Shown piece by piece: positions 1 through 64,000 of a DNA stretch of 64,000 bases (its first letter is position 1; every line of letters begins with the position of its first letter). Made by a program: the position numbers and the translations under genes. Under the pieces are notes generated by a model. It was not told where the DNA came from and did not search any database. It saw only the letters and a list, made by a program, of their open reading frames with translations. This stretch comes from Litorivicinus sp. Lineage in GTDB: Bacteria > Pseudomonadota > Gammaproteobacteria > Pseudomonadales > Litorivicinaceae. The stretch is taken from contig JAGYKJ010000002.1 of the NCBI GenBank assembly GCA_018401755.1, positions 62,001 through 126,000 on the forward strand, given 5' to 3'.

Positions 1-5
1 CTGTA

Positions 6-746
6 TTGGATACTGCTGAAGCGGCGAATCAGTCGGCGGCAACGGCCAATTTGTCGACACAAAATTTAGTCAAGTCTGCACGAAAACTCGATGATGCCTC
101 TTTTCGGAGTCAGAAAATTTCTACCATCGTGATGAGCGTGGGTGGTGCGCTATTGTTGGTCTCGGTGGCCATCTTTGCCTTTATGTCAGCGCAGTTGTCG
201 TCGAAGACATCTGAGGTGGAGAGCATGGTATTGGCCGTTGGGAAGCGCGTGATAGAGATGAACGTATCGTTGGGTGAGTTCCGTCAAATTAATCAAAGCA
301 TCGAGTCGTTGCGGGTCACCCAGGAGACCTTCCGTGACGCGCAGATTGCGCTTGCGGACCGGATGTCCAACCTCGCTGAATCGGTGCAAATGATGCAAAC
401 CGAGTTACCTGCTGCGGCTGCTGAGTCGGTCGGGATGCAGTCAGAAGTGTTTACCAACCGTGTGGACCAGGTCGAAGAACAGATTCGTGAGCAACAGCAG
501 TCATTGGCTGCACTCTCGAAGAGTTTAGAAGGTGTGGGCCAGCAGGTGGGCAGTCTTCGTGGGCAACTACGCAATGTCAGCGAGTTGAACAAAGACGTGT
601 CTGCATTGGTGACGTTGCAGCGTGAACGGTATCTGGAATTACTGCAAACACAAGCTCAGGCGTCAGTGGTTCCGCCCGTACCGGAGGTCTTGATTCAGTA
701 TCCGAATCCAGAAGCTCCGTTGCCAAAACCTGCTGGTGTCAATTAA
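6..746 (+). CDS. Hypothetical membrane-anchored coiled-coil protein (5' end uncertain)
   Basis: Open from a TTG at base 6, with the frame still open to the window edge, so the true start may lie outside. One hydrophobic segment at about residues 40-62 follows a short polar N-terminus. The rest is long, Gln/Glu-rich and coiled-coil-like, ending in a Pro-rich tail. This suggests a single-pass inner-membrane protein with a large soluble helical domain. It converges on the next gene and overlaps its stop by 4 bases. I do not recognise the family. The neighbourhood suggests a motility or chemotaxis link, but that is context only. Confidence 0.6.
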   Translation: MDTAEAANQSAATANLSTQNLVKSARKLDDASFRSQKISTIVMSVGGALLLVSVAIFAFMSAQLSSKTSEVESMVLAVGKRVIEMNVSLGEFRQINQSIESLRVTQETFRDAQIALADRMSNLAESVQMMQTELPAAAAESVGMQSEVFTNRVDQVEEQIREQQQSLAALSKSLEGVGQQVGSLRGQLRNVSELNKDVSALVTLQRERYLELLQTQAQASVVPPVPEVLIQYPNPEAPLPKPAGVN

Positions 747-1417
747 GTCTTGGTCTGAGCTGATGCGGCGTCGGCCGCATCATCATCCAACTCGGGAAGT
801 TCGCCAAAATCGTCATCATCCTCGGCAGCAGTGGCGGAATTGACTGCGACTGGCAATAAAAATTGCGAAAAGGGTTTTTCGACCGCTAAATGACACACCT
901 CAAATAATTCAGCGACCAATCCGTCAAGCTCATCGGCGATGTGATCCCGCTTTTTAGGATCGACAGTTGCGCTTTGAAAACCCAGCTCATACAGCCGTTG
1001 GGCCTCTGCAAAGGGTAAAAATGATTCAACAGATCCTCTCAGCATCGGCACCCTTAGTAATGTAGATGCGGATTCGCGCTTGCCTGCTTGGCCATCAAAA
1101 CGGCCCTCATCAAATAAACTTTCGATATGCCGAGTCAACACCATCTTGTAGCGAGAACGATAGCCATCGATCTCTTCAGCTTTTGCGCCGAGCGCTTTAC
1201 TCCAGGTCTCAGCAGACATTGCCTTCCAGAGCTTCTCGCCAGACAGAGTTCCAAAGGGATTTGGACCATGGGTGATGTACTCATCAATGGTCTCACTGGT
1301 GACCTTTGGGCTGATTCCCGACATTTTTTCGAGAAGCCATACGCGAGACGCGAGGTAGACGACATAGATACAGGCTGCACCAATCGTCATAATCAGAATC
1401 AGTAAGAATATTTCCAT
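743..1417 (-). CDS. Hypothetical single-pass membrane protein downstream of fliA
   Basis: 224 aa. It starts at ATG 1417 with an AGGAG ribosome binding site 8-9 bases upstream. Residues 1-25 form a hydrophobic anchor, followed by a soluble helical domain and a very acidic Asp-rich tail (about residues 197-215). It is the last gene of the flhA-flhF-flhG-fliA transcription unit, 15 bases after the preceding unknown gene, so it is likely co-expressed with flagellar genes. I recognise no family. In many polar flagellates cheY/cheZ follow fliA, but no CheY phospho-acceptor or CheZ motif is visible here. Confidence 0.65.
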   Translation of the reverse strand: MEIFLLILIMTIGAACIYVVYLASRVWLLEKMSGISPKVTSETIDEYITHGPNPFGTLSGEKLWKAMSAETWSKALGAKAEEIDGYRSRYKMVLTRHIESLFDEGRFDGQAGKRESASTLLRVPMLRGSVESFLPFAEAQRLYELGFQSATVDPKKRDHIADELDGLVAELFEVCHLAVEKPFSQFLLPVAVNSATAAEDDDDFGELPELDDDAADAASAQTKT

Positions 1418-1432
1418 GAAACAGGCTCCTGC

Positions 1433-1966
1433 TTAGGAGGCATCCGATTCGCTTGACCCGGATAGGGCTGCTAGCTCTGCCTCAATATCGACGCCTTCTT
1501 CCATCATTTGATCGCGTAAAAACTGAAGGGCAGTCAGAGGATGTTCAACTTTGAGCTCGAAACTCACAGAGTTCGCAATCTGTTGCACGGCCTGAATGGC
1601 CTGGACAGCTGTGCACTCCATGGTTTGATAACGCATGCCATAACGGAACACGACTTCGGCGTATTCTTCTGGGAGATACGACGTCACTTCGCCACTGGCG
1701 GTTTTGATCTTCATGTACTCCGATGGCTTGGGTGGCGTGGGCTTGGGCTTTCCCTCAGCAATACAGACCAAGACTGCATCGTTGTAGAGCTCGGCACCTT
1801 CCGCACCCTCGATAAATAATTTATCGATGTGGGCGCGGCAACGCAGCGCAACCTTCATTTGATACGCCTGCTCCTTCCGATCATCGCCGCGCAATGTACA
1901 GGCTTTGTCATATTCGCTCTTTGCAGTTTTACGAACGTCTGTTTTGCTTCGACCGAATAGTGCCAT
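1433..1966 (-). CDS. Hypothetical soluble protein between fliA and a membrane protein
   Basis: 177 aa, no signal peptide or membrane segment. The N-terminus is basic (GRSKTDVRKTAKSEYDKAC), the middle helical, and the C-terminus acidic and Ser-rich. Its ATG overlaps the fliA stop by one base (TGATG arrangement), and GAGGATC precedes it as ribosome binding site, so it is translationally coupled to fliA. I do not recognise it. Its position where chemotaxis genes often sit, and its pairing with the membrane protein downstream, suggest the two work together; this is inference. Confidence 0.65.
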   Translation of the reverse strand: MALFGRSKTDVRKTAKSEYDKACTLRGDDRKEQAYQMKVALRCRAHIDKLFIEGAEGAELYNDAVLVCIAEGKPKPTPPKPSEYMKIKTASGEVTSYLPEEYAEVVFRYGMRYQTMECTAVQAIQAVQQIANSVSFELKVEHPLTALQFLRDQMMEEGVDIEAELAALSGSSESDAS

Positions 1967-2688
1967 CAGTGATCCTCGTCTAGCGATAAGCGTAGCAGAG
2001 AGCGCAGCTTTTTCACGTTAGCGGTCAAAATCTGACTCACTCGTGATTCGCTAACCCCCAGCACAGCGCCAATTTCTTTTAAATTCAATTCCTCAGTATA
2101 ATACAAAGCCATGACTAACTGATCACGTTCGGGAAGTTTCTCGATTGCGGCGGTGAGCGAATCCATGAGCTCTGCATCGCTGACTTCTTTTTCGGGCTCA
2201 AACGCGTCGGTCGCAGCGACGCTGAGCAGCTCATCTTCGGCGGCCTCAGAGTCCACCATTTGCATTTGATGCGCGTGGGTGCGTTCTTTTTGGTACTCGT
2301 CGACATCTTTTCCCATGTAGTCCGCGAGCTCGGCCTGTGTCGGTGTGCGTCCTAACTCAGTGGCTAACTGCTGGGATGCGACATTGGTGTTGCGAATATG
2401 CGATACCGCGGAGCGGGGCAGCACCGAGATCCGGCGAACCTCATCCAGAATGGCCCCACGGATTCGGGTGCGTGCAAAGATTTCAAATTCAACGCCACGG
2501 CTGTTATCGAAGGATTGCGTCGCTTCGATCAGCCCAATCATCCCGACTTGGATCATTTCTTCGACATCCATGACTTGCGGAATCCGTGCGCGCAAGTGCA
2601 GGGCGGTGCGTTTCACCAAACCCATGTGAGCAAGGATCGGATCCTGCCCATTGTTTTGCACCTTGGCATACAGCTCGATATCAGCCAC
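1966..2688 (-). CDS. fliA: Flagellar sigma factor sigma-28 (FliA)
   Basis: 240 aa from GTG 2688, which has AGGAG seven bases upstream and overlaps the 3' end of flhG by 8 bases; the frame stays open further upstream inside flhG, but that extension is not FliA-like. Region 2 is clear (EEMIQVGMIGLIEATQSF, then FEIFARTRIRGAILDE), as is the region 4 helix-turn-helix near the C-terminus (LKEIGAVLGVSESRVSQI). FliA directs RNA polymerase to late flagellar promoters. Several matching promoters (TAAAG-N14-NCCGAT) occur in this window before flgM, flaG and flagellin genes. FlgM, its anti-sigma factor, is encoded at 12371-12661. Confidence 0.96.
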   Translation of the reverse strand: MADIELYAKVQNNGQDPILAHMGLVKRTALHLRARIPQVMDVEEMIQVGMIGLIEATQSFDNSRGVEFEIFARTRIRGAILDEVRRISVLPRSAVSHIRNTNVASQQLATELGRTPTQAELADYMGKDVDEYQKERTHAHQMQMVDSEAAEDELLSVAATDAFEPEKEVSDAELMDSLTAAIEKLPERDQLVMALYYTEELNLKEIGAVLGVSESRVSQILTANVKKLRSLLRLSLDEDH

Positions 2689-3508
2689 GGTCGGTCTCCT
2701 TGGTAGATTGATCCACCAATCTTTCGATAAAGAACTGTAACCCATGCGCCTTATGATCGGAAATCGGCATGATCTCAATCGCCTTAGCCAAGGCCCTAAA
2801 GTCCCGTGCAGCGCGCGAAGCGGGGGACGCTTGGAGCACGGGGGAGTATTTTCGCAATGAATCCAAGATTGCATCATCCGCTTCGATCGACGCGATGTAT
2901 TCCAGATTCACGCCCAAAAACTTAAGGCACACTGCATTAATGCGTTGATAGAGCATCTGTCCAGCGCGATGATCAGGCACCATATTGGGGATGAGCCCGA
3001 TATCCTCGACCTGATAATCCTGACTCAGTACCTTGATTGTTCCATAGGCATCTGCAATCGATGACGGTTCGTCGCGAACGACGATACCCACTTGATGGCA
3101 TGCGCGGAGAAAGGTAATCACCGATGGACTGATTCCCGCAGCGACGTCGACAATGAGATAGTCCAACGGCTTCTCGAATGTTGAAAATGCTTGAATGATC
3201 CCCTGGATTTCCGCCATCGACAGGTCAGCCATTCGCCCCACCCCGGATGCACCCGGAGCCACAAAGAGTCCAGACGGTCCCGTGACGACAATTTCATTGA
3301 GCGTTTTTTCGCCTGACACCACGTGGCTAAAATTGAATTCTGATCGAATCCCCAGCGCAATCTGGGCATTTGCCAGCCCCAGATCGGCATCAAACAGCAT
3401 CACCTGTTTGCCACTTTGGGCAAGCGCCACGGCCAGATTTGTCGACACAGTCGTCTTGCCGACGCCACCCTTGCCACTTGCGATACCGATGATGCGCAAT
3501 TTGTTCAT
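2681..3508 (-). CDS. flhG: Flagellar number regulator, MinD/ParA-type ATPase FlhG (FleN)
   Basis: 275 aa. The deviant Walker A motif SGKGGVGKTT lies at residues 12-21, followed by MinD-type features (LFDADLGLANAQIALG and LDYLIVDVAAGIS). FlhG limits polar flagellum number, antagonises FlhF and, in several species, holds back the master sigma-54 activator. It sits 28 bases after flhF and overlaps fliA, the usual gammaproteobacterial order flhA-flhF-flhG-fliA. The C-terminal stretch after about residue 240 resembles the amphipathic membrane-targeting tail of the family. I expect membrane-associated action at the cell pole. Confidence 0.95.
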   Translation of the reverse strand: MNKLRIIGIASGKGGVGKTTVSTNLAVALAQSGKQVMLFDADLGLANAQIALGIRSEFNFSHVVSGEKTLNEIVVTGPSGLFVAPGASGVGRMADLSMAEIQGIIQAFSTFEKPLDYLIVDVAAGISPSVITFLRACHQVGIVVRDEPSSIADAYGTIKVLSQDYQVEDIGLIPNMVPDHRAGQMLYQRINAVCLKFLGVNLEYIASIEADDAILDSLRKYSPVLQASPASRAARDFRALAKAIEIMPISDHKAHGLQFFIERLVDQSTKETDRG

Positions 3509-3536
3509 AGGTTCCCTTCTTCCCGACCGTGCCGGA

Positions 3537-4937
3537 TCAATGCCGAGAGTTTCTTGGGTCTGTTACGCGATCAGCTGATGTGACTGAGAGACCGTTTAGA
3601 AACTCAATAGTAGACAGTTCTGAACGCCCTTGTCGACTGTCCTCAGTGACCGGTAATACCGGCTCAGACGGTTTTATCGCGTCGTGTAATTCAAGAGTGC
3701 TCATGGTCGACTCCACCAGTGCCCGCAGCGAAGTGCCAACGATCGGTGCAGTAATTAACGGGCTTGCTGAGCATCCGCTAATTGCAAGATCGGACATCCC
3801 GATCAGTGCGTCAATGACATTCCAAAAAGCGGTGGATTCATCCATTTTTGTTAAGTTCAGACTGTCCCACACGCCCTGACCAAACTGGCATTTCCGTAAG
3901 GTGGTCTGCGAGGTCTCTGCGGCCACTAAGACATGATGTAAGACATCACCATGTAAGGCATCGAGAACGTTCCGAGTGGTCATGAAATCAACACCCGCTG
4001 TATCGATCAGGACGCAGCTACGATCACTGAGCTCATCAATGAGCGTCTGCATCATGTCTGAGGAGGTGACGCGATAACAACGAATACCCGCTTCCGCGGC
4101 AATCATTTGGATCTGATTCCAGGCGCCAAGCTTGTGGTCCATGTGACTAATCAGGACGACTTGATCGGTGCCAAATTGGGCTGCGGCTGCCACTGCAAGC
4201 TTGCCCACGAAGGTGGTCTTGCCAACCCCTGATGGGCCATAGAAGGCATGGATTCCACGATAGTCTTCGAGATCAAATTGGCTGACAGCGAGCTGTTCAA
4301 TCAAGATGTTTTGCAGCTGGATAGTTGCCGTCTCACAGGAGGTATGCTCCGCAATCGCTTCGACCAGCAGTGTTTTCAAGCGCCCCGGAATGGGCTGATA
4401 CATCAACTGCTCAGCGAGAGGATTCAGTGCATTTTCCGTATGTACGCGCGACCACCAGGGTGCAGTTTGATGTTGTAGCTGAATTTCTTGACGCAGTATT
4501 TGGATTTCAGAGCGGATCAAGTCCACCACTTCGCGTGCTCGAAAAGCGTCACGTGCTTGCTCGGCACCATTGCGTGATTGCATCGATGCAGCCACCTGAC
4601 GCGCCAGGGCTGCTTGGGTCTCTGGGGTCTGTTCGGGGTCAAACAATACTTTCCGAAAAATCGGCGCAGTCTCATCAGCAATCGAAGAACTGCGCTCGGA
4701 GGATGTCGTGGATGCGATCTCGCTGGTCGAGGAGGTGCTGTCGACGGCTGCCAATGGCCATGTATCCTCATCATCGCCCGGTGGGTTGAGATCGGGTTCA
4801 ATGTCGACTGCCACAATCAGTTCAAACTGGTTCCGTACTCGGTGTCCTGAGACCACCAGGGCGTCCGGTCCATAAAGCGCCACAACCTGATCCATGGCGG
4901 TCTTATTGTCTTTGGCGATTACGCGTTTCAGTTCCAT
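3537..4937 (-). CDS. flhF: SRP-family GTPase FlhF, polar flagellum placement
   Basis: 466 aa. The layout is typical: a basic N-terminus (about 1-45), a low-complexity Ser/Asp/Thr-rich linker (about 46-95), and an NG GTPase domain. The P-loop GPSGVGKTT is at residues 234-242, DTAG is the G3 motif, and TKMD is G4. FlhF marks the pole for assembly of the first basal-body parts. It lies between flhA (12 bases upstream) and flhG, so all three are probably one message. Length and domain order fit the family and no interruption was seen. Confidence 0.95.
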   Translation of the reverse strand: MELKRVIAKDNKTAMDQVVALYGPDALVVSGHRVRNQFELIVAVDIEPDLNPPGDDEDTWPLAAVDSTSSTSEIASTTSSERSSSIADETAPIFRKVLFDPEQTPETQAALARQVAASMQSRNGAEQARDAFRAREVVDLIRSEIQILRQEIQLQHQTAPWWSRVHTENALNPLAEQLMYQPIPGRLKTLLVEAIAEHTSCETATIQLQNILIEQLAVSQFDLEDYRGIHAFYGPSGVGKTTFVGKLAVAAAAQFGTDQVVLISHMDHKLGAWNQIQMIAAEAGIRCYRVTSSDMMQTLIDELSDRSCVLIDTAGVDFMTTRNVLDALHGDVLHHVLVAAETSQTTLRKCQFGQGVWDSLNLTKMDESTAFWNVIDALIGMSDLAISGCSASPLITAPIVGTSLRALVESTMSTLELHDAIKPSEPVLPVTEDSRQGRSELSTIEFLNGLSVTSADRVTDPRNSRH

Positions 4938-4949
4938 CGTCGTCCTCGA

Positions 4950-7055
4950 TTACGCTTGGGGCTCTGCCGAGACAGTAGCAACCACGTTGACTGCCTGATC
5001 TTCCGGAATTTCCGTGTAAGACAGGACTGTTAAATCCGGGATGCGCGGACGCATCAAACTGGCCAACCAGGGCCGGACACTCGGTGACACCACCAAAATA
5101 GCGGGATTGCCGGTGTCTTCAATTTGTTGTGCTTCTTTGCGAACGGATTTAAATAGCCGCTCGGCCAAACCTGGGTCGATCGCCAACCCTTTGTTTTGGT
5201 GACTCTGCTGCACGACGTTGTGCAACATCTGTTCCAACTCTGGATTTAATGTCATCACAAGCATCTCTTGGCTGAGATCAACCAAACTCTGCACGATCAG
5301 ACGACCCAGTTTGGGACGAACCAGTGCGGTCAGTTCGTCAGGATCCTGAATACGTACACCTTCCTCATTGAGGACCTCCAAGATGGTGCGCATGTCGCGC
5401 ACTGGGACGCCTTCGCGGAGTAGGTTTTGCAGGATGCGAGTCACAATGGCGAGGCTCAGACGGTTCGGCACCAGGTTCTCTACCAGCTTCGGTGAGCGCT
5501 CTGTCACTTTATCCAAGAGTTGTTGGACTTCATCATGGCCAAGCAGTTCGGGTGATGCCGTGTGCAGGATGGTGTTGAGATGCGTCGCGATCGCGGTTGC
5601 GGCATCCACCACGGTGTAGCCTAGCGCACGCGCCTGATTGCGATCTGCAGGATCAATCCACGTTGCATCTAAACCAAAGGCAGGCTCTTTGACGTGAGTA
5701 CCCGACAATGGGGTGGTGATATGGCCTGGGTTAATCGCCAGTTCCTGGCCAACGCGAGCCTCACCGCGACCGCGGATCACACCATTCACCAGAATATGAT
5801 AGGTGTTGGGTTCAAGATCGAGGTTGTCACGGATCCGGACCGGCTGTACTAGGAATCCAAACTCAGTGGATAGCTTTTTGCGAACCCCTTTGACGCGCGC
5901 TAAGAGCTGGCCACCGGCATCTACGTTGACCAATGGAATGAGTCCATATCCGATCTCAATTGAGATGAGGTCGGTTTGACTCACATCCGTCCAGTCAATG
6001 TCCTGATCTGCGGCAGTGGTCGGCGCCTCTGCGGCGTGCTCAAGTTCCGCCGCTTCTTGAACCTTTGCCTTCGCAGTGCTCTGCACTAAAAAGCCAATTC
6101 CGCCTGCGAGGGCTCCCAGACTCAGAAACACGGTATGTGGCATCCCTGGGATAATCCCCAATAGGATCAGAATACCCGATGCGATAAACAGCGCCTGAGG
6201 ATTGGCAAGCTGGGTCGCTGCCTGATCCGTCATGGATTCGCTAGTGGTCACACGGGTGACCACGATGGCGGTGGCCAAGGACAGCACCAGAGAGGGAATC
6301 TGGGCGACCAGGCCATCGCCGATCGTGAGCAACACGTAAATGCGACCCGCCTCAGAAAATGACATGTCGTATTGCGCCATGCCGATAATGAGACCACCCA
6401 CAATATTAATGATTAAAATCAATAAACCGGCGATCGCGTCACCGCGAACGAATTTAGAAGCACCATCCATCGAACCAAAGAAGTCAGATTCTTGAGAGAT
6501 TTCGGTACGGCGTCGCTTGGCTTCCTCTTGATCGATCACGCCGCTATTGAGATCGGCATCAATCGCCATCTGCTTGCCGGGCATCGCGTCCAGAGTAAAG
6601 CGAGCAATCACCTCAGAGACGCGGCCAGCGCCCTTGGTGACCACCACAAAGTTGATGATCATCAGAATGCCAAAGATGATGAAACCGACTAAGTAGTTCC
6701 CGCTGATCACGAAGTTCCCGAAGGCTTCGATCACCTGGCCTGCCGCATCAGTTCCTTCGTGGCCATTGACTAACACGATGCGCGTCGAGGCGACGTTTAA
6801 TGAAAGTCGTAACATCGTGGCGAACAGCAACACAGCAGGGAAGGATGAGAAATCAAGCGGCTTTTGGGTATGGATCGCAATCATGATCACGATGAGCGAC
6901 GCCATGATGTTAAAGGTAAAGAGGATATCGAGTAGAATCGTGGGCAGCGGCAGGATCAACATGGCGATGATCAACAGCACCAGCGCGGGAATCCCGAGGG
7001 CGCGATAATCCACCTGAAGAATCGACTGTCGAAGATCTGACAGGGCCAGTTGCAC
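4950..7055 (-). CDS. flhA: Flagellar type III export gate protein FlhA
   Basis: 701 aa from a GTG at 7055. The N-terminal half has about eight hydrophobic segments. It includes the highly conserved FHIPEP-family stretch FPAVLLFATMLRLSLNVAST and the cytoplasmic loop motif DAMPGKQMAIDADLNSG. The C-terminal half is the soluble docking platform for chaperone-substrate complexes. FlhA forms the export gate inside the basal body. It is the first gene of the minus-strand unit, with a sigma-54-type promoter at 7129-7143. flhB and the fliP/Q/R genes are not in the window. Confidence 0.97.
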   Translation of the reverse strand: MQLALSDLRQSILQVDYRALGIPALVLLIIAMLILPLPTILLDILFTFNIMASLIVIMIAIHTQKPLDFSSFPAVLLFATMLRLSLNVASTRIVLVNGHEGTDAAGQVIEAFGNFVISGNYLVGFIIFGILMIINFVVVTKGAGRVSEVIARFTLDAMPGKQMAIDADLNSGVIDQEEAKRRRTEISQESDFFGSMDGASKFVRGDAIAGLLILIINIVGGLIIGMAQYDMSFSEAGRIYVLLTIGDGLVAQIPSLVLSLATAIVVTRVTTSESMTDQAATQLANPQALFIASGILILLGIIPGMPHTVFLSLGALAGGIGFLVQSTAKAKVQEAAELEHAAEAPTTAADQDIDWTDVSQTDLISIEIGYGLIPLVNVDAGGQLLARVKGVRKKLSTEFGFLVQPVRIRDNLDLEPNTYHILVNGVIRGRGEARVGQELAINPGHITTPLSGTHVKEPAFGLDATWIDPADRNQARALGYTVVDAATAIATHLNTILHTASPELLGHDEVQQLLDKVTERSPKLVENLVPNRLSLAIVTRILQNLLREGVPVRDMRTILEVLNEEGVRIQDPDELTALVRPKLGRLIVQSLVDLSQEMLVMTLNPELEQMLHNVVQQSHQNKGLAIDPGLAERLFKSVRKEAQQIEDTGNPAILVVSPSVRPWLASLMRPRIPDLTVLSYTEIPEDQAVNVVATVSAEPQA

Positions 7056-7128
7056 GGTTTCTATACTCCAAAAATCAACGGGTTAAAGGTTTTGCGGCCT
7101 CCTTGTGAGAGAGCGCGTCATTGACTAT

Positions 7129-7143
7129 GCAAGGCCGATGCCA
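7129..7143 (-). promoter_or_regulatory. Sigma-54-type promoter for flhA
   Basis: The minus strand reads TGGCAT-CGGCC-TTGC, with the -24 GG and -12 GC exactly 12 bases apart. Transcription would start near 7118, leaving a leader of about 60 bases before flhA. The same TGGCAT hexamer is used at the other sigma-54-type sites here. Confidence 0.75.
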
Positions 7144-7250
7144 AGATCGATTTTGCAAGGGGAGGGCAGCCTGTGTTTTTCCCTTTGGTCAGAATGTTTA
7201 AACATTTTCCGTGCCGAACCGATAATGCGTAAGACAGGTTTATTTTTGAT

Positions 7251-7266
7251 TGGCATTGGAATTGCT
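7251..7266 (+). promoter_or_regulatory. Sigma-54-type promoter for the flgP operon
   Basis: TGGCATTGGAATTGCT has GG and GC 12 bases apart. The predicted transcript start near 7277 lies downstream of the ATG at 7269, which supports GTG 7299 as the flgP start codon. Confidence 0.75.
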
Positions 7267-7298
7267 TAATGTCAGCCAGACACAGGGAGAACCAAATC

Positions 7299-7826
7299 GT
7301 GGCGAATACAGTATTACAACGCATGTACCTGCTGGCCGGCTTGACCGCCGCGGTGGGACTGGGCGGATGTTCCGTTTCAATGCAGCCCACTAATCCACAA
7401 GCATTAGTGCCGATGGCACCGCCAGCACCCATGGTCGAGCGCGTGGTAGAAACCAAGGCAGTCCCTGTGATCGAACGCCGGAGTGCGATTCGGGCAACAG
7501 GATATGCCGTCATTAGCATTCAGGCGTCGGATGTTCCGGCGCAGCAACGATTGCTGGCGATTCGGGCATCAAAACTCGATGCCTATCGAGGTTTAACAGA
7601 ACAGGTCTATGGCCAGTACTTGGATGCCACCACAACAGTGGCTGATATGTCCGTCATGAGCGACACCTTCCGCGTTCAAGTTGAGGGCGTCATCTATGGT
7701 GCGCGGGTGGTCAGTATTGCCCCTGTGGGTGAAGATACCTACGAAACCACACTGTCTCTAGATCAGTCTGTGGTCGATGACTTGCGCTCTTTGTATCTCG
7801 CGCAAATGACGGCGGGTCGATCGTAA
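7299..7826 (+). CDS. flgP: Flagellar H-ring lipoprotein FlgP (LPP20 family)
   Basis: 175 aa from GTG 7299, chosen because AGGGAGA lies 8 bases upstream and the sigma-54 promoter at 7251 would start transcription after the alternative ATG at 7269. The signal peptide ends in a lipobox (LGGC), so the mature protein is a lipoprotein of the outer membrane. The body carries an LPP20-like fold pattern (RLLAIRASKLDAYRGLTEQVYG). FlgP helps build the outer-membrane-associated basal-body disk seen in Vibrio and Campylobacter. It is the first gene of the unit flgP-flgT-LysM-fliK-fhlB. No flgO is seen. Confidence 0.85.
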   Translation: MANTVLQRMYLLAGLTAAVGLGGCSVSMQPTNPQALVPMAPPAPMVERVVETKAVPVIERRSAIRATGYAVISIQASDVPAQQRLLAIRASKLDAYRGLTEQVYGQYLDATTTVADMSVMSDTFRVQVEGVIYGARVVSIAPVGEDTYETTLSLDQSVVDDLRSLYLAQMTAGRS

Positions 7827-7828
7827 TC

Positions 7829-8953
7829 ATGAGCATTCGCGGATCGCTGGTAATGGTCCTAGTCGGCACTGTGATGGTGTCGGGAGGGCTGTGGGCGGGC
7901 GGTCATGGCGAAGTGGGTCCGACCGATGACGAGGTCTTGGTGGCGATAAAGGAAGCCTTGGTTGATGAGGCTCGCGAAGCGGAAACGCGGGTTGTCAATC
8001 TCGCATGGCTGGATGCCAAAGGGCAGATGCATGAAAGTACCATGCTGCAATCCGATACACGGGTGCGGGGTGTGCAGGTCAAGCGCTATCTCGACGAGGC
8101 GGCCAAGCCGCGCATCGAAGTTGCCTTGGATGAGAAGCAAGCGGCAATCCCAGCATGCTTTGCACACGATGATCATTTGACCCGTCTGGTTGGATTTTCT
8201 GCGCAGGTGAGTGGAGATTCGCCTGGTGCACGGAATATTGCGACCCAGATGATGGATCAGGTGTCTATGCAACTGCGTGCGGGGCTGGAACGCTCGAGGT
8301 TTTGGACGTCCAACGCCCAACCGATTGCGCTGGATCGCTATACGGCACTCCTGACTGGTCACCGAAATCGGCCAGCACACTATCAGTTAGATTTAGAGGT
8401 TACGGCGGTGCCTCGTCCTGCATCGGCACCACCGACAGCGATTCCGGGCAGTGATCCAATCAGCACCTATTTTTGGGGTCGACCCAGTGTGATTGCGGAT
8501 CAATGGATGCAAGCGAGTCTGCAACTGACCGATATCCGCACCGACGAGGTACTGTGGCAGGCAGCCGAATTCATTCAGATTCCGCCTCGTCCAGTCACCT
8601 ACGGCGGTGACGCCTTGCCGGAATCGGCAAAGGTTGTCCTTGAACAAGCGATGTGGCTGTGGCTTGCTGAGTTAGATGCATTTGCGGAATGTACACCCTT
8701 TCAGTTGGCGTTAAAGCCGTTTGGGACTGATCGTTTTGTCATCGACGGTGGCCAAGCCAGCGGGATGTCGATCGGCGATCGCGTCTTAGTGATGGATCGT
8801 CGACACATTCCAACACGAGTCCTTGAGCCCGGTGCGCTCAGTACCCTGGCTCTCGCACGCGTCGTTCGCGTGTCAGAAACACAGGCGGAAATTGTTGCAG
8901 TCGCCGGCGCACCCTTGGATGATTTAGAGCATAAAGTCGCTTTACCGTTTTAG
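7829..8953 (+). CDS. flgT: Flagellar H-ring protein FlgT
   Basis: 374 aa with a signal peptide (about residues 1-23) and no other membrane segment, so periplasmic. It starts 3 bases after the flgP stop. The C-terminal domain carries the motif GMSIGDRVLVMDRR, matching the FlgT C-terminal barrel. Length matches FlgT of Vibrio (about 380 aa). In Vibrio, FlgT builds the H ring and recruits MotX/MotY; no motX or motY is in this window. Pairing with FlgP supports the call, although FlgT sequences diverge widely. Confidence 0.75.
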   Translation: MSIRGSLVMVLVGTVMVSGGLWAGGHGEVGPTDDEVLVAIKEALVDEAREAETRVVNLAWLDAKGQMHESTMLQSDTRVRGVQVKRYLDEAAKPRIEVALDEKQAAIPACFAHDDHLTRLVGFSAQVSGDSPGARNIATQMMDQVSMQLRAGLERSRFWTSNAQPIALDRYTALLTGHRNRPAHYQLDLEVTAVPRPASAPPTAIPGSDPISTYFWGRPSVIADQWMQASLQLTDIRTDEVLWQAAEFIQIPPRPVTYGGDALPESAKVVLEQAMWLWLAELDAFAECTPFQLALKPFGTDRFVIDGGQASGMSIGDRVLVMDRRHIPTRVLEPGALSTLALARVVRVSETQAEIVAVAGAPLDDLEHKVALPF

Positions 8954-8964
8954 AGGAAATGAAC

Positions 8965-9444
8965 ATGCGTTGGATGTACATCGGATGCGCGCTGATCTGG
9001 TCTGCCGGCCTTGCAGCACAAGACATGTCGGTGGAAGAAGCCATGCGGCATTTGCTGAAGGATTTGGAAAAAACACAGGTTGTGACAATTCCAACCCCTG
9101 CACCCGTTGTGCAAGGTGCAACCACATCGAGGACTCGAACATCTGCAACTGCAGCACCAGCAAGCGTGCCACAGACCATTCGTGTCGCGCGCGGACAAAC
9201 GCTGGATCAGATTATTCAGCGGCTGATGCCAGCTGCACCTGTACAAATGGATGTGATTCGTCGTGCCTTTGTGAATGCAAATCCAACTGCATTTCGTAAG
9301 GGTAATCCGAATTGGCTGTATGCTGGGGTTACGCTGACAGTGCCGACACTGGACAATTTCCGGGCTGTGGTTTTCAAATCAAATGCGCTGGATTTGAAGA
9401 AAAACGTGTCTGACGAAAAGGCCACTTGGGTGCGGTTTCCATGA
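8965..9444 (+). CDS. Small secreted protein with FimV/HubP-like LysM domain
   Basis: 159 aa from ATG 8965; the alternative ATG at 8959 abuts the AGAGGAA ribosome binding site, while 8965 gives six bases of spacing. The signal peptide spans about residues 1-18. A Thr/Pro/Ala-rich linker is followed by a domain with NPTAFRKGNPNWLYAGVTLTVP, which resembles the N-terminal LysM-type region of FimV/HubP polar proteins. The large cytoplasmic part of those proteins is absent. It sits between flgT and fliK, so a periplasmic, peptidoglycan-binding role around the flagellar base is plausible. No standard gene name fits. Confidence 0.6.
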   Translation: MRWMYIGCALIWSAGLAAQDMSVEEAMRHLLKDLEKTQVVTIPTPAPVVQGATTSRTRTSATAAPASVPQTIRVARGQTLDQIIQRLMPAAPVQMDVIRRAFVNANPTAFRKGNPNWLYAGVTLTVPTLDNFRAVVFKSNALDLKKNVSDEKATWVRFP

Positions 9445-9445
9445 T

Positions 9446-11101
9446 ATGGACGCTTTGCAGCCCATTCGGACGGTCCATTTTGTCAGTCCAGTGCATGAAG
9501 TGGTCCTCCAGGTCCACTTTCAATCCCAGCATGCGGATCGTCTGCGCGCGCACTTAACGCAAATCCCACCGCCCGCGATCTCGCTGGAAGTAACCCCCAC
9601 ATCGATTGCCCTCACTGTGCATCCTTCCCATCGTCACGATGGAGTAACGCTTGCGCCGGTTCGTATCCCGTTACCCATAGCGCCTGCTCTGGCGGCGGAG
9701 CAGCGTCTCGAGCATTGGCCAGTCCGAGTGGAGTCTGTCGGTGGGCAATGGTTATTTCGGGCGTCTGCAGCGGACGGGCGCGTATTGGTCATGCAATGGC
9801 CGGATCCATCAAAAGGTCTTCCTGCCTCGTTATCTCCCATCGCCTTGTCTCTTGAGACGTCCTTGCCCGATCGCTTACAGGCCTTATTCGGAATAAGCGC
9901 GGACACCGTGACTCGACTGCTGCAAGGGCGGCCGGTCTCACAACAGTCGAGTCGATTGATTCCAGAGCCCTCGACTGCCTTACATGTCAATCAGAACCGT
10001 GCCATGATCGTAGCCGAGACAATACGGGAGGTCAGTCGCCCAGCCATGTTGATACCCGATATTTCCCTAGCCATTCTTCGACCTGTATCTCCTGATGCTC
10101 TGCCAAGTACGGTCCAAGTGCGTTTGCCAGCTGCCGATGAGTTGGGTTTGCGCCCGGGGCAGGTGATTCAGGGATTGATCGCCTCGAGTGGTGAGAAAAT
10201 GGCGTTGACCCTGAATCAACAGTCGATTCCACTCCCGCCTGGTCGTTGGCTCGAAGGTCCAGTGCAAGCGCGCGTGGTCGCCACTGCCCAAGGGATGGCG
10301 TTACAGCTGATTCCAGAGGGCGCACGACAAGTTGCTGTGTCGGCCAGTGGAACCTTGAGCCCCGCCTTGGCACAAACACTAGGTCGTGTTGGAGTCGGTA
10401 GTCGTCCAGTACTATCCCAGTTTTTTTCGCCCGGTGGTTTGTTATCCGCAATTGTTCAGGAGTTTCCTCAGCTCAGTCGGCAACTGAGTCAATTCCAAGC
10501 ACGTTCTGATCAGATCACTGGTGCAGTGATTGCCCAGCAGTTCCAGCGCAATGGATTGATGCTGGAGGGTCGGCTGGCACAGGGCGTGCAATTGAATCAA
10601 GAGCAACTCAAACCCTGGCTGCGCCAGCTGCTGCAACTGCTCCCGTCGCAGCATCGATTGCGTTCTGTTGTCGAGTCGGCGGTGATGGACTTAGATGCAA
10701 TTCAGCTCGAAGCAGCGATCCAACCGAATGCGCGCGATGGTCATCTTGCTGCTCTCCTCTTATGGACCGATCAAGCGCCAGTCGAGCTGACCATTGAGCG
10801 TCGTGAAGAAGAGCGTGCAGAGGGCATGCAAGCAGTCTGGATTGTCGACTTACATACCGAGATCTCTGAGCTTGGAGAGCTGTGGTTATCCAGCCGTTAC
10901 GATGGTCATCAATTGGATCTGACCATGTGGGCTGATCGTCCAGACACTGTGGCGCTCGCACGGACGAATTTGACGGATTTACGTGCGGAACTGCAGTCGC
11001 ACGAACTCCGTGTTGGAGAGATGGTGGTCTTGGCTGGGCCGCGTCCGGTGAGTCAGGCGCTGCGTCATGCCACAGATCAACACCTGCAGGTGGATGCATG
11101 A
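9446..11101 (+). CDS. fliK: Hook-length control protein, FliK-like
   Basis: 551 aa, no signal peptide, Gln/Leu/Pro-rich. The C-terminal 100 or so residues match the Flg_hook domain that switches export specificity (pattern GELWLSSRYDGHQLDLTMWA, then LRAELQSHELRVGE). FliK proteins measure the hook and tell FlhB to stop exporting hook subunits. The next gene encodes an FlhB C-terminal homologue and overlaps it by 4 bases, which supports this job. A second fliK may exist beside fliL/M/N outside the window. With a 1046-aa hook subunit, the ruler may be adapted. Confidence 0.82.
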   Translation: MDALQPIRTVHFVSPVHEVVLQVHFQSQHADRLRAHLTQIPPPAISLEVTPTSIALTVHPSHRHDGVTLAPVRIPLPIAPALAAEQRLEHWPVRVESVGGQWLFRASAADGRVLVMQWPDPSKGLPASLSPIALSLETSLPDRLQALFGISADTVTRLLQGRPVSQQSSRLIPEPSTALHVNQNRAMIVAETIREVSRPAMLIPDISLAILRPVSPDALPSTVQVRLPAADELGLRPGQVIQGLIASSGEKMALTLNQQSIPLPPGRWLEGPVQARVVATAQGMALQLIPEGARQVAVSASGTLSPALAQTLGRVGVGSRPVLSQFFSPGGLLSAIVQEFPQLSRQLSQFQARSDQITGAVIAQQFQRNGLMLEGRLAQGVQLNQEQLKPWLRQLLQLLPSQHRLRSVVESAVMDLDAIQLEAAIQPNARDGHLAALLLWTDQAPVELTIERREEERAEGMQAVWIVDLHTEISELGELWLSSRYDGHQLDLTMWADRPDTVALARTNLTDLRAELQSHELRVGEMVVLAGPRPVSQALRHATDQHLQVDA

Positions 11102-11382
11102 AAAAGCCGGTGAAAGAAGCCATTGCGCTGGAGTACGGTCAGCATCAGGTGCCGAGTGTTGTCTTGAAGGCCGATGCCGAGTTGGCTGAGCGGGTCATTG
11201 CCGAAGCGCGTCGACAGGGGATTATGGTCACCGAGGATGCAGAGTTACTCTCGGCGCTTGCCAACGTCGGCCTACATGAAGAAATTCCGCCGGAGTTGTA
11301 CCACGCGGTCGCGGTTCTGTTGTCCTGGGTCTATTGGCTTAAAGGCCTGACTCCCGATGATGCACCTACACAGAATGGTTAA
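11098..11382 (+). CDS. fhlB: FlhB C-terminal-domain homologue (FhlB type)
   Basis: 94 aa, start ATGA-coupled to the fliK stop. It matches the cytoplasmic C-terminal domain of FlhB/YscU export-switch proteins (AIALEYG...VPSVVLKADAELAERVIAEARRQGI), but lacks the membrane part and the NPTH autocleavage motif. In place of that motif is the sequence around residues 12-20. Such stand-alone proteins can partly replace the FlhB tail and are often encoded next to fliK. It ends the plus-strand unit and converges with the minus-strand gene at 11379. Confidence 0.8.
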   Translation: MKKPVKEAIALEYGQHQVPSVVLKADAELAERVIAEARRQGIMVTEDAELLSALANVGLHEEIPPELYHAVAVLLSWVYWLKGLTPDDAPTQNG

Positions 11383-11946
11383 ATCCGCTCTTGACGGAGT
11401 TGCTGATCGAGCGGGACTTCGGTGACTGATTTTTTGATCAACGGCTGTGCATGCGGCGGGAGATCTCGAGTTTTGAACAGCCAGTCTGCAACAGCCGGTA
11501 ACCAAGTGGGTTTTAAGGCACTCATCGCAAGCCACAGAGGCACCGATCAAAGCCATCAGGATTAGGCTGACGCGACTTTGCAACGATAAGGGTTGATCCG
11601 TATCTGGTGTAATCAGTCCAGTTGAGACCCATTGGATTTGTCCCGGTGGATCTCCAGCAAGTTGGCTCCATGCCCCAAATACGCAGACGACCAGGGCTGG
11701 ATCACCCGCATTGGCTTGGGTTAAGACTGTTGAAAAGACGGTCGGTAGATCTCGCAGATTGACCCGATCGGCGTTGATTCGTGCCAGTTGATGTACCTCG
11801 ACGCCCTGCTCACAGGGGATATCTGGTCGACTGTGCCATTGGCTGCTGGAGGTCTGAATGATCTGCGTGAGTGCGATGACGAACACGAGCCCGCTGGCAG
11901 CGAGCATGATGCGGCGATGGAGTGGGGCGATTGGGGTTTCAGGCAT
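11379..11946 (-). pseudogene. Membrane protein with bacterial SH3 domain, frameshifted
   Basis: The start ATG 11946 overlaps the end of flgN by 8 bases. Residues about 10-30 form a membrane helix. A bacterial SH3-like stretch follows (NADRVNLRDLPTVFSTVL), then a second hydrophobic segment. Near 11544 the frame breaks: dropping one base from the CC there restores a protein reading VPLWLAMSALKPTWLPAV and ending at 11379, while the uncorrected frame becomes Cys-rich nonsense. About 188 aa if repaired. SH3 proteins of this kind bind peptidoglycan or protein partners; the role beside flgN/flgM is unknown. It may be a sequencing error rather than a true pseudogene. Confidence 0.6.
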
Positions 11947-12364
11947 CTCCAGACAAGACCGACTTTCTGCTTGAACGAACTTTTCCGAGTTTATCATAGA
12001 GTTCGAGCGTCGAGCCTGGGTCTTGTGATTGGAGTGTTGCCAGTGCCCCACGAATTGCGTCGAGCTGGCGTGAGATCAATAGTTCATTGCGCTGGTGTGC
12101 ACGCTTGCACGCGTCTAACTGATCTTGAATACGATTCCAGAGTGGATTTTTGGCAAGCGAAGTAAGCGCCTGGCGGTCTTGGGTATTTTGAATGACGGCC
12201 ATGAGTTCTGGGCGCGCCAATGCCTCGAGGGTCTCCCGCTTCTCTGCTTGGAGGGCCTCGAAGGCATCAATCTGTTGTCCCTTGAGTGCTTCGAACTCTT
12301 GGGTCAATAAGGATTCGAGACGGCGAGCGGCTTCAGCGAGTTGCTCAAGCAGTTCCGAATCCAT
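11939..12364 (-). CDS. flgN: FlgN-like export chaperone for FlgK/FlgL
   Basis: 141 aa, almost wholly helical with heptad-rich stretches (LLEQLAEAARRLESLLTQEF, then LQAEKRETLEALARPEL), as in FlgN. FlgN keeps the hook-filament junction proteins FlgK and FlgL soluble and brings them to the export gate. The gene lies 6 bases after flgM, the standard pairing, and its message probably begins at the sigma-28 promoter at 12698-12724. The sequence itself is weakly diagnostic, so the call leans on position. The large FlgK of this organism is the expected client. Confidence 0.8.
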   Translation of the reverse strand: MDSELLEQLAEAARRLESLLTQEFEALKGQQIDAFEALQAEKRETLEALARPELMAVIQNTQDRQALTSLAKNPLWNRIQDQLDACKRAHQRNELLISRQLDAIRGALATLQSQDPGSTLELYDKLGKVRSSRKSVLSGDA

Positions 12365-12370
12365 ATTTGC

Positions 12371-12661
12371 TTACAACAGCTTTTCGATGGATGCGAAACT
12401 TTCAGCAATACGCCGTGGATCGATCGGATAACTCCCATCAGCCAAGGCTTGTTTAATTTGCTCAACTTTCGCTTGGTCAAACTCCGCGCGACTCAAATCC
12501 TGCTGAGCAACCGCACTCAATTCCACTGTATCCGTGGCATTGGATGGGGCTGCCGCCTCACTTGTCACCAACCGCAGACGATTGTCTTGGTCTGCTTTAC
12601 TGGCGTCTGGCTTGACCGCAGAGGTGAGACGTCCGGCTACGCCAGAAATCAAATCAGTCAT
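12371..12661 (-). CDS. flgM: Anti-sigma-28 factor FlgM
   Basis: 96 aa from ATG 12661, with GAGGAG upstream; an in-frame ATG 21 bases earlier (12682) is less likely because that site lies between it and the chosen start. The C-terminal half has the FliA-binding pattern (VEQIKQALADGSYPIDPRRIAE). The N-terminal half is polar and disordered-looking. FlgM holds FliA until the hook is finished, then leaves through the export channel. A sigma-28 promoter stands directly upstream, giving the usual feedback in which FliA makes its own inhibitor. Confidence 0.93.
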   Translation of the reverse strand: MTDLISGVAGRLTSAVKPDASKADQDNRLRLVTSEAAAPSNATDTVELSAVAQQDLSRAEFDQAKVEQIKQALADGSYPIDPRRIAESFASIEKLL

Positions 12662-12697
12662 GTCAATCTCCTCACCTTTCAAAGGTTCTCAGCAAGA

Positions 12698-12724
12698 GAA
12701 TCGGCTACTTCTCAAAAAACTTTA
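12698..12724 (-). promoter_or_regulatory. Sigma-28 promoter for flgM-flgN
   Basis: The minus strand reads TAAAGTTT, 11 bases, GCCGATTC. Same spacing and -35 box as the flagellin and flaG promoters in this window. It lies 37 bases before the flgM ATG. Confidence 0.85.
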
Positions 12725-12753
12725 GCACGAATATTCAATATTTTTACGACGAC

Positions 12754-13815
12754 CTAAAGCCCTCGTGCTCGATGCCGTCCCGTGACGATCCCTTGGATCA
12801 CCTTGCCACTGTCAGGATTCTGTAAATTCACCTGTTCTCCCAACTTACCATCACTGAGTGCCACCGTGCTGACCGTGATCGTCAACGCACCCTGACGAAT
12901 CGAGAGGGTGACGGATTCGCCCTTACGGACCAAATCCGCCGCCATTAAATCTGTGCCGAGGACAATGTCGCCGGCACGCACGGTACGAACTGTTTGCAAC
13001 CCAACTGCGGCTTCACGGCGCTGTACCGCAGATTGCGGGACCTGTCGGGAAGCCAACACGCGTGGTTGCAAATCAGTCTCTGCAATCACCGTGCCACGGA
13101 CTAAGGTCTCCGCAGCGACCCAAGCTGTCACGCTACGATCTATATCGGATGTTCGGAGCATTTCTCCAGCGGCTAGATCCCGCGTTGCGAAGACGTCACC
13201 CGTCAGTGGCCAGGTCGTCAGTACATCGCGAGGCAAATCGCGTCGTTCATCTTCGCCTCGCTTGAGTTGGTCGAGTGCAATGGTCTGTCCTGCGGCCACT
13301 GCTTGAGTCAGTTCAAACCACGGCGAAAGTTCCGCTAAATCGCTCTGTCGTAACGCCTCTCCTGCCGACACGTTGCGATTGAGTCGTTGCCCAGCAGCTT
13401 CGCCTAAATCTCTGATGACATCGGTTGCCGGCCGTGCAATCGGCATGAGCGCAAGTGACTCTTCAGTTAACAGCGTACCGGATGCCAATGCGTCAATGGT
13501 GACCACCACGGTTTCGGTCGGGACGATATCTGTTCGAAGGAAAAACTTCCAACTGGGTTGATTGCAGCTGACTTCAAGGGTCCGCTGGTTGCCTCGAAAC
13601 GGAAACCGAAACAACAGCGCGTCCTCACACGGTCTCACCACAGCACGATCGTCGGGGCGAATCACTTCAATTGCATCAATGGGTTGTCCAGTGTCAGCCG
13701 CGATCCATTGGCGCGATTCCTGCACCAACGCATCGAGACCACCGGGAAACGCGATGGAGAGTGTTGCTGCGAACAGCGCGAAGCATCCTGCGACCAGTCG
13801 TTGAACGTATTTCAT
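12754..13815 (-). CDS. flgA: P-ring chaperone FlgA with apparent tandem SAF repeats
   Basis: 353 aa from ATG 13815, with a signal peptide at about residues 1-23. The frame runs open to 14178, but upstream of 13815 it crosses the promoter region and flgB. The C-terminal 60 residues match FlgA closely (RKGESVTLSIRQGALTITVS, then VIQGIVTGR). FlgA is usually 210-250 aa. The extra length appears to come from repeated SAF-like units: the pattern G-x-hydrophobic...DL recurs at about residues 109-124, 150-162, 172-185, 215-226, 238-251 and 279-292. FlgA escorts FlgI during P-ring assembly. It is divergent from flgB. No clear promoter of its own was found. Confidence 0.92.
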   Translation of the reverse strand: MKYVQRLVAGCFALFAATLSIAFPGGLDALVQESRQWIAADTGQPIDAIEVIRPDDRAVVRPCEDALLFRFPFRGNQRTLEVSCNQPSWKFFLRTDIVPTETVVVTIDALASGTLLTEESLALMPIARPATDVIRDLGEAAGQRLNRNVSAGEALRQSDLAELSPWFELTQAVAAGQTIALDQLKRGEDERRDLPRDVLTTWPLTGDVFATRDLAAGEMLRTSDIDRSVTAWVAAETLVRGTVIAETDLQPRVLASRQVPQSAVQRREAAVGLQTVRTVRAGDIVLGTDLMAADLVRKGESVTLSIRQGALTITVSTVALSDGKLGEQVNLQNPDSGKVIQGIVTGRHRARGL

Positions 13816-13860
13816 AGGAAGAGTATGCGTCGCCGCGTAGGACAACGCAAAGCCGATCCC

Positions 13861-13890
13861 TTGCCGTGTCAGGCAAGGGGTTGCCGGCAA
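13861..13890. repeat. TTGCC/GGCAA inverted repeats upstream of the flgB promoter
   Basis: TTGCC-GTGTCA-GGCAA (13861-13876) is followed by the palindrome TTGCCGGCAA (13881-13890), 38 bases upstream of the sigma-54 promoter. Related dyads stand upstream of the large flagellin promoter. They could be enhancer sites for a sigma-54 activator of the FlrC/FleQ kind. Confidence 0.5.
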
Positions 13891-13927
13891 GGCCTTGCGA
13901 GCCCCTGAAAATGAAGCACTTTTCCTT

Positions 13928-13943
13928 TGGCACATCCTTTGCA
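13928..13943 (+). promoter_or_regulatory. Sigma-54-type promoter for the flgB-flgL operon
   Basis: TGGCACATCCTTTGCA is the best consensus match in the window (TGGCAC, five bases, TTGCA), with GG and GC 12 bases apart. The predicted transcript start is near 13954, about 58 bases before flgB. Confidence 0.88.
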
Positions 13944-14011
13944 AGGACAGACCTGTCAAACCATGGACTGTCAGAAGATCGGCAGGTCCACTGAAAACTT
14001 GAGGGTGGCTA

Positions 14012-14395
14012 ATGAAATTGCTGGAAAACCCATTTGGGATACATGAACGGGCGCTGGCTGTCCGTAACCAGCGACTGGAGTTGATTGCGGGCAATATTGC
14101 CAACGCAGATACCCCCCATTTCAAAGCTCGCGACCTTGATTTCAAGAAGATTTTAGCGTCGGAGAATCCGACGCCCATGGCTGCGACCCATGCAAAGCAC
14201 TATCAAACCGGCGAGCTCGAAAACCCAGGTGGCTTGGTCTACCGGGTGCCTTACAACTCGTCGGTCGACGGCAATACCGTCGAGATTAGCGTCGAACAGG
14301 CGAAGTATGGTGAGGCGGCTGCAGATTACCAAACCACCTTGCAGTTCTTAGAAGGTCGGATCTCCGGCATTCGTAAAGCACTGCGTGCGGAGTAG
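14012..14395 (+). CDS. flgB: Proximal rod protein FlgB
   Basis: 127 aa. It carries the rod-family N-terminal motif (LELIAGNIANADTPHFKARD) and a helical C-terminus. FlgB forms the rod base just above the MS ring. It is the first gene of the operon flgBCDEFGHIJKL, driven by the sigma-54 promoter at 13928. Normal length. Confidence 0.96.
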   Translation: MKLLENPFGIHERALAVRNQRLELIAGNIANADTPHFKARDLDFKKILASENPTPMAATHAKHYQTGELENPGGLVYRVPYNSSVDGNTVEISVEQAKYGEAAADYQTTLQFLEGRISGIRKALRAE

Positions 14396-14404
14396 GGGTG
14401 ACAG

Positions 14405-14830
14405 ATGAGTATTAAAAACATTTTTGGAATTGCTGGGACTGCGCTGAACGCGCAAGTCATCCGAATGAACACCACTGCGTCGAACATTGCCAACGCAGGG
14501 ACGGTCTCACCGACTGAAGCGGAGGCTTTTCGTGCCAAGCGTCCGGTGTTTAAGGCCCTGGTGGAGCAAGCAGATCTCAATCGTGGCGCACCGCACTTGG
14601 GTGGCGTTAAGGTCAAAGAGATTGTCGATGACACCTTACCGGTCCGCAAAGTGCATGACCCCGGGAATCCTGAGGCAAATGAAGAAGGCTATGTCTTTCT
14701 TTCAAACGTCAATGAAGTCACCGAAATGGTGGAAATGATGGCGGCATCCCGCTCGTATCAAAACAACGTTGAGGTGGTGTCAACCGCTCGGCAGTTGATG
14801 ATGCGCACACTGGAAATTACCAAGGCTTGA
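14405..14830 (+). CDS. flgC: Proximal rod protein FlgC
   Basis: 141 aa. The N-terminal motif is MNTTASNIANAGTVSPTEAE and the C-terminal rod/hook helix is EMVEMMAASRSYQNNVEVVS, both as in FlgC. It follows flgB by 9 bases. FlgC assembles with FlgB and FlgF into the rod. Normal length, uninterrupted. Confidence 0.96.
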   Translation: MSIKNIFGIAGTALNAQVIRMNTTASNIANAGTVSPTEAEAFRAKRPVFKALVEQADLNRGAPHLGGVKVKEIVDDTLPVRKVHDPGNPEANEEGYVFLSNVNEVTEMVEMMAASRSYQNNVEVVSTARQLMMRTLEITKA

Positions 14831-15591
14831 TGATGGAAACGACAGTCTCACTTGCAAGTACCGGCATTCTGACTCAGCGCGACTATGACGAGCAGCAGCT
14901 GGTCAAGAATGGCAAAGACGACAGCTTGGATCGTAACGCCTTTCTGACGTTGTTGACCACGCAGTTACAGAACCAGAACCCGCTGGATCCGATGAAGAAC
15001 GAAGAATTTGTTGCACAGCTTGCACAGTTCTCTCAGTTAGAAGGAATCACCAACATGTCCACGTCGTTAAGCGACGTGGCGGATGTGATTCGGTCCGATC
15101 GGATCATGACTGGCGCGAATCTTGTTGGGAAATCGGTGTTTGCAGCCACGGGTCGGATTGATACCGATGGTCAAACGCCCTCGGCGATCGAGGTGGATCT
15201 GCCGTTTGGTGCTGAGCAGGTTGATGTCGGTATTTACGATGCCACCTCAGGTGCACTCCTGCGTTCAATTGTTGCTGGCCCACAAAGTTCCGGTGTACTT
15301 GAAATGACCTGGGACGGTCGTCGTGCTGATGGCACGGTGGTGCCTCCTGGGTCTTACATTATTCGTGGCACGAAGACAGTCGGGGGGAACGCCACTGCGG
15401 TCGAGCCATTCACTTATGCCACAGTCAAAACCGTGAGCTGGGACAGTCAAGCCGCTGATCTCAGCCTGAATTTATCCGGTGGGGCGGTTCTACCGCTCGC
15501 CAATGTGACCCGTATTGGTCAAGCCTCGGCCCCTGTGACGACAGCGCAGGCCGAATCTGCATCCACTCAAACCGCGCAAATTGAGGAGTAA
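14830..15591 (+). CDS. flgD: Hook-capping scaffold protein FlgD
   Basis: 253 aa from ATG 14830, which overlaps the flgC stop by one base; an in-frame TTG one codon earlier is also possible. The conserved N-terminus contains FLTLLTTQLQNQNPLDPMKN and EEFVAQLAQFSQLEGI. Mid-protein is a FlgD Ig-like/tudor region (TWDGRRADGTVVPPGSYI). FlgD caps the growing hook and guides FlgE addition, then leaves when the hook is finished. Confidence 0.96.
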   Translation: MMETTVSLASTGILTQRDYDEQQLVKNGKDDSLDRNAFLTLLTTQLQNQNPLDPMKNEEFVAQLAQFSQLEGITNMSTSLSDVADVIRSDRIMTGANLVGKSVFAATGRIDTDGQTPSAIEVDLPFGAEQVDVGIYDATSGALLRSIVAGPQSSGVLEMTWDGRRADGTVVPPGSYIIRGTKTVGGNATAVEPFTYATVKTVSWDSQAADLSLNLSGGAVLPLANVTRIGQASAPVTTAQAESASTQTAQIEE

Positions 15592-15594
15592 TCC

Positions 15595-18500
15595 ATGTCG
15601 TTCTTTACGTCGCTTACGGGATTAAACGCAGCCACCACACAGCTGGCCGTCACATCGAACAATATTGCCAACGCCGGGACCACCGGCTTTAAGCGTTCAA
15701 GATCTGATTTTGGCGACATCTTTGCGACCTCGCCCTTACAGAAGGCGTCCAACGTGGTTGGACAGGGGACGACCTTGAAGCAGGTCACCCAGGAGTTTTC
15801 GCAGGGCAATATCGTCCTCTCTGGAAACTCACTTGATTTGGCGGTGACTGGAGAAGGCTTCTTCCCACTGCGTTCGGCAGACGGACAGGAGCTGTTTACG
15901 CGGAATGGCTCCTTTTTATTAGATGAACGAAATAACGTCGTCAACTCTTCCGGACAGTTTCTTCGAGTGGCCTCTGTCGACTCTTTGGGTAAAGCAGATT
16001 TTGAAGCGGATTTGATTCCGCTGCAGATTATACCGCGGACCGTGGGTCAGGCTGTTCCAACCTCATCGATTGATTTACAAATCAACTTTCCAGGTGGATC
16101 TGATCCAATCATGGAAGCCGATCCGGAAACAGGGGCCCAGACTGTGGTCGCCTTTAATCCGAATGATCCAAATACGTATGCAAAATCCGCTGCAATCACC
16201 ATTTTCGATGCCAATGGGGAAGACTTTCTATTGACCTTCTACTATCGCCGGACGCAAGGGGCGACGGCGGATGACCCCTTCAGTAAGTGGCAAACCCACA
16301 TTATTTTAAACAACGAAGAGCTGACGCCGACCTTGTCGCAAGCGACCGATGCAGCGGGCAATAAGTTGTTTGTCAATAAGTATGGCGTCATTAAATCCGA
16401 GACGGATTCTGAGGTTCGGGGATTTACCACCAAGACCTTCTTTAAAAAATATAACCTCGATGATTTAGGTCCAGTGCAAGCCTCGAGGCCTGCCACCGCG
16501 ATCGGCAGTGTTGCTTCAGGACTGGCTTATCAAAGGGGTGCTGAGGGTGTGAAATTCTCGCCTGTCGCCGCGACCTTGGATGCCGATCGCGTTGATCTCA
16601 CCACGCCCCCTGGGACTGTCTCCTTCGACGTGGTCATTGACGGGGTCTCGACAACAGTATCGCGTATCTTTGCAGGCACGCCCACGATCGACGAACTTGC
16701 TGATGCGCTAGACGGTGCTATTGGAGCAACCACTGGCCTTGAAAACATGCGGGTATCCGTCGTGGATGACACGTTGCAGTTCAGTCATGAGGACGGTCTG
16801 ACCTTTTCCATTGCCAATATTTCTTCTGGCGTATTTTCCGCCACGGGCGTTGCTGTGGGCGGCGAAACAGCACCTGATTTGTCCAGCGCCTTTAGTCTCT
16901 TAATTGATGAAGATCTGGATAATCCAGTCGCAAACCCAGTTGCCATTGATCTCTCAGCCTTAACCAAGGCGACAAAGAATCTCAACGGTCAGGAAGTTGC
17001 AACTTTGATGACCAATGAGATCAATCGGCAATTGGGTGACGGCAAATACTTTGATTTGCGGACCAGTGTTGCTTCTCGTTCGTTTACCTTGGACTGGACA
17101 AGTGGGGCTGGCACGTTGCAAAGCGTGGATGTCGCGCTTGATGCGGTGCAAGCCACGCCAGAAGCCATCGCCTCGGCGATTCAGCAGCAGATCCGGGCAG
17201 CAACACAAGATCGGATCGACGTGGAATATAACTATGCATTGAAGCAATTCACCTTCAAAACGGGTGACTTGACCGATAGCTTGGTGTTAAAGAACACCGG
17301 TACGAACATCAATGCACTTTTTGGCCTGACATCCTCTGGCCGGACCTTAACCATTGATCCTTCATCCGGTGCGCCAGGCGTTGAAGTCTTACCCCAGGGG
17401 TCAGTGATCCTGCCTGAAGTCCAGCAGCGAACAGGTATCAAGGTGGAGTTCTTCCCGAACTCAGAAGCAGGTGCCATCGATGGTCATTTTACGATTTCAT
17501 CAGGTTCTACTGGTGACAACTCGTCGATCCAAGTCAGTGATATTTCGGATGAGGCGCTGGCCTATTTTGGGTTCGATATCAATGCAGTCACGGTTGAGCG
17601 TCCCTTGTCGGTAGGCAAAGAAGACGGTGATGAGGCCGTGCGAGGTGTGGACTCCACGTCGGCACGTGTGTTTGGAACACCCGTTCAGATTGACCCTGAT
17701 GAGACCTTCTCGGTCGATGAACTCAGTAATGAATTCACCATCACCATCGACAGTATTACCGAAACCTTCACTTTGCCGACGGGTGATTACAACCTGAACT
17801 CCTTTATCACGGCGCTCGAAGATCGGATTAACTCAATGGCCGACAGCGCAGGCCGGAGCATCTCCGGCGCGCGCGTCAATTACGACGAAACCCTGGGTGT
17901 TTTCACCATTACCTCGGGGATCACCGGGGATGATTCGTTTGTTCAGGTGGAGGGCTCGCCAAAGTTTGGATTATCCGATCTGAGTTCGGCGGTCGGATCG
18001 ACGGGCAGCTTTAGGCGCCCTGTCGCTGAGGTGACTGATGCAAACAATCAGACTGTCTTTGTGCAGCTCGAGCAAACCGAAGGGGTTGCACAAACTGAGA
18101 GGATTTTCTTTGAGTATGACCGTGACCCAGATACTGAGAACCCAGAAATGCCCACGGGTGCCGATGGGTTGGACAGCGAAACGGAATGGCGTCCGCTATT
18201 CTTGGATAAAGGCGAACTGACCTTTGATACAGCAGGCCGTTTGGTCTCGCCACAGGGCGGGGTCAATCTCAGTAATGTAGTGGTCGGGGCTGAGAAGGTC
18301 TCGGTCGACTATGCGGGGTCTACCCAGTTCACTAGTGACTTTACGGTGAACACCCAGTCCCAAAATGGTCAGCCCAATGGCTCTCTTGTGGCTGTGGATA
18401 TTGCAGATGATGGTCTGGTGACCGCGTCCTATTCTAATGGAACCCAGGATTTAAAAGGCAAGATCATTCTTGCAACCTTCTCAACACCCAACGGCCTACG

Positions 18501-18735
18501 TCAGTTGGGAGACTCCACATTCTTGGCATCCAATGAATCCGGCAATGCCGTCTTGGGAGAGCCAGGCGGCGCTGGGTACGGGACCATTCGGGCGGGCGCG
18601 CGTGAACGAGCCAACGTCGATTTGACCTCGGAACTTGTGGATTTGATTACCGCGCAGCGGAACTTCCAGGCCAACGCGAAAGCGATTGAGACCAGTTCGA
18701 CGTTGACGTCCACCATCATCAATATTCGAAGCTAA
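15595..18735 (+). CDS. flgE: Hook protein FlgE, unusually long (1046 aa)
   Basis: The N-terminus (LTGLNAATTQLAVTSNNIAN, then AGTTGFKRSRSDFGDIF) and C-terminus (LVDLITAQRNFQANAKAIET) are diagnostic. FlgE is usually 400-500 aa. Here roughly 550-600 extra residues lie in the middle, rich in Asp, Thr, Ser and Val, as expected for surface-exposed beta domains; residues about 310-840 show no conserved hook motif. The frame is open throughout, with codon use like the neighbours, so this is not a fusion artefact by eye. FlgE polymerises into the universal-joint hook outside the outer membrane. Fourth gene of the operon. Confidence 0.95.
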   Translation: MSFFTSLTGLNAATTQLAVTSNNIANAGTTGFKRSRSDFGDIFATSPLQKASNVVGQGTTLKQVTQEFSQGNIVLSGNSLDLAVTGEGFFPLRSADGQELFTRNGSFLLDERNNVVNSSGQFLRVASVDSLGKADFEADLIPLQIIPRTVGQAVPTSSIDLQINFPGGSDPIMEADPETGAQTVVAFNPNDPNTYAKSAAITIFDANGEDFLLTFYYRRTQGATADDPFSKWQTHIILNNEELTPTLSQATDAAGNKLFVNKYGVIKSETDSEVRGFTTKTFFKKYNLDDLGPVQASRPATAIGSVASGLAYQRGAEGVKFSPVAATLDADRVDLTTPPGTVSFDVVIDGVSTTVSRIFAGTPTIDELADALDGAIGATTGLENMRVSVVDDTLQFSHEDGLTFSIANISSGVFSATGVAVGGETAPDLSSAFSLLIDEDLDNPVANPVAIDLSALTKATKNLNGQEVATLMTNEINRQLGDGKYFDLRTSVASRSFTLDWTSGAGTLQSVDVALDAVQATPEAIASAIQQQIRAATQDRIDVEYNYALKQFTFKTGDLTDSLVLKNTGTNINALFGLTSSGRTLTIDPSSGAPGVEVLPQGSVILPEVQQRTGIKVEFFPNSEAGAIDGHFTISSGSTGDNSSIQVSDISDEALAYFGFDINAVTVERPLSVGKEDGDEAVRGVDSTSARVFGTPVQIDPDETFSVDELSNEFTITIDSITETFTLPTGDYNLNSFITALEDRINSMADSAGRSISGARVNYDETLGVFTITSGITGDDSFVQVEGSPKFGLSDLSSAVGSTGSFRRPVAEVTDANNQTVFVQLEQTEGVAQTERIFFEYDRDPDTENPEMPTGADGLDSETEWRPLFLDKGELTFDTAGRLVSPQGGVNLSNVVVGAEKVSVDYAGSTQFTSDFTVNTQSQNGQPNGSLVAVDIADDGLVTASYSNGTQDLKGKIILATFSTPNGLRQLGDSTFLASNESGNAVLGEPGGAGYGTIRAGARERANVDLTSELVDLITAQRNFQANAKAIETSSTLTSTIINIRS

Positions 18736-18754
18736 CGCTAAGGGGTAGTTCGCT

Positions 18755-19513
18755 ATGGATCGTCTGATTTTTACCGCCACCACCGCGCTCAATGAGTATC
18801 GGTTGGATCGGCAATCCCTGACGCATGAGCTGGCGAACGTCTCAACCACAGGCTTTAAAAAGTCTTATGAGGTGGCGAATCGCTCGGTACGGGTGGAAGG
18901 AGATGGTTTTGATTCGCGGTTTTTGCCGCGTGCATTCACCATGAATCGCGTGGATCTCACCAATGGACCCCGGACCTTTACCGGACGCCCCCTAGATATC
19001 GCGCTGGATAATCAAACCGTCCTGGGTGTGCAAGCCGACAATGGCAATCTTGCCTTTACTCGGCGTGGCGATTTTCAAGTTGGTCCGGATGGATTACTTC
19101 GGACTGGTGAAGGCCACCTGGTTCTCAATGAGGATGGTGATCCAATCACGCTCCCTGTCGGTTCTGTGACATACAACATCGGTGCCGATGGGGCGCTGTC
19201 ATTTATGGACCCTTCCGCCCCAGAACTAGGCAGTACGTCAATTACCCGCTTATTCCTCCGAGATGCAAGCGAGACGCCGCTTTCAAGGCGGGAAGATGGT
19301 CTCTTTACCCCCTCTGAAGGAGGCCCTGATTTCGAGAATGGCACGGGGGTTGCATCAGTCACGGCAGGTGTTTTGGAAGGCAGTAATGTGAGCACGGTAC
19401 ATACCCTGGTGAAGTTCATCGATCACATGCGCTCATTTGAGATGCAGACCAAGGTCATCAAAGAAATGAAAGACAACGACGCTCGGGGCGAAGCCCTGAT
19501 GCGCTTGTCATAA
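18755..19513 (+). CDS. flgF: Proximal rod protein FlgF
   Basis: 252 aa. It starts 19 bases after flgE with GGGGTAG upstream. The N-terminus LTHELANVSTTGFKKSYEVA and the C-terminus SNVSTVHTLVKFIDHMRSFE are typical of FlgF. It belongs to the same family as FlgG and FlgE and sits in the rod between FlgC and FlgG. Normal length. Confidence 0.94.
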   Translation: MDRLIFTATTALNEYRLDRQSLTHELANVSTTGFKKSYEVANRSVRVEGDGFDSRFLPRAFTMNRVDLTNGPRTFTGRPLDIALDNQTVLGVQADNGNLAFTRRGDFQVGPDGLLRTGEGHLVLNEDGDPITLPVGSVTYNIGADGALSFMDPSAPELGSTSITRLFLRDASETPLSRREDGLFTPSEGGPDFENGTGVASVTAGVLEGSNVSTVHTLVKFIDHMRSFEMQTKVIKEMKDNDARGEALMRLS

Positions 19514-19525
19514 AGGAGCATTCTG

Positions 19526-20311
19526 ATGGAAGCCTCATTGTGGGTCGCTAAAACTGGACTCGACGCGCAGCAGATGCGCATGACAGTGATTTCAAACAAC
19601 TTAGCCAACGTGAACACCACGGGGTTCAAGCGCGATCGCGCAGTGTTCGAAGATCTGTTGTATCAAAACATTCGTCAGCCTGGTGGGACAACCGGCGGTG
19701 ATAATGCGGCGCCGACCGGTTTGATGATGGGAACCGGTGTGCGGATTGTTGCGACCGAGAAGTTGCACACCCAAGGCAGCATGATTCAGACCAAAAATGC
19801 CTTGGATGTCGCCGTGCAAGGCGAGGGGATGTTCCAAATTCTCCAGCCAGACGGCACCATGGCCTACACCCGAGATGGGTCGTTCAAAATGTCGGTGAAC
19901 CGTGAGCTGGTGACAGCCAATGGTGAGCCACTGCAGCCGTCCATTGTAATTCCCCAAGATGCTGAGTCGATCTCGATTGGCGAGGATGGGGTCGTCACTG
20001 TGCAGCCCTATGGAAATGCGCAGGAAACAACGGTCGGTCAGATTCAGTTGGCACGGTTTGTGAACTACGCCGGTCTCGAGCCTGCGGGACGTAACCTGTA
20101 TCGCGAGACGGCCGCCTCGGGTCAGCCACTCGTGGTCAATCCAACCGAAGATGGTGCTGGTGCGCTTGCGCAAGGTGCCTTGGAAGCAGCCAACGTCAAT
20201 GTGGTCGAGGAAATGGTGAATATGATCGAGACGCAACGCGCGTATGAGATCAACTCAAAAGCCATTTCGTCGGTTGACAGTATGTTGCGCTTCTTGAACC
20301 AGAATCTGTAA
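19526..20311 (+). CDS. flgG: Distal rod protein FlgG
   Basis: 261 aa. Very conserved ends: VISNNLANVNTTGFKRDRAV near the start and AANVNVVEEMVNMIETQRAY near the end. FlgG forms the distal rod that crosses the peptidoglycan and outer membrane within the P and L rings. Twelve bases after flgF. Normal length. Confidence 0.97.
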   Translation: MEASLWVAKTGLDAQQMRMTVISNNLANVNTTGFKRDRAVFEDLLYQNIRQPGGTTGGDNAAPTGLMMGTGVRIVATEKLHTQGSMIQTKNALDVAVQGEGMFQILQPDGTMAYTRDGSFKMSVNRELVTANGEPLQPSIVIPQDAESISIGEDGVVTVQPYGNAQETTVGQIQLARFVNYAGLEPAGRNLYRETAASGQPLVVNPTEDGAGALAQGALEAANVNVVEEMVNMIETQRAYEINSKAISSVDSMLRFLNQNL

Positions 20312-20323
20312 CAGGTGATTGAG

Positions 20324-20992
20324 ATGCGGATTCTTGGATTGACAGTGTGTGTGATGCTCCTTGGAGGATGCGCCAGCCAACAAGTGGCTGGACCGACTCC
20401 TGAGTTCGCACCCATTTTTCCAGAAGAGCGCACCGAACCGCGTATTGCGACAGGATCCATTTTTATTCCTGACCAAGAGAACGACTGGTTTGGTGAGAAG
20501 AAAGCCTACCGGGTTGGGGATTTGGTCACCGTGATTCTCAGTGAGCAAACCCAGGCGGAACGCTCTGCAAATACCAGTGCCTCGCGTGAGACCGGGAATG
20601 ACGCCCTGTCTGCATTGCAACTGGCGCGCTTTGGCTCCAATGGCGGATTGTTATCGAGCGACTCGACCTTGGGAAGCACCATTGAGTCGACCGGCTCGGG
20701 AGAAACAGATCAGGCCGCCAGTTTGAGTGGATCGATTTCGGCCACAGTTGAACGGGTTTTGGCCAACGGGAATCTTGTGATTCGTGGCGAAAAACTGCTG
20801 ACTCTGTCTGAAGGGACAGAAGTAATTCAGGTGCAGGGAATTATTCGCCCTGACGACGTGCAACCGGATAACACGGTGTTGTCGCGTCGCATTGCCAATG
20901 CTCAGATTTCATATAAAGGCACTGGCCAGTTGGCCAATGCGCAGCGGGTCCCTTGGGGGACCAATTTGTTCTTCAGTCTGTGGCCATTTTAG
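20324..20992 (+). CDS. flgH: L-ring lipoprotein FlgH
   Basis: 222 aa from ATG 20324, with AGGTG upstream; a GTG at 20315 is in frame but lacks spacing. The signal peptide ends at lipobox LGGC, giving a lipoprotein of the outer membrane. Typical motifs are YRVGDLVTVILSEQT and VERVLANGNLVIRGEK. FlgH forms the L ring, the outer-membrane bushing for the rod. Normal length and order. Confidence 0.96.
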   Translation: MRILGLTVCVMLLGGCASQQVAGPTPEFAPIFPEERTEPRIATGSIFIPDQENDWFGEKKAYRVGDLVTVILSEQTQAERSANTSASRETGNDALSALQLARFGSNGGLLSSDSTLGSTIESTGSGETDQAASLSGSISATVERVLANGNLVIRGEKLLTLSEGTEVIQVQGIIRPDDVQPDNTVLSRRIANAQISYKGTGQLANAQRVPWGTNLFFSLWPF

Positions 20993-21003
20993 GGAGCATG
21001 ATG

Positions 21004-22122
21004 ATGCGTTATCTGGCTCTATTGACACTGTGCCTCTCGCTCTCGGCGCAGGCTGATCGGATTAAAGATCTGACCAACGTTGCGGGTGTCCGGAGTAATC
21101 AGTTGATTGGCTATGGTCTTGTGGTGGGTCTTAATGGGACCGGCGATGGTGCCAATATTTCCTTTACCGGCCAATCCCTCAAATCCATGTTGAGCCGCTT
21201 AGGTGTCAGTGTGGATGGGGTGATTTCTGATTTCGATATCGCTGGGACGCAGGCATCAAACTTACCGGTGGATAACGTGGCAGCCGTGATGGTGACCGCC
21301 GATTTGCCACCCTTTGCAAAGCCCGGTCAAACCATTGATGTCAATGTGTCGACCATCGGTGTCTCAGAATCACTGCGCGGCGGAACTCTGGTCTTAACGC
21401 GCTTACGTGGCGTGGATGGCAATGTCTACGCCCTGGCGCAAGGTGCATTGACAGCCACTGGCGTTGAGGTCAACGCCGCAGGCGATGAAATTACCATCGG
21501 TGTGCCGACCTCGGGGCGGATTCCGAATGGCGCGTCGGTCGAGCGGATGGTGGAGACACCCTTTTTACGCTCTGAGCATGTTGTTTTAAATGTACGCTCG
21601 GGTGACTTCACAACGGCCAAGGCCATCGTTGACAAGATTAACGATACCTTTGGCCCTGAGACGGCGCAGGCAATCGACGGTGTGTCGATCGCTGTGCGTG
21701 CGCCGACTGAATCCAACCAGCGCGTCTCCTTTGTCTCAATGGTTGAGAATCTCGAGGTGACTCCCGGTGAAGCCAGCGCGAAGGTGGTGGTTAACAGCCG
21801 CACCGGAACCGTGGTGATTAGTCGCAATGTGCGGGTGACCGCGGCTGCTGTGACCCATGGCCCGATTTCTGTCTCGATTGCAGCGACCAATGAAGTCAGC
21901 CAACCCAATCCCTTTACCGACGGACAGACTGCGGTTGTGCAAAATGCCGGCGTCGCGATTGAAGAGCCGAACAATAAAATGTTTTTGTTCCAGCCTGGTG
22001 TGGATTTGCGTGACATTGTCGATGCAGTTAACCAGACCGGTGCAACACCCTCATCGCTGATTGCCATCTTAGAGGCCTTGAAGACCTCTGGCAGTTTGCG
22101 CGCTGAGCTTGTGGTGATCTAG
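21004..22122 (+). CDS. flgI: P-ring protein FlgI
   Basis: 372 aa. Three consecutive ATGs (20998, 21001, 21004) occur; the third has the best spacing from AGGGAG. The signal peptide is cut after about residue 18. The mature start DRIKDLTNVAGVRSNQLIGY is the FlgI hallmark, as is GYGLVVGLNGTGDG. FlgI forms the P ring in the periplasm with help from FlgA, here unusually long. Normal length. Confidence 0.97.
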   Translation: MRYLALLTLCLSLSAQADRIKDLTNVAGVRSNQLIGYGLVVGLNGTGDGANISFTGQSLKSMLSRLGVSVDGVISDFDIAGTQASNLPVDNVAAVMVTADLPPFAKPGQTIDVNVSTIGVSESLRGGTLVLTRLRGVDGNVYALAQGALTATGVEVNAAGDEITIGVPTSGRIPNGASVERMVETPFLRSEHVVLNVRSGDFTTAKAIVDKINDTFGPETAQAIDGVSIAVRAPTESNQRVSFVSMVENLEVTPGEASAKVVVNSRTGTVVISRNVRVTAAAVTHGPISVSIAATNEVSQPNPFTDGQTAVVQNAGVAIEEPNNKMFLFQPGVDLRDIVDAVNQTGATPSSLIAILEALKTSGSLRAELVVI

Positions 22123-22587
22123 ATGGATGCCATCGGGCCCAAGACATCCTTTGACTTCAGCGGAATGGGGGCACTCAAAGCAGAAGCCGCCCAGCAGCCA
22201 AATAGTGAAGCCGCCATTGGCAAGGCTGCTAAGCAATTTGAAGCGCTGTTTATTCAGATGATGCTGAAGTCGATGCGTGATGCGACACCGAAAGGTGGAC
22301 TCTTTGATAGTGAAGCGACCAAGACCTTTGAACAGATGTACGACACCCAGATTGCGTTGGCGTTGTCCGAGCGGGGTGGGACAGGGATTTCGGAGATGGT
22401 CGCGAAGTCGATTCGTCAGATGCAGGGCGATTTTGAAGCTTCTGACATCAAAAAATTTGCTCTAAAGAATGATCCCACCGATCCACTCCGCCTGATCAAT
22501 ACATCGGACGTTTTCCCGATGTCTGAAGGCTCCACGCAACAATTTTTATTGCAGCGTCGTGGTCTGAACCTGGGAGGGTCTAACTAA
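22123..22587 (+). CDS. flgJ: Rod-binding protein FlgJ, single-domain form
   Basis: 154 aa. It contains the rod-binding domain (KQFEALFIQMMLKSMRDATP, then FEQMYDTQIALALSERGG). The C-terminal glucosaminidase/muramidase domain present in most gammaproteobacterial FlgJ (about 300 aa) is absent. It ends with a natural stop overlapping the flgK ATG, so this is not an obvious truncation by frameshift. No separate lytic enzyme gene was found here. FlgJ caps the growing rod; peptidoglycan cutting must come from elsewhere. Confidence 0.9.
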   Translation: MDAIGPKTSFDFSGMGALKAEAAQQPNSEAAIGKAAKQFEALFIQMMLKSMRDATPKGGLFDSEATKTFEQMYDTQIALALSERGGTGISEMVAKSIRQMQGDFEASDIKKFALKNDPTDPLRLINTSDVFPMSEGSTQQFLLQRRGLNLGGSN

Positions 22588-25500
22588 TGTCTGACCTCCT
22601 CGGAATTGGTGCATCTGGAATCAGTGTCTATCAACGGGCACTGTCAACGGTTTCCAACAACATTGCCAACTTGGGGACCGATGGGTATGCCCGTCAGACC
22701 ACCGAAATCAAACAAAATACGCCACAACAAGCGGGTCGAGGTTATATCGGCACGGGCGCCTATTTTGACCGGGTGGCGCGACAGTACGACAGTTTCTTAG
22801 AAGCATCGCTGCAGCAGGCGACCTCTGATTTGGAGTCCGAAGGGGCGACGGTGGAATACACCACGCGTCTTCTCGATTTGCTTGGTGGCGAGCGCTCTGG
22901 ATTGACCTCACCGCTCGACAGTTTCTTTGCGGCAACCAAAACCTTATCAACCGAACCTGCAAGTACTGCCTATCGGAGTTTGATGCTCCGCAAGTCCGAC
23001 GAGCTCATCGGGCGCATTAATGGGCTGTCAGATGACTTGGACGGGTTGGGAGAGCAGGCGTACTCCGCGATGCAGTCGGATATTCGGTCAGTGAACGGGT
23101 TGGCGACTCAGTTAGCAGGGATTAACCGGCAACTCCTCAACAAAAAGAATGAGACTGATCAGCCACCTGAGTTGCTCGATCAGCGCGATAAGTTGCTTCG
23201 TGATCTGGCGCAGTACGTCAACATCACCACGCGAACTGATGAGAAGGGTCAGGTCGATGTCTCGCTGAGTGGGTCATTTCGGCAAGGGGTGTTGGTGAAT
23301 GGGGTGGTTGCAGGCAGCTTGGCCGCATCGCAACCGGATCCGCAGGCTGACGACATTAGTTTTGAGGTTCAGGGTGGCGCGGGTGCTGGCACTCTATCCG
23401 GAGTCAGTTCTGGGTCGATCGCGGGATATGCTCGATTTGTCGAATCCACTGCGGTCCTTGCGCGCTCGCGTCTGAATGAGCTGACGATCGTATTGGCTCG
23501 GGAAGTGAATGCGATCCAAACTGCGGGATTGGATTTGAAGGGCTCGATCGGAACAGATTTCTTTGAAATTTCACCGCAGATCTCGATTGACAAGAGCTCT
23601 GCGCGCGGTGAATTCGACGTGAATCCGACCTTTACATCAGACGCCACTCTATCCAACGTCACCCTCGATGTTGTCTGGGACGAACGAGCTGACGCATGGC
23701 GGGCGACGGATCCAGCAACGGGCCAGGAAATCCGAAGCACCAGCAGTAATTTGATTCAAATTGGTGGAGTGCGCTTTCAGATGAGTGGCACCTTCGTGGA
23801 AGGCGATCGCTTTACAGTGACTGCGCGCAACAATGCCTCTGCAGGCATTCGGGTCGCATTGACCTCTGGGGACCAAATTGCGGCTGCCTCATTGTTTCGG
23901 GTGATTCCTGGGGAAACAAACCTGGCTGGTCTCAACCCAACCGTATCTTTCACTGAAAGTGAGGGACTCTCTGGGTATGACGCAGCACCCTCCATACTGA
24001 CCACCACCACCGCAGACACCACGACCCCCTTGGGCGTCATCGCTCCAGGGCAGGATTCTGTATTGATCACCTTGGATCCGGCATCTGCATCCTCCGCCGC
24101 GCTGCAAATTTTGACCCGCGATGGCCGTCATTTGGTCGGAACCAGTACCCCAGATTTTAACTCGATGCTGGCGGATTCCGACTTTTTCGTCACGGGCTCA
24201 ACCTACAGTGATAGTTACCTAAACAAGTTAGACGCGACCGATGGCTCGTATAAAGATTTTACACTCGAGTACGGCGCCTTAGCGGATGCGGTGGCAGTGA
24301 CCTTATTGACGCCACTGACTGGCTATCAACTCGATGCACCATCAACGACAGATTTTGCAGATGGATTTTTGCAACTCACATTGCTTGGTGCGGGCGGTAA
24401 AGCGCAGGTTCAACTTTCTGAATCAGACGCAATCTCGGAGACAGCTGGTGAGATCTCAATTGTTGACGATTTCGTGTACATCGGGACTGGCAGTGCCAGT
24501 GAGCGCGTCGGTGAGGTTCGCTATCCATCCAGTAATGATGAGGGCGCGAATCAAACAGTCTTGATTTCGTTATATGCAGATGATCCAGATGATCCCCGCT
24601 CGAGTACGCTCGGTGTGGGCGTCTTATCAGAGCTGGCGACTCGGTTATTGGTCGATGATGGCCGTGATTTAACCTTGGGTGGGATGCCGATCGCGGGCCA
24701 GATTTCCGTGAAGGCCGTTGATGGCACAGGGGCGGGTCAATATTCTGATGTATTGATATTGAACTCAACTGCACTTGTGAGCGCGGGCGCATTGGTGTCG
24801 TCTGGTGGTATCTATCAAGCGAGGCTCACGGTCGATGATTTCCCACTTGCGACTGCAGCCGGCGCGATCGTGAGCTCTGGTCGAATTGAGCTCAACGGAC
24901 AAGCGCTCGGAGATCTCACTGTCGGTTTGTCGGGTGTCGAGGGCTATGGTGCACTCTCTGCTCTGGATATTAAGGCGTGGATTGACGCAGCAGCGGCAGC
25001 AGATGTGGAAGTCACCACGCGCAATGAGATCCAAGTGGATGCGGATGACATTGCTTTGGCGGATCTTGGACTGTCTCTGAATGCCGTCACGATTACATCC
25101 CTGTCGACCGGATCGACCACTGAGTTTACAGATCTGGACGATTTGGTGAATTCCATCAATGCGCAAACGAGCCTGACGGGTGTCACGGCCTCTGTGAATA
25201 CGCGCGGAAATCTCCTACTCGAAAATGAAGATGGTGCTGGCGCGAATATCGTCGTGAGCTCATCGGTTGATGAAAACGATGACAACCTGCTGGGAATTAG
25301 TAACGGGACTTACTCTGGGAGTTACGCAGTGACCCAGCGTGGCAATGCTGAGTCCGCTCTCTTGTTTGCACTTGTTGGTGATGGCACGCCTGCTGATTTG
25401 AACGCCGTTGGTCTCGACACTGTGATTCGGCTGCAAGGCAATCTGGACGAGGAGCTTGGTATTTTCCTGACGAATGGTGAGGCCGATGTCTCTGTTGTCA

Positions 25501-26063
25501 GCGTGTCAAATGGAACGTCATTGGCGAATGGTCTCCGGGATCGATTGGTCGTATTTTCGGTCGATGAAGACGACATCCTAACCATTACTGATCAAGCAAC
25601 TGGATCAATTCTTGCAGAGCGGGTCTACGCCGACGAGCTACTACTTCAATACCAAGGACTCACCGTGGTGCTTGATGAACCCGCAGTAGCAGGGGACACC
25701 TTCGTCGTCGATGGTAACAATACCGGTGTCGGTAAGACTTTTGATGCACAGGGCAACAATGCAAATTTATTGCGCATGATCGCACTGGAAAGTGACGGTG
25801 TGATGAGTTCAGGTCTGACCCTTGGCGAATCCTATTTGAGCCTGGTCGGTGATACCGGGAACGTGGCGACGCAAGCGGAAATTTCTGAAAGCGCGCTGAC
25901 TGTCTTGAAGCAGCAAGCAACCGAAGCACGCGACCGAATTTCTGGCGTCAGTCTTGATCAAGAGGCTGCCGATCTTATTCGTTTCCAACAGGCGTATCAG
26001 GCTTCCGCGCAAGTGATGCAGGTTGCGACACGTTTGTTCGACGTCATTCTGCAAGTGCAGTAG
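22587..26063 (+). CDS. flgK: Hook-filament junction protein FlgK, unusually long (1158 aa)
   Basis: Both ends are clear: LSTVSNNIANLGTDGYARQT at the start, and DQEAADLIRFQQAYQASAQV near the end. FlgK is usually 450-650 aa. The extra 500 or more residues lie in the central exposed region, rich in Asp, Ser, Thr, Gly and Val, without recognised domains. The frame is open throughout. FlgK is the first junction protein between hook and filament and a client of FlgN. Its start overlaps the flgJ stop. The size increase parallels that of FlgE. Confidence 0.94.
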   Translation: MSDLLGIGASGISVYQRALSTVSNNIANLGTDGYARQTTEIKQNTPQQAGRGYIGTGAYFDRVARQYDSFLEASLQQATSDLESEGATVEYTTRLLDLLGGERSGLTSPLDSFFAATKTLSTEPASTAYRSLMLRKSDELIGRINGLSDDLDGLGEQAYSAMQSDIRSVNGLATQLAGINRQLLNKKNETDQPPELLDQRDKLLRDLAQYVNITTRTDEKGQVDVSLSGSFRQGVLVNGVVAGSLAASQPDPQADDISFEVQGGAGAGTLSGVSSGSIAGYARFVESTAVLARSRLNELTIVLAREVNAIQTAGLDLKGSIGTDFFEISPQISIDKSSARGEFDVNPTFTSDATLSNVTLDVVWDERADAWRATDPATGQEIRSTSSNLIQIGGVRFQMSGTFVEGDRFTVTARNNASAGIRVALTSGDQIAAASLFRVIPGETNLAGLNPTVSFTESEGLSGYDAAPSILTTTTADTTTPLGVIAPGQDSVLITLDPASASSAALQILTRDGRHLVGTSTPDFNSMLADSDFFVTGSTYSDSYLNKLDATDGSYKDFTLEYGALADAVAVTLLTPLTGYQLDAPSTTDFADGFLQLTLLGAGGKAQVQLSESDAISETAGEISIVDDFVYIGTGSASERVGEVRYPSSNDEGANQTVLISLYADDPDDPRSSTLGVGVLSELATRLLVDDGRDLTLGGMPIAGQISVKAVDGTGAGQYSDVLILNSTALVSAGALVSSGGIYQARLTVDDFPLATAAGAIVSSGRIELNGQALGDLTVGLSGVEGYGALSALDIKAWIDAAAAADVEVTTRNEIQVDADDIALADLGLSLNAVTITSLSTGSTTEFTDLDDLVNSINAQTSLTGVTASVNTRGNLLLENEDGAGANIVVSSSVDENDDNLLGISNGTYSGSYAVTQRGNAESALLFALVGDGTPADLNAVGLDTVIRLQGNLDEELGIFLTNGEADVSVVSVSNGTSLANGLRDRLVVFSVDEDDILTITDQATGSILAERVYADELLLQYQGLTVVLDEPAVAGDTFVVDGNNTGVGKTFDAQGNNANLLRMIALESDGVMSSGLTLGESYLSLVGDTGNVATQAEISESALTVLKQQATEARDRISGVSLDQEAADLIRFQQAYQASAQVMQVATRLFDVILQVQ

Positions 26064-26072
26064 GAGTAACCC

Positions 26073-27326
26073 ATGACGATTTCGACCAGCCTGTTTTTTA
26101 GCCGTGGCGTGGATCTGATGTCTAAGAGTCAGACTGATCTCGCGAAGCTCCAAGAGAAAGTTGCCTCAGGCAAAGAGCTCGTTCGGCCTTCCGATGGCGT
26201 GGACCTCGCGTTGAATATTTCCCGGTTGAAATCATCGATCGCCAAACTGGATTCTTACAAAGACAGTTTAAATGCGGTCAATGACCGACTTCGGATTGAA
26301 GAGTCCTATATGACAGGGACCTCTGACGTTCTTCGCCAAATCAAAACCCTGACGATACAGGGTGCAAACGCATCCTTGAGTTTGAGCGACAAAAATGTGA
26401 TCGCCACACAAATTGATGAATTGATTAATGAGTTGGTGAATCAAGCCAATGGCGCAGATGTGAATGGCAATTTCTTATTCGCGGGAACACGTGTCGCGAC
26501 GCGACCCTATCAACTTGATGACAGTGGAATCTTTCGCTATCAGGGTGATCAGGTTAATACCTCAGTGGATTTTAGTTCTACGCGCCAAACAGTGATAGGC
26601 CGCTCTGGTCCGGATGTTTTCCGATCTGTATTTACAGGGGAAATGCTGAATGTGGTCCCTGGAATCTATGATGTGGAACTTACCGGAGCGGTGGAGGCAG
26701 GCGATGTATTTCGGGTCAGCCTCGATGGCGTGACTTACCAATATACTGCTGAATCCGGTGACTCAGCCGAAACAGTCCTTGAGGCGATTCAAACAGAGAT
26801 TGAGACAGCCATTGCGGCAGGGACGCATGAGTCCATCACCCTGTCTGTCGTCGACAACACGCTGACTATCACAGCGGATGATGGCTATGAGCGTCGCATC
26901 ATTGGAACGACCATCAACGCATTCGATGGAGTCGAGTCGCAGGGCCTGACGGTCACTGAAACACAGACTCCTGATCCAGGCCGCCCTGAGAAAATTGAGT
27001 TCTTCCAGAGTCTGCAAGAACTCACAGATCTTTTGCGTATCGGCGATCAACAATCGGTGCAATCCAAATTGGATGAGGTCGATCAGATGATTGATCAAGC
27101 CACCCTCGGTTTGGCAGGTATCGGGGTCGAGATGTCGACTATCGATGCGCAAATTGCAATCAACGAGGATCTAAAGCTCGGATTGCAAATGGCGCTCTCT
27201 GGAAAAGAGGATCTGGACTATGCCGCTGCGATTACCAAGATGCAGGCACAGATGCTGTCTTTGGAAGCTGCGCAGTCAAGTTTTGCAAAAATCTCCCAGC
27301 TCACCCTGTTTGATTACATACGGTGA
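26073..27326 (+). CDS. flgL: Hook-filament junction protein FlgL
   Basis: 417 aa. The flagellin-like N-terminus has LAKLQEKVASGKELVRPSDG, and the C-terminus has AQMLSLEAAQSSFAKISQLT. FlgL is the second junction protein, seating the filament. Length is at the upper end of normal. Last gene of the flgB operon. A 260-base gap before the flagellin holds the repeats and promoter listed next. No intrinsic terminator was recognised after it. Confidence 0.95.
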   Translation: MTISTSLFFSRGVDLMSKSQTDLAKLQEKVASGKELVRPSDGVDLALNISRLKSSIAKLDSYKDSLNAVNDRLRIEESYMTGTSDVLRQIKTLTIQGANASLSLSDKNVIATQIDELINELVNQANGADVNGNFLFAGTRVATRPYQLDDSGIFRYQGDQVNTSVDFSSTRQTVIGRSGPDVFRSVFTGEMLNVVPGIYDVELTGAVEAGDVFRVSLDGVTYQYTAESGDSAETVLEAIQTEIETAIAAGTHESITLSVVDNTLTITADDGYERRIIGTTINAFDGVESQGLTVTETQTPDPGRPEKIEFFQSLQELTDLLRIGDQQSVQSKLDEVDQMIDQATLGLAGIGVEMSTIDAQIAINEDLKLGLQMALSGKEDLDYAAAITKMQAQMLSLEAAQSSFAKISQLTLFDYIR

Positions 27327-27368
27327 TGAAAATGTTGGTTTTACTGGGGTTTTTTGAAGGGACAAAAA

Positions 27369-27423
27369 TTGCCGGTTTTCCGGCACCTGCGGCAACCGCC
27401 TTGTTGCCGGTCCCGACGGCAAG
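27369..27423. repeat. TTGCCGG dyads upstream of the large flagellin promoter
   Basis: Contains TTGCCGG-TTTT-CCGGCA (27369-27386), GCGGCAACCGC, and TTGCCG-GTCCCGA-CGGCAA (27404-27422), 80-130 bases before the sigma-54 promoter. The 12-mer TTGCCGGTCCCG (27404-27415) recurs exactly at 35247-35258 between two flagellin promoters. Probably activator binding sites. Confidence 0.5.
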
Positions 27424-27501
27424 TTTTGAGAATTCAGTAAATAACTGTTTTATAAAGGAAATTATTAAAAATGAAGGCTTGTAAAACAGTGTCAGAAAAA
27501 G

Positions 27502-27519
27502 TTGGCATCGTTTGTGCTT
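27502..27519 (+). promoter_or_regulatory. Sigma-54-type promoter for the large flagellin
   Basis: TTGGCATCGTTTGTGCTT has GG and GC 12 bases apart. Predicted start near 27528, about 60 bases before the ATG. A sigma-54-dependent main flagellin beside sigma-28-dependent minor ones matches the Vibrio scheme. Confidence 0.78.
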
Positions 27520-27586
27520 ATACCTCTACAGAGAAGTTTTTTACACCGAACGATTATTTAAAGGTGTTTGTTAGGAGAGCATTCTC

Positions 27587-29546
27587 ATGGCATTAACAGT
27601 CAATACCAACGTCTCGGCGCTCAATGCGCGGCGACATACAAACGACTCGCAGCTCGATATGGCAGTGGCCATGGAGCGGCTGGCGTCTGGTAAGCGAATT
27701 AACTCTGCACGTGATGATGCGGCTGGGTTAGCGATTGCTGGGAGGATGGAGGCGCAGATCTCTGGGTTAAACCAGGCTGTCCGAAACTCTGCTGATGCGA
27801 TCTCGCTGGTTCAAACCGCAGAAGGTGCTCTCCAAGAGTATGGTGAAATCCTGCAACGGATACGTGAACTGGCGATTCAGTCTGCGGGTGGCGCACCGTC
27901 GAACTCCGACCGTGTCAACCTGCATAAAGAAGTGGAGCAGCTGCAACAGGAACTGAACCGGATTGCAACATACCACTCGATTTAACGGTGGTTTGTTGTT
28001 GAACGGGACCTTCCTTGATCAGGATTTCCAGATTGGTGCCTCCAATCAGGAAGAGATCCAGGTCAGTATCGAAGATCTTCGCCCAGAAACCATTGGAGCC
28101 TGGACGCAGACGTCTATTAGTAACGTGGGTATGGTTGTTGGGGCTGCGACTAAGACAAATATATTTTCCGCAACTTCCGCTGGTGCAACTCTGGCGAACG
28201 GCGTTGTTGCACAAACGATTACGGTTGGTGTCGGGGAAGAAACACCGCGCACGGTGGCAATTGACGCCGGTGCGAGCGCACGTGATATCGCCGATGCCTT
28301 GAACCAGTCTGGCGCCATGGTCAATAGCCGTGCAACGACAACGATTGATGTTTACTTTACAGGTGATGACGCGGATAGTGCGGCATTCACCTTTGAGCTA
28401 TCCAATAGCGCGAATCCAGATCTGACTACCACGGTGAGTGTGGGCAGTGGAACATCGAATCGCGAAGAAGCCATGGCTGCATCCATTAATGCCGGCTACT
28501 CGAGTCATAACATTTCCGCCACTGTCCTAACTGACGGCAGCGGTAATAAGTATGTTCAGATGTATCAGGCGAATGGCTACGACATCATTGTCGATGAATA
28601 CACCGCTGGTTCGACAGACATGAAGTTAAATTTTGGTGGCTATGTGGATGAGTTTGTCCTCGATGGCACCGCGGGTGCATCTGCCATCGTTGTCGGTGGT
28701 TCGATTATTCTGGATGCGCCTGAGAGCACGCTATTAACAACTACAGATACCACGAACTCTGTTCTTGTGGGCACACGTGCAGAATTATCGTTCCCAGAAA
28801 TTAATACTGTTGGTTCGAACTGGACTGGTGAAACATTTAACCTAGCTGTGGGTACCACGAGCGGAACCGAATATGTGCAGATCACGTTTGATTCCGGTGA
28901 TGCCGCTTTTGTTACGACAACACCGGCTTACGATGAAGACGATTTCACAACCATTGTGGCTCAAATTAATGCTCAGCTTGCCGCAGCAAAGAACGCTACG
29001 CCACCAACTTTGAGTGTATCTGTGGCTGCGACCTATACAACCGGCTCGGATACTCTCTCATTCGCCATCACAGATGGCGTTTCAAACTCGGATAGTTCGT
29101 TAACGATCACAGAGGCAGATGTCAATGGCCTTGGGGCAGGTACTACAGGTCTCCTGGCCGCGCTCAATATGACTGAAACTGCGACTTTCGTAACAGGCAT
29201 CGGCGGCGGTACATCGCCCACTGAAGAAGTGCGCTACGTGAGCGAAATCGATATTTCGACGCATGCAAGTGCACTGTTGGCGATGACAGTTGTGGATGCA
29301 GCCCTTGAGACTGTTGCTGCCAACCGCGCAACGCTTGGTGCTGTCGCAAACCGCTTGGAATCCACCATTCAGAACTTGATGACAACGTCCGAAAACACGG
29401 CCGCTTCGTTATCGCGAGTGATGGATGCGGATTACGCTGCGGAATCTAGTGCCTTAGCAAGAGCCCAGGTACTGCAACAGGCCTCGATTGCCATCCTGGC
29501 GCAAGCAAACGCAACTGCTCAACAGGTGCTAAGGCTTCTTGAGTAA
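27587..29546 (+). CDS. Large flagellin (about 652 aa), interrupted by one frameshift
   Basis: The N-terminal D0/D1 domain ([20 protein letters not shown], then [20 protein letters not shown]) and C-terminal D1/D0 domain (ending [14 protein letters not shown]) are clear. At about 27970 the frame shifts: the expected sequence after NRIA, a short Thr stretch and [12 protein letters not shown], resumes one frame over. Removing one base in GCAACATACC restores a single protein. The middle 300 or more residues are a Thr/Val/Asp-rich exposed insertion. AGGAG precedes the ATG, and the promoter is sigma-54-type. Being the only flagellin with that promoter, it is probably the main one, so the break may be a sequence error. 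Confidence 0.85.
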
Positions 29547-29556
29547 CGTCCGATAA
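29530..29556 (+). promoter_or_regulatory. Possible sigma-28 promoter for fliD
   Basis: TAAGGCTT, 11 bases, TCCGATAA. The -35 box departs from TAAAGTTT at three positions, the -10 matches well, and spacing is right. It overlaps the 3' end of the flagellin gene, 42 bases before the fliD ATG. Confidence 0.5.
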
Positions 29557-29597
29557 TAGAACTTATTGGACCTTACTTGAGAAGTGGAGACTAGAAC

Positions 29598-30959
29598 ATG
29601 GCCACGATTGATTATGTCACTGCAATGGGCGCCGGTTCTGGAATCAACACGACCGAAGTAGTAGATGCCCTTGTTGAAGCACAGCGTGCGCCGCTGCAAC
29701 AGTCGATTGATCGCCTCAAAACCAAAGCAGATGTGCAGATCTCGGCGTATGGGTATGTCAAATCCGCGTTAACCACTTTGAAAGAGGCATTTGATGCGTT
29801 GAATGACGTCTCGGAAGTCTACGATTTTGCTGTCTCCTCCTCTGATTCAACTGTCATCTCAGGAGTTGCAGACACCGATGCCATTGCAGGTGACTACGAC
29901 GTCGTCGTGTCGACCCTTGCCACCCGATCTGTCTGGAATTCATCCGTCCTGTCGGTTGCTGATTCATCAACATCAACAGGCTCTGGCGCTTTTTCCATCA
30001 CAGTGGGCTCGTCTACAGTGTCTGTGACAACCGATACCCCTGATGGGATTGTTGATGCGATAAATTCCGCGGGCTTGGGATTAACAGCAGGTCTGATTGA
30101 TACCGGCAACGGCTTTGTGGTCACGATCGCATCTAAATATGGCGCTGCCAATGAGGTCTCCATGTCGTCATCGTCAGGAACCCTGACATTGACGCAGCAA
30201 TCTGTTGCAGTTGATGCGGCACTCACCGTGAATGGCGTCTCTGTTGCAGCCTCTTCAAATACTGTGGTGGATGCTGTGCCCGGTGTAACGCTGTCCTTAA
30301 GTAAAATCGGCTCAGCAACCGTGACGGTCTCTGAAGAGACCGATACCTTGGAAACAGCGCTCCGCAATCTCGTTGCCGTATACAACTCAGTGGATGAAAT
30401 ATTTGATCAGCTCACCTCTGGCGCTGATGAGGAAGATGCCGCTGTTGGCTCGCTAGCCACCGACTCCACCTTTCGATCGTTGAAGAATTCGATACGGACG
30501 ATTTTGACGACACCATCCTCGACAGCGTCGGGTAATATTAATTACTTGTCAGATATCGGACTCCAGTTTCAGTTGGATGGCTCGCTTGTTATTAATGAGA
30601 CTCGCTTCGAAGCGGCTTTGGCCGGCGAGTATGAGAATATTGTTCAAGCCTTAACTGCGGGTACGGATGATCAGACTGTCTTTGGTGCTGCAAATCGGGG
30701 GATAGCCGGGGATGTGAGCGCCCTGTTGTACAACATGCTGAAGTCGACTGGAACAATTAGCACCGTGATTTCAGGTGCAACATCCGATTTAAGGGATTAT
30801 GAAACAAAACTCCTGGACCTCGATGCTCGGATGGAGCGCGTGCGTGAGCGTTACATTACGCAGTTCTCCGCCATGCAGTCCTTGGTTGATCAGATGAATT
30901 CCACGCGGGATTATCTAAAGCAGCAACTCGATAATTTACCGTTCACCTCAAAAGATTAA
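29598..30959 (+). CDS. fliD: Filament cap protein FliD
   Basis: 453 aa. The N-terminal coiled region (GAGSGINTTEVVDALVEAQR, then APLQQSIDRLKTKADVQISA) and the C-terminal coiled helix (LDARMERVRERYITQFSAMQ, ending with SLVDQMNSTRDYLKQQLDNL) match FliD. FliD caps the filament tip and folds incoming flagellin. Normal length. It follows the flagellin and precedes flaG; fliS, its usual neighbour, is not in the window. Confidence 0.95.
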   Translation: MATIDYVTAMGAGSGINTTEVVDALVEAQRAPLQQSIDRLKTKADVQISAYGYVKSALTTLKEAFDALNDVSEVYDFAVSSSDSTVISGVADTDAIAGDYDVVVSTLATRSVWNSSVLSVADSSTSTGSGAFSITVGSSTVSVTTDTPDGIVDAINSAGLGLTAGLIDTGNGFVVTIASKYGAANEVSMSSSSGTLTLTQQSVAVDAALTVNGVSVAASSNTVVDAVPGVTLSLSKIGSATVTVSEETDTLETALRNLVAVYNSVDEIFDQLTSGADEEDAAVGSLATDSTFRSLKNSIRTILTTPSSTASGNINYLSDIGLQFQLDGSLVINETRFEAALAGEYENIVQALTAGTDDQTVFGAANRGIAGDVSALLYNMLKSTGTISTVISGATSDLRDYETKLLDLDARMERVRERYITQFSAMQSLVDQMNSTRDYLKQQLDNLPFTSKD

Positions 30960-30967
30960 TTTTTTCC

Positions 30968-30994
30968 TAAAGTTTCTCATTGCGCTGCCGATCT
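30968..30994 (+). promoter_or_regulatory. Sigma-28 promoter for flaG
   Basis: TAAAGTTT, 11 bases, GCCGATCT, 25 bases before the flaG ATG. Identical -35 box and spacing to the flgM and flagellin promoters. Confidence 0.82.
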
Positions 30995-31018
30995 ACAGAT
31001 TGTCAGAGGAGACTTAGT

Positions 31019-31381
31019 ATGGATATTCCAGCGGTTGATCAGCAAATACATGCGCAGACACCTGCGAATTTGAAGGTGCCGGCACCTAGTGTCAAAGAGG
31101 TGGTTGCGAAAGCCCCTGCCGAGCCCTCAAGTTTGGCGGATAGTGAGAGCACGCATGAAGTCAGCATGCATCCTAGAACTGAGCAGCTGAATCAAGCTTT
31201 GAGAGATGCCGGCGCTACTGAGTTGAAAGTTGAGTTGTTAGACTCTGGCCAGGGTCCAGTGTTTCATATTGTCGATAAAAATACCGGGAAAGAATTATTA
31301 CAGATTCCGTCCGAATACAAGCTGTCGATTGAGCGTGCCGTCGAAATGATTCGTGGGGCATTATTCGACTCGAAAATTTAA
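31019..31381 (+). CDS. flaG: FlaG family protein
   Basis: 120 aa from ATG 31019, with AGAGGAG upstream. The N-terminal half is polar, Ala/Pro/Ser-rich and probably disordered. The C-terminal half is the FlaG domain (LLDSGQGPVFHIVDKNTGKE, then LLQIPSEYKLSIERAVEM). FlaG influences filament length; its biochemical role is poorly defined. It has its own sigma-28 promoter, so it is a late flagellar gene. Confidence 0.9.
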   Translation: MDIPAVDQQIHAQTPANLKVPAPSVKEVVAKAPAEPSSLADSESTHEVSMHPRTEQLNQALRDAGATELKVELLDSGQGPVFHIVDKNTGKELLQIPSEYKLSIERAVEMIRGALFDSKI

Positions 31382-31385
31382 TTTT

Positions 31386-31402
31386 TGGTATCAAAATTGC
31401 AT
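31386..31402 (+). promoter_or_regulatory. Possible sigma-54-type promoter for the first OGT gene
   Basis: TTGGTATCAAAATTGCAT has GG and GC 12 bases apart; the -24 element TGGTAT is weaker than elsewhere, the -12 TTGCA is good. Predicted start near 31411, 30 bases before GTG 31442. Confidence 0.5.
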
Positions 31403-31441
31403 CGTCGAAGGCAATGTATTTGTTGACGCGAGGCACGACAC

Positions 31442-33356
31442 GTGACCCTATCTCATTCCGGAGATCAGACATTCGTTGATCTTCCACCGAACCTAGCTCA
31501 ACAAATTGAATTCATTCAAAAGCAGGAGTGTCCAGTCACTCGGAAGTTCTGCTCTGCTGCTCCTGGTGTCTCAAGTTCAGCCAATCTTAAGCTCACTCTC
31601 TCCACCAACGATTCGATTCATCGTCAATGCCCTAGTCAATTCAGGTGAAGATTTGTTGGCTCGCGAAATCCTCGTGAAGTTTAGTCATGCCACAAAGAGC
31701 CGTTTGTCTGAAATCGACGATGTGCGGGCGCTTGCGAATTTATGTCGAGCGCTTGGGGACGTTGAGACTGCGTACGGTCTCTACGAAGCCGCGTTGGAAC
31801 TCTTTCCCCAGCCCGAAGATCAGCGACTGCTCTTTCTCGAGATTGCTGGTGCACTTGAGGATAACGACGAGCACAGTAACGCCCTTGAGGTCTTGCATCA
31901 GTTGCTTGTTAAGAATCCTCATGATTCTGATGCGCATTCACTTGCGATTAAAATTTTGAATCGAATGAACCTTCCTGAAGATGCCAGGGTTCACGAGGAA
32001 TTTCTTGCGAAACAGGGATTACAACTGGCTCCAGAACGGATTGCGATGGGGTATTGGGCGGCAAGCAAGGCAGGCACTATCGAACGACAAGAAGAGCTGA
32101 GGGTCCGATATTTAGCCGCTCTCGATGAGGATCTGGAACGGACGAACAGTGCGCCTTTTTCAATACTTACTGCGAGCGATGATCCGAATCTTTTATTGCG
32201 TGTGCATCAAAACTTTTCACGACAGTGCACCTACAATCGGTTCGCTGCAGTGGGCGATGCGAAACAGATTCGGGTGAATGATTCTGAGAAAATTCGGGTT
32301 GTGTACCTCTCTCCAGATTTTCGGGAGCATGCGGTTTCTTATTTGATTACTGATTTAGTCGGGCTGCATGACAGAGAGAGTTTCGAGATTTTTGGGGTTG
32401 GACTCCTTCCTCCAGATACCTCAATGATTGGCGTTCGGATTCAGGATAACTTCGATGAATTCTTTGATCTCAGCCATATGCGAACTGCTGATATTGCGGC
32501 TGCGGTCCGCGCGCTCAATCCACACATCGTGGTCGATCTCTGCGGATACACGCGAGGCTTTCGTCCAAGCCTATTTGAGAGGTTTCCGCAGTCACTGGTC
32601 GTCAATTATCTGGGCTACCCCGGAACCGTCGGCTCGCCTTACCACGATTATATTTTAGGTGATCGTATAGTGACCCCTGAGGGGTGTGATTCTGATTATA
32701 GTGAACGGGTCATCCGGTTACCGTGTTGCTATCAATCCAATTCGCCATCGAGGGCGATAACTCCAGTCGATTTCCAAAAAACGGGCTTGCCAACAGATCA
32801 CTTCATTTTCTGCAGCTTCAATGGTCGGCAAAAAATGAATTTGGAGACCTTGAATGCATGGGCAGAGATTCTGGATCGTTGTCAGGACTCGATCTTGTGG
32901 TTACTTGATTGTGGGCCATCGAACAAAGATATTCTTGCGTATTTTGGTGATAAAGCGTCCCGAATTCGATTTGCTCCCAAAGCGCGCAATGCCGAGCACT
33001 TGGGCCGATTAAAACATGCACATCTCGCACTCGATACTTTCCCTTATGGTGCACATACCACTGCGAGCGATGCACTCTTCGCCGGGGTTCCAACGCTGGC
33101 GAGACTTGGAAGGAGCTTTCAATCACGCGTTTCTCATTCCATCATGACGCATGCTGGGGTGGAGTCATTATCGGCCAGCTCTTGGCCTGAATATATCCAA
33201 CATGCGGTGGATGAGTATTCAGCTTTCGAAGGCGGGGCTTCGCGTTATTCGGGCACTCTCTTGAATCTAACCAAGAGCCATCCCTACAACATCTCATTTA
33301 CCACCGCGTGTATAGAAGCAGCATTTCGAGATATTGTCAGTGAGCGCCGGGTTTGA
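31442..33356 (+). CDS. SPINDLY/OGT-type O-GlcNAc transferase (GT41), TPR N-terminus, probable frameshift
   Basis: From 31506 to 33356 a 616-aa frame holds TPR-like helices (about residues 50-200) and a GT41 catalytic region. Conserved landmarks are VVYLSPDFREHAVSYL, NYLGYPGTVGSPYHDYILGD, RLPCCYQSN, FCSFNGRQKMN and LDTFPYGAHTTASDALFAGV. The best ribosome binding site (GAGG, 8 bases spacing) precedes GTG 31442 in another frame, so one indel at about 31500-31600 is likely. GT41 enzymes attach a sugar from a UDP donor to Ser/Thr. Position between flaG and flagellin genes, and the possible sigma-54 promoter, suggest flagellin is the substrate. Cytoplasmic. Confidence 0.85.
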
Positions 33357-33379
33357 CTCCAAATGCCTGGAAAGCGAAC

Positions 33380-33414
33380 CACAACCTTGGGGCATTTATG
33401 CCCTCAAGGTTGTG
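33380..33414. terminator. Long hairpin between convergent OGT and flagellin genes
   Basis: CACAACCTTG pairs with CAAGGTTGTG, and inside it GGGCAT pairs with ATGCCC: about 16 base pairs with a two-base loop and one bulge. There is no T run on either side. It lies where two genes converge, so it may stop or protect transcripts from both sides. Confidence 0.55.
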
Positions 33415-33466
33415 TAATCTCACATGATCAAAATATTCTGCTCTAACGAGATTATGCTGAGTGCTA

Positions 33467-34240
33467 TTACTGAAGCAGTGTCAGAACGTACTGGCTGCTC
33501 GCATTAGCTTGAGCGAGCATTGCGGCTCCCGCTTGCTGGAGTACCTGGCCTTTGGCGACGTTTGCGCTCTCAGCTGCATAATCAGTGTCGTTAATTCGTG
33601 AGTGTGCTGCCGCAGTATTCGCATTCAAAATCGACATGTTATTCAGCTTGTATTCCAGTCGATTCATGAACGAAGCGAGCGTCCCTCGATCTGCTGCGAC
33701 AGAGTTTATGTGATCTAAAGTCGTATCTGGATCGGTACCTGCAAAGTCATCCATTTCAGGAATTGTCAAAACAGTTGTCGTACCGTCTGCATAAGCAGCA
33801 ATGGTTACGGCTGTGGCGGCAGCCATGAGCGCAACAGTGTTAAATTTGGTATTCGCTTTGATGTCTGCAATTTCTGAGGTTAGTTGTGTGATCTCAGAAG
33901 TTATGTTGGCTAAATCTGTTGTTGTGTAAGTGGTTGAGTTTGCTTCTTGAACATGGAGCTCATACAGTCTTGACAACATATTTTCGACTTCAATCAGAGC
34001 GCCGTCAGCGACCTGGATTGCGGAAATCCCATCTTCAATATTCCGCATTGCCATAGCAGACCCTTTAATTTGTGCCATAAGACGCATGGAAATTCCGGCG
34101 CCCGCCGCATCGTCAGCTGAAGAGTTAATTCGACTTCCTGATGCAAGGCGCTCCATCGCTGTTTCAAGGCCATCGCGCGTGGTTCGAACATGATGCGCTG
34201 CCATCAGTGCAGGAACATTAGTATTGATTACGATACTCAT
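33467..34240 (-). CDS. Short flagellin (257 aa), intact
   Basis: N-terminal D0/D1 (INTNVPALMAAHHVRTTRDG, then [16 protein letters not shown]-type sequence) and C-terminal D1/D0 (AAESANVAKGQVLQQAGAAM) are complete. The central region is only about 60 residues, so D2/D3 are essentially absent. GAGGTG precedes the ATG. It lies 53 bases after a related, broken flagellin and has no obvious promoter of its own, so it may be read from the sigma-28 promoter at 35186-35212. It is one of four short flagellins here. Confidence 0.93.
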   Translation of the reverse strand: MSIVINTNVPALMAAHHVRTTRDGLETAMERLASGSRINSSADDAAGAGISMRLMAQIKGSAMAMRNIEDGISAIQVADGALIEVENMLSRLYELHVQEANSTTYTTTDLANITSEITQLTSEIADIKANTKFNTVALMAAATAVTIAAYADGTTTVLTIPEMDDFAGTDPDTTLDHINSVAADRGTLASFMNRLEYKLNNMSILNANTAAAHSRINDTDYAAESANVAKGQVLQQAGAAMLAQANASSQYVLTLLQ

Positions 34241-34293
34241 TTAACACCTCACTAAGTCCTCGTTATGGACTCTTTATTTCAAATTAGGATTTC

Positions 34294-35076
34294 TTACTGA
34301 AGAAGCGTGAGCACGTATTGGCTGCTTGCATTGGCTTGGGCGAGCATCGCGGCCCCAGCTTGCTGCAGTACCTGGCCCTTTGCGACGTTTGCACTCTCCG
34401 CAGCGTAATCCGTGTCATTAATACGGGAATGTGCGGCAGCGGTATTTGCATTTAGAATCGATAAGTTGTTGACCTTGTATTCAAAGCGGTTAATGAAGGA
34501 AGCAAGTGTTCCTCTCGCAGAAGCGATGGAATTAATTCCGTCTAAGACCGCATCCGAGTCTGAGAGCAGACGTAACTGATGCCGATGTTAAAAATGTCGG
34601 AATGGTATAGGTGACTGCGCTACCGTCATATTCTTGGGCAACGACTAACGGGCCTGCAGAAACGGCTCGTCCCGTTAAACTTTAGTGTTGGTCGCGATCG
34701 CTCCAATTTCCTCAGCGAGCTGATTCATTTCGGCTTTGATATTGTCCACGTCCGTCGTGGTGTACGTCGTAGCACTCGTCTTTTGTACAGCCAGCTCGTA
34801 CATACGCGTCAACATATTTTCAACTTCCACCAGCGCACCATCTGCGACTTGCATCATGGAAATTGCGTCTTCCACATTTCGCATGGCCATTGCTGACCCT
34901 TTGATTTGTGACATGAGTCGCATTGAGATCCCTGCACCCGCCGCGTCGTCGGCAGAGGAATTAATTCGACTACCCGATGCTAAGCGTTCCATTGCAGTTT
35001 CTAGACCATCACGTGTTGTGCGAACATGATGTGCCGCCATTAAAGCTGGTACGTTTGTATTAATCACAATGCTCAT
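34294..35076 (-). pseudogene. Short flagellin, broken by at least two indels
   Basis: The N-terminal 130 or so residues (from ATG 35076) and the C-terminal 90 residues (ending LLQ at 34294) are nearly identical to the neighbouring flagellins. Near 34670 an extra base turns the expected NTKFN into NTKV-stop, and a second shift follows about 20 bases on; another break lies near 34560. Repaired length is about 260 aa. It has a good sigma-28 promoter at 35186-35212. Either a dying copy or sequence errors. Homology between copies could also cause misassembly. Confidence 0.85.
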
Positions 35077-35185
35077 TGCGTTGTCCTCTCGCTGATCTTC
35101 TCGTTGATGACCCGACATTTGGTCATACACTGATCTCGATGATCTGGTGCATCAATTCTTTCTGGAAACTATCTCAGTGACTATG

Positions 35186-35212
35186 AAATCGGTCCTACGG
35201 CGGCAAACTTTA
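35186..35212 (-). promoter_or_regulatory. Sigma-28 promoter for the minus-strand flagellin pair
   Basis: The minus strand reads TAAAGTTT, 11 bases, ACCGATTT. It is 110 bases before the ATG at 35076 and lies 108 bases from a divergent sigma-28 promoter at 35320. Confidence 0.8.
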
Positions 35213-35246
35213 GCCGCAGGGTGGTAATGATTGACCTGGCAGTGAG

Positions 35247-35258
35247 TTGCCGGTCCCG
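35247..35258 (+). repeat. TTGCCGGTCCCG, exact second copy of a 12-mer upstream of the large flagellin
   Basis: Lies midway between the divergent sigma-28 promoters at 35186-35212 and 35320-35346. The first copy is at 27404-27415. A shared regulatory site is likely but unproven. Confidence 0.45.
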
Positions 35259-35319
35259 GACCCGCCATTTTTGGTGGGATTTCTGACTAGGCGAGCGAAT
35301 TTGATCTTATCTCAAAAGC

Positions 35320-35346
35320 TAAAGTTTGCCGCTTATTGACCGATTC
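35320..35346 (+). promoter_or_regulatory. Sigma-28 promoter for the plus-strand flagellin
   Basis: TAAAGTTT, 11 bases, ACCGATTC, 72 bases before the ATG at 35418. Same boxes as the divergent promoter. Confidence 0.8.
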
Positions 35347-35417
35347 CTCGTTGATTTCTCGTCTTTTTTGGGCGCCTATGGTAACTTTTTCGCCGCATCT
35401 AATTCGGAGAAGTTGCC

Positions 35418-36201
35418 ATGGGCATCGCCCTAAGCACGAATGCGCCTGTGCTGATACATCATGCAGAAAAAGCACGGGTCGGCTATGAAACAGCGATGGA
35501 GCGATTGACTTCAGGTAGTCGAGTCAATTCCGCTTCAGATGATCCCGCAGGTCATAGCGTATCTAGGAACTTAATGGCCCAGATTCGTGGGGCGTGACAT
35601 GGCAATTCGTAATGTGGAAGATGCCATGTCAATCATGGCGGTTGCAGATGGAGCTCTAGTTGAAGTTGAGGATATGCTCACCCGAATTTATGAGTTGTCC
35701 GTGCAGAAAGCGAACTCCAGTTACTCAGCAACAGACGTGACAAATATTAATTCAGAAATCACCCAGCTGATGAGCGAGATTGGTGATTTGGCCGCGAATA
35801 CAAAATTTAATAATGCAGCGGTGTCCGGAACAAATGTGGTGGTAGGGCAGGAATTCGATGGCTCCACAGAGGCGTACCAAATCCCCACTTTCTTGGCAGA
35901 GTCAGATCTCGATTCCTCCAGTACAGCCACTGATATCTATTCCGCCATTGGCTCGGTCTCAGGATTTCGTGGGACGCTTGCATCCTATATCAATCGATTT
36001 GAGTACAAGATTAGCGCGTTGTCGTTGTTGTCAGCGACGACTTCGGCGGCACATTCGCGCATTATGGACGCGGATTATGCGGCTGAGAGTGCAGCACTTG
36101 CCAAGGGGAAGGTACTTCAACAGGCGTCAGTTGCAATGCTTGCTCAGGCCAATGCGAGTGTAGACTATGTCACTAGCCTACTTCGATATCGGCAACTTTG
36201 A
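35418..36201 (+). pseudogene. Divergent short flagellin, one frameshift
   Basis: Starts at ATG 35418 with GGAGA upstream. The N-terminus is flagellin-like but diverged (YETAMERLTSGSRVNSASDD, then PAGHSVSRNLMAQIRG). At 35593-35597 an extra base gives a TGA; dropping it yields IRGADMAIRNVEDA, as in the other copies. The rest is intact to an unusual C-terminus ending DYVTSLLRYRQL. Repaired length is about 260 aa. Its 3' end overlaps the OGT gene on the other strand by 29 bases. It is the only short flagellin on the plus strand. Confidence 0.83.
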
Positions 36202-38150
36202 TGGCCTTCATTTCGCCGCGTAAGTAGTCTTCCACCATTGCTCGGTAGGCACTTTCGAGTTTTCGAGTGTACCCGTCAATATCATAGGGACCCCCTGGCT
36301 GAAATGTTCGCAATCCTTTTTTGATCCGATCTAAATACGATTGATTGTTATAAATAGAAATTGCCTTCTTGACGTAGTCTTCCGTCGTTCGGCAGATCAA
36401 CTCTTCCGCTCCACTGAAATGCATCAGCGAGGCTGCGACCCTTGACTGGAAATAGTTACCTTCAATCGTCAGTGTGGGGACTCCCGCGAAAAGAGCGTCT
36501 GAGCAGGTCGTGTGTCCGTTGCACGGAAAGGTATCTAGACAGAGATCAGCGTGACGCAAGCGCTCCAGATGCTTGTCAATATGAACAGGATCTGTGGTTA
36601 CCAATTGGTGGCGGGCAATACCATAGTTCGCCATGATTTTACTAAGGTCGATATCTTCCGGCGCTAGAACCCAGAGCACGGCCCTAGGACATGCGGCTAG
36701 AATTTCGCTCCAGGCTTGTATTAAGTGGCTCGGTGAATTTGGTGCAGTAATTAAAGTTGGCAAATACGAACCAGTCGTTGTTGAGCTGATGGTCTGATCG
36801 CGATGTTTGTGAACTCATCCGACGGTTAGGGTCGTTTGGTTGGTAGCAGCACGGGAGTTGAACGATATGCTCTGTGTACCATGGGGCATGCTCAAAGGGT
36901 GTGACGACAGGATCCCCGATAATATAGTCAATTGCTGATGACCCCATCGTTGCTGGGTATCCAAGAAAATTTACTTGAATTGGGGCAGGTTTTTTCAACA
37001 TGATTTCAGGGCGAGATCCTTTCGTATATCCCTTGAGATCAACAAGGATATCAATTCCGCACTCCTGAACGAGCGTTGCCGCTTCGGCATCACTCTTCTC
37101 ATGCAGCTCATGAATTTCAGTTAAATGATCTAAGATTTCTGACCGATAGCTTGTAGGGTCTTTTTTCTCTGTGAAATCAAAGCCAATAATCTCGAATTGC
37201 TCCCTGTCATGATGTTGTAGCATCGCGCGTATCAGGAACCCTGTTGCATGATGTGTAAAATCATTACTGAGGTAGCCTAGTCGGATCTTTTTGCCAATTG
37301 GTCTGTGAATCCGCTCTTTCGGAACAATCCTAAACTTTGCGGCGTTGCGTTTGTTGACGTCCTGGATGATCGCCCCATCATCCGTGAGCATTAACCATGG
37401 AAATGGTTCAATAAAATCAGGCTTGATCGATGTCAACTGACTCTTCAAAAGATCGCCATATTTTTTTGATCGCTCGAAATCTAATAGCTTAATTGAGTAA
37501 TAGTACAAGAGGGCGACATTCGTACTGGTAGGATCAATTAAAAAAGCACGTTCCATGTGGTGAAGAGCCAATTTAAATGATCCATACTGTTGCAGTAAAC
37601 CGGCTAAATTGTGATGAATAATAGGTGAATCCGGATTCAGGCTCAGCGCATCCTTAAACGCTTGAAGTCCATCTAAGATACTTCCTCGTCGATGATATGC
37701 AACTCCCAGTAAATTATGAAACTGCCATTTGCTGGGGTCATCGTCGATTGAAACGTTTGCCCACTCAATAGCCTCGTCACAAAAACCTGCATTGAGAAAA
37801 AAAGTACCGATATTCTCTGCGAAGGGCAAAAGTGTAGACATTGGCTGATGTTTTATTAGTTTTCCTAAAATTGCTCCTGCTTCTGTGTGTTTTGAGGTCT
37901 TTAAAATACACTCTACAAGAAGCAAATATGCCTGCGGCTCCGAGGATTCATCTAAGACTGCTAATCTGAGCTCAGCAATTGCGTCCTCTAGATGACCACT
38001 TTGTAGTGCACATTTTGCTCTGAGATAGCAGATTTCCCAACAGTACTTCAATTCAGATGGTAATTTGTTTAACTCTGAAAGAGCTGCATCTGGATTGCCA
38101 GACTCAATGTCTCGTTGAGCTCTCTGCAATATCTCTGGGATTTCTTCCAT
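36173..38150 (-). CDS. Second SPINDLY/OGT-type glycosyltransferase (GT41), one frameshift
   Basis: The first 480 or so residues contain TPR repeats (about 5-240, for example FHNLLGVAYHRRGSILDGLQ) and the first half of a GT41 domain (FLGYPATMGSSAIDYIIGDP, LPCCYQPNDPNRR). Near 36745 the frame shifts by one, and the second half continues with ILAACPRAVLWVL, CLDTFPCNGHTTCSDALFAG and NYFQSRVAASLM. Repaired length is about 650 aa. Like the first copy it should transfer a sugar from a UDP donor to Ser/Thr in the cytoplasm. It lies downstream of a xylose-forming enzyme gene and a glycosyltransferase, among flagellin genes. Confidence 0.85.
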
Positions 38151-38318
38151 GTTCTTATTTACCCTGAATCAGTTTAATGGAAAAACGTATTCAATCTTAA
38201 TGATAATAATGGGTATTTAACATTGGTACGCACCATCCGAAGCGTTTGGGTGGACTCCACTCGGTTTTCTTGTTTCGCCCGCACTGCTGCGAATTGTATC
38301 AGTTTGTTCTGCCCCAGT

Positions 38319-39287
38319 TTAGATGGTTTGCTTCTTCATATTGATTAATCCTTGTAATATGCCGCGCCATTCGACGATTCGTTTTTCCCAAGTCCAAAAT
38401 CTCTTGAAGTATTGCTGTTGGTGAAATAAGTGCTCTTGATTGATTGGATCCCAGTAGTGAGCGATAGCTTTTTCAAGACCGTAGGCATAGGAATATTTTA
38501 ACGATTTGTAGTTTCTCGAAAACTGCACGAAATTTGCGTATGGTCCACAGGTCTCAGGCAGCGCGCCATAGTTTGTCACGAGCATACTCAGTCCTGACAG
38601 ACCAGCTTCAATGGCACTGACACAGGAGGTCTCAGCCCAGATGCATGGGTATGCAAATATGTGTGCGGTGCGCATACTGTCCCTGACTTCTTGATTAGGT
38701 ACGTAGCCCCGACAAGTGACACCCCGCATCTGTGATGCTCGATCAAATAACTCCGTGAAGCGGTGCTTATTTTCACGGTGAAACGTTGACCCATAGATTT
38801 CTGTTGAGGAGAAGATCTCAAGTTCAACCTCATCGTTGTCTAATAAGTTCAAAGCTATCGATGAGTAACTCGAGTCCTCGCCATGGGGTACTCACATAAA
38901 TAAGCTTAATCTTTTTACCCCGCATGTTGGCAAGGTTCTAGATTTTCCTCAATCGCATTCTGAATCACCACACAGTTATGTATTGGTAAGTCAAAATGCT
39001 CTAAATATCTTTGGAACTGCCAATGTGATACAAAAACAATGAGATCATATTGTTCCATATATTCTTTAGAGCGAAATCTGGAGACTGCAGGTTGATCCAC
39101 ATCATGGTGATTCCATAATATATTTATTTTACTGGGGATGATGCTTTTGAGGGCTCGTTTCGCTGATGATCAGGTTAATTCTATCTTGATCGATCTGGTT
39201 AAAATTCAGCTTACGCCGTAGGTTAGCCTCAACAACCTGCGTCCCTCCGGCTGGGGGCCAAAAATTCTCCGTGGGGGCAGTTGGCAT
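38319..39287 (-). pseudogene. Glycosyltransferase family 4-like, at least three frameshifts
   Basis: Starts at ATG 39287 (GGGAGA upstream): MPTAPTENFWPPAGGTQVVE. Breaks lie near 39110, 38925 and 38850. Joined pieces read INILWNHHDVDQPAVSRF, IVFVSHWQFQRYLEHFDLPI, IKLIYVSTPWRGLELLIDAL, and then the C-terminal frame with FAYPCIWAETSCVSAIEAGL and LVTNYGALPETCG. This is the GT-B pattern in which the E of ETSC and the Gly/Ala-rich turn bind the nucleotide sugar. About 320 aa if repaired. It probably adds a sugar to a glycan; the substrate is unknown. It follows the UDP-glucuronate decarboxylase gene directly. Confidence 0.72.
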
Positions 39288-39358
39288 GTTTTCTCCCGAG
39301 GCTTCCTAGTTCACCAAAATGTCGAATTACGCGATCATCAAGATACTACAGTACCGCA

Positions 39359-40325
39359 TTAGGCAGCGATTTCGAGGCCGCCAACTGCGCTGTGTTTTGC
39401 AAAATAGCGAATCGTCGATTGAAGCCCTGTGAGCAAAGGGGTGCTTGGATTCCAGTTAAGCAGGGTCTGTGCCAAAGTGATATCGGGTTTCCGTTGCATT
39501 GGATCGTCTTGCGGCCTTTCTGAGTGTCGCCGGATAATTTTGGTGTCGGTTAATGCGCCAATGTATTCTGCAAGTAGATTGATGGTCACTTCCGTTGGGT
39601 TACCTAGATTGCATGGTCCTTGGAAAGTAGACGGTCCCTGCATAAATCTGAGAATCCCGTCGACAAGATCCGTGACGTAGCAGAATGACCTCGTTTGTTC
39701 GCCGGTGCCAAATATAGAAATTGGTTTGCCCGATAACGCCTGAGTGATGAAATTACTGACGACACGTCCGTCGTTGGGATGCATAAATGGGCCATAGGTA
39801 TTGAAGATTCGAGCCAGGCGTATATCTACGCTCATACTGTGCTGCATATTCACGAAAAATTGTCTCGGCGCACCGCTTCCCCTCGTCATAGCATGCCCTC
39901 GGGCCGAAACTATTAACGTTACCTAGGTATGTTTCCGGCTGAGGATGTACCTGGGGATCCCCGTATATCTCGCTAGTCGACGCTTGGAATACCTTCGCTC
40001 CACAGCGTCTTGCCAGTTCAAGAACGTTGATAGCGCCCATCACGTTTGTGTTAATTGTCATTACGGGGTCGCGCTGATAGTGGACCGGTGACGCGGGGCA
40101 CGCCAAATTGTAGATTTCTTCGAAATCATCCATACCAGAGAGCGGATACCGCACATCGTGATGTATAAACTCGTATCTTGGATGCGTTTTGTAGAGGAGC
40201 GCATGGCTGGGGTCTGATGTGTAGTGGTTGTCGATAGACACTACGCTATCGCCTCGGTCTAACAATCGAGGCACTAAGTGTGTGCCGATGAAACCACATC
40301 CTCCGGTGACAAGTATCCGTGCCAT
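39359..40325 (-). CDS. UDP-glucuronate decarboxylase (UDP-xylose synthase type), one frameshift
   Basis: The N-terminal frame has the NAD-binding motif TGGCGFIGTHL, IYNLACPASPVHYQRDPV, FQASTSEIYGDP, and the catalytic YxxxK in PRACYDEGKRCAET. Near 39842 the frame shifts and continues with RLARIFNTYGPFMHPNDGRV, GEQTRSFCYVTDLVDGI and the family signature NPTEVTINLLAEYIG. About 320 aa if repaired. This short-chain dehydrogenase family converts UDP-glucuronate to UDP-xylose. GGGAG precedes the ATG and a sigma-28 promoter stands at 40354-40380, which links the enzyme to late flagellar expression. Confidence 0.85.
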
Positions 40326-40353
40326 AATTCTGCTCCCTGTTTGCTCAAGGATT

Positions 40354-40380
40354 GAATCGGCATAAATGGGATTCTCTTTA
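40354..40380 (-). promoter_or_regulatory. Sigma-28-type promoter for the UDP-glucuronate decarboxylase gene
   Basis: The minus strand reads TAAAGAGA, 11 bases, GCCGATTC, 29 bases before the ATG. The -10 box equals that of flgM; the -35 keeps TAAAG. Confidence 0.68.
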
Positions 40381-40384
40381 GCAG

Positions 40385-40413
40385 ATAGGGCTACCCAAAT
40401 GAGATAGCCCTAT
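40385..40413 (-). terminator. Hairpin after flagellin (40438-41217)
   Basis: ATAGGGCTA pairs with TAGCCCTAT (9 base pairs, 11-base loop) between the flagellin stop and the next promoter. There is no clear T run, so termination is possible but not certain. Confidence 0.5.
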
Positions 40414-40437
40414 TCGAAAGAGATCGGCGTTTGTGTT

Positions 40438-41217
40438 TTACTGGAGGAGCGTCATCACATATTGCGAGCTTGCGTTAGCCTGCGCCAGCATTGCTGCTCC
40501 GGCCTGCTGTAACACTTGGCCTTTTGCGACGGCAGCACTTTCTGCGGCGTAATCTGTATCATTGATACGCGAATGCGCTGCAGATGTATTTGCGGACAGA
40601 ATTGATAAATTATTGATTTTATATTCAAAGCGATTCATGAATGACGCGAGCGTGCCCCGAGCTGATGCGATAGAATCAATGGCTGTGCCAATTTCCGTAA
40701 TGGTGCTCGCGTTCGTGAGAGATCCTGCGGCTAAAAATGTTGGAACCGTGTAGGTCTCTGTTGTCCCGTCGAATTCTTGAGCAACCACCACCGCTCTGCC
40801 TGATACGCTCGTTGTATTGAACTTCGTGTTGGTTGCAATCGCGCCTATCTCAGTCATTAGTTGGTCAATTTCATTGGTAATGTTTGTCACGTCTGTCGCT
40901 GTGTAGGTTGTCGCATTCGCTTTCTGAACTGAGAGTTCATAAATACGTGACAACATGTTTTCAACTTCGACAAGAGCCCCGTCAGCCACCTGCATCAACG
41001 AGTGAGCGTCTTCAACATTTCTCATGGCCATATCGGCGCCCCTAATTTGGGACATTAGTCGCATTGAAATCCCGGCCCCAGCCGCATCATCTGCTGCAGA
41101 GTTAATTCGACTACCCGAAGCAAGGCGTTCCATTGCTGTCTCAAGGCCATCTCGAGTCTTTCTAACATGATGCGCCGCCATTAAGGCTGGCACGTTAGTG
41201 TTGATAACGATGCTCAT
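40438..41217 (-). CDS. Short flagellin (259 aa), intact
   Basis: From ATG 41217: INTNVPALMAAHHVRKTRDG, MRLMSQIRGADMAMRNVEDA, and the C-terminus KGQVLQQAGAAMLAQANASS, ending VMTLLQ. About 60 central residues (EFDGTTETYTVPTFLAAG) replace the usual D2/D3. It is bracketed by a sigma-28 promoter and a hairpin, so it is probably a single-gene unit inside the sugar-gene block. Intact while flanking genes are broken. Confidence 0.94.
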   Translation of the reverse strand: MSIVINTNVPALMAAHHVRKTRDGLETAMERLASGSRINSAADDAAGAGISMRLMSQIRGADMAMRNVEDAHSLMQVADGALVEVENMLSRIYELSVQKANATTYTATDVTNITNEIDQLMTEIGAIATNTKFNTTSVSGRAVVVAQEFDGTTETYTVPTFLAAGSLTNASTITEIGTAIDSIASARGTLASFMNRFEYKINNLSILSANTSAAHSRINDTDYAAESAAVAKGQVLQQAGAAMLAQANASSQYVMTLLQ

Positions 41218-41250
41218 TGTGAATCTCCAGATTCTGCCGTCGTGTGGAAT

Positions 41251-41277
41251 AAATCGGCCACTGGTCGGCAAACTTTA
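41251..41277 (-). promoter_or_regulatory. Sigma-28 promoter for flagellin (40438-41217)
   Basis: The minus strand reads TAAAGTTT, 11 bases, GCCGATTT, 34 bases before the ATG. Confidence 0.85.
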
Positions 41278-41350
41278 GCCGGATTTATACGAGCAAATGC
41301 TTGAGATCCTCCTCTCGCGCAAAGGGACCCAAAATACTTCTGTGATCTAC

Positions 41351-41387
41351 AAGCAGAGGTTCTACCTTTTATGCCGGACCTCTGCTT
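41351..41387 (-). terminator. Hairpin at the end of the upstream sugar-gene block
   Basis: AAGCAGAGGT pairs perfectly with ACCTCTGCTT (10 base pairs, 17-base loop), between the glycosyltransferase ending at 41474 and the flagellin promoter. There is no strong T run. Confidence 0.45.
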
Positions 41388-41473
41388 GAGACTCACTCCT
41401 GCCCGCTGACATCTGGAAGCTATATGACACGCCTATCGCTCATGCAACGCCTGTTTATGGCGATCGAGAAGTT

Positions 41474-42353
41474 CTAATTGGCAGGGTAGTCGTGTAAAAG
41501 ATTCTGCGCTGCCTTTTGAGTGGCATCATTATTCGTATATAACTGATGCAAGAGCTGACGTTGCTTTTTGCATGCGGATGTAATTTCAAATCCAACTGCA
41601 TTAGCGCGAATGATTTCAAAGTCTCTATTGATTTCCGCCTCGTTTTTACGTGATGTACACCCCAACCAAAACGCAGCTCTCTGGTACTCAGTTTATCTAA
41701 AATCTGTGTCTTCCGTTTAATCATGTGCACGTTCCATGGCGCATAGCCAAAGTGTGAAAGACCATCAGCTCTAATACCCTGAAATGGCTGTCTGGGTGAA
41801 ATGACTGGTGCCGCCCAGAGGTGGTACATGCCTGTAGCACAACGATGAAAAAACGATTTCGGTATGGAGACGCCGGGAGCCCAAGGGAAACTCTGTTCGT
41901 TGAATTCCAAGAATTTCGCTATCATCAATGCCCCAATGTTTTTAGCTCTGTGGTAAGGAGCAGATCCTTTTAGGCTTCTATTTCAGGATGATTGTCGATA
42001 ACAAGGATCCCAGAGGCTGAGCATCCTTCTCGACCACTCTCGCTTCAAGCTGGATTCGATGTCACTTAAGGACATTGCTGGCATCAGGAATTCAGTAACA
42101 TTAAGACAATTTCCACCCTAGCAGATCTTTCTCATAAGTCATCACCTCGAAGTCTGTTAAATATGGGTCAAAGTGATTTAGTTGACTGCGAACCAATCGC
42201 CAATGAGGCACTGCCTCCCGGCTATAATATCACCAGAATCATCGGTCGATCCATGATCGATCATTATTCCAAAATCGAATAATTTCGAATGGTGTTTCAA
42301 CCACCAAGGCAACAAGTAGGCCTCGTTAAAAAATGGCAAATTACGCTACGCAT
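41474..42353 (-). pseudogene. Family 2-type glycosyltransferase, several frameshifts
   Basis: No long frame exists, but joined pieces read NLPFFNEAYLLPWWLKHHSK, then LFDFGIMIDHGSTDDSGDII, the start of a GT2-like transferase in which the NE and the Asp-rich turn bind the donor. Next come SQLNHFDPYLTDFEVMTYEK, a 41.5-41.9 kb stretch (FRADGLSHFGYAPW-type, then KRKTQILDKLSTRELRFGWG), and a C-terminus ending LLHDYPAN at 41474. At least three indels separate them. Nothing else was seen in the 1.9 kb from 41.4 to 43.3 kb besides this and the next gene. Substrate unknown. Confidence 0.6.
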
Positions 42354-42374
42354 GTCGTGGATTCCACCGCCGTT

Positions 42375-43605
42375 TCACATTTGTTCCATTTTAGGGAAAT
42401 AAGAATAAAATATTGACCCTTGTGGAACACCAATGTGATTCAGTTTGGCGATGATCTCTGCTTTGAAATTCCAGGCCGTTATAATGAAGAAGGTAGGTTG
42501 AGTGAGCTCTCCGCAAACATTAAGAGATTCAATCTTAACATCGATGCCAGGCGGGTATGAACCGATTTTTAGACTACTTTCATCAAGGAATCGATCTGGC
42601 CGGATCCCACAAGCATTGATAACAGTCATAGCCTTGGCTGCCGCCCAACGAACACAATGCCGAATCCCTGTAGCCGACGATGGACTACTTCTTCTCTAAG
42701 TTCCAGCAATATTTCTTTTACGCGAACACGGAATTTATCGTAAGTTTGCCAGTGAAATAATCCAATTGAAGATTCGTAATTCACGAGATCCTCGTCTATC
42801 CGAAATTCGGTATCGTCAAAAGCACGTAATAAGGAATTCATTGGTCGCGCATTTTGATGGCACAGAACAGAGGGGGCTATCTCCATGTATCTTAAATAAA
42901 AGGTATGGGCTAACTTCAAACCTACTGATTCTGCAAGCCTACTAATTGATTTAGTGTTGAAAAATGAAATATGCCTCATGATAGCAAGTATCGAACTCGT
43001 TATTGCTAAACATTCTTGCCTGCGAAGTCTGGATCAGCACAACTCCTCCTCGCTTAAGTTTTTCGCTGCACGCTTTCAAGAATATTTTGGTTCATCCACA
43101 TGCGCTAAAACGTTCATACATACGATAGCGTCAAACTTGTGTCGTATCTTGTAACTTGCGTCTGGCCAATATCCTTGAATGATAGGGATGCTATTCATTA
43201 TTGCCTTTTTCACAATATTTTCCGCTGGATCCATTCCATGCAGTCAATGCCCACTCTTCGCATTTCTACAAGTAGGCTTCCGTCATTAGAGGCTAGCTCT
43301 AAAACCCTGCCTTTCGGCGGTAGGATAGTTAGCAGTGATTCGGAGAACGCCTTGAAAAATCGACGGAGGGTATCCGAGGTGCCGCTAACATACCTGTAAT
43401 TTGAGAATATTTTTCTCCGATCGACACAAAATGTTAACTGAGCGTGCCAACAGTCCGCGCATATGTTTAGTGCGAGCGGATATTCCTCTCGGGAAGTTTA
43501 ACATTTTCTAAAATTGTTTGCGGGTGGCTGGGTTCCAAGGGGTCTAGGATGGTCCTTAAATTGGCCGAACCTGCAACATAGGCATTTTTGCAGGAAACGG
43601 TTCAT
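42375..43605 (-). pseudogene. Sugar C-methyltransferase-like (zinc-binding N-terminus), several frameshifts
   Basis: Starts at ATG 43605 with GGAG upstream. Pieces in order are a Cys-rich N-terminus (KCLCC), EEYPLALNICADCWHAQL, YVSGTSDTLRRFFKAFSESL, a SAM-binding region LLTILPPKGRVLELASNDGS, FDAIVCMNVLAHVDEPKYS, MRHISFFNTKSISRLAESVG, and the C-terminal domain with FFIITAWNFKAEIIAKLNHI. This order matches C-methyltransferases that act on nucleotide keto-sugars. At least four indels break it. It implies a branched deoxysugar in the glycan, if functional. Confidence 0.65.
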
Positions 43606-43799
43606 ACAGATCTCCGTATATTCGAATTATAGTGGTCTATAAAATCATGGCATCTCTGATCAAAAGAAATATGCACAAGATCGTTCTTGCAAAGAGCTTG
43701 CATCCGAGAGGTATTCATAGTGAAACTATATCGAATCAGTGGACTCTTGGTCTACCACGGTCGCCCCCCATACCCTCGCGATATTAAAATGCTAAGTCA

Positions 43800-44522
43800 C
43801 TAATGGTCGAGGACAGACTTCCGACGATTAAAGATACTGGTGCTTGGTCGGTAAGCAGGAGCTTCTTTACCAAAACCCAAGAGATCGTCGAGATATAAAA
43901 TCGTGCGCCAAGAATTGCTATTCCTTAAATTCACATAACCGCGCTCTGAGGCAGAAATATTCATCGCATTAAAACAAGCTCCGGTCTCAGGTTCGACTAT
44001 AGCCAGAAACGGTTCCCAGGCGAAGCGTGTAGAAGTTTGACAGAAAGTTGTTGGCAAGATAGTCAAAGCGAATTTTGAAGCATCATATGCATTTGAGACT
44101 GACTTGTAATTATAGTTCCTTCATCGGCCGGCTCCATGTGCAAATTTTTGTTGAATAGATGGATCCTGCTGAGGCATAAATTAGTTTGGTACCAGGTTTA
44201 AGCTGCTTTGCGAAGAAGGATAATAAATTAAGACAGTTATTAAGTAATGCGCCTTGAGGGTCTCCTACAGATCGAGAGCACGCTTGAGTGACTGCAAACC
44301 AAAGCACACTATCAAAATTCTTAAGATATTTGCTTTGTAATTCATTGTAGTTTCTTTTATAATTTCGATGTTAGTGGATTTCTCATCTAGCCTATCGACG
44401 ATAGTGACGGGCCACCCTTCTTTTTTGAGCTGACCATAAATATAGGATCCAATATACCCGCACCCGCCAACTAATAGAATTTTTCGAAGCGCAGTTTCTT
44501 CTGGGGGAGCTTTGAATTTCAC
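43800..44522 (-). pseudogene. NAD-dependent sugar epimerase/dehydratase, several frameshifts
   Basis: Starts at ATG 44522. The first piece carries the Rossmann motif LLVGGCGYIGSYIYGQLKKE. The next has VTQACSRSVGDPQGALLNNC and LIYASAGSIYST, and a third NAMNISASERGYVNLRNSNS followed by WRTILYLDDL, the usual late motif of these enzymes. Breaks lie near 44280 and between 44070 and 44130. The exact reaction cannot be told. The 195 bases from 43606 to 43799 may hold the C-terminal end; nothing clear was seen there. Confidence 0.62.
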
Positions 44523-44576
44523 AAGTTATACCTATCTCCATGATAATTCTTCGGTAAGAATTTTTAACCCAAGCAA

Positions 44577-45150
44577 TCAATGAAACATTTTAAATTTGTT
44601 TTTTATCATTTCAACGTACATGCTATCAACTGCGCGTGGCAGTCGACAAATATCACCAAGAGAAAAACCTTTGTCCTTAATAAGGTCTTTACCGTAGTCC
44701 GAAAGAATAAATTCTAACTTACCGGTGATAAGTTTATAGTCAAACCAATTGAGATACCATGCCCATTGATCATAGTAGATCCAAGAGTTTTCGTTAAAAG
44801 CTCTAACGTGTGTTGGATCTTGCCAAGCCCCTAAGGGATAGATCATAGGGTACATGGATCTTAAGAATTCCGTGGACTTTTAATAGTGATTTAAGGTTTG
44901 ACATTGTTGTGACTAGGTCGGCGACATGCTCCGAGCACGTCAAATACGAGGATTTCATCAGCGATACCGGTGTAAGGGCCATTGGACCAAGCCTAGTATA
45001 GAAAATTTCCGTTGGAAGATCTTTTGATATATCGGCAACAATATCAGGGTTCGTGAACGCTTGAATGTCAACGTTCAAACATTCTTCCCGAAATCTTTGC
45101 CAGACCTGATGTTTATGATCATTATTGTGCCTCTGAAAATAAATTTGCAA
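44577..45150 (-). pseudogene. SAM-dependent methyltransferase-like, frameshifted
   Basis: Two overlapping frames meet near 44850. The upstream piece has ECLNVDIQAFTNPDIVADIS (a motif I pattern LNVD), YLTCSEHVADLVTTMSNLKS and GILKIHVPYDLS. The downstream piece has LGAWQDPTHVRAFNENSWIY. Together they match class I methyltransferases often found in polysaccharide clusters. The start is unclear because the region 45150-45360 is also broken. Substrate unknown. Confidence 0.55.
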
Positions 45151-45159
45151 AATCGGGCC

Positions 45160-46220
45160 TATGGATTTTGATCCAAGCCATTGCGTCTTGATGAAGCTTT
45201 TGATGGTTTTGCCCGGACTGTTTGTGAGGCCAAAGTGATGACGGTATGCGGTAGATACGGAAATGGCGTAACCCTATACTATCCATATCTAAACACTGGA
45301 TGTCATCGGAGTACCAATTAATAGGCGGAAATCAATCCAGCAGTCGAGGAGCAATCAGTCCTAATACTGGGGAGATAACTGGGACTTGAAAGACTTTTCC
45401 TCCGATTCGAATTTTAACCCATTAAAGCACGACTGTTCCCAGTTATAGCGAATATTCTGATGTAGCCTAATATAGTTAGACCTTGCAGCCAACCACCCAA
45501 GCTCGAAGTCTGAGTCTATCAAATGTTTGGCAATCAAATAATCATTATACATCTTAATTATAGTATCTTTTCAGAAACTATATCATCGTTCATTCAACAT
45601 CAAATACTTCGGGGTAAGCCTCCTAGCCATAGAAACAAGTTGATTGTAGGCGTCGCTAAAATTATCGGAGTTATTTACCATTAAAAATGTATTTCGGATT
45701 GGGATATGAGAGGGCATTTCATTCAGAGGGACGCTTATGATGAGTGTTATATTCGGATTGAAAATACTTAGTGATGTGAGGAGCAATTCGAGATTCGACT
45801 TCGATAGTGATGCGACCAAAAATATAGTGTTTTCATCACTTGGCCCTCCTGATGGGATTACATTTGTCTTGTATACTACCTTCTCATGGCTACCGTCCAT
45901 TTCTAAGTTCTCCTAGTTCCACACCATAGTAGCTGGGTATGATAGGCAATCCAGGCGCCTCGAGATATTTAGAGACCTCTTTGTTTTGCCACTGAATTTT
46001 GCACATTGGTTCTTGGCTCACTAATTCGAAAGTTATGCGGATTCCAGATGTCTTAACTCCCGGTTCTGGAGTTCTCATACGATTTGCGCGGTCAAACCAA
46101 ATGCCAGCACTTTGCTTCGCGCGAAGGATTAGCGCGAAGGATTTGTCGGGCTGTCACATCCGTTGTTATTGAGCGCGCAACATGAAATGTTGTCGTACTC
46201 ACTATGCTGTCAAAACTCAT
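45160..46220 (-). pseudogene. Unrecognised protein, possibly glycosyltransferase-like, broken by a 13-bp duplication and further indels
   Basis: Starts at ATG 46220 with GAGGAAAG upstream. After MSFDSIVSTTTFHVARSITT the frame is broken by a tandem 13-base duplication (46119-46144); removing one copy joins it to GIWFDRANRMRTPEPGVKTS and the beta-rich piece ending near 45890. Further pieces (FLVASLSKSNLELLLTSLSI; DFELGWLAARSNYIRLHQNI; IGLRHFRIYRIPSSLWPHK) follow in other frames to about 45160. I do not recognise the family; the middle looks like a Rossmann-type nucleotide-sugar fold. It is the first gene of the minus-strand sugar block and has a sigma-54-type promoter. Confidence 0.45.
46119..46144. 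repeat. 13-bp tandem duplication (GCGCGAAGGATTA unit)
   Basis: GCGCGAAGGATT occurs at 46119-46130 and again at 46132-46143. Deleting one 13-base unit restores the reading frame of the minus-strand gene, so this is a recent frame-breaking duplication or an assembly error. Confidence 0.8.
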
Positions 46221-46259
46221 GGTCTGCTTTCCTCGATCTCGTGGGTCGCACCAGGGGCT

Positions 46260-46275
46260 AGCATTAATGATGCCA
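46260..46275 (-). promoter_or_regulatory. Sigma-54-type promoter for the sugar-gene block
   Basis: The minus strand reads TGGCATCATTAATGCT, GG and GC 12 bases apart, the same TGGCAT hexamer as before flhA, flgP and the large flagellin. Predicted start near 46250, 30 bases before ATG 46220. Confidence 0.65.
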
Positions 46276-46385
46276 GCTTTACGGGTCAGTCTCAGAGCCT
46301 TTGCTCGGGTTCATTTGGAGCTTGTTTATCTATTATTTGCCCATACACTGTAAACCGATAAGACGTACCGAATGGAGACGTAATT

Positions 46386-48321
46386 TTGGCTAGAAACCTT
46401 GTTCTTGTGGTTGATCATTGCGGCGGTCCTCTTGACCGTGTTCAACAATTTCAGCGTTGAGACGCAGTCTCAACAGGTCAACTACTCGCAATTTGTTGAC
46501 GAAGTGAACCGCGATCAGATCCGTCGCGTGGTGATTGACGGGCAGTCCATTATCGCAACGCGCTCGAATGGCGATGTGTTTGAGACTGTGCGGCCAACGA
46601 TTGCCGATCCTAGGCTGATGGATGACCTTCTCGATCACAACGTGATTGTGGAGGGTAAAAACCTGAGCAGCAGTCCATCTGGATGCAGCTCTTAGTGGCT
46701 AGCTTCCCGGTACTCATCATCCTCGCGATTTTCATGTTCTTTATGCGCCAAATGCAGGGAGGCATGGGCGGTGGTCGCGGTGGTCCGATGTCCTTCGGTA
46801 AATCCAAAGCACGCTTGATCGGCGAAGATCAAATCAAGACCACCTTCGCCGACGTGGCGGGATGTGATGAAGCCAAGCATGATGTTCAGGAGCTCGTCGA
46901 GTTTTTGCGCGATCCCGGAAAGTTTCAGAGGCTTGGCGGTCGTATCCCTCGTGGCGTCTTGATGTCGGGGCCTCCAGGAACGGGTAAGACGTTGCTCGCA
47001 AAGGCGATTGCAGGCGAAGCCAAGGTTCCATTTTTCACGATTTCAGGATCTGATTTCGTGGAAATGTTTGTCGGTGTGGGTGCGTCTCGTGTCCGCGACA
47101 TGTTTGAGCAAGCGAAGAAGCAAGCGCCTTGCATCATCTTTATCGACGAAATCGATGCCGTTGGCCGGCAACGTGGTGCCGGTTTGGGTGGTGGTCATGA
47201 TGAGCGTGAGCAGACGTTGAACCAGTTGCTTGTGGAAATGGATGGTTTCGATGTCAATGATGGGGTGATCGTGATTGCTGCCACCAACCGTCCTGATGTG
47301 TTGGATTCCGCATTATTGCGCCCAGGTCGCTTCGATCGTCAGGTGGTCGTTGGCCTTCCAGACATTCGTGGACGCGAGCAGATCTTGAAAGTGCACATGC
47401 GTAAAGTGCCGATCTCTCCTGAAGTTGAGCCATCGCTCATCGCTCGCGGGACTCCTGGATTCTCGGGTGCTGATCTTGCGAACTTAGTGAATGAGGCTTC
47501 TTTATTTGCCGCTCGCTCGAATACACGCGTTGTGACCATGACGCACTTCGAGATGGCAAAAGACAAGATCATGATGGGCGCAGAGCGCAAGTCCATGGTC
47601 ATGAAGGAATCTGAGAAGCGCAACACCGCCTATCACGAAGCGGGCCATGCCATCGTCGGGCGCTCGATGCCAGAGCACGATCCCGTGTACAAGGTGTCAA
47701 TCATTCCGCGCGGTCGCGCATTGGGTGTCACGATGTTTCTGCCTGAAGAGGACAAGTACAGTCATTCGAAGCGTGGGTTAATGAGCCAAATTTGCTCACT
47801 CTATGGTGGTCGGATTGCTGAGGAACTCACACTTGGATTCGAAGGCGTGACGACGGGTGCGTCCAATGACATTCAGCGTGCAACCACGATCGCCCGCAAC
47901 ATGGTCGACCAAGTGGGGTCTGTCTGAAAAGATGGGGCCGCAGATGTATGACGACGAAGAAAACGAACCTTTCTTAGGTCGCTCCATGAGTCGTCCAGCC
48001 CATGGGCAGTCCGATGAGACTGCGCGCGAAATCGATGCGGAAGTGAAGTTGATTCTGACCACCTGTTATGACCGGGCAAAAGAAACCCTGGTTGAAAACA
48101 TGGACAAGCTGCACTTGATGGCCGAGGCACTCATGGAATATGAAACCGTTGATGCAAAGCAGATCGATGACATCATGATGGGTAAGCGCCCACGTCCACC
48201 AGAAGGTTGGGATGATCGCGATAAGCCCACGGGTGGAGAGTCTACTGATGATTTATCAGAAGCAGATCCGGCGCCTCCTGAGACCGGCGCATCATCGGAC
48301 GGTCCTGCGACGCAACACTAA
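46386..48321 (+). CDS. ftsH: Membrane AAA+ zinc protease FtsH, three single-base indels
   Basis: TTG 46386 with GGAGA upstream gives [20 protein letters not shown] after removal of one T near 46405. A missing A near 46657 (GGTAAAAACC) separates the periplasmic domain from the second membrane helix ([20 protein letters not shown]). An extra G near 47907 separates [12 protein letters not shown] from what precedes. In between are Walker A (GPPGTGKT), Walker B ([13 protein letters not shown]), the SRH region and the zinc site HEAGH. About 644 aa if repaired. FtsH degrades membrane and regulatory proteins and is normally essential, so these breaks look like sequence errors. Confidence 0.93.
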
Positions 48322-49202
48322 TGCCTAAGACACTTTGGGCGGATCTGGGGTTCCAAGGACCCCAGATCATGGCCATCCTCAATACAACCCCCGATTCTTT
48401 TTCAGACGGGGGTTCGTTTTTTCAAAATAATGCACTGCAACTTGATGCGGTGTTGCGCGCCGCAGAGGCCGCTATTTCTGAAGGTGCAAGCATCTTGGAT
48501 GTGGGTGGGGAAAGTACACGCCCTGGCGCAGCATCGATTACTGTTCAAGAAGAGCTTGACCGAGTGTTACCCGTTGTAGAGAGGATCTTGCGCGCGTTTG
48601 ATGTCGCTGTGTCTGTCGACACATCCACCCCAGACGTCATGCGAGAGGCGGCAGTCGCCGGGGTAAAATTGATCAATGATGTCCGTGCGCTCTCCCGTGA
48701 TGGGGCCCTTGAGGCAGCGCTTGAGACAGGACTGCCTGTCTGTCTCATGCACATGCAGGGATCACCGCAAACGATGCAAACGAACCCGTCCTATGACGAT
48801 CCAGTCTCAGAGGTTCTCGAATGGCTGTTGGAGCGTGCCCGGCAATGTCTTGCCGCGGGGTTTTCCCAGGGGCAGATTCTGTTAGATCCGGGCTTCGGAT
48901 TCGGGAAAACACTGGCACATAATCAGGCGTTATTTCGTGCACTTCCTCAGTTTGTGGCATCAGGATTCCCAATTTTGGTCGGTGTGTCTCGCAAAACCAT
49001 GATCGGAGAGATCACTGGACGTCCTGTCAATCAACGCGATGTTGGAAGCGCAGTGGCGGCTGCCATGGCCGCGGCTTCCGGCGCGGCCATTGTTCGAGTG
49101 CATGACGTTGTCTCGACCCGAGATGCGCTCCGTGTCGCCTCAGCGCTTGGCGATCCTCGGTCACTTGAGTGTTGGGGGTCGCATGCGTTCCAAGTCAAGT
49201 AA
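48321..49202 (+). CDS. folP: Dihydropteroate synthase FolP
   Basis: 293 aa; its ATG overlaps the ftsH stop. Signatures are [16 protein letters not shown] (pterin site) and [11 protein letters not shown], plus a late [11 protein letters not shown]. FolP joins 4-aminobenzoate to the pterin pyrophosphate in folate synthesis and is the sulfonamide target. The ftsH-folP pair is standard in gammaproteobacteria. Cytoplasmic, uninterrupted. Confidence 0.96.
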
Positions 49203-49803
49203 AGCCTGGTTACAGGAGCACTGGAATGATCCCTATGTGTTGCGAGCAAAGGCTGATGGCTATCGGGGGCGTGCAGCCTATAAGTTACTTGAAATCCAAG
49301 ACTCTGATCGACTGATTCGGCCTGGTGATTGCGTGGTTGATTTGGGCTGTGCGCCAGGAGCTTGGTCGCAAATTGCCTCACGGGTCATTGGTGATCAAGG
49401 CCGCTTGGTTGGGTCAGATATCCTTGCCATGGATTCGATTGCGGGCGTGTCCTTCATTCAAGGTGACTTCACAGAAGAGTCGACGCTTCGTGCCATTCTC
49501 AAGGAGCTTGGAGGGCATCACGCGGATGTGGTGATCAGTGATATGGCTCCTAACGCGTCGGGCAATCGATCCTCTGATCAAATCCGAGCGATGTATCTGT
49601 GTGAACTCGCGTTAGATTTTTGCCAGCAAGCGCTGAAGCTGGATGGTGCGTTGTTTATCAAAGTGTTTCATGGTGAAGGGTTCGATGCATTTTTTAAGCA
49701 ACTGAAAACTGATTTTTCGGTCGTGAAAACCCGAAAGCCTGAGGCCAGTCGCGCACGAAGTCGTGAGACGTATTTATTGGCGACCGGGTTTCGGGGGCGA
49801 TGA
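49183..49803 (+). CDS. rlmE: 23S rRNA (U2552) 2'-O-methyltransferase RlmE (FtsJ)
   Basis: 206 aa from ATG 49183, overlapping folP by 20 bases; a longer frame from 49039 lies wholly inside folP and is not RlmE-like. Motifs are [20 protein letters not shown], the SAM site [31 protein letters not shown] and the catalytic Lys region [12 protein letters not shown]. RlmE modifies 50S subunits late in assembly. It usually precedes ftsH; here it follows folP. Confidence 0.95.
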
Positions 49804-49894
49804 GGCAATTTCTGAGACCCGCGACATCGAAAGATTCCGCATGATCCCTCCTCAAATGTAGAATAGAGCCTTCAGTATTTAGCGAAGAATGGAA

Positions 49895-51241
49895 ATGAGT
49901 CGACAGTATTTCGGAACAGATGGTGTGAGAGGCCGGGTTGGTGAGGGCTGTATCACAGCAGAATTCGTGCTGCGCCTCGGATGGGCATTCGGCGCAACGA
50001 TTCGCGAAGGCGTCTCTCACCGTCCTAAAATTGTCATTGGCAAAGACACTCGACTCTCGGGCTACATGTTTGAGACTGCTCTGGAGGCGGGGCTTATTGC
50101 CGCTGGATGTGATCCAGTGATGTTAGGTCCGATGCCAACGCCTGCAATCGCCTATTTAACTCGAACCTTTTCAGCGGACGGTGGCATTGTCATTAGCGCA
50201 TCCCACAATCCGTACCATGATAATGGGATTAAGTTTTTTGATGCGAACGGCACAAAGTTGCCGGATGCGGTCGAAGTTGCGATTGAGGCACGACTCAATC
50301 AACCGCTAGCGACTGTTGACGGCCCCTTGCTGGGTCGAGCCTCGCGCGTCAACGACGCTGCGGGTCGCTATATCGAATTTTGTAAACATACCTTACGTCT
50401 CGGGACGGATTTGTCTCGATTTCATATTGTGTTGGATTGCGCGCATGGCGCTGCCTATCAAATCGCACCGAAGGTCTTTCGTGAACTCGGAGCCAAGGTC
50501 ACGACGATTGGGGTCGAGCCAGACGGTCTCAATATCAATGATGGTGTCGGATCGACAGCGCCGGGTGCATTGATTCAGAAGGTCTCGGAAGTCGGCGCCG
50601 ATCTCGGGATCGCATTGGATGGCGATGCCGATCGCGTTGTGATGGTCGATGAGACCGGTGCGACACTCGATGGCGATGAGATCCTCTATCTGATCGCAAG
50701 AACGCGGCATGAGCGTGGTCGCATGGAAGGGGGTGTGGTTGGCACGCTCATGACAAATTTGGGTCTTGAGCATGCCTTGGACGCGATGCAGATTCCGTTT
50801 GTACGAACCCAGGTGGGGGACCGTTATGTGATTGAAGCCATGGAAGCACGAGGCTGGACCTTGGGTGGAGAAACATCGGGCCACATTATCTGCTCAGATC
50901 TCACCTCGACTGGAGATGGTGTGGTCGCAGCGTTGCAGGTCGTCAACGCACTGTTGTCATCTGGGGTAGCTCTGTCTGTTGCCCGAAAAGGGATGACGAA
51001 ATACCCCCAAGTATTGGTGAATGTTCCGTTGGTCGATCGAGCCCATTTGATGCACCCAGAGGTTGTGCAGGCGGTGGCGGCGACTGAACAACTGTTAGGA
51101 CAATCGGGTCGCGTTGTCTTGAGACCGTCTGGGACTGAGCCTGTGGTGCGGGTCATGGTCGAAGGCCGTGATGCCTCTGAAGTGCAGGCCGCGGCGCATC
51201 GGATTGCCGAGGCAGTGGAAAAAGTGGCAGTGATCGCGTAA
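49895..51241 (+). CDS. glmM: Phosphoglucosamine mutase GlmM
   Basis: 448 aa from ATG 49895 (an ATG two codons earlier is also in frame). N-terminal [17 protein letters not shown], phosphoserine loop [18 protein letters not shown] (catalytic Ser), metal site [12 protein letters not shown] and the late GEQ/ET-type substrate loop GGETSGHII are all present. GlmM makes glucosamine-1-phosphate for UDP-GlcNAc, the precursor of peptidoglycan, LPS and possibly the donor for the OGT enzymes here. Cytoplasmic, uninterrupted. Confidence 0.97.
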
Positions 51242-51272
51242 GGTACGCGCCCGAATTCAGGAAGCTCGTGTA

Positions 51273-51992
51273 GTGATTCTCGGCAACTGGAAAATGCACA
51301 CGCTGAAAGCGGATGCGCTGACATTGGCGGCTTCGATGCGGACGGTGGCAGAGGCGACAGACACCCTCATTGGGATTTGTCCGCCGAGCCTCTGGGTCGA
51401 CCAGATCGTGACCGAAGTGGCTGATAGTCGGCTGATGGTTGGCGTTCAGGATTGTGTTGCAGATGACTTTGGCGCACATACTGGGTGCATTAATGCAGCC
51501 ATGGTCGCTAATGCGGGTTGTGCATTTGCGTTGCTTGGACACTCGGAGCGACGAAAGCGCTTTGGGGAGACGAGTCAAACCATTGCGCCGGCGGTTGGGG
51601 CGATTTTGGAGACAGGACTCTTCCCAGTGGTATGTGTCGGGGAGACAGAGGTCGATCGCGATGCAGGTCGGGCGGATCAAGTGGTGGCTGAACAGTTGGC
51701 CCCTTTGGTCGGTCAAGGGTTTGACCTTGATGGTGTTGTGATTGCCTATGAGCCCGTTTGGGCGATTGGCACAGGTCGAGTGGCAACGCTTGCTGAGATT
51801 GTTGCGATGCATCGTTGGATACGAGAGGTGCTTGAGCGACCTGAGTTGGTGGTGTTGTATGGCGGCAGTGTGTCGCCAGAGACGGCGTCATCTATTTTTT
51901 CGTCTGATCAGGTCTCAGGGGCACTGGTTGGTGGGGCATCGTTGGATGCAGATAAATTTGCAGCGATCGTTGCTGCCTGGGAAACGCGTTAA
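51273..51992 (+). CDS. tpiA: Triosephosphate isomerase TpiA
   Basis: 239 aa from GTG 51273, AGGAAG upstream. It lacks the few residues usually found before GNWKMH, so the N-terminus is short. Catalytic His in LLGHSERRKRFGE, catalytic Glu in VIAYEPVWAIGTGRVAT, and phosphate loop LYGGSVSPETA are intact. It interconverts dihydroxyacetone phosphate and glyceraldehyde-3-phosphate. Its stop overlaps the secG ATG. Confidence 0.95.
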   Translation: MILGNWKMHTLKADALTLAASMRTVAEATDTLIGICPPSLWVDQIVTEVADSRLMVGVQDCVADDFGAHTGCINAAMVANAGCAFALLGHSERRKRFGETSQTIAPAVGAILETGLFPVVCVGETEVDRDAGRADQVVAEQLAPLVGQGFDLDGVVIAYEPVWAIGTGRVATLAEIVAMHRWIREVLERPELVVLYGGSVSPETASSIFSSDQVSGALVGGASLDADKFAAIVAAWETR

Positions 51993-52309
51993 TGGAAACA
52001 GTACTTTTAATCGGTCACGTTTTGGTGGGTATTGCCGTCATTGGTTTGGTCTTGCTACAACAGGGTAAGGGAGCCGATGCGGGCGCCTCATTCGGTGGTG
52101 GTGCATCTCAGACGGTATTCGGATCTGCAGGATCTGGCGGGTTTTTGGTGAAACTCACTGCAGGGCTGGGTGCAGCGTTTTTTATTACCAGCATGGCGCT
52201 TGCCGTCGTTGCCAATAACAAGGCATCTGAAGACGGTTTAATTGGCCTACCACAGGTGCCTTCGACGGTTGACGATTCTGCACCGGGAACGCCAAAAACG
52301 GTCGACTGA
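51992..52309 (+). CDS. secG: Sec translocase subunit SecG
   Basis: 105 aa with two membrane helices (about 3-21 and 50-70) joined by GKGADAGASFGGGASQTVFG, the SecG hallmark. A short polar tail follows. SecG aids SecYE-mediated export. ATG overlaps the tpiA stop; tpiA-secG-tRNA-Leu is a typical gammaproteobacterial arrangement. Confidence 0.94.
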   Translation: METVLLIGHVLVGIAVIGLVLLQQGKGADAGASFGGGASQTVFGSAGSGGFLVKLTAGLGAAFFITSMALAVVANNKASEDGLIGLPQVPSTVDDSAPGTPKTVD

Positions 52310-52313
52310 TTTC

Positions 52314-52340
52314 TTGCAATTTGAGGGCGCGATCTATAAT
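52314..52340 (+). promoter_or_regulatory. Sigma-70-type promoter for tRNA-Leu
   Basis: A perfect TATAAT (52335-52340) lies 14 bases before the tRNA; the best -35 is TTGCAA (52314-52319) with a short 15-base spacer. A GC-rich stretch (CTGCGCG) follows the -10. Confidence 0.6.
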
Positions 52341-52354
52341 CTGCGCGTCCCCTT

Positions 52355-52440
52355 GCCGAAGTGGTGAAATTGGTAGACACGCTATCTTGAGGGGGTAGTG
52401 AGCATAGCTCGTGCCGGTTCAAGTCCGGCCTTCGGCACCA
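52355..52440 (+). tRNA. tRNA-Leu (anticodon GAG)
   Basis: 86 bases with encoded CCA. The acceptor arms GCCGAAG and CTTCGGC pair. The anticodon stem CTATC/GGTAG holds loop TTGAGGG with anticodon GAG. A long variable arm (TGAGCATAGCTC region) and GGTTCAAGTCC T-loop fit class II tRNA-Leu. It marks the left edge of the inserted vapBC/rfb segment. Confidence 0.95.
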
Positions 52441-52567
52441 ATTGGATATCTCTTTTTCTGAGTTTTCTAGATCACTCACACGAATGCGTGCTCGCCTGAA
52501 TTTACCGTAGCGAGTCGGTGATCAGGTCGCCAGTCAATGTTAGATTTTTAGGTTTGAGTTGCGATGA

Positions 52568-52975
52568 TCAGCGCGTTATCCAATTCTCAAGTTCGAGTCC
52601 AGGTACTCGTTCAAATTCCGAGACATTGTTAGTGACAAGTGCCAGTCCTTCGCTTCGGGCGTGTCCCGCAATGTGTATGTCGTTTACCCCGATGGGTTGA
52701 CCAAGTTTTTCAAGACCTGCGCGGATAGCGCCATAGTGTTGGGCTGCTTTCTCACCGTAGGGCAGTACTTCGAGACGACTACAAAAATCGTCAATCACCT
52801 CAAGGTTCTCAGTCACGCGGTCACTTTTTTCGGCACCATGCGTCAGTTCGGCCAAAGTAATCGATGAGATGGCCATACGATTGGCATTGGCATTAAATGT
52901 GGAAAGTATCTCGAGTGGGCGGCGTTTTAAGATGTAGATAACGATGTTGGTATCGAGCATGTAACGAAGGATCAA
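52568..52975 (-). CDS. vapC: PIN-domain ribonuclease toxin VapC
   Basis: 135 aa. PIN-domain acidic residues are in YMLDTNIVIYILKRRP (first Asp), the central LAELTHGAEKS (Glu), VNDIHIAGHAR (Asp) and LVTNNVSEFERVPGL (late Asn/Glu). Its ATG overlaps the vapB stop (ATGA). VapC toxins cut tRNA or rRNA when their antitoxin is lost. Intact pair. Confidence 0.92.
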   Translation of the reverse strand: MILRYMLDTNIVIYILKRRPLEILSTFNANANRMAISSITLAELTHGAEKSDRVTENLEVIDDFCSRLEVLPYGEKAAQHYGAIRAGLEKLGQPIGVNDIHIAGHARSEGLALVTNNVSEFERVPGLELENWITR

Positions 52976-53205
52976 AAGGCTTCTCTCTCTACCTGCTGTT
53001 GTGAGGCGCGCTCGGGTAAAAAGTCATCACTCGTCATCGGTCCGTTGATAAAAAAGCTGTCCCAGCGGTGTCCAAGGGGCGCGATAATGCGCTCCCTCCC
53101 GTTCACCCGAATGTCGACTTTGTGCACGCCCTCCGGCAGGCGGACATCCAACGGGAGCCGCACGGCTTGGGTGCGATTGTTGACAAAAACGGTACCAATC
53201 GCCAC
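52972..53205 (-). CDS. vapB: Antitoxin VapB (AbrB/MazE-like)
   Basis: 77 aa from GTG 53205 with AAGGAT upstream. The N-terminal swapped-hairpin DNA-binding fold shows as TVFVNNRTQAVRLPLDVRLP; the C-terminal tail (residues 50-77) would wrap VapC. VapB binds VapC and represses the operon. Upstream of vapC with a 4-base overlap. Confidence 0.88.
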   Translation of the reverse strand: MAIGTVFVNNRTQAVRLPLDVRLPEGVHKVDIRVNGRERIIAPLGHRWDSFFINGPMTSDDFLPERASQQQVEREAF

Positions 53206-53238
53206 GTCAGGATCCTTTGAAAAAGCCTATACGGCAAG

Positions 53239-53265
53239 AGTATATAGCGAACCTGTGTTCGTCAA
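53239..53265 (-). promoter_or_regulatory. Probable vapBC promoter with internal operator
   Basis: Minus strand: TTGACG, 15 bases, TATACT. The dyad CGAAC-CTGT-GTTCG (53248-53261) lies between the boxes, a good position for VapB autorepression. Confidence 0.45.
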
Positions 53266-53280
53266 GTTGCGCCCAGTGTC

Positions 53281-53445
53281 CTAAAGGTCACTCTCAATCT
53301 CTTCTGGTGTTGCATTGCCGTTCTGAACGCCCACGAGCACTAGTGCCCTCAGAACTTCTGGGCAATGATTCTGGATTGCTAGCGACTTGCAGGAGCTCTT
53401 TGACCAGCGTGTCGATGGAAGCATTTTTTCGAATCACGCTCATCT
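53281..53445 (-). pseudogene. Possible small protein, frameshifted
   Basis: From ATG 53445: MSVIRKNASIDTLVKELLQV, then after a one-base shift near 53350, LRALVLVGVQNGNATPEEIE and a stop at 53281. About 54 aa if repaired. It lies between rfbC and vapB. No family recognised, and the reading could be accidental. Confidence 0.3.
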
Positions 53446-53482
53446 ACTCTTTCAAATCCAAAGAAAGCCAGTCAGTTTGGAT

Positions 53483-54034
53483 TTAGGCGAAAAACGGACA
53501 ATTCTCCCACGCACTGCCATGTGCATCCTTGCTCGCAAGAATCGGCTCCTGTTGCATGGGCCAGGTGATGCCGACGGTTGGGTCGTCCCATTTGAGCGTG
53601 TACTCCGACGTCGGATCCCAATACTCGCTCGTTTTGTAGAGAATATCCGCAGACTCCGACAACACCAAAAATCCATGGGCAAAACCAACCGGGATATATG
53701 CTTGACTGTGATTGTCTGAGGACAATTCAAACCCAACCCAGCACCCAAAGGTCTCGGATGAGCGTCTTAAGTCGACTGCAACGTCGAAAATGACCCCAGA
53801 TAAGACCCGAATCAGCTTTGCTTGCGGGCAGTTATATTGGTAATGCAGGCCTCTCAATACCCCAGCTGCTGATCGAGATTGGTTGTCCTGCACAAATCCG
53901 TGCTTGATACCGGTGCTCTCGGTAAAGCGTGCTTGGTTAAAGCTCTCAAAAAAGTAACCACGTGGATCTTTGAATACATCCGGTTGAAGCAACAAGACAT
54001 CTGGGATCTCTGTAGGCGTCACAGTCAGTGCCAT
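53483..54034 (-). CDS. rfbC: dTDP-4-dehydrorhamnose 3,5-epimerase RfbC (RmlC)
   Basis: 183 aa, intact. Family landmarks are FKDPRGYFFESFNQARF, FVQDNQSRSAAGVLRGLHYQ (catalytic His), AVDLRRSS and PVGFAHGFLVLS. RfbC epimerises dTDP-4-keto-6-deoxyglucose on the way to dTDP-L-rhamnose. Last gene of a D-A-C order on the minus strand; rfbB, the dehydratase, is not in the window. Confidence 0.95.
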   Translation of the reverse strand: MALTVTPTEIPDVLLLQPDVFKDPRGYFFESFNQARFTESTGIKHGFVQDNQSRSAAGVLRGLHYQYNCPQAKLIRVLSGVIFDVAVDLRRSSETFGCWVGFELSSDNHSQAYIPVGFAHGFLVLSESADILYKTSEYWDPTSEYTLKWDDPTVGITWPMQQEPILASKDAHGSAWENCPFFA

Positions 54035-54036
54035 GC

Positions 54037-54920
54037 TTAAGCCTTTTGAATCAGTTGAAGTAAGTATGCGCCATAGCCACTTTTTTGAAGTGGCCCCGCT
54101 AATCGCTCAACATCACTTGCGTCAATCCAGCCCTGGGTGAATGCGATTTCTTCCGGACAGGCGACCATGAGCCCCTGTCGTTGTTGGATCGTTGCGATAA
54201 AGGCTGCTGCATCCAAAAGCGAATCATGGGTGCCGGTGTCAAGCCATGCGTATCCGCGTCCCATGATTTCGACGTGCAGTGCTTTTTGCTCGAGATATGT
54301 CCGGTTGACGTCAGTAATTTCAAGCTCGCCGCGTGCAGAGGGCTGCACCTGTGATGCAATTTCACAGACGTCTTCGTCATAGAAGTACAGCCCGGTCACT
54401 GCATAATTGCTGCGCGGTGTTTTCGGCTTTTCCTCGATCGAGATTGCCTGTCGGGTCTCATCGAAGGCAACCACGCCATAACGCTCTGGATCTTTGACAT
54501 GATAGGCGAAAATTGTCGCGCCAGACGTTCGTTGATTCAGCACTCGCAAGCTCTTTGACCAAGTCATGACCGTAAAAAATGTTGTCTCCAAGGACTAGGG
54601 CACAGGGTGTGTCATTGATAAATGGCTTGCCAATCAGAAAGGCTTCCGCCAGGCCATTGGGATGAGCTTGCACTGCGTACTGAATATGCATCCCCCATTG
54701 GCTGCCATTTCCCAAAAGCTCCTGAAATCGGGGCGTGTCTTGAGGTGTGGAGATAACTAATACATCCCGGATCCCTGAGAGCATCAAGGTCGTGAGAGGG
54801 TAATAAATCATCGGTTTGTCATACACCGGCATGAGCTGCTTCGAGACACACTGAGTGACAGGGATAGAGGCGCGTTCCTGAGCCTCCCGCGAGGATGATG
54901 CCTTTGCGCGTGGTCGTCAT
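54037..54920 (-). CDS. rfbA: Glucose-1-phosphate thymidylyltransferase RfbA (RmlA), two frameshifts
   Basis: ATG 54920 (overlapping the rfbD stop) gives [15 protein letters not shown], the nucleotide-binding loop. An extra base near 54860 must be dropped to read [21 protein letters not shown] second shift near 54550 joins [17 protein letters not shown] to [20 protein letters not shown]. The C-terminal half is intact ([20 protein letters not shown]). About 294 aa if repaired. It makes dTDP-glucose. Both breaks lie in strongly conserved places, suggesting sequence error. Confidence 0.88.
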
Positions 54921-55820
54921 AGCGAGGGTTCCATCCACTGAAGTTCCGCATCGACTAGAGTCTGCCATGGCGGAAGGGTGACTTGAAAAAACGTCTGTAT
55001 TTTATCCGTGTTGAGCTCTGAATTGTGGGGGCGTCGAGCGATGGTTGGAAAAGCGCTTGATGCAACTGCGTCAATGGCCTGGTCATCCACCTGAATGGGC
55101 CAGCCGTGCGCGCGCGCCGATTGAATCGCATAGCGGGCGTAGTCATGCCAGGTTGTCACGCCAGATGCGGCCATATGGTAGATGCCTCTGAGTGCATGCG
55201 CCCGATTCTGGAAGTCAGCATGAGCAAGTAGGTCTGCCACTGCATTTGCCAATGCGCGGGCAGATGTGGGTGCACCCTGTTGATCGGCAACCACCTGTAG
55301 CCTGTCGCGTGTGCATGCCAGCTTTAACATGGTCGTCAGAAAGTTCTGGCCTGCGGCATCGAAAACCCAGCTGGTTCGGAGAATGAATGCATCCGCTCCG
55401 GTCTCGAGGAGTCGCAGTCTCACCATCACGTTTGGTGCGTCCATACACGTTGAGCGGTGCGGTGGGAGCGTCTTCGCGATATGCGCCTTGCTGGTATCCG
55501 TCAAACACATAGTCAGTGGAAAAATGCACCACGCGAATGCCGCGTTGGATGGCAAGCTCACCGATGATTGCGGGCGCACGTGCATTGATTCGCTCCGCCA
55601 AGTCTGGCTCAGACTCGGCGCGATCAACCGCTGTGAAGGCTGCGGGATTGATGATGACATCAGGCTGATGGACATCAATCGCTGAGCGAATGTGTGCGGG
55701 TTGTGAGAGATCGAGGGCCTGTCTGTCCAGACCAATGACGTGATAGTGCGGGGCGAGCCGCTCAACTAAGCGACGCCCGACTTGCCCTGAAATGCCTGTG
55801 ATCATGATTTTCATGGCCAT
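54917..55820 (-). CDS. rfbD: dTDP-4-dehydrorhamnose reductase RfbD (RmlD), one frameshift
   Basis: Starts at ATG 55820 or 55814. N-terminal MITGISGQVGRRLVERLAP (NADPH loop), FSTDYVFDGYQQGAYRE and the catalytic YxxxK in NVYGRTKRDGE. Near 55415 the frame shifts and continues with FILRTSWVFDAAGQNFLTTM and VADQQGAPTSARALANAVAD. About 300 aa if repaired. It reduces the keto-sugar to dTDP-L-rhamnose. First gene of the rfbDAC unit. Confidence 0.88.
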
Positions 55821-55936
55821 TGTGTATCACACTCGCACCAATGCTTCCTAGATGGCCATCGGATTCAGTGTGGTTGCGTAGCGCCTCCTTGCCAATTTCT
55901 GTCGTGGTTCGCCTGAGAGCAGGTCCTTGTTTGAGG

Positions 55937-55958
55937 ATTGCGCGACCTGATGCGCAAT
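55937..55958. repeat. Inverted repeat upstream of rfbD
   Basis: ATTGCGC-GACCTGAT-GCGCAAT, 7-base arms, within the 225-base divergent gap between rfbD and the small plus-strand gene. It could be an operator; no promoter boxes stood out. Confidence 0.35.
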
Positions 55959-56060
55959 GCACCGCACCACCGCCCTTCGACCATTCAAGGTTGCGCACGC
56001 GGCGTTTTTTCCTTAGCCTCACCCTCCCGAAAACAATAACCCCACATGGAGACGACTCAA

Positions 56061-56285
56061 ATGATGCGAATCAAACGGCTTGGCCGTCGAAGTTTTGAAG
56101 TCTTCAAGAATGACCTGCCGATTGGCATTGTTCGTTTTCAGCGTGATCCCCGCCAATGGATCTTCCGGAAGTTTCCGAGTGCTGGTGAAGCTGGCGAACA
56201 ACAAGAGCGTCGAGGATTACGGTTACGTCAGTTGTTGTGCGCAAATGGCGAGCGTTGCACCGTGGAGCGCATGCAAACCGCGTAA
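56061..56285 (+). CDS. Hypothetical small basic protein upstream of rimP
   Basis: 74 aa from ATG 56061 (GGAG 9 bases upstream; an ATG at 56046 is in frame). Rich in Arg and aromatic residues (IKRLGRRSFEVFKNDLPIGI, then VRFQRDPRQWIFRKF). No signal or membrane segment. I recognise no family. A longer minus-strand frame overlaps it, but this one has the better ribosome binding site. It ends just before the rimP promoter. Confidence 0.45.
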   Translation: MMRIKRLGRRSFEVFKNDLPIGIVRFQRDPRQWIFRKFPSAGEAGEQQERRGLRLRQLLCANGERCTVERMQTA

Positions 56286-56292
56286 TGCGGCG

Positions 56293-56321
56293 TTGACCTC
56301 TCGCAGTCCTTCGGACATAAT
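56293..56321 (+). promoter_or_regulatory. Sigma-70 promoter for the rimP-nusA-infB operon
   Basis: TTGACC, 17 bases, CATAAT. The transcript would begin near 56328, leaving a leader of about 110 bases before rimP with the two hairpins listed next. Confidence 0.75.
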
Positions 56322-56344
56322 ACTGCGACTTTTTGCGAGGGGTC

Positions 56345-56418
56345 TCCGTGAATTCTTCATTCACGGAAGCAGCGAGAAAGGAATGTGCAGGCCATGAAAC
56401 CCCGTTTGGGGTTTTTTT
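56345..56418 (+). terminator. rimP leader: hairpin plus intrinsic terminator (attenuator)
   Basis: Hairpin TCCGTGAAT-TCTTC-ATTCACGGA (56345-56367) precedes AAACCCCGTTTGGGGTTTTTTT (56397-56418), a GC stem with a seven-T run. It ends 18 bases before the rimP start and inside its own leader, so it would act as an attenuator. Premature terminators before rimP/nusA are known in other gammaproteobacteria. Confidence 0.8.
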
Positions 56419-56436
56419 ATTTCTGGCGGGATGGTG

Positions 56437-56937
56437 ATGACGCCAAAGCAGCACGAATTAGCAACCTTGTTGCGGCCCTCGATTGAGGCGCTGGGCGTGG
56501 AGCTTTGGGCGATCGAAATGATGGGCAAGGCACCGCGTATTACGCTACGGATTGTGTTGGATCATCCGGATCGGTTGGTCACTGTGGAAGATTGTGCGGC
56601 GGTGAGTCGACAGGTGTCGCGAGTCTTGGATGTGGATGACCCGCTGCCGGATCGATACACCCTTGAGGTCTCCAGTCCTGGTTGGGAGCGGTCTCTGTAT
56701 GAGTTATGGCATTTTGAACGGTTTGTCGGGCACAAGGCGCGCGTCAAACTGAAACTCCCTTTCGAGGGGCGTAAGCAGTTTACGGGCATGATCGCCCGAC
56801 TAGAGGACCAATCGGTGGTCGTGCACGTTGGAGAAGATGAATTTGTCTTCCCATTTGAGCAGATCGAGCGGGGTCAATTGATCGTGGATGATGGTAAATC
56901 GGTTAACGGAACGAAACGACATGGGAATGGGAAGTAA
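56437..56937 (+). CDS. rimP: Ribosome maturation factor RimP
   Basis: 166 aa from ATG 56437, which has GGCGGG six bases upstream; ATG 56431 is in frame but too close. Landmarks are [40 protein letters not shown] and [20 protein letters not shown]. RimP helps 30S subunit assembly. It heads the operon rimP-nusA-infB-rbfA-truB-rpsO, and nusA starts within its 3' end. Confidence 0.95.
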
Positions 56938-58438
56938 AGAGATCCTTCAGGTAGTGGAACTGTTCTCGAATGAGAAGGGGATTCCAAAAGGCGTCGTGTT
57001 TGAGGCGGTCGAGCAAGCGCTGGCGACCGCAACACGGAAACGCTACGAAGGGGAAGAAGCCGATATTCGCGTCACCATTGATCGCGTTGCCGGGACCTAT
57101 GACACATTCCGTCGGTGGTTGGTTGTCCCAGATGACCACCTGGCGATTTTGGGCTCTGAGCTGACCACTGAAGAAGCTCTGGAGATGGATCCCAGCTTAA
57201 ACATTGGCGATATCCACGAGGTTCAAGTCGATAACGTCGAGTTTGGACGGATTGAAGCCCAAACCGCCAAGCAGGTGATTGTGCAGCGTGTCCGTGAAGC
57301 GGAGCGGGAAAAGGTGGTGGCTGATTATGCCAACCGTCTGAACGGCTTGATTAACGGATCCGTCAAGAAAGTCACACGCGACGCCATCATTGTGGACCTG
57401 GGCGGGACCGCTGAGGCATTGTTGCCCCGGGAAAATTTGATTGGCCGTGAGATCTTCAGGATCAATGATCGTGTCCGTGCTGTATTGCACGAGATTCGGA
57501 GTGAAGGGCGCGGTCCTCAGTTGATCTTATCGCGGAACTCGCCGCGCTTTTTGATTGAGCTGTTCCGGATCGAAGTGCCCGAGATTGCCGAGGAGACCAT
57601 CGAGATTCGGGGTGCCGCACGGGATCCGGGTCTTCGGGCGAAGATTGCCGTGAAGACCAACGATGGACGGATTGATCCGATCGGTGCCTGCGTCGGGATG
57701 CGTGGTGCGCGGGTTCAGGCAGTCTCAAATGAGTTAAATGGTGAGCGGGTCGACATCGTGTTGTGGGATGACAATCCCGCGCAATTGGTGATCAATGCGA
57801 TGTCTCCTGCGGAAGTCTCCTCAATTGTCGTTGATGAGGACAGCCGGTCTATGGATTTGGCTGTGACCCAAGATAATTTGGCGCAAGCCATCGGTCGAGG
57901 CGGCCAAAATGTCCGCCTTGCCTCTGAGCTGACCGGCTGGAAACTCAATGTCATGAGTGAAGAGCAAGCCGAAGAGCGTCAGGAAGCCGAGTCTGAGAAA
58001 CTGGTCAATATGTTTATCGCGCGCCTTGATGTGGACGAAGAGCTGGCACGTATTCTTGTGGACGAGGGATTCACCTCGGTCGATGAGGTGGCCTATGTCC
58101 CTGTTGAAGAAATGCTCGGCATTGATGGATTTGAAGAAGAGTTGGTTGAGACTCTGCGGACCCGTGCACGAGATGTCTTGTTGACCGCCGCCTTATCAGG
58201 CGAGGACAGCACAGGTGAGCCTGCAGATGATTTGTTGGCCATGGAGTTCATGACGCCCGCACTGGCCTATCAATTGGCAGACCGCGGTGTTTGCACCATG
58301 GAAGATTTGGCCGAACTGTCAGTGGATGAGTTGACCCAGTTCGATGGTGTCGATGAATCCTTGGCCGCCGCCCTCATTATGAAAGCCCGTGAGCCTTGGT
58401 TCGCGGACGAAGACGCACAGGAAAACGAGCAGGAGTAA
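56921..58438 (+). CDS. nusA: Transcription elongation/termination factor NusA
   Basis: 505 aa from ATG 56921 (GGAACG upstream); ATG 56927 is an alternative. Domain order: N-terminal RNA polymerase-binding domain ([20 protein letters not shown]), S1 domain with [20 protein letters not shown], two KH domains ([40 protein letters not shown]), and two acidic C-terminal repeats after residue 350. NusA modulates pausing and termination; it could act on the leader terminator upstream of its own operon. Confidence 0.97.
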
Positions 58439-58442
58439 GCCG

Positions 58443-60938
58443 TTGTCACAAACTACAGTTAAACAACTGGCCCAGGTTGTCGGCATTCCCGCTGAACGCT
58501 TATTGGCACAAATGGCGGAAGCCGGGGTGTCCAAGCAGTCGGAAAATGATGTCGTCACGGATCAGGAAAAGCAGGCTCTGTTAAGCCATATTCGCGCCGG
58601 AACGGCACGAGTATCGGCTGAGCCCTCGCAGGTCACACTCCGTCGAAAGTCCACCAGCACACTCAAAGTGGGTGCAGGGTCGGGTGGTTCGAAGGCAGTC
58701 AATGTTGAGGTTCGGAAGAAGCGCACATACGTGCATCGTGATTTGACGTCTGACGCAGAGAAGCAGCGTCAGATTGACGAAGTCGAGCGCGCAGCGCGCG
58801 AGGCTGAAGCCGCAGAAGCAGTGCGTCTTGCGACCGAAGCAGAGGCCGCACCAAACCCTGTTGTGCCCGACGAGGCGCCCGCTGAGGTGGTCGATCCAAT
58901 AATCATCGAAGCACCTGTCGATATCTCCGGCGTGTTGCAACCGATGCCCTTGGAGCCCGGTGAACTACCGAAGAAAGAAGTCGATGCAAAACGGCATCAC
59001 AAGAAAGACGATCGGGAGCGGGATGAAGAGCGTCGGCGGCATGGTAAGCCAGCACCCAAGCGTGTTGCGGCGCCCGTTTTGGATGATGAAGAACGTGGCG
59101 GTACCCGGTATCGGCCAAAACGGAAACCCGGAAAAGCGACCGAAGCCTTGTCTCACAAATTTGAAAAGCCTGCCGCACCTGTTGTCCGCGGTGTGACGAT
59201 TTCTGGCCCGGTGACGGTTGCCGAGCTCGCCAGCCAAATGGCTGTTAAGTCTGGTGAACTGATTAAGATTTTGATGAGAATGGGTGTCATGGCAACCATC
59301 AACCAGATCCTCGATGAAGACACCGCGGTGCTGGTGGTTGAGGAAATGGGGCATACCATCACCATCGTGGCCGAAGATGCCATCGAGCAAGACATGATCG
59401 AAAGCTTTGGGCAACTCGAAGGTGAGCAAAAGCCGCGGGCGCCCGTGGTCACCGTCATGGGGCACGTCGATCACGGTAAAACCTCGTTATTGGACCGTAT
59501 TCGGAAGGCCCGTGTGGCCGCAGGCGAAGCTGGCGGTATCACACAGCATATTGGTGCCTATCACGTCACCACCGATAACGGCATGGTGACCTTTATTGAC
59601 ACACCTGGACACGCAGCCTTTACCAACATGCGTGCGCGTGGTGCGAAGGTCACAGATATTGTGATTCTGGTGGTGGCAGCTGACGACGGTGTGATGCCAC
59701 AAACTGAAGAAGCCATTCAGCATGCGAAGGCAGCGGGTGTGCCCATTGTCGTGGCCATGAATAAGATGGATAAGGAAAATGCGGATCCAGATCGTGTTAA
59801 AAACGAGTTGGCTGGTAAGGACGTGATTCCAGAAGAGTGGGGCGGTGATACGCAGTTTGTTCCAGTCAGTGCACACACCGGTGACGGGATCGAAGCACTG
59901 TTGGATGCGGTTCTCCTCCAGGCAGAGTTATTGGAACTCACTGCAGTGCATGATGGTCCAGCACGGGGTACCGTGGTGGAGTCACGCTTGGACCGTGGGC
60001 GTGGTCCCGTGGCCACCGTGTTGATTCAGAATGGTCAGCTAAAAGTGGGTGATGCCATTTTGGTGGGTGAGCAGGTCGGTAAAGCGCGAGCGCTGGTCGA
60101 TGAAAACGGTAAGCAGGTCAAGGTGGCTGGTCCATCGATCCCGGTCGAGGTATTGGGCCTCTCTGGAACCCCTGATGCCGGCGACGAACTGATGGTACTT
60201 GAGAGCGAGAAAAAGGCGCGAGAAGTGGCTGAGTTCCGGTCGTTACGGAAACGTGATACCGAACACAAGCGGCAACAGGCAGCAAAACTCGACCAAATGT
60301 TCGCCAATATGACGGCGGGCGAAGTTGCGAACTTGAATCTGGTGTTAAAAACGGACGTACGGGGCACCTTGGAAGCCTTGTCATCAGCCTTAACCAGACT
60401 GTCCACAGATGAGGTGCGCGTCAGTATCATCGCCAATGGCGTGGGTGGAATTACCGAATCTGATGCAACCCTCGCATCATCAGCCGGGGCGATCATTCTT
60501 GGCTTTAACGTGCGTGCCGACGCCGGTGCGCGTCAAGTGATCGAACGTGATGGGGTCGAGCTTCGCTATTACAGCGTGATTTACGACATCGTGGACGATG
60601 TGAAGGCGGCCATGAGCGGTCTGCTTGCACCGGAGCTTCGTGAAGAGATCGTCGGCATCGCTGAGGTCCGTGATGTCTTTAACTCACCGAAGTTTGGGCA
60701 AATTGCCGGCTGTATGGTGGTTGAGGGAATCGTCTATCGGAACAAGAAGATCCGGGTATTGCGCGATAACGTCGTGGTTTACGAAGGGGAGCTTGAGTCT
60801 TTGCGTCGCTTTAAAGATGATGTGGGCGAAGTCCGAAATGGCATGGAGTGCGGCATCGGTGTGAAGAACTACACGGATGTCAAACCGGGCGACAAGATCG
60901 AAGTATTCGATGTGCGCAAGGTCGCTCGGGCGATCTGA
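58443..60938 (+). CDS. infB: Translation initiation factor IF-2
   Basis: 831 aa from TTG 58443 with AGGAG upstream; the frame extends into nusA but the IF-2 N-terminus starts [21 protein letters not shown] charged Ala/Glu/Lys-rich linker (about 95-255) leads to a second IF2_N-type repeat, then the GTPase core: GHVDHGKT (G1), DTPGH (G3), NKMD (G4). IF-2 brings initiator tRNA to the 30S subunit. Intact, normal for the long gammaproteobacterial form. Confidence 0.97.
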
Positions 60939-61309
60939 TGCCGGCTGAATTCAGCAGAACGCAGCGATTAGGGGAGCAGATCCAACGGGATCTTGCCACC
61001 CTGATCCAGCGTGAGTTGAAAGACCCCCGATTGGGGATGGTCACTGTGAATTTCGTGAAACTCTCAAAAGACCTGTCCTACGCCGATGTGAATGTCACGG
61101 TGCTCGTTGCTGACGATGCACCTGAGCGGATTGCAGCCTCGCTTGCGATCTTGAACCAAGCCAGCACGTTTTTGCGAACCGAGCTCGGCCGCGGATTGAA
61201 GGTCCGCAAAGTGCCGAATCTACGCTTCCATTACGACGACTCGTTAAAACGTGGCGCCGATATCAATGCATTGATTCATCAGGCGCGGGCGAAAGACCAA
61301 GGCCGCTAA
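60938..61309 (+). CDS. rbfA: Ribosome-binding factor RbfA
   Basis: 123 aa from ATG 60938, which overlaps the infB stop (TGATG). Motifs are RTQRLGEQIQRDLATLIQRE, LKDPRLGMVTVNFVKLSKDL and the KH-like core to LRFHYDDSLKRGADINALI. RbfA acts in 16S rRNA 5'-end maturation and cold adaptation. Usual position between infB and truB. Confidence 0.96.
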   Translation: MPAEFSRTQRLGEQIQRDLATLIQRELKDPRLGMVTVNFVKLSKDLSYADVNVTVLVADDAPERIAASLAILNQASTFLRTELGRGLKVRKVPNLRFHYDDSLKRGADINALIHQARAKDQGR

Positions 61310-61313
61310 TCCC

Positions 61314-62297
61314 ATGGCGAAGTCCGTCAAGGGCCGTCCTGTGCATGGCGTTGTGCTGGTGAATAAACCCTCTGGACGGACCTCCAACGCCCTTGTACAA
61401 CGCATTAAGTACCTCACCAAAGCCCGCCGTGTGGGCCATACCGGTGCATTGGATCCGATGGCCACCGGGTTATTGCCGATCGTCTTTGGTTTTGCCACGC
61501 GATTTAGCCAATACGGGCTTGATGCGGATAAGGGCTATGAGACCCTGGTGCAATTGGGAGTGACCACCACGACGCAGGATGCGGAGGGGGCGGTACTGGA
61601 GACCTGCCCAGTTCCGCACTTTGATCTGCTTGAACTTGAGGCGGTGCTGGCGCGGTTTCGGGGACAGATTGAGCAAGTGCCACCTGCGTACGCGGCTCTA
61701 AAAAAAGATGGGAAGCGCTGGTATCGCTTGGCACGCGCCGGGGTCGAGTTTGACCGGCCGACGCGGTCAGTGACGATTCATCGGCTGGATCTGTTGCACT
61801 ATGACCGCGAATTAGGCCAGCTCCGGCTTGCAGTTGCTTGCTCGAAGGGAACCTACATTCGGGCGTTGGCCCACGACATTGGCGCAGCGCTGGGCGTGGG
61901 CGGCCACGTGGCGGAATTAACCCGCACGGCGGTGGGTGACGATACCTTGGCCGATGCGGTGGATTGGGCTGAGTTGGAGTCTGCCTGTGTCGACGATCCA
62001 GAGGCTGTCGATCAGTGGTTACGTCCGATTGATGCCTTGGTCGCTCGTCTACCGCGACTGGAGGTCACTTTGGAGGATGCCTTTTTACTGTCACAAGGCC
62101 AAAAACTGTTCAGAAACAACATAGATCCGTGTCATACTATTGCGGTTTTTGCGTCTGATCACGGGTTTTTAGGGATTTGTGCCATCGATAAGGATGGTCG
62201 GCTCTGCCCTCGACGGATGTTGGCTTCGATCGCTACAGGCATGCGTGGCGAAGCGGGGATTGGGCCCTTTGGGTCGGGCATGCCAGATGAGGAGTAA
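61314..62297 (+). CDS. truB: tRNA pseudouridine-55 synthase TruB
   Basis: 327 aa. The N-terminal GVVLVNKPSGRTSNALVQRI leads to the catalytic GHTGALDPMATGLLPIVFG (Asp nucleophile). YKTYETLVQLG-type sequence, VPPAYAALKKDGKRWYRLAR and the C-terminal PUA-like region follow. TruB makes pseudouridine 55 in tRNA. Four bases after rbfA, four before rpsO. Confidence 0.96.
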   Translation: MAKSVKGRPVHGVVLVNKPSGRTSNALVQRIKYLTKARRVGHTGALDPMATGLLPIVFGFATRFSQYGLDADKGYETLVQLGVTTTTQDAEGAVLETCPVPHFDLLELEAVLARFRGQIEQVPPAYAALKKDGKRWYRLARAGVEFDRPTRSVTIHRLDLLHYDRELGQLRLAVACSKGTYIRALAHDIGAALGVGGHVAELTRTAVGDDTLADAVDWAELESACVDDPEAVDQWLRPIDALVARLPRLEVTLEDAFLLSQGQKLFRNNIDPCHTIAVFASDHGFLGICAIDKDGRLCPRRMLASIATGMRGEAGIGPFGSGMPDEE

Positions 62298-62300
62298 GAC

Positions 62301-62570
62301 ATGGCTTTGTCAGCCGAACAAAAATCTGAGATCTGTACCAAATTTGGTCGTGGTGATGGCGACACCGGATCCCCAGAAGTGCAAGTAGCACTCTTGACTG
62401 CAAACATTGAAAGTCTGCAGGGTCATTTCAAGAAAAATATTCACGATCACCACAGTCGTCGGGGTTTGATCCGGATGGTCAACCAGCGTCGTAAACTCCT
62501 CGATTATTTAAAATCAAAGGATGTGGGTCGGTATAGCGCCCTGATCAAGGAACTTGGTCTGCGTCGTTAA
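62301..62570 (+). CDS. rpsO: 30S ribosomal protein S15
   Basis: 89 aa, complete. [20 protein letters not shown] and [20 protein letters not shown] are S15 hallmarks. S15 is an early 16S rRNA-binding protein. AGGAG overlaps the truB stop. It is followed by a terminator, as in other rpsO-pnp loci. Confidence 0.98.
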
Positions 62571-62582
62571 ACGCTCACTGAG

Positions 62583-62604
62583 AACGGCCCCTCTGGGGCC
62601 GTTT
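62583..62604 (+). terminator. Intrinsic terminator after rpsO
   Basis: AACGGCCCCTCTGGGGCCGTTTT: an 8-base-pair GC stem with a three-base loop and T run. It probably ends part of the operon message before pnp. Confidence 0.85.
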
Positions 62605-62650
62605 TCGTATTGAAGCCGGATGGCCGGCATTATTGGAAGTAGGAAACAGA

Positions 62651-64000
62651 GTGGAAAATCACGTGATACAATTTCAGTTTGGTGGGACGGAAGTCACACT
62701 AGAAACCGGCGCCATTGCGCGTCAAGCCACTGGTGCGGTCATGATCACCATGGGCGACACCCAGATTTTAGCTACCGTGGTGGGCGCGAAGAACGTCAAA
62801 CCCGGTCAGAGTTTTTTCCCGTTATCAGTGCACTATCAAGAAAAGACTTATGCCGCTGGAAAGATCCCTGGTGGATACTTCAAGCGCGAGGGACGACCGA
62901 CTGAAAAAGAAACCCTCACATCGCGTTTGATTGACCGCCCCATTCGTCCGTTGTTCCCAGATGGGTTCATGAATGAAGTACAGGTCGTGCTCACCGTCAT
63001 GTCGGCGTCAAAAACCCATGATGCTGATATCGCAGGGATGCTGGGTGCCTCTGCTGCAGTTGCGATTTCAGGGATTCCATTCAATGGCCCACTGGGTGCC
63101 GCCCGCGTTGGCTTTGGAGAAGATGGTCAGTACATGCTGAACCCGTCGTTTGAGCAGTTGACTGAATCACGTCTCGACATGGTGGTTGCGGGTACCCGCG
63201 ATGCGGTCCTGATGGTGGAATCAGAGGCTGATGAATTAACCGAAGAGCAAATGCTGGGTGCGGTCATGTTTGCCCATCGCGAATTCCAAGTCGCTGTTGA
63301 TGCCATCGATACCTTTGCGAAGGCGCATGGAAAGCCGGCATGGACTTGGCAAGCACCAGCGATTGACGAATCCCTGTATGCCTCACTCAAAGAAGCCTAT
63401 CAAGGACGCATCATTGAGGCTTACCAGATCTCTGAGAAGATGGATCGCTACACCGCTTTGGGTGCAATTCGGACAGATGCCGTGGCTGCCATGGGTGGTG
63501 ATGACGGCAGTCGCGCCGAGGACGTCGGTGAGCTCTTTAGTAAGCTTGAGAAGTCTGTGGTTCGTGGACGGATTATTGATGGCATGCCTCGGATTGATGG
63601 TCGTGATCTCACCACCGTGCGTCCGATTACCTGTGAAGTGGGCAAGCTCAAGCGGGCACACGGATCCGCTGTGTTCACCCGTGGCGAGACCCAAGCCATT
63701 GTGGTGACGACCCTTGGTGCCTTGCGTGATGCGCAAATCGTGGATGGCTTGGGCGGTGACGAGAAAGACACCTTCATGCTCCATTACAACTTCCCTCCAT
63801 ACTCAGTCGGTGAGGCTGGCATGATGTCTGGACCCAAGCGCCGCGAGATCGGTCATGGCCGATTAGCACGTCGTGGAGTCTATGCGATGCTGCCAGACGA
63901 AGAGACCTTCCCGTACACCATTCGGGTGGTGAGCGAGATCACCGAGTCCAACGGTTCCTCGTCGATGGCGTCCGTGTGTGGCGCATCCTTGGCGTTGATG
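62651..64000 (+). CDS. pnp: Polynucleotide phosphorylase (partial, runs off the window)
   Basis: 450 codons from GTG 62651 (AGGAAAC upstream), open to the last base. It covers the first RNase PH domain ([60 protein letters not shown]), the helical linker, and the start of the second RNase PH domain (RVDGRDL-like [55 protein letters not shown]). KH and S1 domains lie beyond 64000. It degrades RNA 3' to 5' by phosphorolysis. Confidence 0.97.

Follow-up and report, generated by a model that had tools for sequence, protein, structure and literature searches.

A UDP-xylose synthase-type gene preceded by a probable sigma-28-type promoter in a flagellin island of Litorivicinus

The flagellin glycan of Pseudomonas aeruginosa PAK includes pentoses and hexuronic acids, and a pentose in a flagellin glycan therefore has precedent (PMC3958885). 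The A-type flagellin glycosylation island of the same strain is polymorphic and carries flagellin sugar genes, features that it shares with the locus described here; the available portion of that account mentions no GT41 enzyme, UDP-xylose synthase (UXS) or link to sigma-28 (PMC3958885). In Caulobacter, flagellins are modified in the cytoplasm by the TPR-glycosyltransferase FlmG, which, like the GT41 enzymes of our locus, has a TPR N-terminal domain; its own glycosyltransferase domain is of the GT-B type and its donor is pseudaminic acid (PMC7591256), whereas the enzymes reported here match GT41. A non-exhaustive search of the open-access literature found no tie of a UDP-xylose synthase to flagellin, and yielded nothing usable on sigma-28 control of flagellin sugar genes. 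The parts of the system are known, and their combination is apparently new, at least to us.

For the UXS enzyme itself, the closest described protein is human UXS1 (PDB 2b69 and 4gll). The two proteins share their sequence family, the TSE and YxxxK motifs and a C-terminal DDP..RKPDI stretch; unlike UXS1, the enzyme reported here is bacterial, is encoded within a flagellin island, and has its frame broken in the assembly. The window that we analyzed is a stretch of 64,000 nucleotides from Litorivicinus sp. (contig JAGYKJ010000002.1), a small-genome bacterium, and its features are collected in Table 1.

Table 1. Positions, in the window, of the features discussed in the text.
Feature	Position	Strand	Remarks
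fliA (sigma-28)	1966..2877	-	Lies in the window
Further flagellin gene	27587..29546	+	Upstream of fliD; frame broken
First TPR-GT41 enzyme	31506..33356	+	Intact; downstream of flaG and the flaG sigma-28 promoter (30968)
Flagellin, 257 aa	33467..34240	-	Intact
Flagellin	34294..35076	-	Frame broken; sigma-28 promoter at 35212
Flagellin	35418..36201	+	Frame broken; sigma-28 promoter at 35320
Second TPR-GT41 (OGT-like) enzyme	36173..38150	-	Frame broken near 36.7 kb; Glyco_transf_41 in both pieces
GT4-like glycosyltransferase	38319..39287	-	Frame broken in several places; Glycos_transf_1
UXS, second frame, 176 aa	39359..39889	-	C-terminal substrate part; ORF and structure matches
UXS, first frame, 190 aa	39753..40325	-	NAD site, TSE and YxxxK; ORF and motifs
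Putative sigma-28-type promoter of UXS	40380..40354	-	TAAAGAGA-N11-GCCGATTC
Two-step hairpin behind flagellin gene	40370..40425	-	-35 kcal/mol (z -3.95), equalled by none of 200 shuffles
Flagellin, 259 aa	40438..41217	-	Intact; upstream of UXS; own sigma-28 promoter at 41277
Sigma-28 promoter of the 259-aa flagellin	41251..41277	-	TAAAGTTT-N11-GCCGATTT; near-perfect
Sugar-cluster remains	41455..46078	-	C-methyltransferase, GT2-like, SDR epimerase-like and unassigned fragments, all broken
ftsH	46399..48321	+	Adjoins the island; frame changes at least twice

The UXS enzyme and its neighbors

The UXS coding stretch (39359-40325) consists of two overlapping ORFs with one frame change between them, near 39.84 kb. 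For both halves the best match among solved structures is UXS1, annotated as 'UDP-glucuronate decarboxylase 1' (E values of 4.5e-49 and 1.2e-41), far ahead of the next-best solved protein (4.6e-17 and 4.3e-16), and over its full length the protein matches characterized UXS better than other extended SDRs. The NAD site GxxGxxG, the catalytic TSE and the YxxxK motif are all present, and their roles are presumably those known from work on UXS1 and ArnA. A first-pass annotation, made from the sequence alone, had named the gene a UDP-glucuronate decarboxylase, and these matches bear it out. We are thus highly confident of the enzyme family; UDP-xylose would be the predicted product.

For comparison, 165 UXS loci were picked by their TSE motif, a few of them being counted twice; the NAD site is present in 159 of these, and YxxxK in 164. 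At 10 of 126 near-invariant positions the window enzyme has a different residue; the 165 other loci average 1.7 such departures, and 7 of them have at least 10. It is a divergent member of its family, and the number of departures could reflect weakened constraint or a changed substrate. In named genomes, the closest relatives among the best 80 of the matches listed come from many phyla and share 54–64% identity over the N-terminal half; no relative above 64% was found among these 80, nor in 369 genomes. Regarding the substrate, one nucleotide-sugar dehydrogenase in the genome, encoded on contig 6, scores over the cut-off. The model that fits it best is the UDP-glucose 6-dehydrogenase TuaD, at a score below that model's own cut-off; this enzyme could supply UDP-glucuronate.

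As had been stated in the first pass, the GT4-like gene and the second OGT-like gene follow UXS on the same strand, and we note that each of them is also frame-broken. The GT4-like gene was joined from its pieces by reading of the sequence: Glycos_transf_1 is matched just over the cut-off at 38319-38852, and the pieces at 38915-39100 and 39129-39287 show no domain match. The first GT41 gene, which lies behind flaG on the same strand, may belong to the late class as well. In the cluster upstream of the 259-residue flagellin, Methyltransf_14 and Epimerase are matched over the Pfam cut-offs, and Methyltransf_13 and GT2 below them. The two intact flagellins of the island (257 and 259 residues) are each other's closest relatives.

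A sigma-28-type site before UXS

The first-pass annotation had reported a sigma-28-type site before UXS, with a -10 equal to that of flgM, and both statements agree with what we found. The full string is TAAAGAGA-ATCCCATTTAT-GCCGATTC, with ATCCCATTTAT as the 11-nt spacer, and it includes a TAAA -35, a CCGAT core in the -10 and a leader that runs to the start codon: 28 nt separate the end of the -10 from the UXS ATG at 40325, and GGGAG precedes this ATG. At other late promoters the corresponding gap is 24 nt (flaG), 33 nt (the 259-residue flagellin), 36 nt (flgM) and 38 nt (fliS), and it reaches 71 and 109 nt at the remaining two flagellins. The flgM promoter, at 12724 on the minus strand, has exactly the same -10 (GCCGATTC). 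When the genome was searched for TAAAGAGA-N9..13-GCCGAT, the UXS site was the sole match. Elsewhere in the genus, -35 endings other than TTT are found at a flagellin of genome G012 (TAAAGAGC) and at the fliS of the present genome (TAAAGAAG). FliA is present in the genome, its gene lying within the window itself.

How far the site exceeds chance depends on the yardstick. Against the textbook 16-base sigma-28 consensus, with simulated sequence for comparison, the UXS site matches at 11 of 16 bases, and sites with exactly 11 number 30 in the window versus 27.6 in the simulation; by the textbook consensus alone, the score of the UXS promoter is no better than chance. In the same scan, sites that contain both TAAA and GCCGAT number five in the window, the UXS site included, and none in ten simulated windows. 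A loose core, TAAA-N16-CCGAT, gives 23 matches in the genome versus 14 in the reversed control. The tight core of late flagellar promoters across the genus, TAAAG-N15-CCGATT, in which the end of the -35 is left free, gives 6 versus 2, and on this genus signature the UXS match does go beyond chance. Indeed, the other five matches in the genome lie at flgM, at three flagellins and at fliS, the last outside the window and identified by Pfam FliS (1.8e-36).

Over 15 genomes of the genus, that of the window included, the signature has 52 matches versus 12 in the control. In six genomes that represent other families of this order the counts are 11 and 13, so that among the genomes compared the signature is enriched just within the genus. 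Translation downstream of 33 of 63 signature places gave FliS-, flagellin-, FliD- and FlgM-like starts, and also other proteins or nothing recognizable. The core is not exhaustive, since the flaG promoter at 30968 and the promoters that precede flaG in genomes G004 and G012 do not fit it. A weight matrix derived from 13 late promoters of the genus, which is partly circular because this training set was picked by TAAA...CCGAT, gives the UXS site 19.8 bits, sixth in the window behind five training promoters, where the 13 training promoters themselves range from 14.2 to 26.4 bits in leave-one-out scoring. A single one of 1,999,946 random positions scores as well as the UXS site under this matrix. 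Control by sigma-28, as first proposed, is thus well supported by computation, through the genus signature and the position of its five other matches at late flagellar genes; the UXS promoter is very likely real, and presumably active.

A conserved small protein (..ERPWWE..) is encoded behind a signature match in several genomes of the genus (L215, L223, L225, L226 and L237), and is possibly the product of a new late gene.

UXS in other genomes and its possible role

Of 21 other genomes of the genus, several of which are incomplete, two contain a true UXS gene, and neither gene lies beside a flagellin; a third genome, G006, has a possible match of 32 residues. In genome G018, of the same genus, UXS lies beside a Wzy_C (O-antigen-ligase-type) gene and a gene of the UDP-glucose/GDP-mannose dehydrogenase family, in what looks like a polysaccharide locus, and the open-frame arrangement in genome G008 is similar. 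More widely, flagellin was found in reach of UXS at 1 of 80 named loci (up to 10 kb on each side, some cut by contig ends), and at none of 80 class-level loci (up to ~9 kb on each side, many cut by contig ends, the shortest being 3.4 kb). The class-level set represents 80 of the 82 places other than that of the window, the remaining two (G299:C222 and G395:C25) being long fused frames, and the flagellin profile, which was home-made, could miss a divergent flagellin. The link between UXS and flagellin is not conserved.

The one named locus with a flagellin belongs to a Thermodesulfovibrio MAG, in which flagellin, Maf, an unassigned gene and UXS follow each other within 6 kb (L033:3450-9350), with UDP-GlcNAc-2-epimerase, cytidylyltransferase and other nonulosonate-type genes further on. 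As in the window, UXS has a flagellin gene nearby, here at a distance of ~3 kb, and it is next but one to the Maf flagellin glycosyltransferase; unlike in the window, Maf takes the place of GT41 and the strand is opposite. No sigma-28 core match was found before this UXS.

Computation shows the family and motifs of UXS, the match of its promoter, the setting in an island, and the presence of fliA and of a nucleotide-sugar dehydrogenase. From these we lean, by a little, towards an explanation in which the UXS gene is read with the late flagellar genes and its product supplies a pentose for flagellin. Transcription of UXS would start at its own sigma-28 promoter, with read-through from the flagellin gene as a possible second source; the dehydrogenase encoded elsewhere in the genome would oxidize UDP-glucose to UDP-glucuronate; UXS, with its frame whole in the cell, would decarboxylate UDP-glucuronate to UDP-xylose at the time of flagellin synthesis; and one of the cytosolic transferases encoded in the island (GT41 or GT4) would attach the pentose, or a derivative of it, to flagellin prior to export. 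Since flagellins, two GT41 genes, a GT4 gene and a C-methyltransferase gene surround UXS, a flagellin glycan, as suggested in the first-pass annotation, is the most likely destination of the xylose, and a pentose on flagellin is plausible, with chances that we judge about even.

Alternatively, UXS could be a decaying remnant with a relic promoter, and the whole island at 34-46 kb a glycan cluster that was acquired and whose function is being lost, which we consider unlikely, but worth serious attention. Besides UXS, the GT4-like gene, the second GT41 gene, two island flagellins and the entire cluster at 41.4-46.1 kb have broken frames, open frames of 200 codons are absent from kilobases 42-45, and UXS has more departures at near-invariant positions than most of its homologs. 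The cluster upstream of flagellin, which is the most broken, is also A+T-rich (GC 0.40-0.44, with 0.53 for core flagellar genes and 0.50 for UXS). However, the ftsH gene by the island is also frame-broken; it is the only FtsH over the family cut-off in the genome and ftsH is essential in E. coli, so that assembly indels are the simplest cause. The UXS halves, in addition, carry no stop beyond the single frame change, and their catalytic motifs are intact. This frame change, which the first-pass annotation assumed could be repaired, is probably an assembly error, and UXS is more likely than not a working gene in the cell, where its frame would be whole. Genes whose frames are broken in this part of the assembly call for checking before they are taken for pseudogenes. 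A programmed frameshift in UXS was rejected, since the homologs listed in the genus and class-level searches have no inner stop in the matched part.

It is improbable, in our view, that the UDP-xylose (or UDP-4-keto-pentose) formed by UXS is destined for LPS or capsule and that the gene is merely placed among flagellar genes. The surroundings of UXS in G018 and the similar arrangement in G008 would suit such a role, as would the finding that 159 of the 160 UXS loci tested have no flagellin found in reach, but the late-flagellar-type promoter and the neighborhood of flagellin and GT41 genes argue against it, and no polysaccharide polymerase or export gene was recognized among the window proteins scanned, which represent part of the window ORFs. 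We give still less credit to the promoter match being a by-product of the hairpin at the 3' end of the flagellin gene, with UXS read only as part of the flagellin mRNA or from some other, unrelated promoter. The hairpin is strong and the AAAGAG of the UXS -35 (40379-40374) sits in its 3' arm, a match of 11 of 16 to the textbook consensus is ordinary, and a hairpin that lacks a T-run need not stop transcription. Indeed, no T-run follows, and a terminator scan found no terminator-like site on the minus strand, so that read-through from flagellin into UXS is possible too; Rfam gave no match at 33-47 kb. However, a hairpin accounts for neither the exact -10 nor the 11-base spacer, all five other signature matches of the genome lie at late flagellar genes, and read-through from flagellin would itself place UXS in the late class.

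If UXS does serve flagellin, UDP-xylose would join the donors used for flagellin, and the flagellar sigma factor would make the supply of a sugar nucleotide coincide with the synthesis of flagellin. A more specific proposal, which we regard as a long shot, is that flagellin is O-xylosylated in the cytosol by the GT41 enzyme whose gene lies behind UXS, with UDP-xylose itself as the donor. Donor synthesis, transferase and acceptor would in that case be brought together in one late burst under sigma-28, and the upstream fragments of a C-methyltransferase and an SDR would suggest that a branched or methylated sugar is added on top.

Flagellin neighborhoods in the genus

The region at 31.5-46.1 kb looks like a variable flagellin-glycosylation island, with sugar and transferase genes next to flagellin genes that vary between relatives. 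Near the flagellins of other genomes of the genus we found GT41 and NeuB (G004), a TPR-sulfotransferase (G009), and radical-SAM and TPP-dependent enzymes (G012), and the single proteins scanned near flagellins in G001 and G015 are unassigned or TPR-only. The first-pass annotation had called a nucleotide-sugar enzyme in the late flagellar class unusual; a sugar gene in a flagellin island is not unusual per se. In G009, the TPR-sulfotransferase gene lies directly upstream of flagellin (L110:633-2540) and could encode an enzyme of flagellin sulfation. Giant flagellins are also found in relatives within the genus, with open frames of ~1,600-1,700 codons and others of 665-956 codons (L103, L104, L109, L111 and L114).
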